Origin: Tautonia plasticadhaerens
GTDB lineage: Bacteria; Planctomycetota; Planctomycetia; Isosphaerales; Isosphaeraceae
Assembly: GCF_007752535.1 (NCBI RefSeq)
Contig: NZ_CP036426.1
Location: 7,502,001 to 7,566,000 of the forward strand
Reading direction: 5' to 3'
DNA: 64,000 nt
Each line of letters starts with the position of its first letter. Positions within the stretch are counted from its first letter, which is position 1. Of the stretch, positions 1 to 64,000 are shown piece by piece. The translations under genes were made by a program, and so were the position numbers. Below the pieces are notes generated by a model. It did no database searches. It was not told where the DNA came from and saw nothing but the letters and a program-made list of their open reading frames with translations.

Positions 1-418
1 CCCCATCGGGAGCAAGACCAAATAAGGGGGCAGCGGACCGGTCGGGCAACCGCCCGGTCCCGCGGGTCGGCCCGGCCCGCCACCGACCCCCGGGTAGGTC
101 GCTCGAGGCGTCGGGCAACCGGCGTCCCAGAGAAATGGTCATCCGGGCGCCTTCGGGCGCCCGACAGAATCCGGCTTATCGCCCGTCACGAATCCCACCC
201 CCGCCATCCCGACCCGCGGGCCGAACCCGCTCCCGGCCCGCCCGACGACTCCGGTCCGCGCGATCGACGGACGGACCGTCCGCCCCCCGTGAAATCCGAT
301 GAATCCTGTCTTGCCGTACGGCGGCCGGCGCACTATGATGGATGCATCAGGGATCGATGATCCTGGACCAACGATCGGTCCTCCCCCGATCCGTCCCGAT
401 CAGCAAGGAGCGAGGCGG
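1..418. other. Gene-free left edge
   Basis: No convincing coding frame is seen here; the only open frame is a low-complexity Arg/Gly/Pro antisense frame. The one distinct structure is a perfect 8-bp stem with a TTCG loop at 144-163. It could be the 3' end of a transcript from outside the window, but no T-run follows it. Confidence 0.5.
144..163. terminator. 8-bp GC stem with TTCG tetraloop
   Basis: Arms CGGGCGCC and GGCGCCCG flank TTCG. A UUCG loop is an unusually stable RNA tetraloop when the stem is read in this direction. There is no downstream T-tract, so intrinsic termination is uncertain. It may only stabilise an RNA end. Confidence 0.3.
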
Positions 419-757
419 ATGAGTGCCGCAGCCCCGAGCGCCGTCGATCGCATCGCCCGCCCGGCCGCGGACGCGCCGGCCGAGGCTCCCGAGTTGTTTC
501 TGCTCGGGTCGATCGTTGACTCCTGGGTCGAGCCCGCCGGATCCTGCGACTGGGATTCCAGGCTGGTCCTCCAGGTCGTCCCTCGGGGCAGGCCCCGGGA
601 ACTGCTGACGGTGGAGGCCGATGCGGTCCTCGTCCCGGACCTCGGCTGGCTGGCCGACCTGGGGGAGAACCTCTGCCACGGCAGCCCCGTGCGGGTCAAG
701 GCCCGCCGATCCCGGTCGGGCGACCTCGAGGTCACCGAGTTGGATCTGGATCGCTGA
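419..757 (+). CDS. Small conserved-looking hypothetical protein
   Basis: This is a 112-residue protein of unknown function. I chose the ATG at 419 because AAGGAGCGAGG lies just upstream; the frame is open back to 299, but the extra residues look untranslated. After a low-complexity Ala/Pro N-terminus, residues about 25-110 alternate hydrophobic and charged stretches (LFLLGSIVDSW, RLVLQVV, RELLTVEADAVLV, CHGSPVRVKA, DLEVTELDLD). This resembles a small all-beta, possibly OB-like, fold, but that is a guess from pattern only. There is no signal peptide, membrane segment or metal motif. It stands alone, 464 bp ahead of the sdh operon on the same strand. Confidence 0.55.
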   Translation: MSAAAPSAVDRIARPAADAPAEAPELFLLGSIVDSWVEPAGSCDWDSRLVLQVVPRGRPRELLTVEADAVLVPDLGWLADLGENLCHGSPVRVKARRSRSGDLEVTELDLDR

Positions 758-1221
758 GCGGCCCCCTCCGCCTCGGGGCGCCCCTTCCCGGCCGATCGGC
801 CTTCGACCCCGGCTCCCCCTCGGCCCCCGCCTCGGTCGTCCCCAGGGGATCCCTCGCCGATCGGCCGGGGGATTCAAGGCCGCCGTCGGGCCCCCCCGGC
901 GGCCGGGACGACCAACCGTCCCGTCGCGCCGGCCGGACCGACCGAACCGGAGAGGACGCTTGACGCCCGATCCGAGGGACCTACAACGAGCGGTGGGCCG
1001 GGCCGGCCCCCCGCCCCCCGGCCCGCCGCCGACGAGCAATGGCAATCGCGCCCCCGTCGGTTTATGATGACGAGGGATGTCGTCCCCCGTCCCGGCCGAC
1101 CCCGCCCGCCTCGCTCCCGGGCCGACGACGGTCCCGAGCACTCCCCTCCCCGGACGACCGCCCCGGCCCTCGGGCCGCCCGGCGGCCGGCGACGGGGCTT
1201 CCTCCTCACTGGGATCCTGGA
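758..1221. other. Intergenic region upstream of sdhC
   Basis: There are 464 bp without a supportable gene. Open frames run through it only because stop codons are rare at this GC content. The least GC-rich patch, around 1058-1075 (GGTTTATGATGACG), is the best place for the sdh promoter, but no clear -35/-10 pair is visible. Confidence 0.4.
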
Positions 1222-2091
1222 ATGCTCCGCTCATCGATCGCCAAGAAGGCCGTGGTGGCCGTCACCGGCCTGCTGATGTTCGGCTTCGTCATCGGCCACA
1301 TGGTCGGCAACCTGCAGATCTTCCTCGGCCGGGAGACGATCAACAAGTACGCCGAGTTCCTGCATTCGATGCCCGAACTGCTCTGGGTCGTCCGATTCTC
1401 CCTGCTGGCGGCCGTCGCGCTGCACATCGGCTTCACCGTCTGGCTCTACCGCGAGAACCGCGCCTCCAGGCCCCAACGCTACGTGATGGAGCGGACGACC
1501 CGGGCCTCCACGGCCTCGCGGTCGATGATCCTCTCCGGCCTGCTCGTGCTGTCGTTCCTCGTCTACCACCTACTCCACTTCACCGTCCAGGTGACCAACC
1601 CGGACTACCAGCAGTACTACGAGCACGAGGGCCGACCGGTCACGCTGGTCCGCTACGAGCCCCCCGCCCAGATCGGCCCCGGCCAGGCCGAGGCGGACGC
1701 CGTCGCCGCCTCCGAGGCCGCCGCCGACACCCCGGCCGAGGACGGGATCGCGACCGAGGCCGCCGCCGCCATCCGGGAGATCCCGGCCGACTCCGTCGGC
1801 GCCGAGGCGAGGCGCGAGTACCGCCGGGACGTCTACCGCATGGTCATCCTCGGCTTCCGCTCCCCGCTGATCTCGCTGGCCTACATCGTCTCCATGGTCC
1901 TGCTCGGCCTGCACCTGAGCCACGGCGCCGGCGCCATGTTCCAGACCCTCGGCCTGACCTCGCCGAAATATCGCAAGGCGATGTTCCTGCTCGGCCCGGT
2001 CGCCGCGACGGTGATCGTCATCGGCAACGTCTCGATCCCGCTGGTCATCCTGCTCGACCACTGGACCGGCATCGGCCTCTTCGACATCTGA
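1222..2091 (+). CDS. sdhC: Succinate dehydrogenase cytochrome b subunit
   Basis: This is the membrane anchor and haem b subunit of succinate:quinone oxidoreductase (complex II), of the single-polypeptide cytochrome b558 type found with SdhA and SdhB. It has 289 residues. Membrane segments lie near 11-35, 55-77, 101-122, 206-231 and 255-279, with histidines placed to bind haem (H26, H68, H117/H120, H231). The start at 1222 puts [19 protein letters not shown] at the N-terminus, as is usual in the family; the frame opens further upstream but that part is low complexity. Residues about 145-200 are an Ala/Glu-rich hydrophilic insert between membrane segments 3 and 4, which makes the protein longer than typical SdhC. 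It is first in the sdhC-sdhA-sdhB operon, 74 bp before sdhA. Confidence 0.93.
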
Positions 2092-2165
2092 GCCGACCCG
2101 ATTCGCCCGATCGCGAACGCCCCCCCGCACACCCGACCGTCCGACCGTCCAGGAAAGGCACGCGC

Positions 2166-4094
2166 ATGAAGGTCCTCGAAGAGAGGCTCGACGCCCGGAT
2201 CCCCGACGGCCCGCTCGACCAGAAGTGGACCCGACACCAGGGCGAGATGAAGCTCGTCTCGCCGAACAACAAGCGCAAGTACACGGTCATCGTCGTCGGC
2301 ACCGGCCTGGCCGGCGGCTCCGCCGCCGCCACGCTCGCCGAGCTGGGCTACAACGTCCTGTCCTTCTGCTACCAGGACAGCGCCCGACGCGCCCACTCCA
2401 TCGCCGCCCAGGGCGGCATCAACGCCTGCAAGAACTATCAGAACGACGGCGACTCGGTCCGGCGCTTCTTCCACGACACCATCAAGGGCGGCGACTTCCG
2501 CAGCCGGGAGGCGAACGTCTACCGCCTCACCGAGCTGTCCACCGACATCATCGACCAGTGCGTCGCCCAGGGCGTCCCCTTCGCCCGGGAGTACGGCGGC
2601 ACCCTCGCCAACCGCTCCTTCGGCGGCGCCCAGGTCTCCCGGACCTTCTACGCCCGGGGCCAGACCGGCCAGCAGCTGCTGCTCGGCTGCTACCAGGCGA
2701 TGATGCGCCAGGTCAACGCCGGCAAGATCACGCTGTTCCCGCGCACCGAGATGCTGGACCTGGTCGTCGCCAACGGCCGGGCCATCGGCATCATCACGCG
2801 CGACATGGTCACCGGCAAGGTCGAGAAGCACTGCGCCGACGCCGTCGTCCTGGCCACCGGCGGCTACGGCAATGTCTTCTACCTCTCCACCAACGCCAAG
2901 GGCTGCAACGTCACCGCCGGCTTCCGTGCCTACCGCCAGGGGGCCTACTTCTCCAACCCCTGCTACACGCAGATCCACCCGACCTGCATCCCCCCGCACG
3001 GGGAGCACCAGTCGAAGCTCACCCTGATGAGCGAGTCGCTCCGCAACGACGGCCGCGTCTGGGTGTCGAAGACGCCCGGCGATAAGCGGGCCCCCGACCA
3101 GATCCCCGACGAGGACCGCGACTACTACCTGGAGCGCATCTACCCCTCCTTCGGCAACCTCGCCCCCCGGGACATTGCCAGCCGGGCCGCCAAGCGGGTC
3201 GTCGACGAGGGCCGGGGGGTCGGCCCGACCGGCGTCGGCGTCTACCTCGACTTCCGCGACGCGATCGGCCGCCTCGGCGCCCAGAACATCGCCGCTAAGT
3301 ACGGCAACCTGTTCGACATGTATCAGCGCATCACCGACGAGGACCCCTACAAGGTCCCGATGCGCATCTACCCGGCCAGCCACTACACCATGGGGGGGCT
3401 CTGGGTCGACTACAACCTGATGAGCAACCTCCCCGGCCTATTCGTCATCGGCGAGGCGAATTTCTCCGACCACGGCGCCAACCGCCTCGGCGCCAGCGCG
3501 CTGCTCCAGGGGTTGGTCGACGGCTACTTCGTGCTGCCCTACACCATCGGCGACTACTTCGCCCGCTTCAAGAAGCTGGACGCCTCCGCCGACCACCCCG
3601 AGTTCGACCAGGCCGAGGCCCGCGTCAAGGACCGAATCCGCACCTTCCTGTCGATCAACGGCCGGCGCACGCCCGACTCCTTCCACCGCCAGCTCGGCCA
3701 GCTCGTCTGGGACAAGTGCGGCATGTCCCGCAACGCCGAGGGCCTGAAGGAGGCCATCGCCAGGATCCCCGAGATCCGCCAGGAATTCTGGGAGGACGTC
3801 AAGGTCGTCGGCTCGGGCGAAGACCTGAACATCTCGCTGGAACAGGCCGGCCGCACCGCCGACTTCATCGACCTGGCCGAGCTGATGTGCCGGGACGCCC
3901 TGGCACGGGAGGAGTCCTGCGGCGGCCACTTCCGCGAGGAGCACCAGACCGACGAGGGGGAGGCCCTCCGGGACGACGAGCGTTTCTGCCACGTCTCCTG
4001 CTGGAAGTCCAATGGCACCGACCCCGACCCCGACCTGATCCTCGAGCCCCTGGTGTTCGAGAACGTCCAGCTTGCGACCCGGAGCTACAAGTAA
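2166..4094 (+). CDS. sdhA: Succinate dehydrogenase flavoprotein subunit
   Basis: This is the catalytic flavoprotein of complex II, oxidising succinate to fumarate and passing electrons to SdhB. It has 642 residues, normal for the non-proteobacterial SdhA/FrdA class. The FAD dinucleotide fold VVGTGLAGG is at residues 43-51. [11 protein letters not shown] follows, with H77 the expected covalent flavin attachment site. The HPT substrate region and the late [13 protein letters not shown] and GASALLQGL blocks are intact. The ATG at 2166 follows an AGGAAAGG ribosome binding site. It lies 74 bp after sdhC and 4 bp before sdhB, so it is certainly co-transcribed. Confidence 0.97.
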
Positions 4095-4098
4095 TCCC

Positions 4099-4842
<744 letters not shown>

Positions 4843-4994
4843 TCCCGCAGGGCGACCGATCCGATTCGCCCGGCGATGCCCGCCGGCCAACACTCGATCA
4901 ACGGGCCGGCACCGGTTCCCCGGGCCGGCCCGAAACCTTGCGCGGCGAGAGGCCGCACGGACCGTTTCTCCCCCCGAGTCATCCGCCCCTGGCC

Positions 4995-6116
4995 TCAGGC
5001 GGAGAACCGCACGCAGTAGACCGGCGGGAGGTGCTCGGAGACCGCGAGCCAGGAATCTCCCGAATCTTCCGAGACCCACAGCGAGCCGGTCGTCGAACCG
5101 AAGGCGAGCACCTCCCCCCGGTCGTCCACGTCCATCGCGTGGCGATAGACGAGGTCGTAGGCGTTGCGCTGCGGCAACCCGGCCGTGATCACGTCGAACG
5201 ACCGTCCGCCGTCCCGGGTGCGGGTCACCACGACCTTGCCGCCGACCGGGATCCGCTTCTCGTCCTTCTGGGCCGGGACGAACCAGGCGGTGTCCGGATC
5301 TTCGGGGTGGACCGCCACGGCGAAGCCGAAGGTGGAGGGCACCCGGTCCGACGCGACCTCGTGCCAGGAACTCGCCCCGTCGGTCGTCCGGAAGATGCCG
5401 TTGTGGTGCTGGGCCCAGAGGCAATCGGGCTCATCCCGGCAGCGGACGACCCGGTGGGGGTCCTGGATGTTCGGGTCGTCCTTGTGCTCGGGGGGCATGT
5501 AGGCGGCGAACATCCCCGAGGCCCGGCAGTCCCAGGAGGCCCCGCCGTCGTCCGTCGCCCAGACTCCGCCGCAGGAGACGCCGAGCATCAATCGCCCCGG
5601 GTCCCTCGGGTCGAGGCAGATCGAGTGGATCCCCGGCCGGTCCGCCCCCCCGCCGAACCAGGCCTTCCGCGAGGGATGCCGCCAGAGCGTCTCCACCAGC
5701 GCCCACGACCGGCCCCCGTCCCCCGACCGGAACAGGCCGCCGGGGATCGTCCCGCACCAGAGCACCCCGGCCTCCTCGGGCCCCCCCGGCTCCAGGGCCC
5801 AGACCTTGTCCAGCGCCCAGGGCTGGGGCTGGCCCGTGAACGGATGCGTCTCGACATCCTCCGGCCCCTGTTCCGGGAAGACCGGCACCGCGACCTCCTC
5901 CCAGGTCGACCCGCCGTCCCCCGATCGGTGGAACTTCGAGCCGAAATGGCCGTGGTCGAGCGCCGCGTAGAGCGCCCCGTCCCTCGGGTCGGCCAGCGTC
6001 ATCGGGACGTTGTCCCCCTCGAACGCGACCCCGACCACCTCCCATCCCGCCCCCGACCCCGACCGCTCGATCGTGAACAGCCCCTTGCGCGTGGCCACCA
6101 GGAGTCGCCGTCCCAT
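4995..6116 (-). CDS. BNR/sialidase-like beta-propeller protein
   Basis: This 373-residue cytoplasmic-looking protein is built of repeated BNR/Asp-box units (for example RSGDGGSTWEEV, RSGDGGRSWALV, ATDDGGASWDCR, RTTDGASSWHEV, RTRDGGRSFDVI, VSEDSGDSWLAV). This is the pattern of a sialidase-type or photosynthesis-stability-factor-like beta-propeller. No catalytic sialidase residues can be assigned, so glycosidase activity is not implied. The start ATG at 6116 has a GGAGG site just upstream. It lies 29 bp downstream of the MoaD/ThiS-like gene on the same strand, and the pair is probably an operon. The substrate is unknown. Confidence 0.85.
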   Translation of the reverse strand: MGRRLLVATRKGLFTIERSGSGAGWEVVGVAFEGDNVPMTLADPRDGALYAALDHGHFGSKFHRSGDGGSTWEEVAVPVFPEQGPEDVETHPFTGQPQPWALDKVWALEPGGPEEAGVLWCGTIPGGLFRSGDGGRSWALVETLWRHPSRKAWFGGGADRPGIHSICLDPRDPGRLMLGVSCGGVWATDDGGASWDCRASGMFAAYMPPEHKDDPNIQDPHRVVRCRDEPDCLWAQHHNGIFRTTDGASSWHEVASDRVPSTFGFAVAVHPEDPDTAWFVPAQKDEKRIPVGGKVVVTRTRDGGRSFDVITAGLPQRNAYDLVYRHAMDVDDRGEVLAFGSTTGSLWVSEDSGDSWLAVSEHLPPVYCVRFSA

Positions 6117-6145
6117 CGCGGACCTCCGTGAGCTTCGGAGCGCGG

Positions 6146-6415
6146 TCAGCCGCCCGAGAGCGCCTGGAAGACATACACCTCCGCCCCCTCCGGCACCGGG
6201 TCGGACAGGCCGACCCGGTCGGCGATCCGATCGCCGTCGACGAAGACGGACATGTGCTTCCTCAGCGCCCCCCGGTCGTCCAGCACGTAGCCCCGGGCCC
6301 TCGGGTTGGCCTCGAAGACGGCGTCGAGCACCGCTCGGACGCTCGAGCCCGCCACCTCCGACGCCGGGCATGCCACGTGACGCTGGATGTTCTGCGTGAA
6401 GACGACGCGGGCCAT
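6146..6415 (-). CDS. MoaD/ThiS family ubiquitin-like sulfur carrier
   Basis: This 89-residue protein with a beta-grasp pattern ends in Gly-Gly, the residue pair adenylated and thiocarboxylated in MoaD/ThiS-type sulfur carriers. The central FVDGDRIADRVGLSDPVPEGAEVYVF block matches the family's C-terminal half. No MoaE, MoeB or thiamine gene is nearby. Its partner is instead the BNR-propeller gene 29 bp downstream, so its role may not be molybdopterin synthesis. The C-terminus LSGG is intact. Family assignment is firm; pathway is unknown. Confidence 0.85.
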   Translation of the reverse strand: MARVVFTQNIQRHVACPASEVAGSSVRAVLDAVFEANPRARGYVLDDRGALRKHMSVFVDGDRIADRVGLSDPVPEGAEVYVFQALSGG

Positions 6416-6531
6416 GACGAACGACCGCCTCCGGGACCGGAACAGTTATACACCGGACCAATCCATACGGCTTCGACCGCAATCCGTCAACCCATCCGGG
6501 CGGAGGAAATCGGCCGAGTTCCCAGAAGTGG

Positions 6532-7671
6532 TTATCCGGCCGATGGTTCCGGCCCCTTCGGTTGGTCCCTCGTCAGGCAATGCAGCGTGCCCAATCCCCA
6601 GACCAGCTCCACCGCGTGGATCCCCACCACCACCCGGCCCGGGAACAGGTCGGCCAGGATCCCCAGCGCGACCCGGTCCTTCGGGTCGTTGAAGGTCGGG
6701 ACGAGGACGACGGAGTTCGCGACGTAGAAGTTCGCATAACTGGCCGGGATGCGCTGGCCGTCGAAGACGACCGGTGCGGGCATCGGCAGCTCCACCACCC
6801 GGAGCGGGCGGTGGTCCTGGTCGGTCGCCTCCCGGAGCCGCTCCAGGTTCTCCCGGAGCGGCCCGTGGTTCGGGTCCCCCTCGTTTTCCTCGACGCAGGC
6901 CACCACCGTCGTCTCGTCGACGAACCGGGCGATGTCGTCGACGTGCCCGTGCGTGTCGTCCCCCACGATCCCCCGGCCGAGCCAGATGACCTTCGAAGCC
7001 CCCAGGTAATCGCGCAAGAGCTGTTCATATCCCGCCCGGTCGAGGCCCGGGTTGCGCTCCTGCTCGTGCGAGAGCAGGCATTCCTCGGTCGTGATCAGCG
7101 TCCCCAGGCCGTTCACGTCGACCGCCCCGCCTTCGAGCACCACCCGCCTCGACTCCTGCTCGATCGTCGTCCGGGGGGCCCATCGCGTCATCCCCAGCCG
7201 GTCGGCCACGAACCGGGGCAGGCGGTTGTCCCGCGTCCAGTTGTCGTACTTGGCCCAGGCGTTGAACTTCCAGTCGACCAGCGCCACCGGGGGCGGCTCC
7301 CCCTCGGCGCCGTGCGACCGGTCCCGGACCACGAACATCGGCCCCGAGTCGCGCAGCCAGCCGCGATCGGTCCGATGGCGGACGAACTCGACCCGATCGG
7401 GGTCGACCCCGGATTTCTCCAGGGCGTCGGCCGCCCTCCGCTCCGCCTTCCCCGAGCCGACGAGGATCCGGACCCGCTCCGACCGGCTCAGGTATCGGAC
7501 GATCTCGGCGTACACCCACCGGATCGGCCCGAACTTGCCGGGCCAGTCCTCCTTGTTCCGCGGCCAGGCGATCCAGGTCGCCTCGTGGGGCTCCCACTCG
7601 GCCGGGAGCCGGTAGCCGAGCGACGAGGGCAGTTCGGCCGGGGACGGGGTCGGTTCGTCGGTCGATGACAT
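6532..7671 (-). CDS. aguA: Agmatine deiminase (PAD family)
   Basis: This enzyme hydrolyses agmatine to N-carbamoylputrescine and ammonia, the first step of the agmatine route to putrescine. It has 379 residues, the usual family length. Visible motifs are PAEWEPHEATWIAWPRN near the N-terminus, the DSGPMFVV block, the GDDTHGHVDDIARF block containing catalytic His/Asp, and the catalytic cysteine near C365 in GTLHCLTRDQP. The start ATG is at 7671. The next enzyme of the pathway, N-carbamoylputrescine amidase, is encoded about 4 kb away at 11612-12499 on the same strand, not adjacent. The gene stands alone, divergent from the acyl-CoA dehydrogenase. Confidence 0.9.
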   Translation of the reverse strand: MSSTDEPTPSPAELPSSLGYRLPAEWEPHEATWIAWPRNKEDWPGKFGPIRWVYAEIVRYLSRSERVRILVGSGKAERRAADALEKSGVDPDRVEFVRHRTDRGWLRDSGPMFVVRDRSHGAEGEPPPVALVDWKFNAWAKYDNWTRDNRLPRFVADRLGMTRWAPRTTIEQESRRVVLEGGAVDVNGLGTLITTEECLLSHEQERNPGLDRAGYEQLLRDYLGASKVIWLGRGIVGDDTHGHVDDIARFVDETTVVACVEENEGDPNHGPLRENLERLREATDQDHRPLRVVELPMPAPVVFDGQRIPASYANFYVANSVVLVPTFNDPKDRVALGILADLFPGRVVVGIHAVELVWGLGTLHCLTRDQPKGPEPSAG

Positions 7672-7952
7672 CGTTCGGGCCGCTCGGGGGGGCAACGAGG
7701 CAGGGTCGATCCGGCCGACCCCGGGACGCCACATCCTAAGCCGCACCAGTGGAATGGGGAACAGATCTCGCGCAGGACCGCAGTGACGCCGAGAAGACGG
7801 GGCAATCATCCCCTCTCCTCTTCTTCCCCGCGCCTCTGCGTGAGGTCTTCCCGCATCCCCTTCTCCCCTTGTCTCGATCCGCCGTCGGGCTAGACTATCC
7901 CCCGAGGACCGGGGCCTTGCCCCAGCAATCGAGCGGCACGGAGGCTGCCCCC

Positions 7953-9098
7953 ATGGACGACCTGCTCACCCCCGCCCAGCGCTCCTGGTTCGACGCCGCC
8001 GTCACCTTCGCGAAGTCGGAGCTGGTCGACGACGTCGCCTCCCGCGACCTCGAAGGCACCTTCTACCGGGACGGCTATCGTCGGTGCGGCTCCCTCGGCC
8101 TGCTCGGCCTGCCCGTCCCCCGGGAATACGGCGGCCAGGGGGACGACCTCCTCTCGGCGGTCGCCGCCGTCGAGGGCCTCGGCTACGGCTGCCCGGATAC
8201 CGGCCTCGTCTTCGCCCTCGGCGCCTCGCTCTGGACGGTCACCATGCCGATCCTCGCCTTCGGCACCGAGGAGCAGAGGCGCCGATGGCTGCCCGGCCTC
8301 TGCGACGGCACCCTCTTCGGCGCCAACGCCGCCAGCGAGCCCGAGGCCGGCTCCGACATCTTCAGCATGAGCACGAAGGCCGAGAAGCGGGGAGACCGCT
8401 GGGTCCTCAACGGTCGCAAGATCTGGATCACCGGCGGTGCCATCGCCGACGTGCTGGTCGTCTTCGCCACCGTCGACCCCGGCAAGGGGGCCCTCGGCCT
8501 CACCTCCTTCATCGTGCCGAAGGACACCCCCGGCCTCCGGATCGTCCGGGAGATCCCCAAGCTCGGCATGCGGACCGCCCCGATGGCCGAGTTGGCCTTC
8601 GAGGACTGCGAGCTGCCCCTCGACGCCATCCTCGAACGGGAAGGACGGGGCGCCCGGGTCTTCAACGCCGCGCTGGAATGGGAGCGCGGCGCGATCCTCG
8701 CCGGCACCCTTGGCACGATGCGACGCCAGCTCGAACGCTGCGTCGAGCACGCCCGCAAGCGCAAGCAATTCGGCCAGGCCATCTCCAAGTTCCAGGCCGT
8801 CTCCCACCGCATCGTCGACATGAAACTCCGCCTCGAAACGTGCCGTCCGCTGGTCTACGGCTTCGCCCGCACCAAGGCCCGGGGCGAGGACGCCACCCTC
8901 GAAGCCGCGATGGCCAAGCTCCACGTCTCCGAGTGCTTCGTCGCCAACAGCCTCGACGCCGTCCGCCTCTTCGGCGCCGCCGGCTACGTCTGCGAGAACG
9001 GCATCGAGCGCGACCTCAGGGACAGCGTCGGCGGCGTCATCTTCTCCGGCACGAATGACATCCAGCGCAACATCATCGCGGCCCGCTTGCGGCTCTGA
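7953..9098 (+). CDS. Acyl-CoA dehydrogenase family protein
   Basis: This is a 381-residue FAD-dependent acyl-CoA dehydrogenase fold. The ANAASEPEAGSD block and WVLNGRKIWITGG (flavin and substrate site) are present, as are the RKQFGQAISKFQAV and C-terminal FSGTNDIQRNIIA blocks. The classical catalytic glutamate sits in YEGT at this last place. Here the residues are FSGT (about residue 363 onward), so the base must lie elsewhere or the activity differs. A GAGG site precedes the chosen ATG. The 281-bp upstream gap is shared with divergent aguA and contains TAGACTAT near 7891 as a possible -10. Substrate cannot be predicted. Confidence 0.85.
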   Translation: MDDLLTPAQRSWFDAAVTFAKSELVDDVASRDLEGTFYRDGYRRCGSLGLLGLPVPREYGGQGDDLLSAVAAVEGLGYGCPDTGLVFALGASLWTVTMPILAFGTEEQRRRWLPGLCDGTLFGANAASEPEAGSDIFSMSTKAEKRGDRWVLNGRKIWITGGAIADVLVVFATVDPGKGALGLTSFIVPKDTPGLRIVREIPKLGMRTAPMAELAFEDCELPLDAILEREGRGARVFNAALEWERGAILAGTLGTMRRQLERCVEHARKRKQFGQAISKFQAVSHRIVDMKLRLETCRPLVYGFARTKARGEDATLEAAMAKLHVSECFVANSLDAVRLFGAAGYVCENGIERDLRDSVGGVIFSGTNDIQRNIIAARLRL

Positions 9099-9246
9099 GC
9101 TGCAAGGATGCCCGAGCACCCGGGAATCCTCGACGGCGTCCCCTACCCTCGCCCCGTGCCCCAGATTAGCATCCGGGACGGGACGATGTGCCATGCGTCG
9201 GATGGCCCCCGGGTGCAAGCGGAGCGACATCGGGTCCAGGTGCAGC

Positions 9247-11280
9247 ATGAGTCGAGCAGTCGCGGTGGTCCTCTGCGTGCTGGGATGCGTCCCCCGGGAA
9301 GCCCCCCGGGCGATCGCCGGGGCGCAGCCCGATCCGGTGGCCGTCGAGTCGCCGGACGGCCGGATCCGGGCCGAGGTCTTCCTCAAGGCGGCTGCCGATG
9401 AGGGTCCTGTGCCCCACTATCGGGTGAGCGTCGACGGCCGACCCGTGGTCCTGGACTCTCCGATCGGGATCGCGCTGGGAGACGGGACGATCCTCGGTGC
9501 CGATTCGGCGATCGAGGGCGTCGAATCGGCCGAGATCGACGAGCGATACCGCCAGCACCCGGGCAAGCGGCGCGAGGTCGTCAACCGGGCCGACGAGGTG
9601 ACGATCTGGTTCCTCGAAGCGGGCCGATCGCAGCGGCGCTGGCAACTCGTCGTCCGGGCCGCCGACGACGGGGTCGCCTACCGCTATCGCTTCCCCGAGC
9701 AACCGGGGTGGGATTCGCTGGTCGTCGCCGAGGAGCGATCGACCTTCACGCTGCCGGAGGGGACCCGGGCCGTGGCCCTCCCCCTGGACGGGTTCGAGAG
9801 CGCCTACGAGGACCGCTATCGCCGCCTCCCCGTCTCGGAGGTGCCGGCCGATTGGCTGATCGGCCTCCCCCTGCTCCTCGAACTCCCCGGCGGGGGACTC
9901 GCGGCGATCACCGAGGCCGACCTGACCGACTACGCCGGCATGTACCTGGTCCGGGGAGACGGCCCCGATCCCCGGCTCGTCTCCCGCCTCTCCCCCCTCC
10001 CCGACGAGCCCGAGGTCGCCGTCCGGGCCGACCTCCCCCACGAGACCCCCTGGCGGGCGATCCTCGTCTCCCCCGACCTGGCCGGGCTCGTCGAGTCGGA
10101 CTTCGTGCTCAACCTGAACGACCCGTGCGCGATCGGCGACGTCTCCTGGATCGAGCCCGGGATGACGACCTTCCCGTGGTGGAACGGCTTCTTCGAGGAG
10201 GGCGTGCCCTTCGAGCCCGGCCTCAACACCGAAACCGCGAAGTATTACATCGACTTCTGCGCCGAGGCCGGGATCCCCTACCATTCCCTCGACGGGATCG
10301 ACAACCTCGCCTGGTACGGCGGCCCGATCCGCCCCTACGAGGGGGCCGGCATCACCGAGGGAGGCGAGGGCCTCGACTTCCAGGAGATCCTCCGCCACGC
10401 CGAATCCAGAGGGGTCCGGATCCGCCTCTGGATGCACTGGGAGGCCGCCCGGGCCCACATGGAGCACGCCTTCCCGCTCTACCGCGAGTGGGGCGTCGAG
10501 GGTGTCATGCTCGACTTCATGAACCGGGACGACCAGGAGATGGTCAACGTCCTCCGGGACGTACTGGAACTGGCGGCGGCCAACCACCTCACCGTCACCC
10601 TGCACGGCGCCTCCAAGCCGACGGGCCTGGAGCGGACGTATCCGAACCTCCTCTCCAGCGAGGCCGTGCTGAACCTCGAATACGACAAGTGGGACCCGAT
10701 GGGCGTGCCCCCCGAGCACGAGCTGACCATCCCCTTCACCCGGATGCTCGCCGGCCCGCTCGACTTCCACCAGGGCTCGTTCCGCACCGTCCCCGTCCCC
10801 GAGTTCGAGCCGAGATACGTGGCCCCGCTCATCATGGGGACGCCCTGCCGGACGCTGGCCTCCTACGTCGTCTTCCAGAACCACCTGCCGATGGTCGCCG
10901 ACTACCCCTCCGCCTACCGGGGCCACCCCGCCCTGCCGGTCCTCGCCTCGATCCCGAGCACCTGGGACGAGACCAAGCTCCTGTCCGGCTCGATCGGCGA
11001 GTCGGTCGTCATCGCCCGACGCCACGGGGAGGACTGGTGGGTCGGCGCCATGACCGATCGAGCGGCCCGAACCCTGTCCATCCCCCTCACCTTCCTCGGC
11101 CCCGGCCGCTTCAAGGCGGACCTCGACCACGATGACCTGGCGGCCCCGTCCCGGCTCTCCCACTCCTCCCGGGAAGTCTCCGCGACGGATCTCCTCGACG
11201 CGGAGCTCGCCCCCTCGGGCGGCGCGATCATCCGGATTTCCCCGTTGGCCTCCGACCGGGAAGGCGCCCGGACTCATTGA
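9247..11280 (+). CDS. Glycoside hydrolase family 97 protein (alpha-glucosidase/galactosidase type)
   Basis: This is a secreted GH97 enzyme of about 677 residues, acting on alpha-linked glucosides or galactosides. The N-terminus from the ATG at 9247 is hydrophobic (AVAVVLCVLGC) and may be a signal peptide with a lipobox-like LGC. An earlier in-frame ATG at 9193 would add 18 polar residues and looks less likely. The N-terminal beta-sandwich (SPDGRIRAEVFL) is followed by the catalytic barrel, including LDGIDNLAWYGG, RIRLWMHWEA, WGVEGVMLDFMNRDDQEMV and LHGASKPTGLERTYPN. The C-terminal Greek-key domain has SFRTVPVPEF and GESVVIARRHGEDWWVGAMT. Inverting or retaining mechanism was not assigned. Four hairpins follow the stop. 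Confidence 0.88.
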   Translation: MSRAVAVVLCVLGCVPREAPRAIAGAQPDPVAVESPDGRIRAEVFLKAAADEGPVPHYRVSVDGRPVVLDSPIGIALGDGTILGADSAIEGVESAEIDERYRQHPGKRREVVNRADEVTIWFLEAGRSQRRWQLVVRAADDGVAYRYRFPEQPGWDSLVVAEERSTFTLPEGTRAVALPLDGFESAYEDRYRRLPVSEVPADWLIGLPLLLELPGGGLAAITEADLTDYAGMYLVRGDGPDPRLVSRLSPLPDEPEVAVRADLPHETPWRAILVSPDLAGLVESDFVLNLNDPCAIGDVSWIEPGMTTFPWWNGFFEEGVPFEPGLNTETAKYYIDFCAEAGIPYHSLDGIDNLAWYGGPIRPYEGAGITEGGEGLDFQEILRHAESRGVRIRLWMHWEAARAHMEHAFPLYREWGVEGVMLDFMNRDDQEMVNVLRDVLELAAANHLTVTLHGASKPTGLERTYPNLLSSEAVLNLEYDKWDPMGVPPEHELTIPFTRMLAGPLDFHQGSFRTVPVPEFEPRYVAPLIMGTPCRTLASYVVFQNHLPMVADYPSAYRGHPALPVLASIPSTWDETKLLSGSIGESVVIARRHGEDWWVGAMTDRAARTLSIPLTFLGPGRFKADLDHDDLAAPSRLSHSSREVSATDLLDAELAPSGGAIIRISPLASDREGARTH

Positions 11281-11611
11281 CCGCCGGACGCTTGAGTCCG
11301 ACCCTCTCCCCCGTCCGCGGGGGAGAGGGTGGTCGGAGGCCGGGTGAGGGGGGACCGGACGACGATCAAGGCCCGGCGAATCCTCGATGACCCCTCACCC
11401 CGGCCCTCTCCCCGCGAGCGGGGAGAGGGGGTCCGTCCCCGACCCTCTCCCCCGTCCTCGGGGGAGAGGGTGGGCGAAGCCCGGGTGAGGGGGGACCGGA
11501 CGACTCGTTAGGCGCTGAAGTCGATCGACGGCCCCTCACCCCGACCCTCTCCCCACTGGTGGGGAGAGGGAGCCGGAACCGATCTTCCGAGGAACATGGC
11601 GAGTGGAACCC
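11281..11611. repeat. Two tandem hairpin modules between convergent genes
   Basis: The gap between the GH97 gene and the convergent amidase gene is filled by four near-identical palindromes at 11301-11330, 11404-11429, 11442-11471 and 11545-11570. All are based on CCCTCTCCCC/GGGGAGAGGG with 4-base loops. They alternate with GGTGAGGGGGGACCGGACGA (about 11343 and 11495) and CCCCTCACCCC (about 11391 and 11532). The region reads as two copies of one roughly 130-bp module, each with two hairpins and itself a larger inverted repeat. It may act as a two-way terminator or be a dispersed palindromic repeat family. Confidence 0.75.
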
Positions 11612-12499
11612 TCAGGAGAGGAACCGCTCCACGATCGGCGTGTAGGCGTCGATCCGACGGTCCCTCAGGAACGGCCAGTGGCGTCGGGTCGTCTCCATGA
11701 GCTTCGGGTCGCACTCGACGACGAGGATCTCCTCGGTGTCGGGCCCAGCCTTGGCGAGGATCCGGCCGAAGGGGTCGGCGAGGAAGGTGCCGCCCCAGAA
11801 CTCAATGCCGCCGGCAGGGTCCCCCTCGTGGCCGATCCGGTTCACCCCGGCGACGTAGACGCCGTTGGCGATCGCGTGGGCCCGCTGCATGGTCATCCAG
11901 GCGTCGGCCTGGGCCTCGCCGTACTCGGCCTTCTCGGCGGGGTGCCAGCCGATCGCGGTGGGGTAGAAGAGGATGTCGGCGCCCCGCAGCGCGGTCAGCC
12001 GGGCGGCCTCGGGGTACCACTGGTCCCAGCAGACGAGCGTCCCGACGTTCGCCCGGCTCGTCTCGAACGACAGGAACCCGAGGTCCCCGGGGGTGAAGTA
12101 GAACTTCTCGTAATAGAGCGGGTCGTCGGGGATGTGCATCTTCCGATATCGGCCCCGGATCGAGCCGTCCGCATCCAGCACCACCGCCGTGTTGTGGTAG
12201 ATCCCCGCCGCCCGGCGCTCGAACAGCGAGGCGACAATCACCATGCCTGTCTCCCTCGCCACGGCCGAGATCGCCTCGGTCGAGGGGCCCGGGATCGGCT
12301 CGGCGAGGTCGAAGTTGGCGTGGTCCTCGACCTGGCAGAAGTACTGCGAGCGGAACAGCTCCGGCAGGCACGCCACCTGGGCCCCCTTCGCCGACGCCTC
12401 CCGGAGGAACTCGCAGGCGCGTCGGAGGTTCTCGTCCGGGTCGGTCGAGCAGCGCATCTGCACGAGTCCGACGGTGAACGGCCGGGACGATCGGCTCAT
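11612..12499 (-). CDS. aguB: N-carbamoylputrescine amidase (nitrilase superfamily)
   Basis: This enzyme hydrolyses N-carbamoylputrescine to putrescine, CO2 and ammonia, completing the agmatine route begun by AguA (6532-7671). It has 295 residues, as expected. The nitrilase triad is clear: E47 in CLPELF, K120 in RKMHIPDD and C157 in LVCWDQWYPE. The sequence between (YYEKFYFTPGD) is characteristic of the carbamoylputrescine/beta-alanine branch. It is the last gene of a leftward run from the processing protease gene, 97 bp after the HAD gene. Confidence 0.92.
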   Translation of the reverse strand: MSRSSRPFTVGLVQMRCSTDPDENLRRACEFLREASAKGAQVACLPELFRSQYFCQVEDHANFDLAEPIPGPSTEAISAVARETGMVIVASLFERRAAGIYHNTAVVLDADGSIRGRYRKMHIPDDPLYYEKFYFTPGDLGFLSFETSRANVGTLVCWDQWYPEAARLTALRGADILFYPTAIGWHPAEKAEYGEAQADAWMTMQRAHAIANGVYVAGVNRIGHEGDPAGGIEFWGGTFLADPFGRILAKAGPDTEEILVVECDPKLMETTRRHWPFLRDRRIDAYTPIVERFLS

Positions 12500-12596
12500 C
12501 AGGGGGGCTCCGTCTGAGGATGGGTCGATTCGATTTCGCCCATCGTAACACGATCCAGGCGGCCCCGAGCAGGGGTCCCGGCCTCCCCCCCCTCCC

Positions 12597-13310
12597 TCAG
12601 CCGACCACCGCGGCGGCCAGCGAGACGAGGTCGGGGAACACGCCCGGCCTCGGCCCCACCCGGCCGGATCGGTCGATCAACGCCGCGGAGAGCCCGGCGC
12701 GTCGGGCCCCGGCGTCGTCGTTCTCGGGGTCGTCGCCGACCGAGAGGACGACAGGGGGGGGCAACTCCAGGCGGTCGCAGGCGGCCCGGTAGAACGACGG
12801 GTGCGGCTTCCGGTAGCCGACCTCCGAGGAGATGACGACCGAATCGGCCAGCGGCTCCAGCCCGGGCAGCCCCCGGAGCACCTGGCGGAGCCGGCCGTCG
12901 AAGTTCGAACCCACCCGGACCGCCAGGCCCGCCTCCCGGAGCAACCCCACCGCCGGGATCACGTCGTCGAAGCACCGCCATGCGTCGGGGCGGCCGAAGT
13001 GCTCCCAGAGTTCCAGGAACGCCCGATCCGGCTCGGCGAGGCCCGGCAAGACCCCCCCGACGATCCGCCGCCAGCGGCGATACTCGATCGACTCGTCCGT
13101 GACCATCGGCCCCCGCAGGTCGTCCAGCTCGTCGCGGCGGAAGTGTTCCTTGAACCGGCGGCGGACCTCCCCCGTCTCGACCTCCAACCCCTGCCGCCTC
13201 GCCGCCCCCGCGTACACCTCGGCCACCGAGGGTGCCGGGTCGATCAACGTCCCCACGGCATCCAGGATGACCGCCCGGACCCCCTCGTAGCCGGTCCCCG
13301 ACCGCTCCAT
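12597..13310 (-). CDS. HAD superfamily hydrolase (subfamily IA type)
   Basis: This 237-residue phosphatase-like HAD protein has motif I as ILDAVGTLIDP, a form with a single Asp plus Val that is seen in the HDHD3/REG-2-like branch. Motif II is VRVGSNFDG, a conserved Lys lies in GYRKPHPSFY, and motif IV is SVGDDPENDDAGARRAG. A cap domain fills residues about 25-110. The ATG at 13310 is chosen because the DAVGT motif then lies near residue 20. Substrate is unknown. It sits between tsaD and aguB on the same strand. Confidence 0.82.
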   Translation of the reverse strand: MERSGTGYEGVRAVILDAVGTLIDPAPSVAEVYAGAARRQGLEVETGEVRRRFKEHFRRDELDDLRGPMVTDESIEYRRWRRIVGGVLPGLAEPDRAFLELWEHFGRPDAWRCFDDVIPAVGLLREAGLAVRVGSNFDGRLRQVLRGLPGLEPLADSVVISSEVGYRKPHPSFYRAACDRLELPPPVVLSVGDDPENDDAGARRAGLSAALIDRSGRVGPRPGVFPDLVSLAAAVVG

Positions 13311-13440
13311 GCCGAACCCTCGCACCGGGCCACCACCCGACAAAATCCCCCCAATCCAACCATTTTGGACGGTCAACCCCGGATCGGGAAGGGCACCGCC
13401 GCGGCCCGATGCGGCCAGAATTGGCGGTGTGCCCGAGCCT

Positions 13441-14514
13441 TCAGCCTCGGGACGGGCGGACGAGGCCGGCGGTGACGTCGACGTCGAGGTCGGCGACCTG
13501 GCCGGCGGCGAGCTTGGGGAACGCGACGCCGAGCATGGCGGCGTTGTCGGTGCAGAGGGACATCGGAGGGACGAACAGGGCCACGCCCTCCTCGGCGGCC
13601 ATCGCCGAGATCCGGTCCCGGAACCGGCCGTTCGCCGCCACCCCGCCGCCGATCCCGAGCCGGGCCAGGCCCGTCTGTTTCAACGCCTGGCGACACTTGG
13701 CGACGAGCACGTCGACCACCGCCTCCTGGAAGCTCGCCGCCAAGTCGGCCACGACCTCGGGGGCGGGGATGCCGGGGTCGGACCCGGCCCGGCCCCGGGA
13801 GTCCTGCCCCCTGATCGCGTAGAGCACCGCCGTCTTCAGCCCGGAGAAGCTGAAGGCGATCCGATCGTCCCGCAGGAAGGCCCTCGGGAATTCATATGCC
13901 TTCGGGTTTCCCGACCGGGCGGCCCGCTCCACGCCCGGGCCGCCGGGGTAGCCCAGGCCGAGCAGGCCGGCGACCTTGTCGAACGCCTCACCGGCCGCGT
14001 CGTCGATCGTCCCGCCGCGCAAACCCGCCTCGATCGGCCCCCGGCATTCGAACAGGCTGGTGTGGCCGCCGGAGACGACCAGGCCGACGCAGGGGTAGAC
14101 CTCCCGATCCGGCTCGGCGAGCTGACAGGCGTAGAGGTGCGCCTCCAGGTGGTCGACCGCCACCAGCGGCACGCCCAGCGCCAGGGCCAGGGTCTTCGCC
14201 GCCGTCAGGCCGACCACGAGCGACCCGACCAGCCCCGGCCTCGTCGCCACCGCCACCGCCCCGATCTCCCCGAGGGTCACCCCCGCCCTCCGCAACGCCT
14301 CGTCCACGATCGGCAGGAGCTGCCGGACGTGCTCCCTCGACGCGATCTCCGGCACCACGCCGCCGAACCGGTCGTGCAGGTCCACCTGGGACGCCACCAC
14401 GCTCGACCGCACCCTCGGCACCCCGACCGCCGGGGGCCTCGGCCCTTCCAGCACGGCGGCGCCGGTCTCGTCGCAGGTGGTCTCGATGGCGAGCAGCAGG
14501 AGGGGGTCGGTCAC
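13441..14514 (-). CDS. tsaD: tRNA N6-adenosine threonylcarbamoyltransferase
   Basis: This enzyme transfers the threonylcarbamoyl group to A37 of ANN-decoding tRNAs (t6A) in the cytoplasm, working with TsaB, TsaE and TsaC/Sua5, none of which is in the window. It has 357 residues. Kae1/TsaD signatures are ETTCDETGAAV, SSVVASQVDLHDRFGGVVPEIASREH, GLVGSLVVGLTAAK, the metal-binding HLEAH (H122, H126), VVSGGHTSL and GGVAANGRFR. It lies 12 bp after the unknown 297-residue gene, so the two are probably translated from one message. Confidence 0.95.
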   Translation of the reverse strand: MTDPLLLLAIETTCDETGAAVLEGPRPPAVGVPRVRSSVVASQVDLHDRFGGVVPEIASREHVRQLLPIVDEALRRAGVTLGEIGAVAVATRPGLVGSLVVGLTAAKTLALALGVPLVAVDHLEAHLYACQLAEPDREVYPCVGLVVSGGHTSLFECRGPIEAGLRGGTIDDAAGEAFDKVAGLLGLGYPGGPGVERAARSGNPKAYEFPRAFLRDDRIAFSFSGLKTAVLYAIRGQDSRGRAGSDPGIPAPEVVADLAASFQEAVVDVLVAKCRQALKQTGLARLGIGGGVAANGRFRDRISAMAAEEGVALFVPPMSLCTDNAAMLGVAFPKLAAGQVADLDVDVTAGLVRPSRG

Positions 14515-14526
14515 GGTGGCGTCCGG

Positions 14527-15420
14527 TCAGGGAGTCGAGGGGCCGGGCATCGGGGAAGGGATGGGCCGGAGCCGATAGTGGAGCCTCAGGAAGGTCAGGC
14601 CCCGGAACCTGAGCACGTGATCGGCCCGCACCGCGTCGTCCTCGCCCGGGTAGACGTGAATCCGCTCCCGCATCGAGGCGACGTATCGGGCCCGGAGGAG
14701 GCCCGGCCCGTCGTCGACGGTGAAGTAGAAGCCGGGATCGCCGAATCGCTCCCCCTCGGAGACGACCGAGAAGGAGCCGTCCGGGTGCGCCTCGGGCCGC
14801 ATCAGCACGATCGCATTCCCGTTCGGCAGCGGGAAGACGACCTTCACGCAAGGGCCCCGGCGTCCGGGGACGTGTCCCAGCGAATAGCTGCCCGCGTAGA
14901 GCACGTCGCCGCTGGCCACCAGCCGGCGGACCCAGGCCGTGTGCCGGACCTCCCCCGAGGCCGGGTCGACCAGCTGGAGCACCTCGCTGGTCACCCCCCG
15001 GCTCGTGTCCAGGCCGCCGAGCGGGACGTTGAGCTGCTGGAGCCTCCGGCTGAAGAGCGTGGCGAGCATCCCGCCGAACGGGCGGAACCAGCCGCTCCAC
15101 TGGGCCCAGGAGTCCAGTTCGTACGCCCCGGCCCGCTCGTAGAAGTCGGCCACGGCCGGGGAGACGGCCGCCGGGTCGAAGTCGGGAGCGGCCAGGGCGT
15201 CGAAGTCGGGCAGGAGCCCGAGGTCGGCCCCCCGGCGGATCTCCAGGCCTTCGCGCCCGGCCAGCTCCTCGAAGAAGCCGGCCCCGATCCCCCGGGTCCG
15301 GCCGATCGGCCCGGCCAGCCACGGTGCGTCGGCCAGCGCGATCCTACGGCCGGTCGCCCAGACCCAGCATTGCGTGAGCCAGTCGACCAGGTTTCCTCGC
15401 CTGTCGCCGAGCCAGGGCAT
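14527..15420 (-). CDS. Hypothetical protein between ctp and tsaD
   Basis: This 297-residue protein is not assigned to any family. It has an aromatic-rich N-terminus (WLGDRRGNLVDWLTQCWVWATGRR) without a true signal peptide, a helical middle (about 60-120), and a beta-rich second half with SGDVLYAGSYSLGHVPGRRGPCVKVVFPLPNGNAIVLMRPE. The last ends FRGLTFLRLHYRLRPI. The chosen ATG at 15420 gives the complete conserved-looking region; the open frame upstream is low complexity. It lies 65 bp downstream of the processing-protease gene and 12 bp before tsaD. Codon use matches its neighbours, so it is a real gene of unknown function. Confidence 0.7.
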   Translation of the reverse strand: MPWLGDRRGNLVDWLTQCWVWATGRRIALADAPWLAGPIGRTRGIGAGFFEELAGREGLEIRRGADLGLLPDFDALAAPDFDPAAVSPAVADFYERAGAYELDSWAQWSGWFRPFGGMLATLFSRRLQQLNVPLGGLDTSRGVTSEVLQLVDPASGEVRHTAWVRRLVASGDVLYAGSYSLGHVPGRRGPCVKVVFPLPNGNAIVLMRPEAHPDGSFSVVSEGERFGDPGFYFTVDDGPGLLRARYVASMRERIHVYPGEDDAVRADHVLRFRGLTFLRLHYRLRPIPSPMPGPSTP

Positions 15421-15485
15421 GAGTCGGACAGCCGGTGGGGGAGGGTTCGGGAGCCGTGGTTCTCCTCGTCGACCTCGGTCCGGGC

Positions 15486-16856
15486 TCAGGCGGCGGCGTC
15501 TTTCCGCTCGCCGTCGACCTCGTCCTCGGCGTCCTCCCCCTGTGCCTGGTCGTCCAACTCGGAGTGCAGGACTTCCAACGCCTTGTCCAGCTGGCGGTCG
15601 GGCGGCGGGTCGGCGTCGTCGTTCTCGTCGCCTTCGATGCGACGGGCGATCCGGGAGGTGACGTCCTTGCGGCGCCGGGCCAGCTCCCAGCGGGCGTATT
15701 CCTCGGGGGAGAGCTCGACGGCGAGGCCTTCGCTCGGGGAGACGCCCCACTCGTCCTCCTCCGTCGCGTCGGGGAACTTGTGGATGTTCCCGCCCGAGGG
15801 GCGGAAGTAGCTCTCGACGGTCAGCTTCAGGAAGCTGGTGCCCCCCTCCAGGGGGATGATGTTCTGCACCGAGCCCTTGCCGAAGGAACGCTCCCCCACC
15901 ACCTTCGCCCGGCCGGCGTCCTGCAGGCAGGCCGAGACGATCTCGGCGGCCGAGGCCGAGTGCTGGTTGACCATCACCACCATCGGGAAGCCGGTGGAGG
16001 TGCCGTCGGCGTTGGCCAGGAACCGGCGCTCCCGGGTGTTGCGGCCCCTGGTGCTGACGATCACCCCGCCGTCGACGAACAGGTCGGACACCTCGACCGC
16101 CGCCGAGAGCAGGCCGCCGGGGTTGGTCCGCAGGTCGAGGATCAGCCCCCGCATCCCCTCGCCCTTGAGCTGGGTCAGGGCCGCCCGGACGTCCTCGGCG
16201 GTCGTCTGGTAGAAGCTACTGATGCGGATGTAGCCGACCTTGGCCTCGGGGTCGATGAAGTACTCCCACGAGTCGTCCGGCCGACGCTCGACGCCCAGCA
16301 CGCTCTCCGAGGCGATCACCTCCCGGGTCACCTCCAGCGTCTCGGCCTTCTCGCTGCCGGGGTGCAGCACGTTGAGCGTCACCGCGGTGCCGGGGCGCCC
16401 CTGCAGCAGTTCCACGGCCTTGTCCTGGGTGATCCCCTCGGTCGACTCGCCGTCGACCTCCAGGATCAGGTCGCCGGCCAGCACGCCCGCCTCGTACGCC
16501 GGCGTGCCGATCAGCGGGGCGAGCACCTTGAGCCGCTTGCTCCTGGCGTCGACCTCCACCTGGATGCCGATCCCGGTGAAGCTGCCCTCGAAGGTGCGCT
16601 GGAACTGCTTCCACTCGGCCTCGCTGTAATACGTCGAGTGCGGGTCGAGGCTCTGGAGCATCCCCTGGAGCGCCGCCTCCAGCAGCTCCCGGCGGGGGAC
16701 CTCCCGGACGTAGTTCGACTCGACCTGCTCGACGGCGTCGACGAAGATGCCGTAGAGCTCCAGCATCTCGTCCTTCGAGTCGCCCCGGCTGCTCTGCCAG
16801 CAGACGACCGAGGCGAGGCCGACGGCCGCGATGGCCACCAGGTTGCGGTGCGGCAT
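15486..16856 (-). CDS. S41 family C-terminal processing peptidase
   Basis: This is a 456-residue tail-specific protease. The N-terminal hydrophobic stretch (LVAIAAVGLASVVCW, 6-20) should anchor or export it. A PDZ domain spans about 90-165 (GSFTGIGIQVEV to GRPGTAVTLNVLHPG). The S41 catalytic domain follows, with Ser302 in QHSASAAE and Lys327 in RSFGKGSVQ in the expected Ser/Lys dyad spacing. A charged, possibly coiled C-terminal tail (about 410-456) is rich in Glu, Asp and Gln. The ATG at 16856 has GGAGG upstream. It heads a leftward gene run and is divergent from the histidine kinase at 17033. Confidence 0.92.
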   Translation of the reverse strand: MPHRNLVAIAAVGLASVVCWQSSRGDSKDEMLELYGIFVDAVEQVESNYVREVPRRELLEAALQGMLQSLDPHSTYYSEAEWKQFQRTFEGSFTGIGIQVEVDARSKRLKVLAPLIGTPAYEAGVLAGDLILEVDGESTEGITQDKAVELLQGRPGTAVTLNVLHPGSEKAETLEVTREVIASESVLGVERRPDDSWEYFIDPEAKVGYIRISSFYQTTAEDVRAALTQLKGEGMRGLILDLRTNPGGLLSAAVEVSDLFVDGGVIVSTRGRNTRERRFLANADGTSTGFPMVVMVNQHSASAAEIVSACLQDAGRAKVVGERSFGKGSVQNIIPLEGGTSFLKLTVESYFRPSGGNIHKFPDATEEDEWGVSPSEGLAVELSPEEYARWELARRRKDVTSRIARRIEGDENDDADPPPDRQLDKALEVLHSELDDQAQGEDAEDEVDGERKDAAA

Positions 16857-17032
16857 GGGCCGGGATCCTCCGTGCGAGGCGGGGGTCGGGCGGGCCTCGG
16901 CGGCGCCGGGCCGGGCGGCCCGGGCGCCGATTCGGCGGCGGGGGTGGTCCACAATCGGGACCGGACTCGTTAATATCGTAGTCTCAGTCCATCGGGTCGG
17001 GCAAGCGGTCGGGTCGAGGGAGGTCGGTCGTC

Positions 17033-18543
17033 ATGGAGGAGGATCGGACGAGCCGGGCGATCCCCGAGGTGGGCTCGCTCGGCGAGGCGGAGGTCGATCG
17101 GCTCCGACGCGCGATCAACGGCTCGACCGAGGGGCTCTGGGAGTGGGACGTGCCCACCGGCATGGTCTGGCTCTCCCCCCGGTCCGCCGCCCTGCTGGCC
17201 GACGGCTCGGCCCCCCCCCGCCGACCTGGGACGCCGTGCTCGACCGGCTGCACCCGGACGACTCTCCCGCGTTCCGGGAGGCGTTGGGCGTGGCGGCCGA
17301 CCGCGGCGAGCTCGACGTCTCGTTCCGCCTCCAACGATCGGCCGGCGACCGCTGGTTCCGGGTCCGGGGCGCGTCCCCCGGCGGCGACGGCCCGGTCCTC
17401 ACCCTCGCCGGCTCGATCCTGGACATCGACGAGCTCCGCCGCATCCAGGACCGCAACGCCTACCACGCCGCCATCGTCGAGTCGGCCGACGACGCCATCA
17501 TCGGCCTCGACCGCGACGCCGCCATCGTCGCCTGGAACGGCGGCGCCACCCGGCTCTTCGGTCGGGAGCCCGCCGAGGTCCTCGGCCAGCCCGTCTCGGC
17601 GCTGGCCCCCTGGGTCCGGCTCGACCTCATGCCCGATTTGATCCCCCGGGCCCTCCGGGGAGAGTCCGTCTCCCACCAGATCGTCGAGCACCGCCGGGAG
17701 GGGGGCGACCGCCAGGAGTTCGCCCTGACCCTCGGCCCCGTGCGGGACGCCGGGGGGGAGCTGGTCGGCGCCTCCCTCATCGCCCGGGACGTGACCGGCC
17801 GGCGCGCCATGGAACGCCGGCTCGTCGCCGCCGGCCGGGACCTCCGGCGCCGGAGCGACGAGCTGGAGCAGTTCGTCTACACCGTCTCCCACGACCTGAA
17901 GAGCCCGCTGGTCACCTGCACCGGCTACGTCGGCCTGCTGGAGGAGGACCTCCAGGCCGGCGACTCCGAGGCGGCCGTCGACTCGGCCCGTCGCGTCCGC
18001 AACGCCGTCACCCGGATGAGCCGGCTGATCGACGACCTGCTGGAGCTGAGCCGGATCGGCCGCGCCGAGGGCCCTCCGAAGCGGCTCGACCTGCCCCGCC
18101 TCGCCGCCGAGCTGGCCGAGATGATGGGTCCCCGCTTCGAGGAACTCCGGGCCCGGCTGGAGGTCGCCCCCGGGCTGCCCGAGGCCGTCTTCGCCGACGA
18201 GCGGGACCTCTCCCGGGCCCTGGAGAACCTGCTGGAGAACGCGTTGAAGTACGCCTGCGACGGCCCCGGCTCGGTCGTCACCCTCGGCGGCCGGTCCGAG
18301 GACGGCCAGACCCTGCTCTACGTCCGGGACTCGGGCCCGGGCATCTCCCCCGACTACCACCAGAAGATTTTCGGCCTGTTCCAGCGGCTCGACGTCTCGA
18401 AGCCCGGCACGGGGGTCGGCCTCGCCTCGGTGGCCAAGGTCGCCTCGGTGCTCGGCGGCCGGGCCTGGGTCGACTCCGAGCCGGGCCGGGGCGCCACCTT
18501 CTGGCTCTCCCTGCCCGAGCCGACGGCCGGGGACCGCGAGTGA
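17033..18543 (+). CDS. PAS sensor histidine kinase, frame broken at a C9 run
   Basis: This is a cytoplasmic PAS-PAS-HisKA-HATPase kinase of about 500 residues, read in two frames. Translation from the ATG at 17033 (MEEDRTSRAIPEV) gives the first half of a PAS domain (GLWEWDVPTGMVWLSPRSAALLADG). It must switch frame at the nine Cs at 17211-17219 to continue as TWDAVLDRLHPDDSPAFREAL, matching the second half of that PAS. One extra C would restore the frame. The second PAS (AIVESADDAIIGLDRDAAIVAWN), H-box (VSHDLKSPL), N-box (NLLENALKYA) and G-boxes (DSGPGIS, GTGVGLA) are intact. The cause may be sequencing error, slippage, phase variation or inactivation. The receiver at 18760 is a likely partner. 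Confidence 0.75.
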
Positions 18544-18759
18544 CCCCCCGGTCGCAGCCGGCCCCCCCGGACGGCCCACCTCCGTCCCGTCCCCCTCCCA
18601 CCGCCCCGGACGCCCGGCCACCGCCGTCGCCCCGACGCCCCGACGCCCCGACGCCCCCGGCCCGGGATCATGCATCTGGAATTCCCTCCCCCAGATCGAA
18701 CATCATACGTCCACCCTCGTAGGACTGATCCCGACGACGCCACCGAGGACCGATCGACG

Positions 18760-19203
18760 ATGAGCCGCATGGTCAAGTTCCTACTCGTGGAAGACGACGA
18801 CGACCACGCCAACCTGGTCAAGCGGAACCTCAGCCGGGCCCGGGTGGCCAACTGCGTCACCCACGTCCCCGACGGCGCCGAGGCCCTCGCCTACCTGAGG
18901 AAGCAGGGCCCCCACGCCGACGCCGAGCGCCCGGACGTCGTCCTGCTCGACCTGAAGCTGCCCAAGGTCGACGGCCTGGAGGTCCTGGAGGCGATCCGGG
19001 CCGACGCGGACCTGCGGGACCTGCCGGTGGTCGTCCTCACCACCTCCGACGCCGAGGCCGACCGCGAGCGGGCCTACCAGCACCACGTCAACAGCTACCT
19101 CGTCAAGCCGGTCGACTTCGAGAAGTTCCGCCAGATGGTCAACGACCTGAGCCTCTACTGGGGCGTCTGGAACGTCCTGCCCCCCTCGGCCAAGGGCGAG
19201 TGA
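18760..19203 (+). CDS. Single-domain response regulator (Rcp1-like)
   Basis: This 147-residue stand-alone receiver has acidic residues E11, D12 and D13, phosphoacceptor D64 in VVLLDLKLPKVDG, the Thr of VVLTTS and the Lys of YLVKPVD. There is no output domain. It resembles the small Rcp1-type regulators encoded beside PAS/phytochrome-like kinases, which fits its place 216 bp after the PAS kinase and 28 bp before a REC-kinase hybrid. An 8-bp tandem GCCCCGAC repeat (three copies near 18630-18656) lies in the upstream gap. Confidence 0.9.
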   Translation: MSRMVKFLLVEDDDDHANLVKRNLSRARVANCVTHVPDGAEALAYLRKQGPHADAERPDVVLLDLKLPKVDGLEVLEAIRADADLRDLPVVVLTTSDAEADRERAYQHHVNSYLVKPVDFEKFRQMVNDLSLYWGVWNVLPPSAKGE

Positions 19204-19231
19204 GTCCGTGAGCACGTGAGAGGGCCCTTCC

Positions 19232-20401
19232 ATGGCCTCGCCCCCGCTTCGTGTGCTGCTCGTCGAGGACGACCCCGACCACGCCGAGCTGATCCGTCGC
19301 CACCTCGGTCGCGCCCGGCCCAAGGGCCGCACCGTGCTGATGGAGCACGTCGGCTGCCTCGCCGACGCCCGACGCCGCCTGGCCGAGCCAGGCGGCGGCG
19401 GGCAGGGCGACATCGACGCGCTGCTCCTCGACCTCGTCCTGCCCGACAGCGGGCTCGACACCACGCTCGAATCCGTCCTCGACGCCCGCCCCGAGCTGCC
19501 GGTGGTGGTCCTCACCTCGCTGGACGACCTCGACTTCGCCGCCGACGCCGTCCAGAGGGGGGCCCAGGACTACCTGGTGAAGTCCGAGATCACCGGCGAG
19601 ATCCTCCTGCGCTCCCTCCGGCACGCCATCGAGCGCAAGTCCGCCCAGCGCCAGCTCCGGGACTACGCCGCCCAGCTCGAACGCCGCAACGAGGAGCTCC
19701 GGCGCTTCGCCCACCTGATGGCCCACGAGGTCCGGAACCCGCTGAACATCGTCTCCCTGAACCTCATGCTCGCCCGACGCTCCACCGGGGATCCCGAGAT
19801 GCTGGCCGAGGCCCTCGGCCAGGCCGAGGGCTCCGTCCGGGGCCTCGGCCAGCTGGTCGCCGAGCTGCTCCGCTTCGCCGACGCCGAGATCGACCCCGGG
19901 GGCGGCGAGGCCGTCCCGATGGAGGCCGTCCTCGACGACGCCCTCCGGGTCCTCCGGGAGACGATCCGGGAGGGCCGGGCCGCCGTCTCCCGCGGCCCCC
20001 TGCCCCCCGTCCTCGGCCAGAAGACGCAGCTCGACCACCTGATGCAGAACCTCGTCGGCAACGCCGTCAAGTACCGCGGCGAGGACCCTCCCGCCATCCG
20101 GGTCGAGGCCGAGCCCTCCGGCGACGGCTGGGCCACCTTCCGGGTCGTCGACAACGGCCGGGGTATCCCCCCCGACGACCGCGACCGCGTCTTCGAGATG
20201 TTCTGCCGCCTCCACGAGCCGAAACGCATCCCCGGCACCGGCATCGGCCTGGCCTTCTGCAAGCGCGTCGTCGAGGCCCACGGCGGCCGCATCTGGGTCG
20301 AATCCGCCCCCCTCGGACCCGGCAGCGCCGTCTGCTTCACCCTCCCCACCGCCGAACCCCACACCCCCCCCGGCGACCCGGCAGCGGCCCCCCCGGCCTG
20401 A
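19232..20401 (+). CDS. REC-histidine kinase hybrid
   Basis: This is a 389-residue protein with the receiver first and the kinase second. The receiver (6-125) has phosphoacceptor D67 in LLLDLVLPDSG and K117 in YLVKSE. A short coiled linker (138-158) leads to a HisKA H-box with H165 in AHLMAHEVRNPLNI. The HATPase has NLVGNAVKY, VDNGRGIPPDD and GTGIGLAFCKRVVEAHGG. There is no membrane segment. This order suggests a phosphorelay middleman responding to another kinase, probably the PAS kinase at 17033. The short gap to the preceding receiver indicates co-transcription. Confidence 0.9.
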   Translation: MASPPLRVLLVEDDPDHAELIRRHLGRARPKGRTVLMEHVGCLADARRRLAEPGGGGQGDIDALLLDLVLPDSGLDTTLESVLDARPELPVVVLTSLDDLDFAADAVQRGAQDYLVKSEITGEILLRSLRHAIERKSAQRQLRDYAAQLERRNEELRRFAHLMAHEVRNPLNIVSLNLMLARRSTGDPEMLAEALGQAEGSVRGLGQLVAELLRFADAEIDPGGGEAVPMEAVLDDALRVLRETIREGRAAVSRGPLPPVLGQKTQLDHLMQNLVGNAVKYRGEDPPAIRVEAEPSGDGWATFRVVDNGRGIPPDDRDRVFEMFCRLHEPKRIPGTGIGLAFCKRVVEAHGGRIWVESAPLGPGSAVCFTLPTAEPHTPPGDPAAAPPA

Positions 20402-20497
20402 GATTCCCATACAAAATGCCATCACCGCGATAGAATCTCCCCCGATCGCCCGTCGGACCGGCCGACGTCCGGCGATCGAACCCGAGGGGGATGCCCG
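20402..20497 (+). promoter_or_regulatory. Possible promoter of the DinB-like gene
   Basis: The gap contains an AT-rich stretch (CATACAAAATGCCATC) followed by TAGAAT at about 20431, a good -10 match in an otherwise very GC-rich sequence. No strong -35 is visible. GGGGG at 20486-20490 just before the ATG of the next gene may be its ribosome binding site. Confidence 0.35.
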
Positions 20498-20998
20498 ATG
20501 CGAGACGACTTCGACGCCCTGTTCTCCTACAACCGATGGGCCGACCGCCTGGTCCTCGACGCCTGCCGGGCCCTCTCCGACGAGCAGTATCGCGCCGAGC
20601 CGAGCCCCGGCTGGTCCGCCGTCCGGTCGACGGTCGTGCATCTCGTCCGGGTCACCGAGGGCTGGCTCCGCCTCCTGGCCGGCGAGGAGGTCGCCGCCTT
20701 CCTGACCGAAGCGGATCTCCCCACCCTCGACGCCGCTTCCGACCGCCTCGGCCGCTCCTACGAGATTTATGATGCCCTCCGGCCCCGGCTTTCCCCCGAA
20801 TTCCTCGACGCCCCGATGACGATGCGGGGCGGCGGCCGGACGATCATCCTCCCCCCCTGGGTCGTCCTCCGCCACGTGGTCAACCACGCGTCCTACCACC
20901 GCGGCCAGGTCGCCTCGAAGCTGGCCCGGCTCGGCGTCGCCCCGCCCGACACCGACCTCGACACCTGGGCCCTCGAATGGATGCCCCCCGACGCCTGA
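20498..20998 (+). CDS. DinB family protein
   Basis: This 166-residue four-helix-bundle protein of the DinB/YfiT-like superfamily has the metal-binding trio H48 (VVHLVRVTEGW), H130 and H134 (VVNHASYHRG). Family members include thiol-dependent transferases using bacillithiol or mycothiol, and many of unknown role, so only the fold is assigned. N-terminal FSYNRWADRLVL is typical. It is monocistronic and convergent with kptA. Confidence 0.88.
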   Translation: MRDDFDALFSYNRWADRLVLDACRALSDEQYRAEPSPGWSAVRSTVVHLVRVTEGWLRLLAGEEVAAFLTEADLPTLDAASDRLGRSYEIYDALRPRLSPEFLDAPMTMRGGGRTIILPPWVVLRHVVNHASYHRGQVASKLARLGVAPPDTDLDTWALEWMPPDA

Positions 20999-21097
20999 GG
21001 GGGCGGCCCCGACTCACCCCGGATTGCCCGGGAGACCGACCTCGTTCGTGCGTTGCCCCGGCCACGCCGGATGACGAGTGACCCAGGCAAACTCGTC

Positions 21098-21658
21098 TCA
21101 GCCCCTCCCGGGGCGGGCCTCCAGGTATCCCGGCGGCACCCGGGCGGTCAGCCAGACCCCGTTGTCCGACCGGAAGAAGGGGAATCCGTCCTCGACCATC
21201 CGGCCCGAGGCGACTTCCAGGACGACCGGGCGGCCGTGGCGTCGACCGACCGCCTCGGCCGTCGGCACGTCCCCCGAGAGGTGGACGTGCTGCCTTCCCG
21301 ACGGCCGGAGCCCGTCCCGGAGGATCGAGTCGAGGAACCGGGTCGCCGTCCCGTGGTCGAGCACCCCCGGCGGCTCGACCGGCTCCAGCCCCAGCTCCAC
21401 CGAGATCGAGTGCCCCTGGCTCGCCCGGATCCGACTCCCGTACTCGCTGAGCCGGAACCGCTGCGTGTCGTTCGACGCCACGACCTCGGCGATCAACTCC
21501 CGGGAGAGCCTCGTCCCGTGCCTCCCGGCGCGGGCGATCAAGTCCTCGACCGACGCCCAGCCTCCCTCGTCCAGCGTCAGGCCGATCGACTCGGGCCGGT
21601 GTCGCAGCACGAGGCTGAGGAACTTGCTCACCCTCACGATCGACTTCGGCTGCGACAT
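21098..21658 (-). CDS. kptA: RNA 2'-phosphotransferase (Tpt1/KptA family)
   Basis: This 186-residue KptA/Tpt1 homologue moves an internal RNA 2'-phosphate to NAD+, giving ADP-ribose 1'',2''-cyclic phosphate. Family blocks are seen: SKFLSLVLRHRPESIGLTLDEGGWASV, the winged-helix part ending QRFRLSEYGSRIRASQGHSI, then the ADP-ribosyltransferase-like part (LDHGTATRFLDSILRDGLRP, RQHVHLS, GRPVVLEV). The start ATG at 21658 has an AAAGGG site upstream. It follows the thioredoxin-domain gene by 59 bp. Bacteria lack the yeast-type tRNA splicing that makes the known substrate, so the natural target here is unknown. Confidence 0.92.
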   Translation of the reverse strand: MSQPKSIVRVSKFLSLVLRHRPESIGLTLDEGGWASVEDLIARAGRHGTRLSRELIAEVVASNDTQRFRLSEYGSRIRASQGHSISVELGLEPVEPPGVLDHGTATRFLDSILRDGLRPSGRQHVHLSGDVPTAEAVGRRHGRPVVLEVASGRMVEDGFPFFRSDNGVWLTARVPPGYLEARPGRG

Positions 21659-21717
21659 GGGCGGAACCCTTTCCCGATCGGGACACGAGGCGCCCCGCCC
21701 CGGTTCGCCCCTCGGGG

Positions 21718-23814
21718 TCAGGATCCCCCGGATCCCGACCCGCCGAGCGCCTCGTCGAGCCCCTCGGCGAGGACGGGCTCCCGGCACGAGAACCCTTCGC
21801 AAACGTAGATCGTCGTCCTCCCCTCCCGCGTCGGCCGGTCTTGCAACAGGGGCACCATCCGCTCCGCCTCCTCCCGGTCTTCCTCCGAGGCGGGGGTCGG
21901 CGCGACGACCGCGTGCGGCAGGAACCTCGACCGGATCCGGCGCAGGACGTCGACCCGTTCCGCGTCGTCTTCCCCGCCGACCACGGCGATCTCCCGGACC
22001 TCCCCTAGCAGGAAGTCCAGGGCGATCAGGCTCTGCCCCGCCGCCGTCGGCGCCTTCTCCAGCACGAGCCGGACGGACTGCACGGCCCGCCGGGCATGGT
22101 GATCGAGTTCCGAGAGCCCGATCAGGCCGGCCAGCCGGGCCAGGGCGGTGGCGGCCATCGCGTTGCCGGAGGGGGTGGCGTTGTCGTAGGCGTCCTTGGT
22201 CCGGGCGATCAGCGCCTCGTGGTCGGCGCTGGTGTAGTAGAAGCCGCCCCCCTCGGCGTCGGAGAACTGGCCGATCATCACCTCGGCCATCCGCATCGCG
22301 GCCTCGATCCACCTCGGCCGGCCGGTCGCCTCGTACAGGCGGGTCAGCCCGTCGGCGAGGTTCGCGTAGTCATCGAGGTAGGCGTTGAACCGGGCCCGGC
22401 CGTCCTTGAAGCTGTGCAGGAGCCGGCCGTCTTCGGCCCGCATCCGGTCGAGGATGAACCCCGCGGCCTTCTCGGCGGCGTCGAGGTAGCGGTCGTCCGC
22501 CAGCGCGTGGGCCCCGTCGGCCAGGGCGGCGATCATCAGCCCGTTCCAGGAGGCCAGGATCTTCGTGTCCTTCCCCGGCGGCACCCGACGGCCCCGGGCC
22601 TCCAGCAACTCCGCCCGTTCCTCGTCCAGCTCCCGGCGGAGGTCCCCCGGGTCCCGGCCGAGCGACGCCGCCGCCTCCTCCAGGGGCCGGGGCAGGTTCA
22701 GGATCGTCTTCCCCTCCCAGTTCCCCCGCTCGGTCACGTCGTAAGCCTGGGCGAAGGTGTCAGCCCGGTCGGGGCCGAGCACCTCCCGGATCTCGTCCAG
22801 GGTCCAGACGTAGTACTTCCCCTCCTCCCCCTCGCTGTCGGCGTCCTCGGTGGAGTAGAACCCGCCCTCGGGGTCGGTCATCCGGCCGAGGACGTAGTCG
22901 AAGATCTCCCGGGCCACCCGGGCGTACTCGGGATCCCCGGTGAGCTGGTACGCCTCGACGTAGGTCGAGGCGAGCAGCGCATTGTCATAGAGCATCTTCT
23001 CGAAGTGCGGCACGAGCCACTCGTCGTCGGTCGAATACCGGGCGAAGCCGCCGCCGAGGTGGTCATAAATGCCACCCCGGGCCATCTTGCCCAGGGTGTG
23101 CCGGACCATGTGCAAGGCGTGGGCGTCCCCGGTCCGGGCGTGCTCGCGGAGCAGGACGCGGAGGTCCATCGGGTGCGGGAACTTCGGCGCCGAGCCGAAC
23201 CCGCCGTGACGGGGCTCGAAGGCCCGGGCCAGCTGCCTGGCCGCGTTGTCGAGCAGCTCGGCGGACAGCTCCCCCTCGGACTCGGGGACCCGGCCCATCG
23301 AATCCAGTTGATTCGTCAACTCCCCGGCCGAGGCCATGATCGAGTCCCGGCGGTTGGTCCAGGCCTCGTGGATGCTCGTCAACACCCGGGGGAAGCCGGG
23401 CATCCCCCGGGAGTCCTTCGGGGGGAAGTAGGTCCCCCCCCAGAAGGGCCGGGCGTCGGGCGTGAGGAAGACCGACATCGGCCAGCCGCCGTGCCCGCTC
23501 AGGGCCTGGACCGCCGACATGTAGATCTGGTCGACGTCCGGGCGCTCCTCCCGGTCGACCTTCACGTTGACGAAGTATTCGTTCATCAGCCGGGCGATGG
23601 CCTCGTCCTCGAAGCTCTCGCGCTCCATGACGTGGCACCAGTGGCAGGCCGAGTAGCCGACCGAGAGGAAGACCGGCTTCCCCTCGGCCCGGGCCTTCTC
23701 GAACGCCTCCTCGCCCCAGGGGTACCAGTCGACGGGGTTGTGGCGGTGCTGGAGCAGGTACGGGCTCGTCTCGGCGGCGAGGCGGTTGGTCGGTCGGTTC
23801 TCGTCGTGGGACAT
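21718..23814 (-). CDS. Thioredoxin-domain protein, YyaL/SPATA20 (DUF255) family
   Basis: This is a 698-residue protein with an N-terminal thioredoxin-like domain and a C-terminal (alpha/alpha)6-type region resembling glycan epimerases and isomerases. The opening [25 protein letters not shown] and the CHWC motif (C57, C60) in [14 protein letters not shown] are diagnostic. Later blocks ([70 protein letters not shown]) are intact. The family's physiological role is not settled. The chosen start at 23814 gives the standard N-terminus. It probably heads an operon with kptA. Confidence 0.93.
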
Positions 23815-24146
23815 CGGGTCGCCTCGGTTCTGGCGTCGGATCCGGCCAGGTCGGGGGATTCTCCCCGATTCGCCGAACCGGTCTCGGGGGAATGCTGGAC
23901 GGGACACCTTCCCGGCCGATTATAATCGCGGGCCCGGCGCCTGACGCGGCCCCCGGCCCCGCGATTGCGGGCCAATCCCCCCGCCCGGGGAACGCTCGCA
24001 GACGCCGTTCCCATTCGCGTCTGCCCTCCCTCGCGAGCGGGGAGGGAAGGACAGCGTCCCCCCTCCCCCGACGACCGGGGGCCCTTCGGGGCGGGCGCCT
24101 TCGACCTGGTCCCCCTCCCGACCGTGATCGGTCCGAGCGTGTCACC
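23815..24146. promoter_or_regulatory. Divergent promoter region with two-way TATAAT
   Basis: This 332-bp gap separates the leftward thioredoxin-domain gene from the rightward octaheme cytochrome gene. The palindrome ATTATAAT at 23919-23926 gives a perfect TATAAT on both strands and is by far the most AT-rich spot. No good -35 is seen on either side. A hairpin with CCCTCCC and GGGAGGG arms at 24024-24046 resembles the palindromes at 11301-11570 and may affect the cytochrome leader. Confidence 0.45.
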
Positions 24147-25418
24147 ATGTCCTTCCGAGGTGTCTTCATCGCCGTCTTCCTGGGCACGGCCATGATCGTG
24201 GCCGCCTTCATGGTCAACGCCCGGCGGCCCCTGCCCGAGGGCCGCCGGATGACCCCCGCCCTGGTCAAGGCCACCGGCCGGTGCGCCCAGTGCCACGAGC
24301 ACGAGACCGGCGCCGTCGTCCACGAGTTCGAGCTGAGCGAGCACGCCGCCGCCGGGCTCACCTGCCTGGACTGCCACAGGCCGCTCGAAGGCCAGGAGGT
24401 CCTGCCACACCAGGGCTTCGAGATCGCCAAGAGCGTCACCTCGCTCAACTGCGCCGGCTGCCACAAGCCCGAGTACGACCAGTACCTCCGCAGCCGGCAC
24501 GCCGCCCCCTCCTGGGCCGCCGTCACCGGCCCGAAGGACTTCACCGCCGAGCAGGTCGCCTTCGCCGAGCGGCACCACCCCGGCTGGGTCGACCGCCCGG
24601 CCAACGCCCTGGCGATGCTGGAGGGCCCGGCGGCGATCACCAAGGGCTGCCAGAAGTGCCACGACGTCGGCAAGCCGAACGCCGACGGCTCGATCGGCAC
24701 CTGCACCTCCTGCCACGCCCGGCACGTCTCCTCGGTCGAGCTGGCCCGCTCCCCCCAGACCTGCGGCCAGTGCCACATGGGGCCGGATCACTCCCAGATC
24801 GAGATCTACAACGAGTCCAAGCACGGCGTCCTCTTCCACGCCCAGCGGCACCTGATGGACCTCAAGGCCGACCCCAAGACCCTCTCGGCCGAGGACATGC
24901 CCGTGCCCACCTGCTCCACCTGCCACATGAGCGGCATCGGCGACCGCCTGGAGCCCACCCACGACCCCGGCGAACGCCTCTCCTACTTCCTCTTCGCCGA
25001 CGTCTCCGACCGCCGGGAGGGCTATCGCCAGGCCCAGGTCAACATGAAGGCCAGCTGCCTGGAGTGCCACACGAACAACAGCATCGGCGAGTTCTACCGC
25101 GAGGCCGAGTCGGTCGTGAAGTCGACCAACTCCCTGGTCAAGCAGGCCCGGGACGTGATCGACGGACTCCGCGAGGACGGCCTGCTCACCCCCGAGCCCT
25201 TCGACGAGCCGATCGAATTCACCTACTTCGACCTCTGGCACTACTTCGGCCGGACCGCCAAGCACGGCGCCTTCATGGGGGGGGCCGACTTCGTCCAGTG
25301 GCACGGCTTCTATGAGCTGGTGAACAAGCTCGCCGAGATCAAGCACCAGGCCGCCGAACTCCGCGGGGAGGGCACCGAGGATGAATCCCCATCCGACGCC
25401 GACGCCGACGCCGAATGA
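24147..25418 (+). CDS. Octaheme c-type cytochrome, hydroxylamine oxidoreductase-like
   Basis: This is an exported, 423-residue multihaem cytochrome anchored by an N-terminal hydrophobic helix (about 7-22). Eight CxxCH haem sites begin at C46, C73, C102, C168, C186, C206, C256 and C304. Their number, spacing and the IEIYNESKHGVLF stretch after the sixth site match the octahaem HAO/nitrite-reductase superfamily. I cannot confirm the P460 crosslinking tyrosine of true hydroxylamine oxidoreductases, so a reductive or unrelated electron-transfer role is equally possible. The C-terminus ends in repeated Asp/Ala. The stop lies 35 bp inside the next gene, so the pair is translationally coupled. Confidence 0.85.
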   Translation: MSFRGVFIAVFLGTAMIVAAFMVNARRPLPEGRRMTPALVKATGRCAQCHEHETGAVVHEFELSEHAAAGLTCLDCHRPLEGQEVLPHQGFEIAKSVTSLNCAGCHKPEYDQYLRSRHAAPSWAAVTGPKDFTAEQVAFAERHHPGWVDRPANALAMLEGPAAITKGCQKCHDVGKPNADGSIGTCTSCHARHVSSVELARSPQTCGQCHMGPDHSQIEIYNESKHGVLFHAQRHLMDLKADPKTLSAEDMPVPTCSTCHMSGIGDRLEPTHDPGERLSYFLFADVSDRREGYRQAQVNMKASCLECHTNNSIGEFYREAESVVKSTNSLVKQARDVIDGLREDGLLTPEPFDEPIEFTYFDLWHYFGRTAKHGAFMGGADFVQWHGFYELVNKLAEIKHQAAELRGEGTEDESPSDADADAE

Positions 25419-26319
25419 TCGGTCCGAGGCCCGCTGGTGGGCCCTCCCTTCGAGCTGGGTCGAGCTGTTCGCGGCCGGGAACCTCGGGTTCCTGGCCCTG
25501 GACATCTACGTCGCCCACTCCATGAACAACTTCGCCCGGGCGACCGAGTGGATCCCCCTCGCCTACTCGATCGCCGCCCCGCCGCTGCTGGCGCTGTGCT
25601 GGCTGATCCAGGGGCGCGTCCGCCCTCGACCGGCCGATGACCGCCCCCCCGACCTCCCCCCCTGGCGGCCCGTCCTCGCCCGGAGGCTCGGCCTGCTCGT
25701 CGGCCTGGCCGGGGTGGTCGTCGGCGTGGCGGGAGTGGTCTTCCACCTGCAAAGCCACTTCTTCCGGGAGCAGACGCTGCACAACCTCGTCTACACCGCC
25801 CCCTTCGCCGCGCCGCTCTCGTATGCGGGGCTGGGGCTGATCCTGGTCCTCAACCGCCTCGAACGCGGCTCGACCCTGGAATACGCCCGGTGGGTCGTCC
25901 TGCTGGCGATGGGGGGCTTCCTCGGCAACTTCGTGCTCAGCCTGTCCGACCACGCCCAGAACGGCTTCTTCCACCCGGCCGAGTGGATCCCGGTCGTCTC
26001 CGCCGCCTATGCCGTCGGCGCGCTGGTGGCGGTCGCCTCCTTCCCCGGGAGCCGATCCACCTGGTTCCTCGCCGCGGCGGTGATGCTCCTCCAGGTGGTC
26101 GTCGGCCTGATGGGGTTCGTCTACCACCTGGTCCCCAACGTCCGGGGCCCCATGCCGACCTACTGGGAATCCTTCGTCTACGGCGCCCCGATTTTCGCCC
26201 CGATGCTGTTCGCGGATCTCGCCCTGCTCGCCGGCCTCGGCCTCTGGGCCGTCGCGCTGGCGCGCCCCGAGATCCTCCGCCGTCGTGCCCCCGAGCCGGG
26301 CGTCGCCCCCGCCCCCTGA
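25381..26319 (+). CDS. Polytopic membrane protein coupled to the octaheme cytochrome
   Basis: This 312-residue protein has about eight predicted membrane helices (roughly 27-46, 57-78, 104-124, 136-160, 171-191, 201-220, 227-250 and 267-293) and a Thr/Pro-rich N-terminus. Several histidines lie in or near helices (H124, H128, H191, H198, H249), possible haem or quinone-site ligands. I do not recognise the family. The start at 25381 overlaps the cytochrome gene by 38 bp. This tight linkage suggests it is the membrane partner passing electrons between the quinone pool and the octahaem protein; that is inference from context only. Confidence 0.75.
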   Translation: MNPHPTPTPTPNDRSEARWWALPSSWVELFAAGNLGFLALDIYVAHSMNNFARATEWIPLAYSIAAPPLLALCWLIQGRVRPRPADDRPPDLPPWRPVLARRLGLLVGLAGVVVGVAGVVFHLQSHFFREQTLHNLVYTAPFAAPLSYAGLGLILVLNRLERGSTLEYARWVVLLAMGGFLGNFVLSLSDHAQNGFFHPAEWIPVVSAAYAVGALVAVASFPGSRSTWFLAAAVMLLQVVVGLMGFVYHLVPNVRGPMPTYWESFVYGAPIFAPMLFADLALLAGLGLWAVALARPEILRRRAPEPGVAPAP

Positions 26320-26607
26320 CCCCCGACGTCACGTCCCCCCCGGGGGGCCCCGGTCCGAGTGGCACCGCACAATCCCCCCAATTCATCCAGAAATCCGCAA
26401 TTCCACGCATCGCGCATCTTGACCAGGCCACATGTCCCCATCAGACTGGGCCTGAGACGGCCCTCCCGTGGTGGGGGGGCCGGTCCCGGACGACCCGGGC
26501 CCGCCGGATGACGTCGGGCAGACCGGGTCGATCCCGTCAAGGCTGCCCCCAACCCGACCGATCGTCGCCCTCGGGCTTGGGATTCCCCGGTCCACCGGAG
26601 GCCGATC

Positions 26608-29478
26608 ATGCCCACCGCCCGAGCGTCCCGCGCCCCCCGACGCCTCCCCCGAGCCTCCCGCCCCCGGCTGGAGGGCCTGGAGCCCCGCAGCCTGCTGGCG
26701 ACCTTCACCGTCACCGGCCTGGACGACGCCGGCCCCGGCTCCCTCCGCGAGGCGATCGAGCGGGCCAACCTCGACCCGGACCGGGACACGATCGCCTTCG
26801 AGCCGGGGCTCTCGGGGACGATCGAGCTGGCCTCGGCCCTGCCCGAGCTGGCGACCGCGGTGATCGTGGCCGGGCCGGGGGCCGACGTGCTCTCGGTGTC
26901 GAGGTCCCGGGCCGAGGGCATCCCCGCCTTCCGCATCCTCACGGTCCCGGAGGCGGCCGATGTCGAGGTCGAGGTCACTGGCCTGACCCTCTCCGGCGGC
27001 GTGGCCGACGCCGGCGGCGGCGTCCTCAATGCCGGGACGCTGACGCTCTCCGGCGTGACCGTCCGGGACAACCGGGCCGGGGCCGACGCCGGGGCCTTCG
27101 ACGCCTCCGGGGGCGGGATCGCCAACTCCGGGACGCTGACGATCGCCGACTCCTCGATCGTCGGCAACTCGGCCCAGGGGGGCGAGGGCTCCGCCGCCCG
27201 GGGCTCCGCCTCCGGGGGGGGGATCAGCAATTCGGGGATCCTCAGAATCACCGGCTCGAGCCTGACCGACAACGAGGCAACCCCCGGCGTTCAGACCATC
27301 GGCGCCTCGGCCCCGGCCGCCGCCCGGGGGGGCGGGATCGAGAACTCCGGGACGCTGACGATCGCCGACTCCACCCTCGAACGCAACTCCGCCGTCCCCT
27401 CGGGCCCGAGCACCACCGGCGTGGGGGGGGGGATCGCCAACGTCGGCACCGCGACGGCCTCCCGCGTGACGTTCCGGGAGAACCGGGCCGACACGAGGGG
27501 GGGCGGCCTCGCCAATGACGGCGAGGCCGTCGTCGAGGGCGCCACCTTCCGGGCCAACCGCGCCGGCGAGGGCGGCGGCATCGCCAACCTCGGCAGCGTG
27601 ATGATGTCTGACACCCTGCTGGCCGACAACCTGGCCGAGAAGGCATTCCCGCCCAACTTCGCCGATCTGGCGGGCAGCTCCGGGGGTGCCGTCTACAGCT
27701 CCGGCACGCTGCGGGTCTTCGGGTCGACCTTCCTCGGCAACGCGGCGATCTCCACCCCCTCGAGTGGGGGCCTGTTTACCTCGGCCTCCGGGGGGGCCGT
27801 GGCGAACCTCGGCGCCGCGTCGATCAGCGGCTCGACCTTCGAGGGGAACTCGGCCGACGCCGAGATCTCCGGCGGGCCCTCGACCGGGGCCTCCGCCCGG
27901 GGAGGCGCAGTGAACAACGAGGGCAGCCTGATCGTCTCCGACTCCGCCTTCTCCGGCAACCGCGTCGACGCCTCCGGGGGCACCGGCAACGATGCGACCG
28001 GGGGCGCCCTGAACAGCGCCGGCTCCCTGACGCTCTCCCGATCCCTCTTCCGGGACAACCGGGCGTCCTCCGGCGGCATCCGATCCGCGCTCGCCGCCGG
28101 CGGGGCCCTCGCCGTCCGGGTCGACGCGGGCGGCATCGTGACCGTCTCCGAGTCGACCTTCGCCGGCAACGAGGCGGCGGGCGGGTCCGGCTTCGGCCCG
28201 GCCGGCCGCGGTGGCGCGATCGCGATCCTCGGCGGGGGGGCGGCCACCGTCGTCAACTCCACCCTCAGCGGCAATCGGGCCACCTCAGGCGGCGCGATCT
28301 CCACCGACGGCGACCTGACCCTCGCGTTCTCCACCCTCGCCGACAACACCGGGGGCACCGTCGTCATCACCACGATCCCCCCCCTGCCCCAGAAACGCCT
28401 GACGATCGCCTCCAATGTGTTCGGGTTCGGGGCCGATGGGGGCGGCTCGATCGTCAACCAGGGCTCGGAGGTCGCCTCCCAGGGCGGCAACCTCTTCGCC
28501 GACGCCCCCGAGATCCCCCTCGCCCCCTCCGACCTCGTCTCGGTCGACCCCCGCCTCGGCCCCCTCGCCGACAACGGGGGCCCCACCCCCACCCGGGCCC
28601 TGCTCCCCGGCAGCCCGGCCATCGACGTCGCCCTGCCCGTCGCCGGCGTCACCACCGACCAGCGGGGCGTCCCCCGCCCCCAGTCCACCGCCCCCGACGC
28701 CGGCGCCTTCGAGGCGGAGCTGTCGACCGCGCTGGTGGCCTCCCCGGGCTCGACCTCGCCCACCGTCGGCCAGGACGTGGAGATCCTCATCACGCTGACC
28801 GGCCCCGACGGCGCCCCGCTGGGCGGCGTCCCGGCCGCCGCGCGGGTCGTCTCCGGGCCCAACGCCGGGGCCGAAATCCCGGCCACCCCCACCGGGCCCG
28901 ACGGCCGGATCCGCTTCGTCTATACCGGCATCGGCGGGCCCGGGACCGACACGATCGTCGCCTCGGCCGCGCCGACGGGCGTCGCCTCCACCGTCGTCTC
29001 CCCCGCCTCGACCGTCACCTGGGCCCTCCGGCCGCCGACGGTCCTCGGCCTGCGGCGCCTCGGCTACCACGCCCGGCCCACCCGGCTGGTCCTCGCCTTC
29101 AGCACGGCGATGGATCCCGCCCGCGCCGAGGATCTGGCCAACTACCGGCTCGTCCTCGACGGCCCCGACCGCCTCCTTCGCATCACCTCCGCCTCCTACG
29201 ACGAGGCGACCCGGACCGTCACCCTCTCCCCGAGCCGACGACTCCCCCTGCCCTTCACCTACCGGCTGACCGTCGTCGGCACCCCTCCCGGCGGCCTCAC
29301 CTCCTCCTCCGGCGTCCCCCTCGACGGCGACGGCTCCGGCCAGCCCGGTTCCGACTTCACCGCCACCTTCGGCCGGGAGGCCCTCGACCGCCCCACCCCC
29401 CTCGACCCGGCCTCCCGGCTCGACGCCCTCCGCCTCCTGCTCCGGCAGCGGAGGGACGCCCGGCGATCGGGCATCTGA
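26608..29478 (+). CDS. LEPR-XLL surface protein with beta-helix (Pmp-like) repeats
   Basis: This is a 956-residue predicted exported protein. The N-terminus is Arg-rich and carries LEPRSLL (residues 24-30), the planctomycete LEPR-XLL signature. A CSLREA-like segment (GSLREAIERANLD) follows, then about 500 residues of parallel beta-helix repeats with GG(G/A)I-N-S/L-G-T-L and S-x-F/L-x-x-N motifs like chlamydial polymorphic outer-membrane proteins. Residues about 700-790 form an Ig/Big-like domain (VEILITLTGPDGAPLGGVPAAARV) and about 810-930 another beta domain (RLVLAFSTAMDPARAEDLANYRL, a Big_5-like pattern). It probably acts as an adhesin or cell-envelope protein. It stands alone with a 288-bp upstream gap. 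Confidence 0.85.
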   Translation: MPTARASRAPRRLPRASRPRLEGLEPRSLLATFTVTGLDDAGPGSLREAIERANLDPDRDTIAFEPGLSGTIELASALPELATAVIVAGPGADVLSVSRSRAEGIPAFRILTVPEAADVEVEVTGLTLSGGVADAGGGVLNAGTLTLSGVTVRDNRAGADAGAFDASGGGIANSGTLTIADSSIVGNSAQGGEGSAARGSASGGGISNSGILRITGSSLTDNEATPGVQTIGASAPAAARGGGIENSGTLTIADSTLERNSAVPSGPSTTGVGGGIANVGTATASRVTFRENRADTRGGGLANDGEAVVEGATFRANRAGEGGGIANLGSVMMSDTLLADNLAEKAFPPNFADLAGSSGGAVYSSGTLRVFGSTFLGNAAISTPSSGGLFTSASGGAVANLGAASISGSTFEGNSADAEISGGPSTGASARGGAVNNEGSLIVSDSAFSGNRVDASGGTGNDATGGALNSAGSLTLSRSLFRDNRASSGGIRSALAAGGALAVRVDAGGIVTVSESTFAGNEAAGGSGFGPAGRGGAIAILGGGAATVVNSTLSGNRATSGGAISTDGDLTLAFSTLADNTGGTVVITTIPPLPQKRLTIASNVFGFGADGGGSIVNQGSEVASQGGNLFADAPEIPLAPSDLVSVDPRLGPLADNGGPTPTRALLPGSPAIDVALPVAGVTTDQRGVPRPQSTAPDAGAFEAELSTALVASPGSTSPTVGQDVEILITLTGPDGAPLGGVPAAARVVSGPNAGAEIPATPTGPDGRIRFVYTGIGGPGTDTIVASAAPTGVASTVVSPASTVTWALRPPTVLGLRRLGYHARPTRLVLAFSTAMDPARAEDLANYRLVLDGPDRLLRITSASYDEATRTVTLSPSRRLPLPFTYRLTVVGTPPGGLTSSSGVPLDGDGSGQPGSDFTATFGREALDRPTPLDPASRLDALRLLLRQRRDARRSGI

Positions 29479-29781
29479 CCCGCCCCCCTCCCGGCCGGTC
29501 GACCCCCGCCCGGCCGGGAGGACACGCCGTCGCCCGATCCCCGGCGAGGCCGGATCAGAACAGCCCCGCCACCGCGACCCGGAAGCCGGGCAGGTGGGGC
29601 TCGGCGGCCAGTTCCTGGGTCTCGTTGAATTGCTCCGGGGAGCCGTTCGAGGGCCGGGGCTGTGGATCCTCGCGATCTCCCCCGATCCTACCGCGCCGGG
29701 GCCCTCGGGAATCGGGCAGGAGGTATGTACGGCGGCCCCGACACGGCCGACGTTCCAGGCAACCGGGGCCGCCCGGGCCTC
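29479..29781. other. Convergent gap with a possible gene-end fragment
   Basis: This gap lies between the beta-helix gene and the convergent sigma-fusion gene. On the minus strand a frame ending in TGA at 29555-29557 encodes a C-terminus ending ELAAEPHLPGFRVAVAGLF. The GFRVA ending resembles those of formylglycine-generating-enzyme/sulfatase-modifying domain proteins. Only about 25 residues look protein-like; upstream the frame becomes Arg/Pro/Gly-rich without a start. It may be the remnant of a lost gene or chance. Confidence 0.3.
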
Positions 29782-32700
29782 CTACCCGGTGGAAGGGAGA
29801 TCGAATTCACTCGGCGATGTCTCCTCGGCGGGAGGCTCGACGGCCGGGGGCGCCTCGGGACGGTCAGGATCGGGCTCCCCGAACGGATCGATCGAGGGTC
29901 CTTCCGACCTCGGCGGGTATGTTCGGATCACCAGTTGGTCGCCGGGCTGGATGAGGACGTCCTCCTCGCCTCGCCCGAGCGATCCCCGTATGGTGGAGAA
30001 CTTGCGGATCGGCGCTCCCCGGCGGAGCAGGAAGACAGTCCCCGGCACATCCTCGGTCCCCCCCGTCAATTCCAGGGCGTCGGTGATCCTCAGCTCGCCC
30101 GGGATCAGGAATCGTCCGGGAGTCTGCACCCCTCCCGTCACGGTGAAGGTCCCCGGCTCCTCCCCGACCGCCACGGCGTCGAGCCGCTCCACCAGCTCGC
30201 GGAGGGACTGCACCAGCTCCGGCTCGATCGCCGTGGCGTCCTCGTCCTCCCCCGAGAATCGGTAGAGCGTCGGGCCGTCCTCCTGGACCTCGTCGACGGG
30301 AGGGGGCCCCCCGAGCGTCCGATCGGGGTCGTCGAGCCCCTCGCCGACCACCCGGGCCCGGAGCCCCGGCGAGCGCTCTTCCCAGAGATCCGAGTAGCGA
30401 CCCATCAGCTTCTTCCGCTCGATCTCGAACGCGATGAGGCCCGGATCGCTCGGGGCCTGGGCCACGCGCCGGAGCTGCTCGATCTTCCGGTCCTGGTAGG
30501 CGATCTGGGCCCGGAGATCCTGGACCTCCGGGAGTGCCAGGAACGCCTGCTCCACCAGGATCCGCAGGTCCCGGGGCACGACGAGCCGGTCGCCGGGCAA
30601 GAGCTGGTAGTTCGTGCTCGCGTCCCCCCGCTCGACGATCGCCTCTAGGTCGATCGGCAGGACCTCGGCCGGGTCCCCCGTCCCCGACGGCCGGACGAGC
30701 CGGATCCGCTCCCGGTCGGCCGTCGGCAGCAGGCCCCCGGCATAGTTGATCGCGTCAAGGACCGTCTCATTCCCGGTCACGTTCAGCCGGCCCGGCTGGA
30801 TCACGTCCCCCTGGACGTAGTAGACCTTGCTGTTGTACGAGACGACGTCGACGAAGACGCGGTCCGAATCCCCCGGCCGCTTCATGGCGTAGTCGAGCGT
30901 CTCGGGGTCGAGCTGGATCAGCCCCAGGGACTCGTCGTCCAGGAACTCGCGGAGGTGGAGGATCACCTTCTCCTTGATCTCCGAGGGGGTCAGCCCCGCG
31001 ACATAGAGATCCCCGTAGAAGTCCAGCGAGATCGTGCCGTCGGGCCTCACCAGCCGCTCCCCGGCGATCGGCCGCCCGGGCAACGCCTCCAGCACCTCGA
31101 TCCGGATCAGGTCCGGCGGCTCGACGACGTACTCCGGCAGCGTCGCCTTCTCCGACTCCCTCGGCACGCCGGGTCCATGGTCGGGCTCCTCGACCAGCTC
31201 CGGGTCCCACTCCGGGACGGCCCGCTCCTCGGGGAGATTCGGACCCGGCTCGACCGGCTCCTCCTCGACCCGGAACGGCCCCGAGGCCCCCTCCTCCGGC
31301 CGGACCGGCCGCACCCGATCCGGGAATTCCATGCGGGGCGGCTCCGGAGGCAGGTCGTCCGGGCCCCCGCCGCCCGAGGGCTCCGAGGCGGGCGGCCTCG
31401 GCCCCCCGGCGTCCCGATGCCGTTCCGCCTCGGACGGGCCACGGCCCGGGTGGTCGAACGGCGAGCGATCCGCCTCGGACGGGCTACGGCCCGGGTGGTC
31501 GAACGGCGAGCGATCCGCCTCGGACGGGCTACGGCCCGGGTGGTCGAACGGCGAGCGATCCGGCGGCAGCGAATCCGGTTCGATCGCGGAAGCGTTCGGC
31601 GGATCGAGCGGATCCGGCGGCATATTGCTGTCGTTCGACGGCAACGGAGCCCCTGACGATTCCTCGTCCGTGTCCGCCTCGGTCGGGCCCCCCGAACGAA
31701 GCCGACGCGAGACCTCATCGATCCGAACCTGGATTTCCTTAAGCTCCTTGCGGAGGGCCCGCACGTCGGGATCGGCCAGGAACTCCTGCTCGATTCGGCG
31801 CTCGACCCAGACCCGGGGATCGACCTTGCCGGCCTCCTGCCGGGCAACCTCAAGCCCGGCCCGGGCCTCGATCTCCTCGTATTCCAGCTCCAGCATCTCC
31901 TGGTTCAGCTTCCGGAGTTCATCCTGGTAGACGGACACGTCGAGGTCCGGTTCCGCAGCCTCCGCCTCATGTTTGAGCTGGTCCACTCGCGCCAGCTTCT
32001 CCCCCATCAGCCCCCGCTTCTGGCCGATGGCGGACAACTTCGCTTCGGCCCGCCGGAGCGCCTGCGTCGGGTTCTCCTCATCGGCGGCCAGGCGTGCCCG
32101 CAGGGCCGGCTCCAGGTCGGCCCAGAGTTGGTTGTACCGCTCCAGGAGCCGCTGCTGCTGGATCTTCAGCCGGGCCAGGGCGGGGTCCATCGGGGGCGAA
32201 TTCACCCGGGGCCTGACCGACTCCGGCCGGTCGGCCTCATGCAAGGGCTCCCCCGGCAGGGGTTCGAGGTTCAACATCGATTCCGGGGCGACGATCTCGA
32301 CCACCCTCTCGATTTCGTCGATCGGGCGAGATCGGACGCCATCCGGATCCTCGACCTGGATCATGATTCGTTGCCCTCCTTCGCCTTCGGCCAGGACGTT
32401 CAGCAGGAACGGCCCGGAGCGACGGCCGGGCTCCAGCTCGTCGATCGAGAGTTCGAAGCGACGGACCTCGGTGGGCTTGCCATGATCGTCGAAGCCAACG
32501 AGGCCGCCACTGAGCGTGGCGACGAGGGTTGTCCTCCCGGTCCGGCTGCGGCCTTCGTTTCGGACCGTGACCTGGTACCCGAGCGTCGAGCCCCGGATCA
32601 CCTTCCCCTCGGGACCGGCCACCTCGACCGTGACCTCCGGCCGGGCCATCGCCTCCAGTTCCCGCAAGGCCCCGGCGAGCCGGACCATCTTCAGCCGCAG

Positions 32701-33879
32701 TGCGGCCAGATTCGACTGGAGTTCCTGCTCGGCCTCGACGATCACGCCGGGCACGTCCCGTCCCATCGAGATCCGCTCACGACGCTCCTCCAGCGCCCCG
32801 ACCAGTTCCCGGGCCTCTCGGATTTGCGTCTGGACCGACCGGATCTCGTCGGCGACTCGTTGGCTCCTTGCCACCGGGACCCGAGTGGGCTCCTCGCCGT
32901 GCTCCGCCGTCGATGAGAGGAATCTCGGAGTCTCCGCCTCGGCGTCCGCTCCCACCCCCGAGGCTGCGCCCGGCGTCAGCCCGACGGGCAGCGCTTCCTT
33001 CGGCGTCCCATCCTGTCGCCCTCCCAGCCCCCCGACGGCCGCCGCCGTCACGCCCACCGACAGGAGTGCCACGCCCGCCGCCTGCACCTTCACCCATCCC
33101 GTCATCGCGATCACTCCTTCGGCCAGGTGGGCCACCGAGCCCGAGACGACCGCCCCGGCGATCCCCGCCGGGGCCGATCGGAACGCGTCCCGGACGGCCA
33201 GGGTCACGGTGCGGCGGAGCAACGGGCCCGGGACGACCGGGAGCACCCCGAGGCCGAGCCCCCTCCGGGAGAGGCGGGCCCGGAGCATCGCCCGGGCCCG
33301 GGAAAGCCGGGCCTTGACCGTGCCGACGGGGCGGCCGAGCCGGGAGGCGGCCTCGTCCAGGCTCCGGCCCTCGAAGTGGCAGAGCACCACCGCCTCCCGG
33401 TAGCGGGCGGGCAGGCGGTCGACCTCGTCCCGGAGCAGCGCCGCCCGCTCCCGGGTCAGCGCGAGGTCGAGCGGCCCGGGGTCGGGCGAGGCTGCCTCGG
33501 GGGCCGCCGGCACGCCCACCTCCCGACGGCCGACCGACCGCTTCCGGGCCCGGGTCGCCACCCTCCGGGCCACCCCGTACAGCCATCGGCCGGCCGAGTC
33601 GTCCACCCGGACCGAGCCCGCCTTCCTCGCCAGCACGAGGAAGGTGGCCTGGAAGGCGTCCTCGGCGTCGATCGGGTCGGGGACGACCCGGCGGCAGACC
33701 CCCAGCACCATCGGCCCGTGCCGCGCCACGATGGCCTCGAAGGCGGCCTCGGCGGCCTCCTCGTCGGCCCGATCGGCGAACCGCTCCAGCAGCTCCCCGT
33801 CGGTCAGGGCGGCGACCGATCCCCCCCGGAAGATCGCCCCCACCTGCTTCAAAACCGCCCCGGTCCCCCTGGCCGCCAT
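29782..33879 (-). CDS. ECF sigma factor fused to a polysaccharide-export (SLBB) protein
   Basis: This is a 1365-residue fusion. Residues about 40-110 are sigma region 2 (EDAFQATFLVLARKA) and about 155-205 region 4 (LPARYREAVVLCHFEGRSL, VGTVKARLSRARAML). One membrane helix (about 265-285) follows. The likely periplasmic part has a CARDB/DUF11-like beta domain (about 400-520), charged coiled-coil stretches, three 15-residue SPFDHPGRSPSEADR repeats, then a Wza/GumB-type export domain (PPDLIRIEVLEALPG, about 930-1010) and two SLBB-like segments (YYVQGDVIQPGRLNV about 1015, FTVTGGVQTPGRFLI about 1245). The start at 33879 has GGGAGGG upstream. A sigma domain tethered to an envelope-exposed exporter domain suggests sensing coupled to transcription. 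It is leftward, downstream of the repeat array. Confidence 0.85.
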   Translation of the reverse strand: MAARGTGAVLKQVGAIFRGGSVAALTDGELLERFADRADEEAAEAAFEAIVARHGPMVLGVCRRVVPDPIDAEDAFQATFLVLARKAGSVRVDDSAGRWLYGVARRVATRARKRSVGRREVGVPAAPEAASPDPGPLDLALTRERAALLRDEVDRLPARYREAVVLCHFEGRSLDEAASRLGRPVGTVKARLSRARAMLRARLSRRGLGLGVLPVVPGPLLRRTVTLAVRDAFRSAPAGIAGAVVSGSVAHLAEGVIAMTGWVKVQAAGVALLSVGVTAAAVGGLGGRQDGTPKEALPVGLTPGAASGVGADAEAETPRFLSSTAEHGEEPTRVPVARSQRVADEIRSVQTQIREARELVGALEERRERISMGRDVPGVIVEAEQELQSNLAALRLKMVRLAGALRELEAMARPEVTVEVAGPEGKVIRGSTLGYQVTVRNEGRSRTGRTTLVATLSGGLVGFDDHGKPTEVRRFELSIDELEPGRRSGPFLLNVLAEGEGGQRIMIQVEDPDGVRSRPIDEIERVVEIVAPESMLNLEPLPGEPLHEADRPESVRPRVNSPPMDPALARLKIQQQRLLERYNQLWADLEPALRARLAADEENPTQALRRAEAKLSAIGQKRGLMGEKLARVDQLKHEAEAAEPDLDVSVYQDELRKLNQEMLELEYEEIEARAGLEVARQEAGKVDPRVWVERRIEQEFLADPDVRALRKELKEIQVRIDEVSRRLRSGGPTEADTDEESSGAPLPSNDSNMPPDPLDPPNASAIEPDSLPPDRSPFDHPGRSPSEADRSPFDHPGRSPSEADRSPFDHPGRGPSEAERHRDAGGPRPPASEPSGGGGPDDLPPEPPRMEFPDRVRPVRPEEGASGPFRVEEEPVEPGPNLPEERAVPEWDPELVEEPDHGPGVPRESEKATLPEYVVEPPDLIRIEVLEALPGRPIAGERLVRPDGTISLDFYGDLYVAGLTPSEIKEKVILHLREFLDDESLGLIQLDPETLDYAMKRPGDSDRVFVDVVSYNSKVYYVQGDVIQPGRLNVTGNETVLDAINYAGGLLPTADRERIRLVRPSGTGDPAEVLPIDLEAIVERGDASTNYQLLPGDRLVVPRDLRILVEQAFLALPEVQDLRAQIAYQDRKIEQLRRVAQAPSDPGLIAFEIERKKLMGRYSDLWEERSPGLRARVVGEGLDDPDRTLGGPPPVDEVQEDGPTLYRFSGEDEDATAIEPELVQSLRELVERLDAVAVGEEPGTFTVTGGVQTPGRFLIPGELRITDALELTGGTEDVPGTVFLLRRGAPIRKFSTIRGSLGRGEEDVLIQPGDQLVIRTYPPRSEGPSIDPFGEPDPDRPEAPPAVEPPAEETSPSEFDLPSTG
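31425..31559 (-). repeat. Three tandem 45-bp in-frame repeats
   Basis: Units at 31425-31469, 31470-31514 and 31515-31559 are nearly identical in DNA and encode the 15-residue repeat SPFDHPGRSPSEADR (last copy GPSEAER). They lie in the Pro/Glu-rich linker before the export domain of the sigma fusion. Near-identity at DNA level indicates recent or ongoing expansion, so copy number may vary among strains. Confidence 0.9.
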
Positions 33880-33983
33880 CGGATGCCCTCCCCGGTCGCC
33901 CTCCCCCGATCGCCCCGGCCTCGCCGCCGACACCCTATCCCATGCACCGGCTCGCCCCGGGGTTGCATCCCCCCGCCGCAAAA

Positions 33984-34001
33984 TCGTCCCATTTCGGACG
34001 A
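33984..34001. promoter_or_regulatory. Inverted repeat upstream of the sigma-fusion gene
   Basis: A perfect 6-bp inverted repeat, TCGTCC-CATTTC-GGACGA, lies 105 bp upstream of the sigma-fusion start in a conspicuously AT-rich patch (33978-34020, including GATAATAAGG). It is a plausible operator or promoter element. No clear -35/-10 pair is visible, which would fit an alternative sigma factor. Confidence 0.35.
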
Positions 34002-34294
34002 CCAAACTCACGATAATAAGGATGACCCCGAATTCCTGCCCCGGACCGACCCGATCCACCCCGAGCATCCCCGACCCCAGACGAAGCACCGAGGACGGCC
34101 CTGACGTGACTGCCCGAGCCGACGCCACGCCCGATCACCCGCGAGGCCGCCTCGCCCCGGACGCGCCGCCCCGCGCGACGGGCCGCCCCGGCACGCTCGC
34201 CGGGCATTGCGCGGCCGGGGACCGACGTGGAGTTGCCCGTCCCCACCTCCAGGGCACGGCCCCCGCCCCCCCAGAGGGAACGCCGTCGCCTCGC

Positions 34295-34400
34295 GGTGCG
34301 CCGTGCGGAGCGAACCCATTTCGGGCCCGAACAATCTCCGTTAAGCTATTTCCAATAAATGACTTGTGCCAATTACCTCCGGCGAGCCGGTGGGCGCACC
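34295..34400. repeat. 106-bp inverted-repeat element, copy A
   Basis: The copy is bounded by GGTGCGCC and GGCGCACC, perfect 8-bp inverted repeats. It contains the conserved GCGAACCCATTTC block followed by an AT-rich core. Copies A to D all have exactly the same outer length, 106 bp, although their cores have diverged. Confidence 0.85.
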
Positions 34401-34466
34401 GACCCCCGCCCCCCCCGGCGCCACCCCGCCCCGGGCGGGCGATCCCGCTCCCCCGCCGGCTCGGGC

Positions 34467-34572
34467 GGTGCGCCGCGCGGAGCGAACCCATTTTCGGGCG
34501 GGCATTATCTCCCCAATTCCATTCTCAAAAACTGGTTACGACGAACGCTCTCCCGACCGGCTTGGGCGCACC
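34467..34572. repeat. 106-bp inverted-repeat element, copy B
   Basis: It has the same ends as copy A (GGTGCGCC/GGCGCACC) and the same GCGAACCCATTT block at the same offset. The core has CAAAAACTGGTTACGACGAA, which aligns with AAAACCGTTT in copy C and AGAATGATTT in copy D. It is separated from copy A by 66 bp of C-rich spacer. Confidence 0.85.
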
Positions 34573-34672
34573 GGCCGCCTCCCCTCCCGCCCACGACCCC
34601 CGAGCCGGGGCAGCCCCCGGCGTGCCCGATCCGGGGACGAGCCCCCCGCGGGCCAGGCCCCGGCCGGGTCGG

Positions 34673-34778
34673 GTCTTCCCCGGCGGAACGAACCCATTTC
34701 CGAGGCAGCCAATCCGCCCCAAATCCTTCCGGGAAAACCGTTTGAGGCGGAAGCAACTCGGCGCGCCGCCGGCGCACC
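34673..34778. repeat. 106-bp inverted-repeat element, copy C (degenerate left end)
   Basis: The right end GGCGCACC and the ACGAACCCATTTCC block are intact. The left end is degenerate (GTCTTCCC in place of GGTGCGCC). Placing the start by the fixed offset of the ACCCATTT block gives 106 bp again. It is separated from copy B by 100 bp of C-rich spacer. Confidence 0.75.
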
Positions 34779-34845
34779 GGCCGCCCCCCTGCCCGGCCCG
34801 AGCCTCCAGCCCCACTCCCGGGCCCGGGGGACGCCGGATCGTCCC

Positions 34846-34951
34846 GGTGCGCCGCGCGGAGCGAACCCATTTCCGGGGCACTCAACCGGACTCAACTTCC
34901 GCAATCAGAATGATTTGGGACGAAGGGATGCAGACTCCATTACGGCGCACC
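34846..34951. repeat. 106-bp inverted-repeat element, copy D
   Basis: Both 8-bp ends are perfect, the GCGAACCCATTTCC block is at the standard offset, and the core is AT-rich (GCAATCAGAATGATTTGGGACGAA split across 34901-34924). It is 67 bp from copy C and ends 20 bp before the 3' end of the sensor kinase gene (34972). The rest of the gene-free 33880-34971 stretch is GC-rich spacer with no supportable coding frame. Confidence 0.85.
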
Positions 34952-34971
34952 GCCCACCTCCCGGGGCCGCA

Positions 34972-36486
34972 TCAGGGCGTCCCGGGAGACCCGACCGGCA
35001 GCTCGATCTGGAACCGGGCGCCGGGTCCCCCGGAGGGGGGGAGCGGCCGGAGGGTGCCCCCCTGGGCCCGGATCGAGTCCCGGGCGATGGTCAGGCCGCG
35101 GCCCCGGCCGGGCCCCTTGGTGGAGAAGCCGGGCTCGAAGACCCGGGAGGCGGCCGACCCGGGCAGGCCGGGGCCGTTGTCGCGGACCTCGATCCGCACC
35201 ACCGGCCCCTCCCCCTCGACCGAGATGCCGATCCGGGGTCGGTCGCCGGTCGAGCCCCGGGCGGTCGCCTCCAGCGCGTTCTTGAGCAGGTTGACCAGCG
35301 CGTGCACCAGCAGCCGGCGATCGGCCAGGACGAGCCGGTCCATCCCCCCGTCCGGGGGCCGGTCCACCCCGGCCGAGGCCGACTCGATCCGGGGGCCGAG
35401 CAGCGTCAGGGCCTCGTCGATCGCGTCCCCGACCCGGATCGGGGCCGGCTCGACCGGCAGGGAGGACTGCTTGAGGTACCCGTCCAGCTCCCGGACCGTC
35501 AGGGCGATGTACTGCGAGCAGACGCTGATCTGCCGGGCCACGTCCCGGGCGATCGCCGAGCCGGTCCTCAGCTCCACCTCCGGGTCGAGCCCCTCGTCGG
35601 CCAGGCGGCGGTCGAGGGCGCGTCGGGCCCGGGCCGCCTTGCCGGGCTCGACCCCGGCGTCGGCCAGGGCGTCGGCCAGGGCGTCGGGGAGGCGGTCGAG
35701 CAGCCGGTCGAACTGGTCGAGGTACTCGACCAGGTTCCTCCGCTCGTTGGCGAGCACGAAGACGACGTTCCCCAGCTCGTGGCAGGTCCGGTCCGCCAGG
35801 TCCAGGGTCGCCCGCTGGGCCGACTCCCGGGCGGCCCGGTCGCTCAGGGTACGGGCCTGCACCACCATCGCCCCCAGGCAGAGCAGCGAGTACCCCGACA
35901 ACCCCAGGACCGCCAGCAGCAGGCGGCGGTAGGAGGTCTCCAGCCCCGTCAGCGCCTCCTCGATCAGCACCCCCGGCCGGTAGCCGACGACCACCCCCAG
36001 CGCCGGTCCCCCCGCCGACCGGCCGAGCAGCCCGAACCGGTGTTCGGCCTCCGGCAGGCCCGGCGTCGGCGGCGAGGGGCTGAACCAGGAGGCCGCCGGG
36101 GGCCCCCCGCGGGGGGCCAGCTCGATCCGGTCGATCGCCACGACGGCGAACCGGGCGTCCCCCTGCTCGGCCTCGGCCCCCAGCCGGGCCAGGGCGCCCC
36201 GGAGCCGGGCCAGGCGGGTCGGGTCGTCGGGGCCCGATCGCCAGGAGTCGGCGTAGTCGGCCAGGCCCTTGCCCAGCTCGTCGACCGCCGTGGACCGCGC
36301 CCAGTCCTCGATCGCCCGCTCCGAGACCTCCCGGCCCGCCCTCCGGAGCCGGTCATATTCCCGGGCCTGCACGATCAGGCTGAAGATCAGTGCCGCCACC
36401 GACACCACCCCCACCACCAGCCCCGGCACCCCCAGGATCTCCATCGGCCGGGCGGCGGCACCGGCCAGGCGTCGGGCGAGGCTCAT
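34972..36486 (-). CDS. Membrane sensor histidine kinase
   Basis: This 504-residue kinase has membrane helices at about 17-40 and 186-210 enclosing a roughly 145-residue extracytoplasmic sensor region. The phosphoacceptor region is RTCHELGN (His near 235), like the HELxNP box of NtrB-type kinases. The N-box is LVNLLKNALEA, and the G-boxes are DNGPGLPG and GRGRGLTIARDSIRAQGG. No response regulator gene is adjacent. It lies 285 bp downstream of a periplasmic-binding-protein-like gene and upstream of the repeat array and sigma fusion, all leftward, so the binding protein may deliver its ligand signal. Confidence 0.88.
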   Translation of the reverse strand: MSLARRLAGAAARPMEILGVPGLVVGVVSVAALIFSLIVQAREYDRLRRAGREVSERAIEDWARSTAVDELGKGLADYADSWRSGPDDPTRLARLRGALARLGAEAEQGDARFAVVAIDRIELAPRGGPPAASWFSPSPPTPGLPEAEHRFGLLGRSAGGPALGVVVGYRPGVLIEEALTGLETSYRRLLLAVLGLSGYSLLCLGAMVVQARTLSDRAARESAQRATLDLADRTCHELGNVVFVLANERRNLVEYLDQFDRLLDRLPDALADALADAGVEPGKAARARRALDRRLADEGLDPEVELRTGSAIARDVARQISVCSQYIALTVRELDGYLKQSSLPVEPAPIRVGDAIDEALTLLGPRIESASAGVDRPPDGGMDRLVLADRRLLVHALVNLLKNALEATARGSTGDRPRIGISVEGEGPVVRIEVRDNGPGLPGSAASRVFEPGFSTKGPGRGRGLTIARDSIRAQGGTLRPLPPSGGPGARFQIELPVGSPGTP

Positions 36487-36771
36487 CGGGGGCGTCCTGC
36501 TCGGGAAGGGCGGGGAGGGCAGAAGGCAGAAAGCAGAAGGTAGCTATTTGAGCGCGTCTCCCATGATGTTGCAACCCGATGGGCGGATCGCGAACGCCCG
36601 GCCCCGGATCGTCGATCGAGGTCGCCGGGCGTCGGTGGGCGGAGGCCGGGGCGATCGGGGGACGAGCGACACTCCCCCCGCCCCGTCCGCCGACCTCCGC
36701 CGTCCGGCCTCGCGCCTCCCGCTCGCCGCCCGGCCCCTCCCGGCCCGCCCCGGCCCCTGTCCCGATTCGAT

Positions 36772-38145
36772 TCAGTGCCGGGCGAGGGCGGCCTCGCCCC
36801 CCTGGGGGCCGGGCCGATCGCCGAGGTCGTCGGGGGAGACCGGCCCGAAGGCGAGCACCTCGGACCGGCCGGGGAGGATCGCCAGCACGTGGCCGAGGTC
36901 GCCGGCCAGCCGCTCCCCGGATTCGTCGAACCCGAGCGACCGGCCGAAGGCGGCCCGGGCGTCGGCGGGCAGGTCCAGCGAGGCGAGCCCGACGGCCAGA
37001 TCCGGCACCCCCTCTCCGGGCCGGTCCAGCAGCAGGGCCAGGGCCGAGACGATCTCGGACGGGATCTGGGACGAGCCCGGATCCCCCGGCCCGGGCAACG
37101 TGCCGGACGAGACGCACCAGACCGGCAGGGTGCAGCGCCCGGCCAGGTCTCCCAACGTGTCCCGGCCGATGCCGTCCCCGCAGAGCACCTGCAACCGATC
37201 CAGGACCCGGGGGCCGATCGGCCCCGAGCGGTCCACCAGCGCCCGGATCATCCGCCGGGTCGGGCTCCCTTGCAACGGCAAGACCGCCCAGACGGGCCCG
37301 TCGCCGGGGGACTCGGCGACGAACCGCCAGACGTGTTCGGCCTCGGCCAGCTCGGTCGGCCCGGGGCGGTCGTCGAGCCCCCCCGAGCCGGGGCCCGACA
37401 GGTCGAGGCGGCGGATCACCGCCCTCGCCCCCGGCGCGACCACCTCCAGGGCCCGCTCGAACCCCTCGGCCAGGTCCCGGGAATACGGGTCGTTGCCGTC
37501 GACCACGATCATCGCCCCGCCGGGCTCCCCCACCCGGTCGGACGCGACCCGGGCCACCAGCTCCGCCTCCTGCCGGTTGTTGGGGCAGAACCGGAAGGTC
37601 CGGCCCCGGTACAGCCCCAGCAGCGGCACCGAGGCCGCCCCCGGCCGGTCCACCCGGACCGAGGTCGCCCAGGGGACCAGCAGGACCGGCCCCTCGTCCC
37701 GGCCCGGCCTCCGCTCGGCCGCCTCGGCCAGCGCCTCGGCCAGGGCGGCGGTGAGCACCGTGTTGTTGGACCCGACGAACGCCGCGGGGGGCCCCGGCCG
37801 GTCCACCAGCCGGGCCACCCGCTCCCGGGTCGAGACCACGCCCCCCCCCTCGACCCAGTCCAGGCGGACCGCCCGCTTCTGCCCCGGCGTCCGGAACTCG
37901 ATCGAGCCCGGCCCCTCCACCACGTCCTCGACCAGCCCCCGGGCCCGGCAGGCGGCCACCCCCTCCCGGATGTCGAGCCAGTCCTCCCGACCGGGCAGGA
38001 AGACCGCCACCTCGACCACCGGGCCCGCCCCACCGCCTCTCCCGGGAGAGGCGCCCCCGTAGGTCAGGGCGTAGCCCATCCAGGCGACCAGCGCCAGGCC
38101 GCCGATCACCAGCAAGAGCGTCCCGGCTCGACTCCGAAGTGGCAT
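36772..38145 (-). CDS. Periplasmic binding protein-like (type 1 fold) protein
   Basis: This 457-residue protein is anchored by an N-terminal helix (about 8-28, TLLLVIGGLALVAWMGYALTYG). The exported part resembles the ABC-transporter Peripla_BP_6/LivJ type 1 fold: VEVAVFLPGREDWLDIREGVAAC, AAFVGSNNTVLTAALAEALAEA, GPVLLVPWATS, FRFCPNNRQEAELVARV and GGAMIVVDGNDPYSRDLAEGFERAL. No permease or ATPase gene is nearby, so a sensory role with the downstream membrane kinase is likelier than transport. The ligand is unknown. An imperfect CAGAAGG/CAGAAAG repeat lies in the leader of the kinase near 36510-36540. Confidence 0.75.
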   Translation of the reverse strand: MPLRSRAGTLLLVIGGLALVAWMGYALTYGGASPGRGGGAGPVVEVAVFLPGREDWLDIREGVAACRARGLVEDVVEGPGSIEFRTPGQKRAVRLDWVEGGGVVSTRERVARLVDRPGPPAAFVGSNNTVLTAALAEALAEAAERRPGRDEGPVLLVPWATSVRVDRPGAASVPLLGLYRGRTFRFCPNNRQEAELVARVASDRVGEPGGAMIVVDGNDPYSRDLAEGFERALEVVAPGARAVIRRLDLSGPGSGGLDDRPGPTELAEAEHVWRFVAESPGDGPVWAVLPLQGSPTRRMIRALVDRSGPIGPRVLDRLQVLCGDGIGRDTLGDLAGRCTLPVWCVSSGTLPGPGDPGSSQIPSEIVSALALLLDRPGEGVPDLAVGLASLDLPADARAAFGRSLGFDESGERLAGDLGHVLAILPGRSEVLAFGPVSPDDLGDRPGPQGGEAALARH

Positions 38146-38551
38146 GGCTCGCTCCTTGACGGCGGAAGGCGACTCGACGGCGGAAGGCGACTCGACGGCC
38201 CGCCGGTCGCCTCGTCGCGACGGCCGGAATTCCCGATGCTCCGACGGCCCTCCGACGGGGCACGAGACGTGCCACCCCCGTCGGGACCGGGCCGGGCCGG
38301 GCGGCCCCCCGGTCGCAGGGTCGCCCCCTCGAACGAGATGGGCGTCCCGACGGGATCATAACTCCCGGATTGCCCCGCGGGGTCGGATCGGCGCCCGTGA
38401 GATTCCTGGCGTCGGCACCCGATTGCTCACGCCCGGGGAGTCCGCCCTAGGGGACGATCGGCTTGCCGCCCCGGGCCGCGGTTCCTTAGAGTTTGGAGAG
38501 CCGGGGCGGCCGAGGGGATCGGCCGGGGCGGATGGCACGGGCGGGGCAGCG
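38146..38551. promoter_or_regulatory. Divergent region upstream of the phosphohexomutase gene
   Basis: These 406 bp separate the binding-protein-like gene from the phosphohexomutase gene. An 18-bp direct repeat (GACGGCGGAAGGCGACTC, two copies at 38159-38194) lies close to the leftward start. For the rightward gene, TTGCCG at 38463-38468 and TAGAGT at 38487-38492 are spaced 18 bp, a fair sigma-70-type promoter 60 bp before the ATG. Confidence 0.4.
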
Positions 38552-39931
38552 ATGGGCACTCGGATCGCCAGCATCTCGGGGCTTCGGGGGATCGTGGGGG
38601 ACGGCCTCGACCCGGTCGACGTGACCGCCTTCGCGGCGAGCTACGCGGCGGAGGTCGTCTCCCGATCGGGCAAGGATGCGCCGACGGTCCTCGTCGGCCA
38701 CGACGCCCGACGCTCGGCCGAGATGATGCTCGGGGCCGTGCTCTCCGGCCTCTCCGCCTCGGGATGCCACGCCGCCTCCCTCGGGCCGACCGCGACGCCG
38801 ACCATCGGCTTCCTCATCCGGGACCGCGAGGCCGCCGGCGGCATCCAGATCTCCGCCTCGCACAACCCCGCCGAGTACAACGGGTTGAAGTTCTTCCGGG
38901 CCTCCGGCTCGGTGCTCGGCCCCGACGAGGGCCGGGCCGTCCTCGACCGCTTCGAGCGGAGGGCCTTCCGCTGGGTCCCCACTGAACGGCTCGGCACCAT
39001 CGACCGGGAGGATCGGGACTCGACGCCCGACGTGGCCCACGCCGCCCGGGTCCTCGGGCTGGTCGACGCCCCGACGATCATGGCCAGGCGGTTCCGGGTC
39101 GTGCTCGACGCCAACCACGGCGCGGGGGGCGGCCTGGCATCCTGGTTGCTTCGTCAACTGAATTGCGACCTCCGCCTGCTCGGCGGCGAGCCCGACGGCC
39201 GATACGACCACCCCCCCGAGCCGACCGAGGAGAACCTGGAGGAACTGACCGCCATCGTCCCCGCCATCGGCGCCGACATCGGCTTCGCCCAGGACCCCGA
39301 TGCCGACCGCCTCGCCATCGTCGACGAGGCCGGCCGGTACATCGGCGAGGAACTGACCCTGGCCCTGGCCGTCCGCCACCGGCTCGGCCGGCGGGAGGGG
39401 CCGGTGGTCATGAACCTCTCGACCTCCCGGGTCGCCGAGGAGATCGCCCGGGGGCTCGGCTGCGAGGTGATCCGCACCCCGGTCGGCGAGATCCACGTCG
39501 TCGAGGCGATGCAGGCCGCCGACGCCGTCATCGGCGGCGAGGGGAACGGCGGGGTCATCGACCCCCGGGTCGGCTGGGTCCGGGACAGCCTCGTCGGCAT
39601 GGCCCTGGTGCTCGACCTGATGGCCTCGACCGGCAGACGCCTCTCGGCACTGGTCGACGAGCTGCCGAAGTACGCGATGGTGAAGACGAAGTTCCCGGTC
39701 GGCCCGGAGCCGATCGCCGAGATCCTGGGGCGGATCGCCTCGGCGCACCCCGAGGCGTCGGCCGACCGCCGGGACGGCCTGCGGCTCGACTGGCCGGACG
39801 CCTGGGCGCACGTCCGGGCCAGCAACACCGAGCCGATCGTCCGGGTGATCGCCGAGGCCGGGGACCCCGAGCGGGCCCGGGCCCTGGCCGGGTCGCTCGG
39901 CCGCCTCGCCGGCGGGGGAGGCCCCTCGTGA
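38552..39931 (+). CDS. glmM: Phosphoglucosamine mutase / phosphohexomutase
   Basis: This 459-residue alpha-D-phosphohexomutase interconverts hexose 6- and 1-phosphates. The GlmM branch (glucosamine phosphate, for peptidoglycan and amino sugars) is most likely by length and start, but a phosphomannomutase/phosphoglucomutase role cannot be excluded. The catalytic serine is S103 in ISASHNP. The metal loop is DPDADRLAIVD, the sugar-binding loop EGNGGVIDP, and the C-terminal phosphate loop RASNTEPIVRVIAEA. The start at 38552 gives GTRIASISGLRGIVGDGLD, the standard N-terminus. Its stop overlaps the next gene's GTG start (GTGA). Confidence 0.9.
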   Translation: MGTRIASISGLRGIVGDGLDPVDVTAFAASYAAEVVSRSGKDAPTVLVGHDARRSAEMMLGAVLSGLSASGCHAASLGPTATPTIGFLIRDREAAGGIQISASHNPAEYNGLKFFRASGSVLGPDEGRAVLDRFERRAFRWVPTERLGTIDREDRDSTPDVAHAARVLGLVDAPTIMARRFRVVLDANHGAGGGLASWLLRQLNCDLRLLGGEPDGRYDHPPEPTEENLEELTAIVPAIGADIGFAQDPDADRLAIVDEAGRYIGEELTLALAVRHRLGRREGPVVMNLSTSRVAEEIARGLGCEVIRTPVGEIHVVEAMQAADAVIGGEGNGGVIDPRVGWVRDSLVGMALVLDLMASTGRRLSALVDELPKYAMVKTKFPVGPEPIAEILGRIASAHPEASADRRDGLRLDWPDAWAHVRASNTEPIVRVIAEAGDPERARALAGSLGRLAGGGGPS

Positions 39932-40644
39932 ACTGGCCGACCTTCGACGAGCCCCCCTCGGTCGCCTTCCTCGACGTCGACGGCACCCTGCTGGCGGAGA
40001 CGACCTCGTACCTCTACGGCAAGCTCCTCCGGCGCCGGGGGATGATCGACAAGTCGCTGCTCCTGCGGGCCGCCCTGCACGGGTTCCGCCACCGGTTCGG
40101 GCGGCTCGACTACGGCCGCCTGCTCCAGTACGGCTTCCGGATGATCGAGAACATCCCCCTGGTGGAGCTGGAGAGGGCCGCCTACGAGAACTTCAAGGAC
40201 CAGGTCAAGCCGAGGCTCTACGAGGGGGTGGTCGACCACCTCAACCAGCTCCGGTTCGCCGGCACGCCGCTGGTGCTAGTCTCCTCGTCGCCGGCGGCGG
40301 TCATCTCCCCGCTGGGGATCTATCTTGGCTGTACCGACACGCTGACCACGCCGATCCGGGTCGAGGACGGCCGGATCGCCGGCCAGGGGCCCGGACCCGC
40401 GTGTTATGGCGAAGGCAAGCTCTACTGGGCGAGCCGGTGGGCCGAGGAGCGGGGGATCCCGATGGACTCGGCGGTGGCCTATGCGGATAATTGGAGCGAC
40501 CGCGCCCTGCTGGAGCGGGTCGGTCGAGCGGTGGTCGTGCGGCCCGGGCGCAGGCTGCGTAAGCTGGCGATGATCCGGGGGTGGACGATCGTCAACCCCC
40601 GGCGTCCCCGGGTCGATCGCGGGGCCCCCCCGGGGGCCGAATGA
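39928..40644 (+). CDS. HAD-IB family phosphatase
   Basis: This 238-residue HAD phosphatase of the SerB-like IB subfamily has motif I FLDVDGTLLAETTSY, motif II LVLVSSSPAAVI, Lys in YGEGKLYWASRW and motif IV AVAYADNWSDRALLERVG. I chose the GTG at 39928 because it overlaps the mutase stop by 4 bp (GTGA) and places motif I at residue 14. It is therefore translationally coupled to the hexomutase, which hints at a sugar- or acyl-phosphate substrate in envelope synthesis; the true substrate is unknown. Confidence 0.85.
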   Translation: MNWPTFDEPPSVAFLDVDGTLLAETTSYLYGKLLRRRGMIDKSLLLRAALHGFRHRFGRLDYGRLLQYGFRMIENIPLVELERAAYENFKDQVKPRLYEGVVDHLNQLRFAGTPLVLVSSSPAAVISPLGIYLGCTDTLTTPIRVEDGRIAGQGPGPACYGEGKLYWASRWAEERGIPMDSAVAYADNWSDRALLERVGRAVVVRPGRRLRKLAMIRGWTIVNPRRPRVDRGAPPGAE

Positions 40645-40792
40645 ACCTTGACCGGAGTCGGATCGAGCTGTCAAAAAATCACCGACCGGGCCAGAATCGT
40701 CCGCCGGGTTGTCCGATAACACGCGGACGACCCGGGACCGTACGGGTCGCACGAGGCGGCCCCGGCCGTATCGAGGCGGAGTCCAGGACCCC

Positions 40793-41485
40793 ATGACCGA
40801 AGAATCCAACACCCCGACGCCCCCGACGCCGCCCCCCTCGAGGGCGACTCCCCCCCAGGGACGCTCCTTCCGGGCCCCGGCCCCGGCGGTCACCGCGCTG
40901 GTCATCGGCCTGGCCGCCATGACGGCCTCGGCCCGGGAATCAGACCTGGTCCGCGACATCCAGCGGTACTGCACCGTCTGCTGGAAGAATGCGCATCTGG
41001 ACCCGAGCCTCTGGGACGACTGCACCCAGGAGGTCTGCTGCCGGTTGCTGACCAAGGCCCGGGCCGGCGAGTTGGAGCTGGACCTGGTGCTGGCCGAGGA
41101 CACCCCCGAACGCCGGGAGCTGGTCCGGGCGATCGACATGGTCCGCAAGCGCGTCCAGCGCTCCAAGAAGTACCAGCCGCTGGACGAGACCTCACCCTCC
41201 TTCGCCCTGGGGGACGACCGCAACCGCCTGGAGCTGGGCGAGATCCTCGAGGCCGCCCGACGCGCCGTGCTCTCCCCCCGACAGGATCGGATCGTCGAAC
41301 TCTGGACCCGGGGCTGGACCGTCCCCGAGATCGCCGACGCCCTTGGCCTGAACCCCGCCCGGGTCAGCGACGAGAAGTACAAGGCCCTCCGCAAGCTGGA
41401 GCGGCACCTCGCCGGCCGTCGGGACGAGCTGGACCTCCCCACCGCCCCGGATTCCGAGGACGAGGAGATCCGCCGCGTCGGCTGA
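40793..41485 (+). CDS. Sigma-70 family small RNA polymerase sigma factor
   Basis: This 230-residue ECF-like sigma factor has a Pro/Thr-rich N-terminus (about 1-35), a divergent region 2 (DLVRDIQRYCTVCWKNAHLDPSLWDDCTQEV) and a clear region 4 helix-turn-helix (LSPRQDRIVELWTRGWTVPEIADALGLNPARVSDEKYKAL). The region 2 form with CTQEVCCRLL is atypical, as seen in planctomycete lineages. The start ATG at 40793 has AGGCGGAG upstream. No anti-sigma gene is adjacent. It is followed by the longest gene-free stretch of the window. Confidence 0.82.
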   Translation: MTEESNTPTPPTPPPSRATPPQGRSFRAPAPAVTALVIGLAAMTASARESDLVRDIQRYCTVCWKNAHLDPSLWDDCTQEVCCRLLTKARAGELELDLVLAEDTPERRELVRAIDMVRKRVQRSKKYQPLDETSPSFALGDDRNRLELGEILEAARRAVLSPRQDRIVELWTRGWTVPEIADALGLNPARVSDEKYKALRKLERHLAGRRDELDLPTAPDSEDEEIRRVG

Positions 41486-42637
41486 TCAGCACCGGGGAGG
41501 CCACGCCGGACGCCCCCCCGTCCCCTCCGGGGCGAGGGGGCCGGTCATCCCCCGCCCGGGGGACTTGGGATCGCCTCCGAATGCGAGTCTCGGCGTCCTC
41601 GACCCTTCCCCCCGGGACGACCGTGCGGCCCCCCCGATCGCGACGGTCCCCCGCCCGATTCCCATCGACATCCGCCTCTCCCCGCACGTCTCCTGCCGGG
41701 CGACCGAGGCGAGGGAGTCCTCTCCATCCGGGGTGACCGGCAACCCTGACGGCAGTGCCGGCCCGTCCGGTACGCCCCGGGGCTCGCCCTTCGGGCAGCC
41801 GGGGCGTCGCGAAGGACACCCGAGGGGGGACGGTGTCCCCGCAAGGCAGGCCGGGCGGCAGCCTCAGCACCACCGGCCGTGTCCCCGCCTCGGCTCCCGT
41901 CCGGGCCGGGCACCCGCCGGGGAGTCCCGCAACTCCGACCGGCGGTGTGGCCCTCCCCGATCGCCCGGGGCCCCGCCTCTCGGCGATGGCCGGCCCCGGA
42001 CCGGGCGGTCGGGCCGGCCCCGCCCCGGGACGGCCGGCCGGGAGCCCCGAACCGCCCCGGTCGTCCCCCCTCCATCGGCCCCGGGCGCGTCGCAGCCTTG
42101 AAGGGGCCTCGAAGGGCGTCGACGCGGCAGGACGGCGAGGGGCTCGCATCAACGTTGACGAACAGCATGATGCCGTTCGGCATCAGGGATGCCGCACAAT
42201 GTCATCATGCATGTTGACAATCTTCAATCATGCGATGTGGCCCGAATCCATAGCCTAGCGTTCTGAGGCAAGCGGGAACCCGGACGAATCGACCGGGCCG
42301 CAGGCCGAGGGAGCCGGGCGGCAGCCTGCGACGGGCATCGGGCTCGTCGACCGGGACGAGGGCCCTCGGCCCCGCCGGTCGGATCGGGCCCCCCCGCCGC
42401 ACTCCGACCCTCGGGGGATCGCAATGCCGGGCCTCGGGCGGCCGGGATCGTCCCGGCGCGCAAGCCGTCGATCGGGGTCGCCGGGGTCCGTGACCGGGGG
42501 ACGGGCACGGGCCGATCGAGTCCCGCTCTCATCCCGCTCGCCGACCCCGGCGTCGGCGCCGGCGCCGAGACGCCGGGGTCGGGCCGCGCGTCGGCCAAGG
42601 CCCGGGTGACCTCATCGTCCACTTTCCGGAGCAGCGC
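41486..42637. other. 1.15-kb stretch with no supportable gene
   Basis: Open frames exist on both strands but read as low-complexity Arg/Gly/Pro with no domain pattern. The part 42160-42250 is markedly richer in A and T and is the probable regulatory region of the metalloprotease gene, though it lies about 400 bp upstream of that start. A transcribed leader or noncoding RNA is possible, but nothing specific is seen. Confidence 0.45.
42168..42185. promoter_or_regulatory. Perfect 8-bp palindrome, operator-like
   Basis: TGATGCCG and CGGCATCA flank a central TT, an 18-bp palindrome typical of a dimeric repressor site. It lies within the AT-rich patch 42160-42250, where GTTGACAATC at 42213-42222 offers a TTGACA -35 box, although no good -10 follows at the standard distance. 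It probably controls the rightward gene at 42638. Confidence 0.4.
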
Positions 42638-44890
42638 ATGTGGAACGTCCCTGATCGGATTCGAGATCGCCGAAGTGGTCGGGAGAGGCGATCGACCCGC
42701 CGGGGCCCGGACAGGCGATCGGTGCGCCCGGGCCTCGAGCCGGAGGGGCTCGAGACCCGGGTGCTCATGTATTCGGCGACGGGCAACGCGTGGATGAACC
42801 CGGCGGTCGTCACGATCAACTTCATGCCCGACGGCACCGACCTGGGCGGCGTCCAGAGCAACATGAACGCCGCCTTCGACAACAAGCCGAGCCTGGCCGG
42901 CAAGTGGCGGGACGAGATCCTCAGGGCCGCCCAGGTCTGGGCACAGCAGACGAACATCAACTTCGTCGTCGTCCCCGACGACGGCGCCCCGGTCGGCGAG
43001 GGGGGCTACCAGCAGGGGAGCCCGGACCACGGCGACATCCGCATCGGCGGCTTCAACTTCGGGACCTCGACCCTCGCCTCGGCGACCATGCCCCCCGCGG
43101 CGAACAATTACTCGATCGCCGGCGACGTCGTCTTCAACACCGGCATGGGCTTCAACGTCGGCACGACCTTCGACCTGTTCACCGTCGCCTCCCACGAGAT
43201 CGGCCACTCGCTGGGCCTGGGCGAGTCGAGCACCTACAGCTCCGCGATGATGTGGCCGACCTACGTCGGGCGGAAGATCGCGCTGTCGCCCGACGACGTG
43301 GCCGGGATCCGCAGCATCTACTCCGGGGGCCAGGTGCGGTCGGCCGACGCCCACGGCAACCTGAACAACTCCCTCCACGCGGCCGCCAACGTCACCGGCT
43401 CGATCAACCCGGCGACCCGCACGGGGCTGGTCACCAGCCAGGACCTCACCGTCGCGGGGCAGGCGGACCACTTCTCCTTCGCGGCCCCGTCGGGCTCGGG
43501 GGGGCAAATGACGGTCTCGGTCCAGAGCGAGGGCCTGAGCCTGCTCTCGCCGAGGGTGACGGTCTATGCCGCCGACAAGGCCACGGTCCTCGGCACGGCC
43601 GTCGGGGCGAAGCAGTACGGGACGACGGTCTCGGTCTCCCTCGGCGGGGTCGTCGACGGGGCGACGTATTACGTCCGGGTCAAGGGGGCCGAGCCCTCGG
43701 CCCTGGGTACCGGGCGCTATGCCCTGGGCCTGGGCTTCGACGGCGCGGCGGTGCCCCGGCAGGCGTCGAGCATGATCGGCGTCGCGGAGGGCTCCCCCCG
43801 GGTCTCGGGAGGCGGGACGGCCAACCAGTCCGACGATCATTTCGCCTCGGCCATCCCGGTCATCCTCGGCATCGGCCCCGACACCGGGGCCAGCTCCGCC
43901 GACGGCGTCACGAGCTCGGACCGGGTCACCGTCCGGGGGACGGCCATGCCGGGCCACCTGGTCTCGGTCTACGACGACGGCGTGCTCCTCGGCGGGACCA
44001 TGGCCGACGCGGCCGGGGGCTGGGTGTTCGACGCCCGGCTGCACGCCTTCGACCCCGGCCAGCACCTCCTGACGGCCAAGTCGACCTACGTCGAGGGCGA
44101 CCCCTACGCCGCGGTCGCGACCAGCGGCATCGTGAACATGTCCGACTTCGTCCCCTCCGCGGACTGGACCTCGCTCGTCTACGTCGGCCAGCAGGCGATC
44201 GACGCGTCGGCGACCCTGCCCGGCACGAGCTCCTCCGAGCTCTCGGGCACCTACACGCTGGTGGTGGACCCCTCGAAGCCGGCGGCCCCGACGGTCGGCG
44301 GGGTCACCTCCTACTCGGGGGTGAGCTGGAACGGCACCTACTCCGTGCAGTCGTCGGACCAGGTCTACTATGGCAACGCCGAGGCCGGCAGCCTGGTGAC
44401 CGTGACGGCCAACGGCTCGACCCTCGGCGAGACGGTGGCCGATCGCAACGGGCACTGGAACCTCGCCGTCGGCGACGGGCTGTCCCAGTGGCAGACCCAC
44501 GCCATCAAGGCCCAGTCCACCGACCTCGCGGGGAACGCGGGCCCCTGGTCGTCGGCCCTCCCCGTCCGCCAGCAGGGCCACGGCGCCGGGTCGGTGATGT
44601 CGAATCTGTCCGTCTCCCACGTCGGCATCCTGGGCAGCGTCCTCTCGGGACTCGGCGACCTGCTCTCGGTCGGCGAGGCCCCGACCATCGTCGGCAGGGC
44701 GAAGGCGTTCGGCCGGGTGGCGGTCATGGTGGACAGCGTCGTCATCGGGATGGCGAATGTCGACCTGCTGGGGAACTGGTCGTTCCACGGACCGACGCTC
44801 TCGTCCGGAACCCACCGGCTCTCCTTCCGGGTCTATGAGGCGGACGGCGACCACGGCGCGGAGAGCGGACCGCTCTCCATCCTCGTCTGA
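42638..44890 (+). CDS. LEPR-XLL matrixin-like metalloprotease
   Basis: This 750-residue predicted secreted protein has a basic N-terminus with LETRVLM (residues 38-44), a LEPR-XLL variant. The matrixin-like domain covers about 55-230, with zinc motif HEIGHSLGLGES (H186, H190) and a Met-turn (SSAMMWPTY). The usual third ligand (His or Asp) is replaced by E196. A pre-peptidase-like beta domain (about 265-370, DHFSFAAPSGSGGQMTVSVQ) and at least three Ig-like adhesion repeats (GHLVSVYDDGVLLGGTMAD, GSLVTVTANGSTLGETVAD, AVMVDSVVIGMANVD) follow. It likely acts at the cell surface. It is 65 bp upstream of the giant surface-protein gene, probably in one operon. Confidence 0.87.
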   Translation: MWNVPDRIRDRRSGRERRSTRRGPDRRSVRPGLEPEGLETRVLMYSATGNAWMNPAVVTINFMPDGTDLGGVQSNMNAAFDNKPSLAGKWRDEILRAAQVWAQQTNINFVVVPDDGAPVGEGGYQQGSPDHGDIRIGGFNFGTSTLASATMPPAANNYSIAGDVVFNTGMGFNVGTTFDLFTVASHEIGHSLGLGESSTYSSAMMWPTYVGRKIALSPDDVAGIRSIYSGGQVRSADAHGNLNNSLHAAANVTGSINPATRTGLVTSQDLTVAGQADHFSFAAPSGSGGQMTVSVQSEGLSLLSPRVTVYAADKATVLGTAVGAKQYGTTVSVSLGGVVDGATYYVRVKGAEPSALGTGRYALGLGFDGAAVPRQASSMIGVAEGSPRVSGGGTANQSDDHFASAIPVILGIGPDTGASSADGVTSSDRVTVRGTAMPGHLVSVYDDGVLLGGTMADAAGGWVFDARLHAFDPGQHLLTAKSTYVEGDPYAAVATSGIVNMSDFVPSADWTSLVYVGQQAIDASATLPGTSSSELSGTYTLVVDPSKPAAPTVGGVTSYSGVSWNGTYSVQSSDQVYYGNAEAGSLVTVTANGSTLGETVADRNGHWNLAVGDGLSQWQTHAIKAQSTDLAGNAGPWSSALPVRQQGHGAGSVMSNLSVSHVGILGSVLSGLGDLLSVGEAPTIVGRAKAFGRVAVMVDSVVIGMANVDLLGNWSFHGPTLSSGTHRLSFRVYEADGDHGAESGPLSILV

Positions 44891-44955
44891 AAGGGACCCG
44901 GCCGCCCGCCTGGCGAGGGCGGCCGCCCTCGGGGCCCGCGGCCCGCCGAGGGGCG

Positions 44956-47900
44956 GTGAGCCCTCGGCGGGTCGCGGCAGACGCATCCAACCACGAGCAT
45001 GGGACCATTCCCGATGACCGTCGTCGAGCAGATGCCGGGGGTCGGCACCCATTCCGAGCCGCCCCGAAGGGGAGACGGCCGCGGCGGACCGCGACGCGGC
45101 TGCGGGTCGAGGGGCTCGAGCCCCGCCGATTGATGACCGTCCTGGGGTCGCAGGGCCAGGCCGACGACCCGGTCCGAGCCACGATCGACCGGGCCGCCGA
45201 CCTGGGCCCGCTCGACGAGTCGGCGGGGGCCTCCGCCCGGGGCACGATCGGGGACGGCCCGGCCGACGCCGCGGAGGTGGAGTGGTACCGCTTCACCCTG
45301 GATCGGCCGGCCCTGCTCTCGGCGACGCTCGACGGGGTGCGGGAGGACCCGGCGTTCCGGGGCGTCCTGAGCCTGTTCCATGTCGACACCGACTTTGTCG
45401 ACCCGACCAATCCGCTCGGCCCCCGCCTGCTCGATCAGGTCGAGGCGGAGGACGACGGACCGGCCACGCTCGGCCGGCTGCTCGGCCCGGGCACCTACTC
45501 CCTGGCCGTCAGCGGCGCCGGCAACCTCCACTTCCACCCCCTGATCGCCGGCAGCGGCATGCCGGGCGCCGAGGGGGACTACGAGCTGACGCTGGGCATC
45601 GCCGAGTTCGAGGCCGCCCCCGGGCCCGGGGACGGGCCCGTGGTGCTGACCTCCGAACCGGCGCCGGGGGCGGTTCTCGACGGATCCCCCCTGGTGATCC
45701 GGATCGGCCTGAGCGGGCCGGTCGACCCGTTCTCGCTCTTCCCGGAGTTCTCGGTCTTCCTGACCTCCAGCCCCGACCCGACCTTCGACGACGGCAACGA
45801 CCAGCCGGTCATGCTCCTGGGCGCGACGGCGTCGGCCTCCGTCAACGAGGTCCAGCTCATCCCGGCGTCGGCGCTGGGCCCGGGGCACTACAGGGTGACC
45901 CTGGTCGGCGACGCCAGTGAGACGTTCTTCGGCGTCACGACCCCCGAACTCGTCCCCCTCGGGATGGACGCCGATCACCCCGCCGGCCGGGACCACGCGT
46001 TCACGTTCGAGGTCGCCGGGATCGAGGGGTTCCCCGGGCCCGACCCCGGGGTCGACGACACGGCGGAGACGTCCCGGGACCTGGGGGCGCTGACCCCGGG
46101 GGGCCTCGTCCAGGTCGTCGGGGCGATCGGCGACGACCCCACCTTCGACCCGTTCACCCACCCGGGCAACGACGTCGACCTGTACCGGTTCCGGATCGAC
46201 GTGCCGGGGCGCTACGCCTTCCGAGCCGAGGCGTTCGCCGGCCGGATCGGCTCGGCGCTCGACGCCGGGCTGAGCCTGTTCCGCCTCGACCCGGACGACG
46301 GGATCCTCCGCCTGATCCGGGGCAACAACAACACCTCGAACCCGACCCGGACGGCCGTCGGCGACAGCCCCCTGTTCACCGATCCCGCCCTGGACGCCCC
46401 CCTGGACGCGGGCGAGTACTACCTCGCGATCTCCTCGGGAACGAACACGCCGTCGCCGCTGGAGGGGACGCCGGAGGGCTCGTTCGGCCTGTTCGACCCG
46501 AACCGCTCCCACAGCGGACAGGCCGGCTTCAGCACCGGGCCCTACGTCCTGAACCTGGCCGTCGAAGAACTCTCCGACCCCCCTCGGGTGGTCTCGGCGA
46601 ATCTCGAGGAAGGTCAGGTGCTGGACCGCCCCCCGGCCCGCCTGGTGGTCGAGTTCGACCAGCCCGTGAACCTGTCGCTGCTGGCCTTCCAGGCGCACCA
46701 GGTTTCCGGCGATCGGGCGCTCTCGGCCGTCACCGTCGTCGACGACGCCGGCACGACCTACCATCCCCGCTTCGAGTCGTACGACCACCGCACCAACCTC
46801 GCCACCTTCCTGATGCTCGAGGGGCTCGCGGACGGCGACTACGAATTGCACCTCTCCGGGGCGGAGGGGCTGCTCGACCTCGCGGGCAACCCGCTGCTCG
46901 GGAACGACCCCGGCGGGGATCACGTCGTCCGGTTCTCGGTCTCCGGCCCGGCGAGGGGGATCGACGGCGACCCGAGATCGTGGGCCAACGAGTCCTCGTT
47001 CGACGACCTCGATCACCCGCAGGAGATCGGCGTCCTCTTCCCCCGGGAGTTGGAGGCGGGCGTCTCGTTCACCCGGGAGGCCGCGACGGGGCCCGACGCC
47101 CTCCCGGACGCGGCCGACGTGTACCGATTCGAGGTGCTCTCGGAGCTGAATCGCTACACCTTCTCGATCGACGGGGACGATCTGCCCGGGGGCGTCCGGC
47201 TCGAGCTGCGGGACGACTCCGGCTCGCTCGTGCCGATCACCTCGTCGAACGGGGGCCGGGACCTCGTCGGGTTCCTCAGGCCCGGCGTGTACCTCCTCTC
47301 GGCGACCGGCTGGGACGAGGAACAGGCCGATGGCCTCTCGTACCGGATCGGACTGACCTTCACCCAGTCGCAGAACAATGCACCGCCGCTCTACTCCGCA
47401 CCGGGGCCGGCGATCGCCATCCGCCTGGCCGGCGCCGTGACGCCCCCGGTCACCCCGCCTCCGGTGATCCCTCCCCCCGTGGTCATTCCCCCCGTGGTCA
47501 CTCCGACGACGCCCAACCCGATACCGACACCGACACCGACTCCGGCGCCGACGCCGACGCCGACCATTCCGACACCGACACCGACCACGCCCACGACGCC
47601 CATTCCGACACCGACACCGACACCGACCACGCCGACACCGACCACGCCGACGCCGAGCCCCGTTCCGACGCCGACGCCCACCACGCCGACACCGACTCCC
47701 GTTCCGACACCGACACCGACACCGACCACGCCCACGCCGACCACGCCGAAGCCGACCACTCCGATCTTCACGCCTGCTCCCTCGAATGGGGGAGGAGCCC
47801 CGACGCCGGGCAGCGAGGGCACACCGGGGGGTGGGCCTGCGACGGCGCCACTCCCCCCGGGCTTCTCGATCGACGTCCCATCTCCGCCGCCTGCTCCCGA

Positions 47901-48828
47901 TCACCCGGGAGGTCAAGGGAGGGGGGAGCAGGCCTCGACGGACCTGTCCGCGCTGGCCTATCAGCCGATCGGGTCCAGGGACCCGTCGTCGAGGGCAACC
48001 CCGGAGACCCGGATCGCAGCGGGGGAGACCCAGGCACCGGACGCGCATCCGGCCGGGCCGGGCCTGGGCGAGGTGGTCGTCGCGGGTCAGCATCCCCGGA
48101 GTGTCGACCGGGACGCTCCGGCGGACCGGCTCGGCCACGAACTCGATCGGGTCCGCATCGCGGGCGAACTGGCCCCGTTGCTCCAGCTGGGCCTGGGCGA
48201 GGCGGAGTCGGATGCGGTCGAAGTCGCCGAGGAAGGGGACTCCCCGGTCGAGGCGGGAGCAGACAAGGCCGCGTCGGGGGACACGCCCGAGTCGGGAGCG
48301 GAGGCGCCGGACACGTCCCCGGTCCCGGGGGGACCTGATGCCGATGCGGGGGGAGGGCCCGGGGCCCGGGGGACCGGCCCGGCCTCGCCCCCGATCGACG
48401 GGTCCCCGCCGGAAGGGGAGCCGGACGAGGAGGGGGACGCGGGCGTTGAGGCCCGCGTCGACGAGCCGATCATCCCCGAGTCGTGGCGCCGTCCCCTGTC
48501 GATCGCGTCGGTCGTCGCCGGGGTGCTGGGATTGACGCTGGTCCGCCGGAACGACCGCGTCCGGCGGGCCTCCCGGGGGCAGGGCATCCCGGGAGGCTCG
48601 GCCGGGCCGGAGGGCGGTCGCGACGGCGGGCCTCGGGGCGGCGGGCCCCGGGGCGCATCCGCCCCGGGGCCGGCCAGCGTCCCCACCCGAGGCCCGGCCG
48701 GATCCGAGGCGACCCGGCCGCGGGAGATGACGACCTCGATCCGGCCGGGAGGACGCGGCGACTCCTCCATGATCACGACGGCGGTCCGGCCGATCGCGCC
48801 CGGGCGGCCCGGGGGACACTCCCGATGA
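44956..48828 (+). CDS. LEPR-XLL giant surface protein with PT-rich linker
   Basis: This 1290-residue predicted exported protein carries LEPRRLM at residues 54-60. I used the GTG at 44956; no better ATG precedes the motif. Beta domains follow: two pre-peptidase-like (YRFTLDRPALLSATLDGV; LYRFRIDVPGRYAFRAEAF), two Ig/Big_5-like (VVLTSEPAPGAVLDGSPLVI; PRVVSANLEEGQVLDRPP), and a third beta domain near 720-810. Residues about 848-938 are almost pure Pro-Thr (PTPTPTPT), probably a wall-spanning or glycosylated stalk. The C-terminal part is Glu/Gly-rich with one membrane helix (about 1181-1198) and a basic tail. Its stop overlaps the kinase start (ATGA). The role may be surface attachment or sensing. 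Confidence 0.82.
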   Translation: MSPRRVAADASNHEHGTIPDDRRRADAGGRHPFRAAPKGRRPRRTATRLRVEGLEPRRLMTVLGSQGQADDPVRATIDRAADLGPLDESAGASARGTIGDGPADAAEVEWYRFTLDRPALLSATLDGVREDPAFRGVLSLFHVDTDFVDPTNPLGPRLLDQVEAEDDGPATLGRLLGPGTYSLAVSGAGNLHFHPLIAGSGMPGAEGDYELTLGIAEFEAAPGPGDGPVVLTSEPAPGAVLDGSPLVIRIGLSGPVDPFSLFPEFSVFLTSSPDPTFDDGNDQPVMLLGATASASVNEVQLIPASALGPGHYRVTLVGDASETFFGVTTPELVPLGMDADHPAGRDHAFTFEVAGIEGFPGPDPGVDDTAETSRDLGALTPGGLVQVVGAIGDDPTFDPFTHPGNDVDLYRFRIDVPGRYAFRAEAFAGRIGSALDAGLSLFRLDPDDGILRLIRGNNNTSNPTRTAVGDSPLFTDPALDAPLDAGEYYLAISSGTNTPSPLEGTPEGSFGLFDPNRSHSGQAGFSTGPYVLNLAVEELSDPPRVVSANLEEGQVLDRPPARLVVEFDQPVNLSLLAFQAHQVSGDRALSAVTVVDDAGTTYHPRFESYDHRTNLATFLMLEGLADGDYELHLSGAEGLLDLAGNPLLGNDPGGDHVVRFSVSGPARGIDGDPRSWANESSFDDLDHPQEIGVLFPRELEAGVSFTREAATGPDALPDAADVYRFEVLSELNRYTFSIDGDDLPGGVRLELRDDSGSLVPITSSNGGRDLVGFLRPGVYLLSATGWDEEQADGLSYRIGLTFTQSQNNAPPLYSAPGPAIAIRLAGAVTPPVTPPPVIPPPVVIPPVVTPTTPNPIPTPTPTPAPTPTPTIPTPTPTTPTTPIPTPTPTPTTPTPTTPTPSPVPTPTPTTPTPTPVPTPTPTPTTPTPTTPKPTTPIFTPAPSNGGGAPTPGSEGTPGGGPATAPLPPGFSIDVPSPPPAPDHPGGQGRGEQASTDLSALAYQPIGSRDPSSRATPETRIAAGETQAPDAHPAGPGLGEVVVAGQHPRSVDRDAPADRLGHELDRVRIAGELAPLLQLGLGEAESDAVEVAEEGDSPVEAGADKAASGDTPESGAEAPDTSPVPGGPDADAGGGPGARGTGPASPPIDGSPPEGEPDEEGDAGVEARVDEPIIPESWRRPLSIASVVAGVLGLTLVRRNDRVRRASRGQGIPGGSAGPEGGRDGGPRGGGPRGASAPGPASVPTRGPAGSEATRPREMTTSIRPGGRGDSSMITTAVRPIAPGRPGGHSR
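47500..47770 (+). repeat. Pro-Thr codon repeat tract
   Basis: A low-complexity tract of CCGACACCGACG-type units encodes the PT-rich stalk of the surface protein. The repeats are short, in frame and imperfect. Such tracts are prone to length change between strains. Confidence 0.85.
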
Positions 48829-51800
48829 GCGGCCTCGACGAATCGGAGACCGACGAGGCGACGATCCGCGTCCGCAAGGACACGCCCGACCCGTCCCGGG
48901 GCCGAGAGCGGAAGCGGGACCTCCTCGCCGAGCAGCGGGAGGACCTGGAGGCGGGCCGGCCCCGGCCGACGGAGGCCTACCTGTCCCGCTGGCCGACCGA
49001 CCCGAAGGACGACGCCGATGCGGCCAACGTGCTCGTCGCCGACTACTTCTGGCGGCGCGACCGGGGCGAGGGGCCGAGCATCGCCGAGTACGACCGGCGC
49101 CACCCCGAACACCGCCGATCCTTCGCCGAGCTGGTCCGGCGCCAGTGCCTCATCCGGTCGCTCGGCGGCGGGGGGCGCCGGCACGACCGGATGCCCCGCC
49201 TCCCCGGCGAGGGGGACGAGCTGTTCGGCTTCCGCCTCCGACGGCCGCTCGGCACCGGGGCCTTCGCGAGCGTGTTCGCCGCGGAGCAGGCCGACCTCGC
49301 CGGCCGGCCGGTGGTGCTGAAGATCTCCGCCATCGAAGGGCTCGAGCCCCAGACCCTCGCCCGGCTGCAACACACCAACATCGTGCCGATCTATTCCGTC
49401 CACGAGGACCCGGCGGCCGGCCTCCGCGCCGTCTGCATGCCGTACTTCGGGGGGGCGAACCTCGCCTCGGTGCTGGCCCGCGCCTGGGAGGGGTCGGCCC
49501 GGCCGATGCACGGCTCGCAGCTGGTCAAGGCGTTGGAGGAGGTCGGCACCCCCCCCCCGGAGGCCCTGGCGGTGTCGTGGCGGTCCGGCGACCGGGGCCC
49601 GTCCTCCGACCCGCCGGCCGCGGCCCCCGACCAGACGCCGGCGGCCCTGCTGGGCGGGATGAGCTACATCCGGGCCGTCGCCTGGATCGTGGCCCGGCTG
49701 GCCGACGGGCTCCACCACGCCCACCAGCGCGGGGTCCTCCACCGGGACATCAAGCCGTCGAACATCCTCCTCAGCTCCGAGGGCGAGCCCCTCCTGCTGG
49801 ACTTCAACGTCTCGCAGGACGCGGCCGAGGACTCCGTGCACGCGGTCCTCGGCGGGACGGTGACCTACGCGGCCCCCGAGCACATCCGGGCGATGCTCGA
49901 CCGGACGCCGGACACGATGCTCCGCGTCGACCGCCGGTCGGACTGCTATTCCCTCGGCCTGGTCCTCACCGAGATGCTGGCGGGCCGGAGCCTCTTCGGC
50001 CGGACCAACGGCGACTCGATCCTGCCGACCCAGCTCCAGGCGATGGTCGAGGAGCGGGCCCGGGGGGTCCCCCGGATCCGGGAGGGCCGCCCCGACGTCC
50101 CCTGGGGCCTGGAGAGCATCGCCCGGATGTGCCTGGACCCCGACCCCGAACGCCGATATCGGCAGGCCGGCCACCTCGCCGAGGATCTCCGGCGCTTCCT
50201 GGAGGATCGGCCCCTGAAGTATGCCCCGGAGCTGAGCCGGGTCGAGCGGGCCCGCAAGTTCCACCGGCGCCACCCCCGACTGGTGACCAACCTCTTCTTC
50301 TGCGTGGGGGGCCTGGGGGTCCTGCTGGGGGTCGGCTCGGCCCTCTCGGGGGCCAGCAAGCACCTCATCGAGGCCCGGGCCGAACTCGGCTCGGCCCGGG
50401 CCCTCGACCGGAAGCGGGCGCACGACGAGGGGGCCCTGCGTGCCCTGTGCCTGATCAACACGACCCTGGGCAATGAAGACCACCTCCGCGAGGGGGTCGG
50501 CGTCTGCGAGCGGACGCTGGCCCTCTACGACCCGGGCGACGGGCGACCCTGCGAGGAGCACCCGGACTGGGCGGCCCTCGGCCCGGAGGGGCGGCACCGG
50601 CTCGCCGAGGACCGTCGAGAGCTGCTCATCCTCCTGGCCGGGGCGCGCGTCCGGCTCTCCCCCGGCGACCCCCAGGCCCTCCGGGGCGCGCTCGACCTGC
50701 TGGGGGAGGCGGAGGCCATCCGGGGGCTCGGACCATCCCGGGCCCTCTGGCTGGACCGGGCGAGTTACCTCGCCCGGCTCGGCGACGCCGAGGCGGCGGC
50801 CGAGTGCCTGGGGAGGGCCGATGGGATCCCGGCGGCCACCCCCCGGGACCACTACCTCCTGGCGATCTCCCACGCCCGTCGCGGGGGGGCCGACGGATAC
50901 CGGCGGGCGATCGCCGAGCTGGACGAGGCCCTACGGATCAACCCGAAGCACTACTGGTTGATGATGCAGCGGGGGATCTGCCGCATGGAGTTGGGCGAAT
51001 CGATGCTGGCGGTCGGGGACTTCGGCGCCTGCACCGGCCTGTGGCCCGAGCACCCCTGGGGCTACTTCAACCGGGCCTACATGCTCGACCGCGACGGGAT
51101 GAAGGCCGAGGCGATCGACGACTACTCCGCCGCCCTGGAACGGGACCCCGCCTTCTCCTCGGCCCGGATCAACCGAGGCCTGGCCCTCCTGGAGATCCGG
51201 GAGTTCGGGGGGGCGCTGGCCGACTTCGACGAGGCGATCGCCCGGGGGTCGGGCGAGCCCACCGTCCTCGCCGGCCGGGGCATGGCCCTGGAGGCCCTCG
51301 GCCGGCACGTCGAGGCCGACACCGCCTTCGACGAGGCCTTTCGGGGGGCCGTGGAGGTCCCCGTCCCCGCCCGCATCCGCCTGCTCTGGGCGTACGGGTT
51401 CTCGGTCGCCGACCGGCTCCCGGGGCGGGCGGCCGACGCCTTCGAGGAGGTGCTCCGCCAGGACCGCCGCCACCCGCAGGCCCTCTACGGCCTCGCCATG
51501 CTGGCGATGGGGCGGGGGGATCTCGACGGGGCCCGGGAGTTCTTCGACCGGGCCCTCGAATCGAGCCCGGAGTTCCTCGAGGCGCTTCGGTCTCGCGCCG
51601 TGGTGGCCGCCCGTCGGGGGGACTGGGAGGCGGCGAACCGCGACATCAACCGGTGCCTCTCCCGCGAGCCGGGTTCCGGGGAGGCCCTGTATGCGGCCTC
51701 CTGCGTCGCGTCCCTGGCGGCGTCGGCCTCGGGGGACCGGGAACTCCGGGACCAGGCGCTCGACCTGCTCCGCCGGGCCCTCGCCCTCGGGGCGGGGCGG

Positions 51801-51989
51801 GAGGCGGCCGACGATCCGGATCTGGCCGGGCTCGGGGAGGAGCCCGAGTTCTGGCGGATGATCTCGCGAGGGTCGCCGGGGGGCGAGGTCTCGGGCGACG
51901 GGCCCGCCGCCGGCCTCGACGTCCCGACCGTGACCCAGGAGCTTGCCCCGTCCGGGGAGGGGGGAACCCGTCATGACCGCGTTCATTGA
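48825..51989 (+). CDS. Ser/Thr protein kinase with C-terminal TPR repeats
   Basis: This is a 1054-residue membrane kinase. The kinase domain (about 132-470) has a glycine loop GTGAFASV, Lys in VVLKIS, catalytic loop HRDIKPSNIL (near 306) and APE as YAAPEH. The magnesium loop is DFN (LLDFNVSQD) instead of DFG, a variant common in planctomycete kinases. An insert rich in Pro (about 240-280) splits the lobes. One membrane helix (about 487-510) leads to TPR-type helices across about 690-930, presumably outside the membrane. The ATG overlaps the surface-protein stop by 4 bp, so the two are coupled, and its own end overlaps the HD-GYP gene by 17 bp. Confidence 0.9.
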   Translation: MSGLDESETDEATIRVRKDTPDPSRGRERKRDLLAEQREDLEAGRPRPTEAYLSRWPTDPKDDADAANVLVADYFWRRDRGEGPSIAEYDRRHPEHRRSFAELVRRQCLIRSLGGGGRRHDRMPRLPGEGDELFGFRLRRPLGTGAFASVFAAEQADLAGRPVVLKISAIEGLEPQTLARLQHTNIVPIYSVHEDPAAGLRAVCMPYFGGANLASVLARAWEGSARPMHGSQLVKALEEVGTPPPEALAVSWRSGDRGPSSDPPAAAPDQTPAALLGGMSYIRAVAWIVARLADGLHHAHQRGVLHRDIKPSNILLSSEGEPLLLDFNVSQDAAEDSVHAVLGGTVTYAAPEHIRAMLDRTPDTMLRVDRRSDCYSLGLVLTEMLAGRSLFGRTNGDSILPTQLQAMVEERARGVPRIREGRPDVPWGLESIARMCLDPDPERRYRQAGHLAEDLRRFLEDRPLKYAPELSRVERARKFHRRHPRLVTNLFFCVGGLGVLLGVGSALSGASKHLIEARAELGSARALDRKRAHDEGALRALCLINTTLGNEDHLREGVGVCERTLALYDPGDGRPCEEHPDWAALGPEGRHRLAEDRRELLILLAGARVRLSPGDPQALRGALDLLGEAEAIRGLGPSRALWLDRASYLARLGDAEAAAECLGRADGIPAATPRDHYLLAISHARRGGADGYRRAIAELDEALRINPKHYWLMMQRGICRMELGESMLAVGDFGACTGLWPEHPWGYFNRAYMLDRDGMKAEAIDDYSAALERDPAFSSARINRGLALLEIREFGGALADFDEAIARGSGEPTVLAGRGMALEALGRHVEADTAFDEAFRGAVEVPVPARIRLLWAYGFSVADRLPGRAADAFEEVLRQDRRHPQALYGLAMLAMGRGDLDGAREFFDRALESSPEFLEALRSRAVVAARRGDWEAANRDINRCLSREPGSGEALYAASCVASLAASASGDRELRDQALDLLRRALALGAGREAADDPDLAGLGEEPEFWRMISRGSPGGEVSGDGPAAGLDVPTVTQELAPSGEGGTRHDRVH

Positions 51990-53704
51990 TGTCGACGCCT
52001 CGTCCCGGCGCCGGATGCAGGCCGGGGGGATCGAGTCGGTCTCGGCGGCCCTCCGCCGCGAGTTCGACACGCCCTTCCGCTTCTACGACGGGTCGTCGGG
52101 GGAGCCGATCCGGCGGGAGGGACCCGGGGGGCGCCCCGCATCGATCCGGCCCGAGCCGGCGAGGGCGATCCGGGCGATCGCCGCCGGGGGCCGGCCCCGG
52201 GTCGACCCGTCGGGCCCCGCCCGATCTCGGATCGCGCTGCCGTTGCGGCACGGCGACGGGCCTCCCCTCGTCGCGGTCGGGCACATCGCCGCCCTCGCCC
52301 GACCCGGCAGGCAGGCCCGGGCGGAGCTGGCTCGCCTCTGGAAATGGGCCGACGCCGTCCAGCTCCGACTCCCCCCCGCCGGCGCGGCGGGGCCGAGGCA
52401 CCCCGGGCCGAGGGCCATCGCCCCCGTCACCCGGCCGCGTTGAGGCGTCGGGGCGGAGCCCCGGGGGGATCGGGCGAGTCGATCGATCAGATCCTCGGCC
52501 GGGCGGCGGCGGTCGTCTCGGCCGAGACGATCGCCTGGCTCCCCTCCCACTCCGAAGGGCGGTGCGTGATCTGGGGCCGTCACGACCGATTGACGCCCGA
52601 CCGGTCGACGCTGGCCCTCTGGCTGTCCGACGACCACCGGGGGGGAGGCAGCTCGACCTGCATCCTCAATCAGGTCCGCGCGAGCCCGCTGGCCAGATGG
52701 CTCCCCGGGGCCGAGACCCTGATGGCGCTGTCGGCCGGCGGCCCGAGCCCGCGCGGCTGGCTCATCGCGATCAACAAGCGAGGCCCCGGCCACCCGAGTC
52801 GTCCCGGCCCTCGCACCCGGGGCGCCCGGCCCGTCGGGCCGGGCCCGGGGCGTCCGGCGGCGGGGGCGGGGGCGGTCGTCCCGTTTCTGCGGCCCGACGC
52901 CGCCCTGCTGATGCCCTTCGCCGCCCTGCTCGACCTCCGATCGGGGGCCGATCGACGAGGCGCCTGGGCCCGGGAGATCTCCATCGGCGTGACCCGTTCC
53001 CTGACCGTGGCGATCGACGCCAAGGACTCGTACACCTACGGCCACAGCGAGCGCGTGGCCCGCATCGCCGTCGAGCTCGGCCGCGGCCTCGGCCTCCGGG
53101 CGGAGGCGATCGACGACCTCTACCTGGGGGGCTGCTGCACGACATCGGGAAGATCGGGGTCCGGGACTCGGTCCTCAGCAAGGCGGGCCCGCTGTCCCCC
53201 GAGGAGCACGCGGAGATCCGGGAGCACGTGCTCATCGGGGCCAGGATCCTCGCGGATTGCCGGGCGGCGTCCCACCTGCTGCCCATGGTGCTCTACCACC
53301 ACGAGCGGTTCGACGGCGCGGGCTATCCCCTGGGGCTGAGGGGGGAGGCCATCCCGCTGTCGGCCCGGATCCTCGCGGTCGCCGACAGTTACGACGCCAT
53401 GCGGACCTCCCGGGTCTACCGATCCGCGCTGCCTCCCCGGCAGATCGAGCAGATCCTCGACCGGGGCAGGGACGGCCAGTGGGACGGCGGGGTGATCGAC
53501 GCCTTCTTCCGGGCCAGGGATCGGATCGCCGCGATCTACGACCAGGGCGAGGAGTCCACCTCCTGCTGGTCGTTCGAGGGCGTCCTCCGGAGGGTCGGGG
53601 TCGGGGGCGGGGCGGACGCGGGACCTCCCGACCCGGGAGTGGCGGCCGACCCGGCCTCCCTGATCGGCCCCCTGCCGATCAGCCCGTCGCTCTCGACGAC
53701 CTAG
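51973..53704 (+). pseudogene. GAF/HD-GYP phosphodiesterase broken by two frameshifts
   Basis: This reads as one c-di-GMP phosphodiesterase gene in three frames. Frame one starts at the ATG at 51973 (MTAFIDVDASSRRRMQAGG) and ends at a TGA at 52441-52443. The protein resumes in the next frame before 52476 (SIDQILGRAAAVVSAETIAWLP, a GAF-like domain, then SYTYGHSERVARIAVELG). At the six Gs at 53126-53131 the frame changes again to give LLHDIGKIGVRDSVL and HHERFDGAGYP, the complete HD-GYP core. Each break is repaired by one added base. Either the gene is dead or the assembly has base-loss errors. It follows the Ser/Thr kinase with a 17-bp overlap and precedes a GGDEF gene. Confidence 0.75.
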
Positions 53705-53791
53705 ACTACTCCCGGAGCCGGATCGACGACCGGAGGATTCGACGGATCGAGGGGTGACTCGGACTGCGGCGCAACCCGCGAGAGGTCTCCG

Positions 53792-54679
53792 ATGGACATG
53801 CTTCCCGTGACGGTGCAGGTCGACTCGAAACGCCCCCTCTCGCGGACGTGCAAGGACGCCTGCCTGGTCCACATCTACCCGGCCGGCCCATGCATGGGGA
53901 TGCGGCACGTCCTCGAGAAGCCCCGGATCGTGCTCGGGCGCGAGGAGGGCTGCGACATCAGCATCGCCGACAGCTCGGTCTCCCGCCGGCATTCGCTGAT
54001 CGAGATGGGGATCGACGGCTTCGCCGCCACCGACCTGGACAGCACCAACGGGACGTACGTCAACAACACGCCCGCGAACGCGACCCCGATGAGCGACGGC
54101 GACTACCTCCGGGTCGGCAACTGCCTGTTCCGGTTCCTCGCGGGCGGGAACGTCGAGGCCGACTATCACGAGGAGCTCTACCGGCTGGCGATCATCGACG
54201 CCCTGACCGAGCTCCCCAACACGCGACACCTGATGGACTGCCTCGAACGCGAGCTCGCCCGGGCGATCCGATACGGCCGGCCGCTCTCGCTGATCCTCTT
54301 CGACATCGACCATTTCAAGGAGATCAACGACACGTTGGGCCACCTGGCCGGGGACCTGACCCTCCGGGAACTCGCCGGCCGCCTCCGGGGGGAAGTCTGC
54401 GAGGACGGGCTCCTGGCCCGTTACGGCGGGGAGGAATTCGCCGTGGTCCTGATCGAGACGGGGCTGGAGAGGGCGGTCGAGGTCGCCGAGCGGCTCCGGC
54501 GGGCGGTGGCCGAGCACGAGTTTCGCTTCGAGGGCACCCCCTACGCGGTCCGGGTCAGCCTCGGCGTGGCCACGCTCCGGTCGGGCGAGCCCCTGACCCC
54601 CAAGGAATTCATCCAGCAGGCCGACGAATGCCTCTACAGGGCGAAGCGCCGGGGCCGGGACTGCGTGGTTTCCCCCTGA
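53792..54679 (+). CDS. FHA-GGDEF diguanylate cyclase
   Basis: This 295-residue protein predicted to make cyclic di-GMP carries an FHA phosphothreonine-binding domain at about 45-115 (LGREEGCDISIADSSVSRRH, DLDSTNGTYVNN). The GGDEF domain follows from 130, with signature GGEEF at 212-216 and substrate residues in FDIDHFKEIND. There is no RxxD inhibitory site upstream of GGEEF, so classic product inhibition is not expected. The FHA domain could dock on proteins phosphorylated by the Ser/Thr kinase encoded two genes upstream, linking that kinase to c-di-GMP output; this is inference from adjacency. An AGAGG site precedes the ATG. Confidence 0.93.
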   Translation: MDMLPVTVQVDSKRPLSRTCKDACLVHIYPAGPCMGMRHVLEKPRIVLGREEGCDISIADSSVSRRHSLIEMGIDGFAATDLDSTNGTYVNNTPANATPMSDGDYLRVGNCLFRFLAGGNVEADYHEELYRLAIIDALTELPNTRHLMDCLERELARAIRYGRPLSLILFDIDHFKEINDTLGHLAGDLTLRELAGRLRGEVCEDGLLARYGGEEFAVVLIETGLERAVEVAERLRRAVAEHEFRFEGTPYAVRVSLGVATLRSGEPLTPKEFIQQADECLYRAKRRGRDCVVSP

Positions 54680-54851
54680 GGTCGATTCGGACGGCTCCGC
54701 ATCCTCGGGGAGGCCGCCGCGCGGGTCCCCGTCCCCGGGCTGGGCGGGGGCGGTCGGCCCGCCTCTCCCCCTCGCTTCGGATCCGGGCGATCCGGGATGG
54801 GGCGCCGGTCGCCACCCCCGCCATCGCCCTGAGGAGGCCGGGCGGTCGCCG

Positions 54852-54867
54852 CCGCCCCTCGGGGCGG
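54852..54867. terminator. Short GC hairpin between convergent genes
   Basis: CCGCCCC and GGGGCGG are separated by TC (effectively a 6-bp stem with a 4-base loop). It lies in the 237-bp gap between the GGDEF gene and the convergent receiver gene. No T-run follows, so the terminator role is tentative. Confidence 0.25.
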
Positions 54868-54916
54868 GGCGTCCCGACGACGTCCCGAAGCCCGGGGGAC
54901 AGACCGATCCGATCCG

Positions 54917-55330
54917 TCAGGCCAGCGACGCGAACGGATCGGGGAGGAGCCCGATGCGTCGCTCGGGCGGGCCGATGAGGTTCAACAGCGCCTCGAAATC
55001 CACGGGCTTGACCAGGAGGTGGTCGAACCCCGGGGGCACGCCCTGGACCCCGTACCCCGACACGGCGATGATCTGGGCCCCCGCCGTGTCCCCCCCGTTC
55101 CGCAACGCCTCCGCGACCTCCTGGCCGGTCATCCCCGGCATCGTGAGGTCGAGCAACACGACGTCCGGCCGGAAGTCCCGGGCGGCCGCCAGGGCCTCGG
55201 CCCCGTCGGTGGCCGCGAGCACCTGGAAGCCCTCCCCCTTGAGGAGGACCCTCATCATCCGGGTCGTGTCGACGCTATCGTCGACGATCAGCACGCGTCT
55301 CGCGGGGGCGGGCCCGTCTAGATCGTTCAT
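54917..55330 (-). CDS. Single-domain response regulator
   Basis: This 137-residue receiver has acidic pair D17/D18 (LIVDDSVDTTR), phosphoacceptor D61 in VVLLDLTMPGMTG, switch Ser in IIAVSGYG and Lys in LLVKPVDFEAL. There is no output domain. It follows the hybrid kinase by 7 bp on the same strand, so the two are co-transcribed and it is the likely phosphate receiver or shuttle for that kinase. Confidence 0.92.
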   Translation of the reverse strand: MNDLDGPAPARRVLIVDDSVDTTRMMRVLLKGEGFQVLAATDGAEALAAARDFRPDVVLLDLTMPGMTGQEVAEALRNGGDTAGAQIIAVSGYGVQGVPPGFDHLLVKPVDFEALLNLIGPPERRIGLLPDPFASLA

Positions 55331-55337
55331 CCTGGGC

Positions 55338-58559
<3,222 letters not shown>

Positions 58560-59030
58560 TCAAGGTCCCCAATCCGTGTGGGACACGCCTGCCCCCCGGG
58601 ATGCAATGGACGGATCGATCGTCCGGCCCCTATACGCAATTCTTAGGCCTCAGGCAAGGGCGTGGCCGGGGACGGCCCGAGGGCCTCGTCGGCGGATCAG
58701 CAGAGCCCGAGGGCGTCAGGCCTCGGGGAACCCCGTGCGGAGGCCGATCGGGCCCCCCCAGGGGCCGGCGACGGTCGGGAACGCCCCGACGGTGCCCGTC
58801 GGCCCTGGATTCGCCCCGGGCGGGTCCGTGCCCGACGGCCGGGGAAGGCGGTCGCGATTCCGAGGCCGGCCCGGTGTGCCGCCGGCCTCGAGGCGGTAAG
58901 CTGGCCGCTCCGATCCCCCTCTCCCCCCGTCGTGCACGCCCCCGCCAGTCATCCCCCCGGCATCGGCCGGGGCCGGCGAGGGATGATCTCCTCGGATGGG
59001 CTCGTGCCGGACGTCGCGGAAGGTCGAGTC
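58560..59030. other. Divergent gap between hybrid kinase and PfkB genes
   Basis: These 471 bp have no supportable coding frame. The only AT-rich patch is CCTATACGCAATTCTTAGG near 58629-58647, a possible -10 region for the leftward kinase. The rest is GC-rich with no strong repeat. A weak AAGG site precedes the PfkB start. Confidence 0.4.
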
Positions 59031-59939
59031 ATGAAGACGGATGCGATCCTCGCGGTCGGCGAAGTGCTCTGGGACATCCTGCCGGCGGGCAAGCAGCTCG
59101 GCGGGGCCCCCTCGAATTTCACGTTCCATTGCCGATCGCTCGGGGCCGACGCGCGCCTGGTCTCCCGGGTGGGGGGCGACGAGCTGGGCCGGGAGGTCCT
59201 GGAGCGATTCCGGCTCCTGGATCTGCCGACCGACCTGATCCAGGTCGACCCGGAGGCGCCGACGGGGACGGTGGGCGTCTCCCTGGGGGCCGACGGCCAG
59301 CCGCGGTATGAGATCCGGGAGGGCGTCGCCTGGGATCGGATCGAGGCCGAAGCGGCGGCCCTCGAGGCCGCCCGTCGGGCCGATGCCCTTTGCTTCGGGA
59401 GCCTCGCGCAGCGGGGAGCGGCGTCCCGGGGAGCGATCCGGGCGATCGTCGGCGCGGCCCGGGCCGACGCGATCCGCATCCTGGACGTGAACCTCCGGCA
59501 CCCCCGCGTCGACCGCGACGTTGTCGCCGGGTCGCTCGAACGGGCCAATGCGTTGAAGCTGAACGACCAGGAACTCCCCGAACTGGCGGGGATGTTCGGC
59601 CTCTCCCGGGGTGCTCGCGAGGCGATCGAGGGCCTGGCCCGGCGGTTCGGGCTGGTGCTGGTCGCCCTCACCAGGGGCGCCGGGGGGAGCCTCCTCTGGG
59701 CGGAGGGCGACTGGTCCGACCATCCCGGATGCCCCGCCGAGGTCGTCGACACGGTCGGCGCGGGCGACGCCTTCACCGCGGCCCTGGTCGTCGGGCGTCT
59801 GGGGGGCCGGCCCCTCGACGCGATCAACCGCCACGCCAACGAGGTCGCCGCCTTCGTCTGCTCCCGGCCGGGGGGTACGCCCGCCCTGCCCGAAGGGCTG
59901 AGGCGGGTCGGCCCCTCCTCGACGGAGGACCGCCCGTGA
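59031..59939 (+). CDS. PfkB family sugar kinase (fructokinase-like)
   Basis: This 302-residue PfkB carbohydrate kinase is likely to phosphorylate fructose or a related sugar with ATP. Family signs are GEVLWDILPAGKQLGGAPSNFTFHCRSLGADARLVSRVGGDELG at the N-terminus and the C-terminal signature DTVGAGDAFTAALV (near 239), with the catalytic Asp in GAGDAF. The N-terminal form is closest to bacterial fructokinases. The start at 59031 follows GGAAGG. Its stop overlaps the GTG of the sugar-porter gene (GTGA), so the sugar is probably imported by that protein and phosphorylated here. Confidence 0.88.
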   Translation: MKTDAILAVGEVLWDILPAGKQLGGAPSNFTFHCRSLGADARLVSRVGGDELGREVLERFRLLDLPTDLIQVDPEAPTGTVGVSLGADGQPRYEIREGVAWDRIEAEAAALEAARRADALCFGSLAQRGAASRGAIRAIVGAARADAIRILDVNLRHPRVDRDVVAGSLERANALKLNDQELPELAGMFGLSRGAREAIEGLARRFGLVLVALTRGAGGSLLWAEGDWSDHPGCPAEVVDTVGAGDAFTAALVVGRLGGRPLDAINRHANEVAAFVCSRPGGTPALPEGLRRVGPSSTEDRP

Positions 59940-61378
59940 ACGCCGGGGAATCCAGCCGGCCGGCCCCCGCCGGCCCGAGCGACGCGGGGCGGGCGTCCCC
60001 CCCCGCCTCCCTGATCGGCAGCGCGGTCATCGCGGCCCTCGGGGGGCTGCTCTTCGGGTTCGACACGGCGGTGATCTCCGGGACCACCGCCTCGCTGCGG
60101 GCCGTGTTCCGGCTGGGCGACTTCGGGCTCGGGTTCGCCGTCGCCGGTGCCCTGATCGGGACGATCCTCGGCGCCCTGGCGGCGGGATGGCCGGCGGACC
60201 GGTTCGGGCGCCGCCCGGTGCTCGTCGCCATCGCCGTGCTCTATGCCGTCTCGGCGCTCGGCAGCGCCCTGGCCTGGGACCTGGCCTCGTTCCTCGCCTT
60301 CCGCTTCCTCGGCGGGATCGGCGTGGGGGCGGCCTCGGTCGTGTCGCCGCTGTACATCGCGGAGATCGCCCCGGCCCGGCTGCGGGGGAGGCTGGTGGCC
60401 GTCACCCAGTTCAACGTCGTCCTCGGCATCCTGCTGGCGTTCTTCTCCAACTACGCCATCGCCGCCATCGACCCCGGCGCGGACGCCTGGCGATGGATGT
60501 TCGGCGTCGAGGCCGCCCCGGCCGCCCTGTTCTTCGGCCTGCTGTTCCTGACCCCCGAGAGCCCTCGATGGCTGGTGGCCCGGGGCCGCCTCGACGAGGC
60601 CGGGGCGGTGCTGGCGAGGCTCGGCACCGACCGCGGCAGCGTCGAGGGCGAGGTCGAGGAGATCCGGGCCTCGTTCCACGCCGAGCGACGGGCCCTGCGG
60701 GAGCCGTTCCTCCGCCGGAAGTACCGAGTGCCGATCCTGCTGGCCGTGGCCATCGCCGCCTTCAACCAGCTCTCCGGCATCAACGCCCTGATGTATTATG
60801 CCCCCGACATCTTCCGCATGGCCGGGGCGGGAGAGGGATCGGCGCTGCTGCAGGCGGTCGCCGTCGGCGGCGTGAACCTGCTATTCACGACGGCGGCGAT
60901 GGCGATCATCGACCGCTTCGGCCGCCGCCGGCTGATGCTCGTCGGCTCGATCGGCTACCTGCTGAGCCTCGGGACGACCGCCTGGGCGTTCTACCGCTAC
61001 GGCGACGCGTTCACGCCACTCGGCGGCGCCGTGGTGCTCGCGAGCCTGCTGGTCTTCATCGCGTCGCACGCCTTCGGCCAGGGCGCGGTGATCTGGGTCT
61101 TCATCAGCGAGATCTTCCCCAATCCCGTCCGGGCCCGGGGCCAGGCGCTGGGCAGCTTCACGCACTGGGTCATGGCCGCACTGATCTCCTGGACGTTCCC
61201 GGTGATCGCCGCCGCGTCGGGGGGCCACGCGTTCGCCTTCTACGCCGCGATGATGACCCTTCAACTGCTCTGGGTGCTGTTCATCATGCCCGAGACCAAG
61301 GGCATCCCCCTGGAGGAGATCCAGGAGCGCCTGGGGGCCGGGGGGCCGGGGGATCAGCCTCCCGCCCGCCCCAGGTAG
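59936..61378 (+). CDS. Sugar porter family MFS transporter
   Basis: This is a 480-residue, 12-helix major facilitator of the sugar porter family. Diagnostic motifs are GGLLFGFDTAVISG in helix 1, the RFGRRP loop, PESPRWLVARGR, FNQLSGINALMYYAPDIF in helix 7 and PETKGIPLEEIQE at the C-terminus. I chose the GTG at 59936, overlapping the PfkB stop by 4 bp, as the start. The family imports sugars by proton symport. Its last 25 bp overlap the 3' end of the convergent regulator gene, an arrangement that could give transcriptional interference. Confidence 0.93.
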   Translation: MNAGESSRPAPAGPSDAGRASPPASLIGSAVIAALGGLLFGFDTAVISGTTASLRAVFRLGDFGLGFAVAGALIGTILGALAAGWPADRFGRRPVLVAIAVLYAVSALGSALAWDLASFLAFRFLGGIGVGAASVVSPLYIAEIAPARLRGRLVAVTQFNVVLGILLAFFSNYAIAAIDPGADAWRWMFGVEAAPAALFFGLLFLTPESPRWLVARGRLDEAGAVLARLGTDRGSVEGEVEEIRASFHAERRALREPFLRRKYRVPILLAVAIAAFNQLSGINALMYYAPDIFRMAGAGEGSALLQAVAVGGVNLLFTTAAMAIIDRFGRRRLMLVGSIGYLLSLGTTAWAFYRYGDAFTPLGGAVVLASLLVFIASHAFGQGAVIWVFISEIFPNPVRARGQALGSFTHWVMAALISWTFPVIAAASGGHAFAFYAAMMTLQLLWVLFIMPETKGIPLEEIQERLGAGGPGDQPPARPR

Positions 61379-62478
61379 GCGCCGCAGGATTCGCGGACGA
61401 CGAGGGAGGGGGAGAGGGTCAGGCCACGAGGCGGGAGGGTCGGGTCGGCGATCCGATCCAGCATGGCCCGCAGGGCCACGACCGCGATCTCCCGGCAGGG
61501 CTGTCGCATGGTCGTCAGCGGCACCGACAGCAGGGAGGCGAACCGGACGTCGTCGAAGCCGACCACCCGCACGCCGGCCGGGGCGAGGACGCCCAGCCGG
61601 TCGATCGTGCGCAGCAGCACGGCCGCGACGTCGTCGTTGGCGCAGAGGATCGCGTCGGTCCGGCCCCCGTCCAGCAGGCCCCGGGCGAATTCGGGGGCGT
61701 CGGGCTCGCCGACGTGGACGAACCCGGGAGGGACGGGCAGCCCCCGGGCGAGGATCGCCTCGCGGGCCCCCGCGATCCGGGCGTTGGCCGTCGGCGCCAT
61801 CATCGGCCTGATGGCGAACGCCAGCGATCGGCAGCCGAGCTTCAGCAGGTGCTCGGCCAGCAGGTAGCCGCCGGCGAAGTTGTCGACGCCGACCAGGTCG
61901 AGGTCGCTGCGCGTGGGGAAGGGGCCGAGGTCGCGGTCGAGGAGCACGAGGGCGATCCCGGCCCTCCTCAGCTTCTCGGCCAGGCCGAGATTGAGCTCCT
62001 CGCTGCGGGCGTTGCGCTCGAAGGGGGCGAAGAAGACCCCGGCGACCCGGGCGGCGATGAACTGCTCGCACAGGGCCTCGGCGTCCTCGGCACCCAGATC
62101 CGCCGGGGGTCGGGGGCCGGTGCCCCCCCAGAGCAGGCCATAGCCGTGGACGCGGGCCAGCCCGGCCAGCTCGCCGCAGATCGCCTCGAAGATCTCCGTC
62201 GTCCCCAGGCCCGGGATCAGCAGCCCGAGCTGGCGGACCGAGTCCCCGGGCCCGGCCGTCGGGCGCCGGCTGAGGTAGCTGCCGGAGCCGACTCGACGCT
62301 CGATGAGCCCCTGCTCCTGGAGGTCGTGCAACGCGCGGGCGACGGTCGGCCTCGAGACGCCGAACCGGGCGACGAGCTGGGCCTCGCTCGGCAGACGGCC
62401 TGAGGGGGAGTACTTGCCCGAGGCGATTTCCGCCAGCAGCTCGACGACGATCCGTCGGTATTTCGGCTCCGCGGGCAT
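61354..62478 (-). CDS. GntR-headed, LacI-type sugar-binding transcriptional regulator
   Basis: This 374-residue regulator has an N-terminal GntR winged helix (about 1-70, GRLPSEAQLVARFGVSRPTVARALHDLQEQGLI). A LacI/periplasmic-binding type effector domain follows (about 85-370, QLGLLIPGLGTTEIFEAICGEL, VAGVFFAPFERN, GVDNFAGGYLLAEHLLKLG, AILCANDDVAAVLLRTIDRLG, VVGFDDVRFASLL). This is the AraR/ScrR-like architecture, so it probably represses sugar genes until its ligand binds. A strong inverted repeat lies 35 bp upstream of its start, and it probably controls itself and the divergent HAD gene, perhaps also the PfkB-MFS pair. Confidence 0.93.
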   Translation of the reverse strand: MPAEPKYRRIVVELLAEIASGKYSPSGRLPSEAQLVARFGVSRPTVARALHDLQEQGLIERRVGSGSYLSRRPTAGPGDSVRQLGLLIPGLGTTEIFEAICGELAGLARVHGYGLLWGGTGPRPPADLGAEDAEALCEQFIAARVAGVFFAPFERNARSEELNLGLAEKLRRAGIALVLLDRDLGPFPTRSDLDLVGVDNFAGGYLLAEHLLKLGCRSLAFAIRPMMAPTANARIAGAREAILARGLPVPPGFVHVGEPDAPEFARGLLDGGRTDAILCANDDVAAVLLRTIDRLGVLAPAGVRVVGFDDVRFASLLSVPLTTMRQPCREIAVVALRAMLDRIADPTLPPRGLTLSPSLVVRESCGAYLGRAGG

Positions 62479-62512
62479 GGCCCCTTCTCCCTGACAAGCA
62501 GGCGAAATGCCA

Positions 62513-62547
62513 TGACAGGTATTTTGCCGGTCTTCATCAACCTGTCA
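62513..62547. promoter_or_regulatory. TGACAGGT-N19-ACCTGTCA operator-like inverted repeat
   Basis: Perfect 8-bp arms at 62513-62520 and 62540-62547 lie in the divergent promoter of the regulator and the HAD gene. The minus strand reads TTGACA, 17 bp, then AAAATA, a fair promoter for the regulator whose -35 lies inside the right arm. For the HAD gene a TATACT -10 is at 62570-62575. The arm spacing suggests two dimer half-sites or DNA looping. Confidence 0.6.
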
Positions 62548-62653
62548 ACTCAGCCGACCCCCTCCTGCCTATACTGATCGCGGGGAGACGACACCCCCGG
62601 GCCGACGGACGCTCGATGCCCGGGCTGTCCCACCGAACGGAAGGAAGACCTTG

Positions 62654-63574
62654 ATGCGACTCCTACCCACGCCGACCGCGACCCCGCCCGGCGGGGACTC
62701 GGACCGACGGATCGACGCCGAGCGGCTCCCGGACCATTCGAGGCATTGCCTGGTGGCCAGCGACTTCGACCAGACGCTCAGCTTCAACGACAGCGGGGAG
62801 GTGCTCAGCGAGCTGCTCGGCCGGCCGGGCTTCGCCGACAAGGTCCGCGGGCTCGCCGGCGCCCACCTCGTGCAGCAGGGCGGCGAGCTGGCCTACCTGC
62901 TGCTGCACGACCCGGAGTACCGCTGCGTCCGCCGGGAGCACCTCGCCGAGGTCGGCCGGCGGATCCGGCTGAAGCGGAACATCGACGCCCTGATCGAGAT
63001 CCTCGAGGGGGGCATCAACGGGCACCGCTTCTCCTTCTTCGTCATCTCGGCGGCCCCCGAGGAGGTGGTCCGCTCGGCGCTGGAGGGGATCGTGCCGCCC
63101 CAGAACATCCACGGGACCCGCTTCTCCTACGACGAGGACTCGGGCGAGATCCGGTCGGTGGAGCGGCTGACGGCCGGCTACGGCAAGGTGGCCGTCCTGG
63201 ACGAGTTGCAGGCCCGGCTCCAGGTCCCCGCCGACCGGATCATCTACGTGGGCGACGGCAGCTCGGACATCCACGTGATGCTCCACGTCAACCGGCGCAA
63301 CGGCTTCACGATCGCCGTCTCGGAGAACAAGCACATCGCGCCGATCGCCCGGCGGACCGTGCTGAGCGACAACGCCCTGAGCGTGCTCGTGCCCATCCTG
63401 GAGGACGTCGTCGACCTGGCCACCCCGGCGCAGGTCCGGGGCTTCTTCGAGGCCCGGGGGCTGGCGGTCCAGGAGTGGGACAAGATGCAGGTCGACGTGG
63501 TGACCTTCCGGGATGGGGACCTGGCCCGCGGCTCGTCCCTCCACGACGCCCCGGCCTCCGCCCGGTTCGGATGA
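62654..63574 (+). CDS. HAD-IB family phosphatase
   Basis: This 306-residue HAD phosphatase of the SerB/MtnX-like IB group has motif [18 protein letters not shown], a helical cap (about 45-115), motif [14 protein letters not shown], Lys in [12 protein letters not shown] and motif [17 protein letters not shown]. An unusual C-terminal extension continues past the fold ([24 protein letters not shown]). The ATG at 62654 is preferred over TTG at 62651, with AAGGAA upstream. Because it is divergent from the GntR/LacI-type regulator it is probably controlled by it. The substrate may be a phosphorylated sugar; this is not shown. Confidence 0.85.
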
Positions 63575-63746
63575 CCTGACCGCACCCCTCGCGGGCGATC
63601 CGGGCGCCGACACGTCGCCGGGGCGCCCTCCCGCCCGCCGAACAGTCCCACCGCCCCCGGGCGGCTCCCATCGGCCGCCTCGCCCCGAAGCGAGGCGGCT
63701 TCGGGGTCCGTCCCCAGATCCCTCCCCACCCCCTTGACCGGGACCG

Positions 63747-64000
63747 ATGATGCCCCAGGACATGCGTTCGATTGCCGAGATCTCCGATGAAGGTCGCGTC
63801 CGGGCCGAGCTGGCGATGGCCATCGGCGGGTTCGGGATCGGCACCGGAGAGTTCGTCATCATGGGCCTGCTGCCCGACATCGCCGATTCGGCCGGGGTCT
63901 CGGTCCCGGGCGCGGGGTACGCGATCAGCTCCTACGCCCTGGGCGTCGTGGTCGGCGCCCCGGTCATCGCGGTCCTCTCGGCCCGATGCCGCCGGCACGT
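63747..64000 (+). CDS. MFS transporter (DHA1-like), truncated by the window end
   Basis: The first about 84 residues of a major facilitator are visible and the frame is open to the edge. After a short cytoplasmic N-terminus, the first helix contains ELAMAIGGFGIGTGEFVIMGLLPDIADSAGV, the hallmark of DHA1-type efflux transporters (AraJ/YdhP-like sugar or drug exporters). The second helix and the start of the helix 2-3 loop follow (GYAISSYALGVVVGAPVIAVLSARCRR). Tandem ATGs at 63747 and 63750 follow a GACCGGGACC leader. It is on the same strand as the HAD gene, 172 bp downstream. The rest lies outside the window. Confidence 0.85.
   Translation, partial: MMPQDMRSIAEISDEGRVRAELAMAIGGFGIGTGEFVIMGLLPDIADSAGVSVPGAGYAISSYALGVVVGAPVIAVLSARCRRH

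Follow-up and report, generated by a model that had tools for sequence, protein, structure and literature searches.

The genome of Tautonia plasticadhaerens contains about 69 non-coding arrays of a compound DNA element, and the distances within and between these elements fall on a lattice of roughly one helical turn. We propose, with a probability of about 0.6, that these are helically phased protein-docking DNA arrays in non-coding transcription units, and that their likeliest binders are proteins of a multi-copy family carrying the motif ANRRNAxxSTGPRTxEGK (hereafter STGPRT). The copies, their conserved blocks and their phasing come directly from computation on genome sequences, as do an upstream motif (P), a boxA-like motif matching that of the rRNA leaders, synteny at a few loci and the association with STGPRT genes.

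One array lies in the window, by which we mean the whole 64,000-nucleotide stretch of DNA analysed here. Its features and neighbours are as follows:

29782 to 33879, minus strand: fusion of an ECF-type sigma factor with a large C-terminal part (named by eye and from the initial annotation)
33992 to 34021, plus strand: degenerate, promoter-like P motif TTTCGGACGACCAAACTCACGATAATAAGG, a locus-specific variant of GTGACTG-N16-CGATNNT, assigned by eye
34022 to 34294, plus strand: non-coding leader, from P to the first element
34295 to 34400, plus strand: element 1, length class 87; box 34306-34321, right end 34393-34400
34467 to 34572, plus strand: element 2, length class 87; box 34478-34493, right end 34565-34572
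34673 to 34778, plus strand: element 3, length class 87, left end decayed; box 34684-34699, right end 34771-34778
34846 to 34951, plus strand: element 4, length class 87; box 34857-34872, right end 34944-34951
34972 to 36486, minus strand: sensor-kinase-like gene, convergent with the array (name from the initial annotation)

Re-measurement returned the four copies at the positions given in the initial annotation. The right end GGCGCACC begins 87 bp past the box start in all four, so that each copy spans 106 bp, and three copies carry the paired ends GGTGCGCC/GGCGCACC, the left end of copy 3 having decayed. The sigma factor gene is divergent from the array, and the 3′ end of the kinase gene lies 20 bp from element 4. 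A P profile gave no match in the window at E ≤ 5, the local variant being recognised by eye only, and no boxA-like motif was recognised by eye in the leader (34022-34294). The initial annotation knew of no named family for these repeats, and Rfam likewise gave no match at gathering threshold over the whole window; at E ≤ 5 the window array gave a single match, far below its gathering score. The sigma-factor open frame is 1,448 amino acids long (29782-34128), with the gene call starting at 33879, and the long C-terminal part of this ECF-like fusion includes three near-identical short repeats (RSPFDHPGRSPSEA).

The element is abundant in the host genome (G000; 9,395,224 bases in 6 contigs). Its core 12-mer, GCGAACCCATTT, occurs 68 times in these 9.4 Mb and its reversed control not once, with box copies also present on contigs C2 and C6 (plasmids by size). 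From 40 loci around these matches plus the window, nhmmer produced 98 matches, and removal of seven with E above 0.01 left 91 copies in 42 arrays, for which right ends were sought at offsets of 55-124 from the box. Five elements are solitary and sit in the 3′ end of STGPRT genes; the other 37 of the 42 are non-coding arrays. Motif P led to 52 loci with a downstream box, 20 of them already in the first set, thereby adding 32 arrays (6 of which rest on a single box) and bringing the total to about 69. An array holds one to seven boxes, placed after P and a leader.

Alignment by length class resolved four conserved blocks per element: the box GCGAACCCATTT (longer form CGGAGCGAACCCATTTC), CGCAA, TTGCG and GGCGCACCG. 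Distances from box to right end (n = 91) take the values 63/64 (19 copies), 74-76 (37), 85/87 (23), 97/98 (2) and 109 (10), with none between, so the fixed 106-bp length reported initially holds for the window array and not for the family. Copies in the same array agree in length class in 51 of 65 pairs, against 29% expected. CGCAA and TTGCG form an inverted pair 21 bp apart, the TT of TTGCG following the AA of CGCAA at that distance in classes 75, 85, 87 and 109, with TTGCG weak in class 63. The two other block gaps change by about 11-12 bp between classes: in the class consensus sequences the AA of CGCAA stands at +25/26, +36/37 or +48, and the TT of TTGCG precedes the right end by 28/29 or 40 bp. 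The GCGCAC right-end motif is also found repeated at 11-13 bp, near a one-turn array, at L110 (from 1436, seven copies) and L158 (from 915).

These distances were evaluated against a null in which each value was jittered by up to 8 bp. For the box-to-right-end lattice the period is 11.45 bp (R = 0.95, n = 91); for the spacer between elements, measured from one right end to the box that follows, it is 11.0 bp (R = 0.64, n = 49). With one spacer value per array the period is 10.95 bp and the median R 0.62, compared with a 99.9% null of 0.59 (n = 34). Both results were replicated on P-found arrays outside the first set, where box to next right end gave 10.90 bp (R = 0.87, n = 85) and element spacings of at least 60 bp gave 11.30 bp (R = 0.52, n = 39, p = 0.001). 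P showed no convincing phasing with the first box (p = 0.11 and 0.03). Box-to-box spacings at the short end, 22-25 and 31-34 bp, are matched equally well by other periods (best 10.35 and 9.00). PMC8501960 gives the in vivo DNA helical repeat of bacteria as about 11 bp per turn. The finding that inner gaps and spacers are both phased favours proteins lined up on a single face of the double-stranded DNA, and lends support to the protein-bound site that the initial annotation had listed among its readings. The DNA-helical-repeat periodicity is present within Tautonia and absent in the same form from genomes G011, G026 and G007; in other genera, boxes are often evenly spaced at 41, 64-65 or 35-37 bp, not all of them multiples of 11. 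Two G011 arrays (G011:C1:6353509-6353726 and 6484841-6484975) have boxes in tandem at 41 bp, with one gap of 42, a spacing that is not a multiple of 11.

Most arrays stand downstream of motif P, GTGACTG-N16-CGATNNTNWNG. Strict P matches the host genome 64 times and its control never, with a spacer of 16 nt in 63 of the 64. Within 1 kb of these matches a strict box lies downstream at 52, upstream at 7 and antisense at 2. Seven of the 12 P loci lacking a downstream strict box are STGPRT-gene loci (L080 to L084, L089 and L290), and one (L102) has an open frame directly downstream; at the remaining four (L111, L274, L278 and L280) no strict box was present within 1 kb downstream. A boxA-like motif resembling CTCTTTGGCAATCCGA follows P within 300 nt at 25 of 57 loci at up to 4 mismatches and at 21 of 57 at up to 3, the cut-off having been picked after the counts were known; controls gave 0 of 114, and at 32 of 57 loci the motif was not seen within 300 nt at up to 4 mismatches. 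The same motif, at 2 mismatches, occurs in all three rRNA leaders of the host genome, about 470 nt before the 16S gene. The boxA consensus of gamma-proteobacteria is given as GYTCTTTAANA in PMC5725501, and boxA, which precedes rRNA, is reported in PMC7862264 also ahead of CRISPR arrays. P is a putative promoter, and boxA would act at the arrays that have it. Of 14 STGPRT loci from genome G011, 7 (L174, L176, L180, L183, L184, L186 and L187) have a boxA-like motif, CTCTTTGACAATCCGG or a variant of it, some 30-60 nt past the stop codon.

The strongest competing explanation is a function in RNA, given somewhat low fold energies and units that look transcribed. Transcribed elements would fold, and the length classes would record turns of the A-form helix, which takes 11 bp per turn, in RNA or RNA-DNA hybrids. 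Array boxes have the same orientation as P (52 of 64, versus 2 of 64 antisense), a boxA matching the rRNA leaders accompanies P at 25 of 57 loci, the observed period is above 10.5, and element fold energies fall below those of shuffles (mean z −1.49; 35% below −2), so some RNA structure is possible. The folded RNA raised in the initial annotation nevertheless fared poorly when copies were aligned: no covarying stem rose above the highest of 20 shuffled nulls in the equal-length copies of class 75 (n = 31) or class 63 (n = 18). The left end GGTGCGCC occurs in 49 of 91 copies (1 mismatch allowed) and is missing in 42, whereas the right end GGCGCACC is kept in 90 of 91, and we therefore rejected GGTGCGCC/GGCGCACC as an obligatory RNA stem; the 8-bp terminal inverted repeat noted earlier describes three of the four window copies and does not define the family. 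Spacers between elements are phased too, STGPRT genes contain the box in either orientation, and Rfam matched nothing in the window at gathering threshold. We regard an RNA function as unlikely.

The candidate binders were reached through the five solitary elements. STGPRT has 28 matches in the host genome, and the box is present in the coding tail of all 12 close paralogues (at least 62% identity; five were found by box and seven from the protein alone), with a right end at 109 in each and, in L078, another at 99. At L079 the element extends beyond the stop codon, and in two of the 12 (L077 and L079) the box falls in a second reading frame. A recognisable tail box is missing in 13 of the 25 paralogues examined in this genome, the more distant ones. 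P stands upstream of 17 of 25 STGPRT genes within 1 mismatch, while the antisense control never fell below 3. Decayed STGPRT genes were considered as the source of the leaders and rejected, as a tblastn search of 41 loci detected STGPRT sequence at none but the five gene loci.

A scan of named genomes retained at least 80 STGPRT loci, and the matches listed include records from Planctomycetes, Phycisphaerae, Acidobacteria, Alphaproteobacteria and Chloroflexi, with 69 complete open reading frames (ORFs) testable. The 14-mer RMAACRAASCCAAT (2 mismatches allowed), which was chosen after the tails were inspected, occurs on either strand of the 3′ tail in 44 of the 69 ORFs among the matches listed, compared with 26 of 690 codon-shuffled tails; related STGPRT copies were counted separately, so these are not independent events. 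On the sense strand it occurs in 19 of the 69 (frames 8, 8 and 3), and antisense occurrences, again among the matches listed, fall in two frames (19 and 9). A peptide-level explanation of the tails is weak, since the site appears in three sense and two antisense frames and takes a second frame in two of the 12 close paralogues; the antisense frame-0 group holds close paralogues of one genome (KBS 96) and could partly reflect peptide conservation, which the codon shuffle leaves uncontrolled. At Acidobacteria loci L213-L228 and L248-L273 the box is antisense in many STGPRT tails (peptides NGFVSS and FGFVCS).

The strict 14-mer occurs 30 times in G000 and is rare elsewhere in the phylum as sampled here (99 genomes), at 0-7 per genome. 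With the short box RMAACGAASCCA, applied to 45 genomes of the family, those with at least 10 STGPRT genes have a median of 47.5 matches and the others 8, and box number correlates with STGPRT copy number over genus means (Spearman 0.64, p = 0.002, n = 21). Exceptions run both ways: six genomes with at least 10 STGPRT genes have fewer than 15 boxes, and four with 0 or 1 have at least 20. By far the most boxes among the 45 are in the incomplete genome G044, with 240 matches (control 2) and 26 STGPRT matches; G011 has 37 STGPRT matches. The two STGPRT proteins scanned had no match in NCBIfam and none above cut-off in Pfam, and one scanned against PHROGs and PADLOC gave no match. A structure prediction, for which 49 of 60 usable STGPRT ORFs were aligned, is all helical (pLDDT 80, pTM 0.50); a fold search with the model found no PDB or viral match at E ≤ 0.001, and the sequence matched solved structures only at E of 0.3 or more.

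Arrays recur at the same places in related species. Orthologues of the window sigma factor and kinase flank an array in G041, the sigma factor counterpart beyond it matching by tblastn at 60% over residues 1-266 and 50% over 889-1242, and the kinase orthologues of G040, G041 and G042 showing 74-75% identity. The G041 locus has a P variant, TTTTGGCTGCCCAAAATCACGATACTTA, syntenic with the degenerate P of the window and similar to it, a boxA-like motif, CTCTTTGAAAACCCGGA, in the counterpart of the window leader, and a first element that reads by eye as class 63/75 instead of 87. The kinase orthologue of G040 has an element next to it, near a contig start; in the genus-mate G042 no box was found in the 1.5 kb beside that orthologue. 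Three further host loci have arrays at the same place in G040/G041, namely L011, matched on both flanks, and L014 and L101, each matched on one. Intergenic identity is 0.46 at L014/L155 against 0.45 when shuffled and 0.47 at L011/L166 against 0.44. Both loci nevertheless retain P, boxes and right ends, so that selection seems to act on the grammar and not on the sequence. Two pairs preserve the length class, L011/L166 (109, 109 vs 109, 110, 101, the 101 being off the lattice) and L101/L171 (63, 63 vs 62); it has changed at L014/L155 (75, 85 vs 87). L036/L156/L157 was rejected as a syntenic array, the shared gene being, in L036, on the other side and in the other orientation. Arrays also stand ahead of purN-like and gyrA-like genes in G040/G041 (L154/L155 and L158/L159; gene names by eye).

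The initial annotation had also offered a non-autonomous mobile repeat, and such elements might be spread by STGPRT proteins in the way that REP/BIME relate to RAYT. High copy number, copies on contigs C2 and C6, a P common to STGPRT genes and arrays, and the likeness of their right ends fit this account. Among 53 host arrays, 93 of 1,378 pairs align over at least 100 bp at 64-80% identity, which indicates shared ancestry; no pair exceeds 80% over 100 bp, and hence no recent copying is seen. Arrays stay in place across species, at three loci and at the window's own, despite diverged intergenic DNA, the STGPRT proteins scanned matched no family above cut-off, and helical phasing with fixed P spacing points to selection on each copy. 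Mobility so weakened is rather improbable as an explanation of the arrays. Transposition or other copying is a possible origin for them, and one that leaves conservation at fixed places unexplained.

Ordinary operator or leader arrays regulating adjacent genes, such as the sigma factor gene of the window, are very unlikely to account for the family. Some arrays do lie up to 374 bp ahead of a same-strand gene (22 of 55), those before the gyrA-like and purN-like genes are kept in G040/G041, and the window array is kept between sigma factor and kinase in G041. However, 33 of the 55 arrays run up to a convergent gene, which in 17 cases is less than 60 bp away, and most arrays have a P of their own; with genes after the array in these two orientations, the arrays look free-standing. 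The initial annotation placed the window array inside the region expected to control the sigma factor, which is right as to its upstream location, but the array reads away from the sigma gene and its relatives mark it as free-standing. Local chance duplication without function, put forward there as the null should no other copies exist, has practically no probability left, the 68 genome copies against 0 for the control refuting it already, before the replicated phasing and cross-species conservation are counted.

Our preferred reading, of phased protein-docking arrays, would work as follows. Each array would be a free-standing non-coding unit consisting of P, boxA in under half of cases, a leader and then the boxes, and each element would be a compound docking site on double-stranded DNA. 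Its four blocks, held about whole helical turns apart, would place proteins on one face and keep successive elements in register. The likeliest box binder would be the STGPRT family, whose genes share P, whose close copies carry the box in their 3′ coding end and which tends to be more numerous in genera with more boxes. The nucleoprotein array would probably be built, cleared or read partly by means of transcription running through it, with antitermination at those arrays that have a boxA, and the most plausible role for the arrays would be as chromosome-wide nucleoprotein nodes serving organisation, insulation or regulation. The box inside STGPRT-family genes, together with the phased arrays, points to an undescribed protein-DNA system.

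More tentatively, STGPRT and the arrays might make up an undescribed chromatin-like system, with dozens of nodes per chromosome, each on its own non-coding gene. In this broader picture, which we hold to be possible but doubtful, many nodes might be antiterminated like rRNA, the binder genes might carry the docking site in their own coding ends, and the system might reach to Acidobacteria, Phycisphaerae and Alphaproteobacteria (mostly metagenome-assembled records). We found no description of such arrays or of STGPRT in the open-licence literature searched. If true, the docking reading would give context to a widespread protein family unnamed in the libraries used, define a class of bacterial non-coding genes that conserves grammar and helical phase instead of sequence, and supply a genomic read-out of the in vivo DNA helical repeat. 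Condensed nucleoids are a noted trait of planctomycetes, and chromosome-wide phased docking sites would therefore make nucleoid organisation testable.

Several known systems resemble the arrays in part. One is REP/BIME with RAYT (TnpA-REP), in which many clustered intergenic copies likewise accompany an associated protein family. REP sequences are palindromic repeats of 20-40 bp with a hairpin, partnered by a Y1 (HUH) transposase. Here, by contrast, the box is non-palindromic (by eye), the site is compound, the outer inverted repeat is missing in 42 of 91 copies, and copies are helically phased in one orientation behind a promoter-like motif; neither of the two STGPRT proteins scanned matched a Y1 transposase, and the host genome has 28 matches to the family. 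MITEs differ in their terminal inverted repeats, which are not on all array copies (left 49 of 91, right 90 of 91). Sites of the ParB/parS type are repeated over the chromosome and present inside the presumed binder's gene, and both points are shared by the arrays, but STGPRT has no Pfam match to a ParB family, the sites stand in phased arrays behind a promoter-like motif, and binding is putative here. Loop-forming operators such as lac also space their sites in steps of about 11 bp (PMC8501960), whereas the arrays have many blocks, many loci and no known regulator. CRISPR loci with a leader boxA, as described in PMC7862264, are likewise untranslated tandem arrays behind a boxA leader, which applies to under half of the arrays here; the array repeats are non-identical, their cores hold conserved CGCAA/TTGCG in place of captured spacers, and the arrays are short and number about 69 per genome. 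As for boxA-antiterminated untranslated operons, a boxA-like motif follows P at 25 of 57 P loci and in 0 of 114 controls, and is present in 3 of 3 rRNA leaders; it was not seen at 32 of the 57 nor, by eye, in the window. The arrays fail a tested defining feature of each of the REP/RAYT, MITE, CRISPR and structured RNA families.
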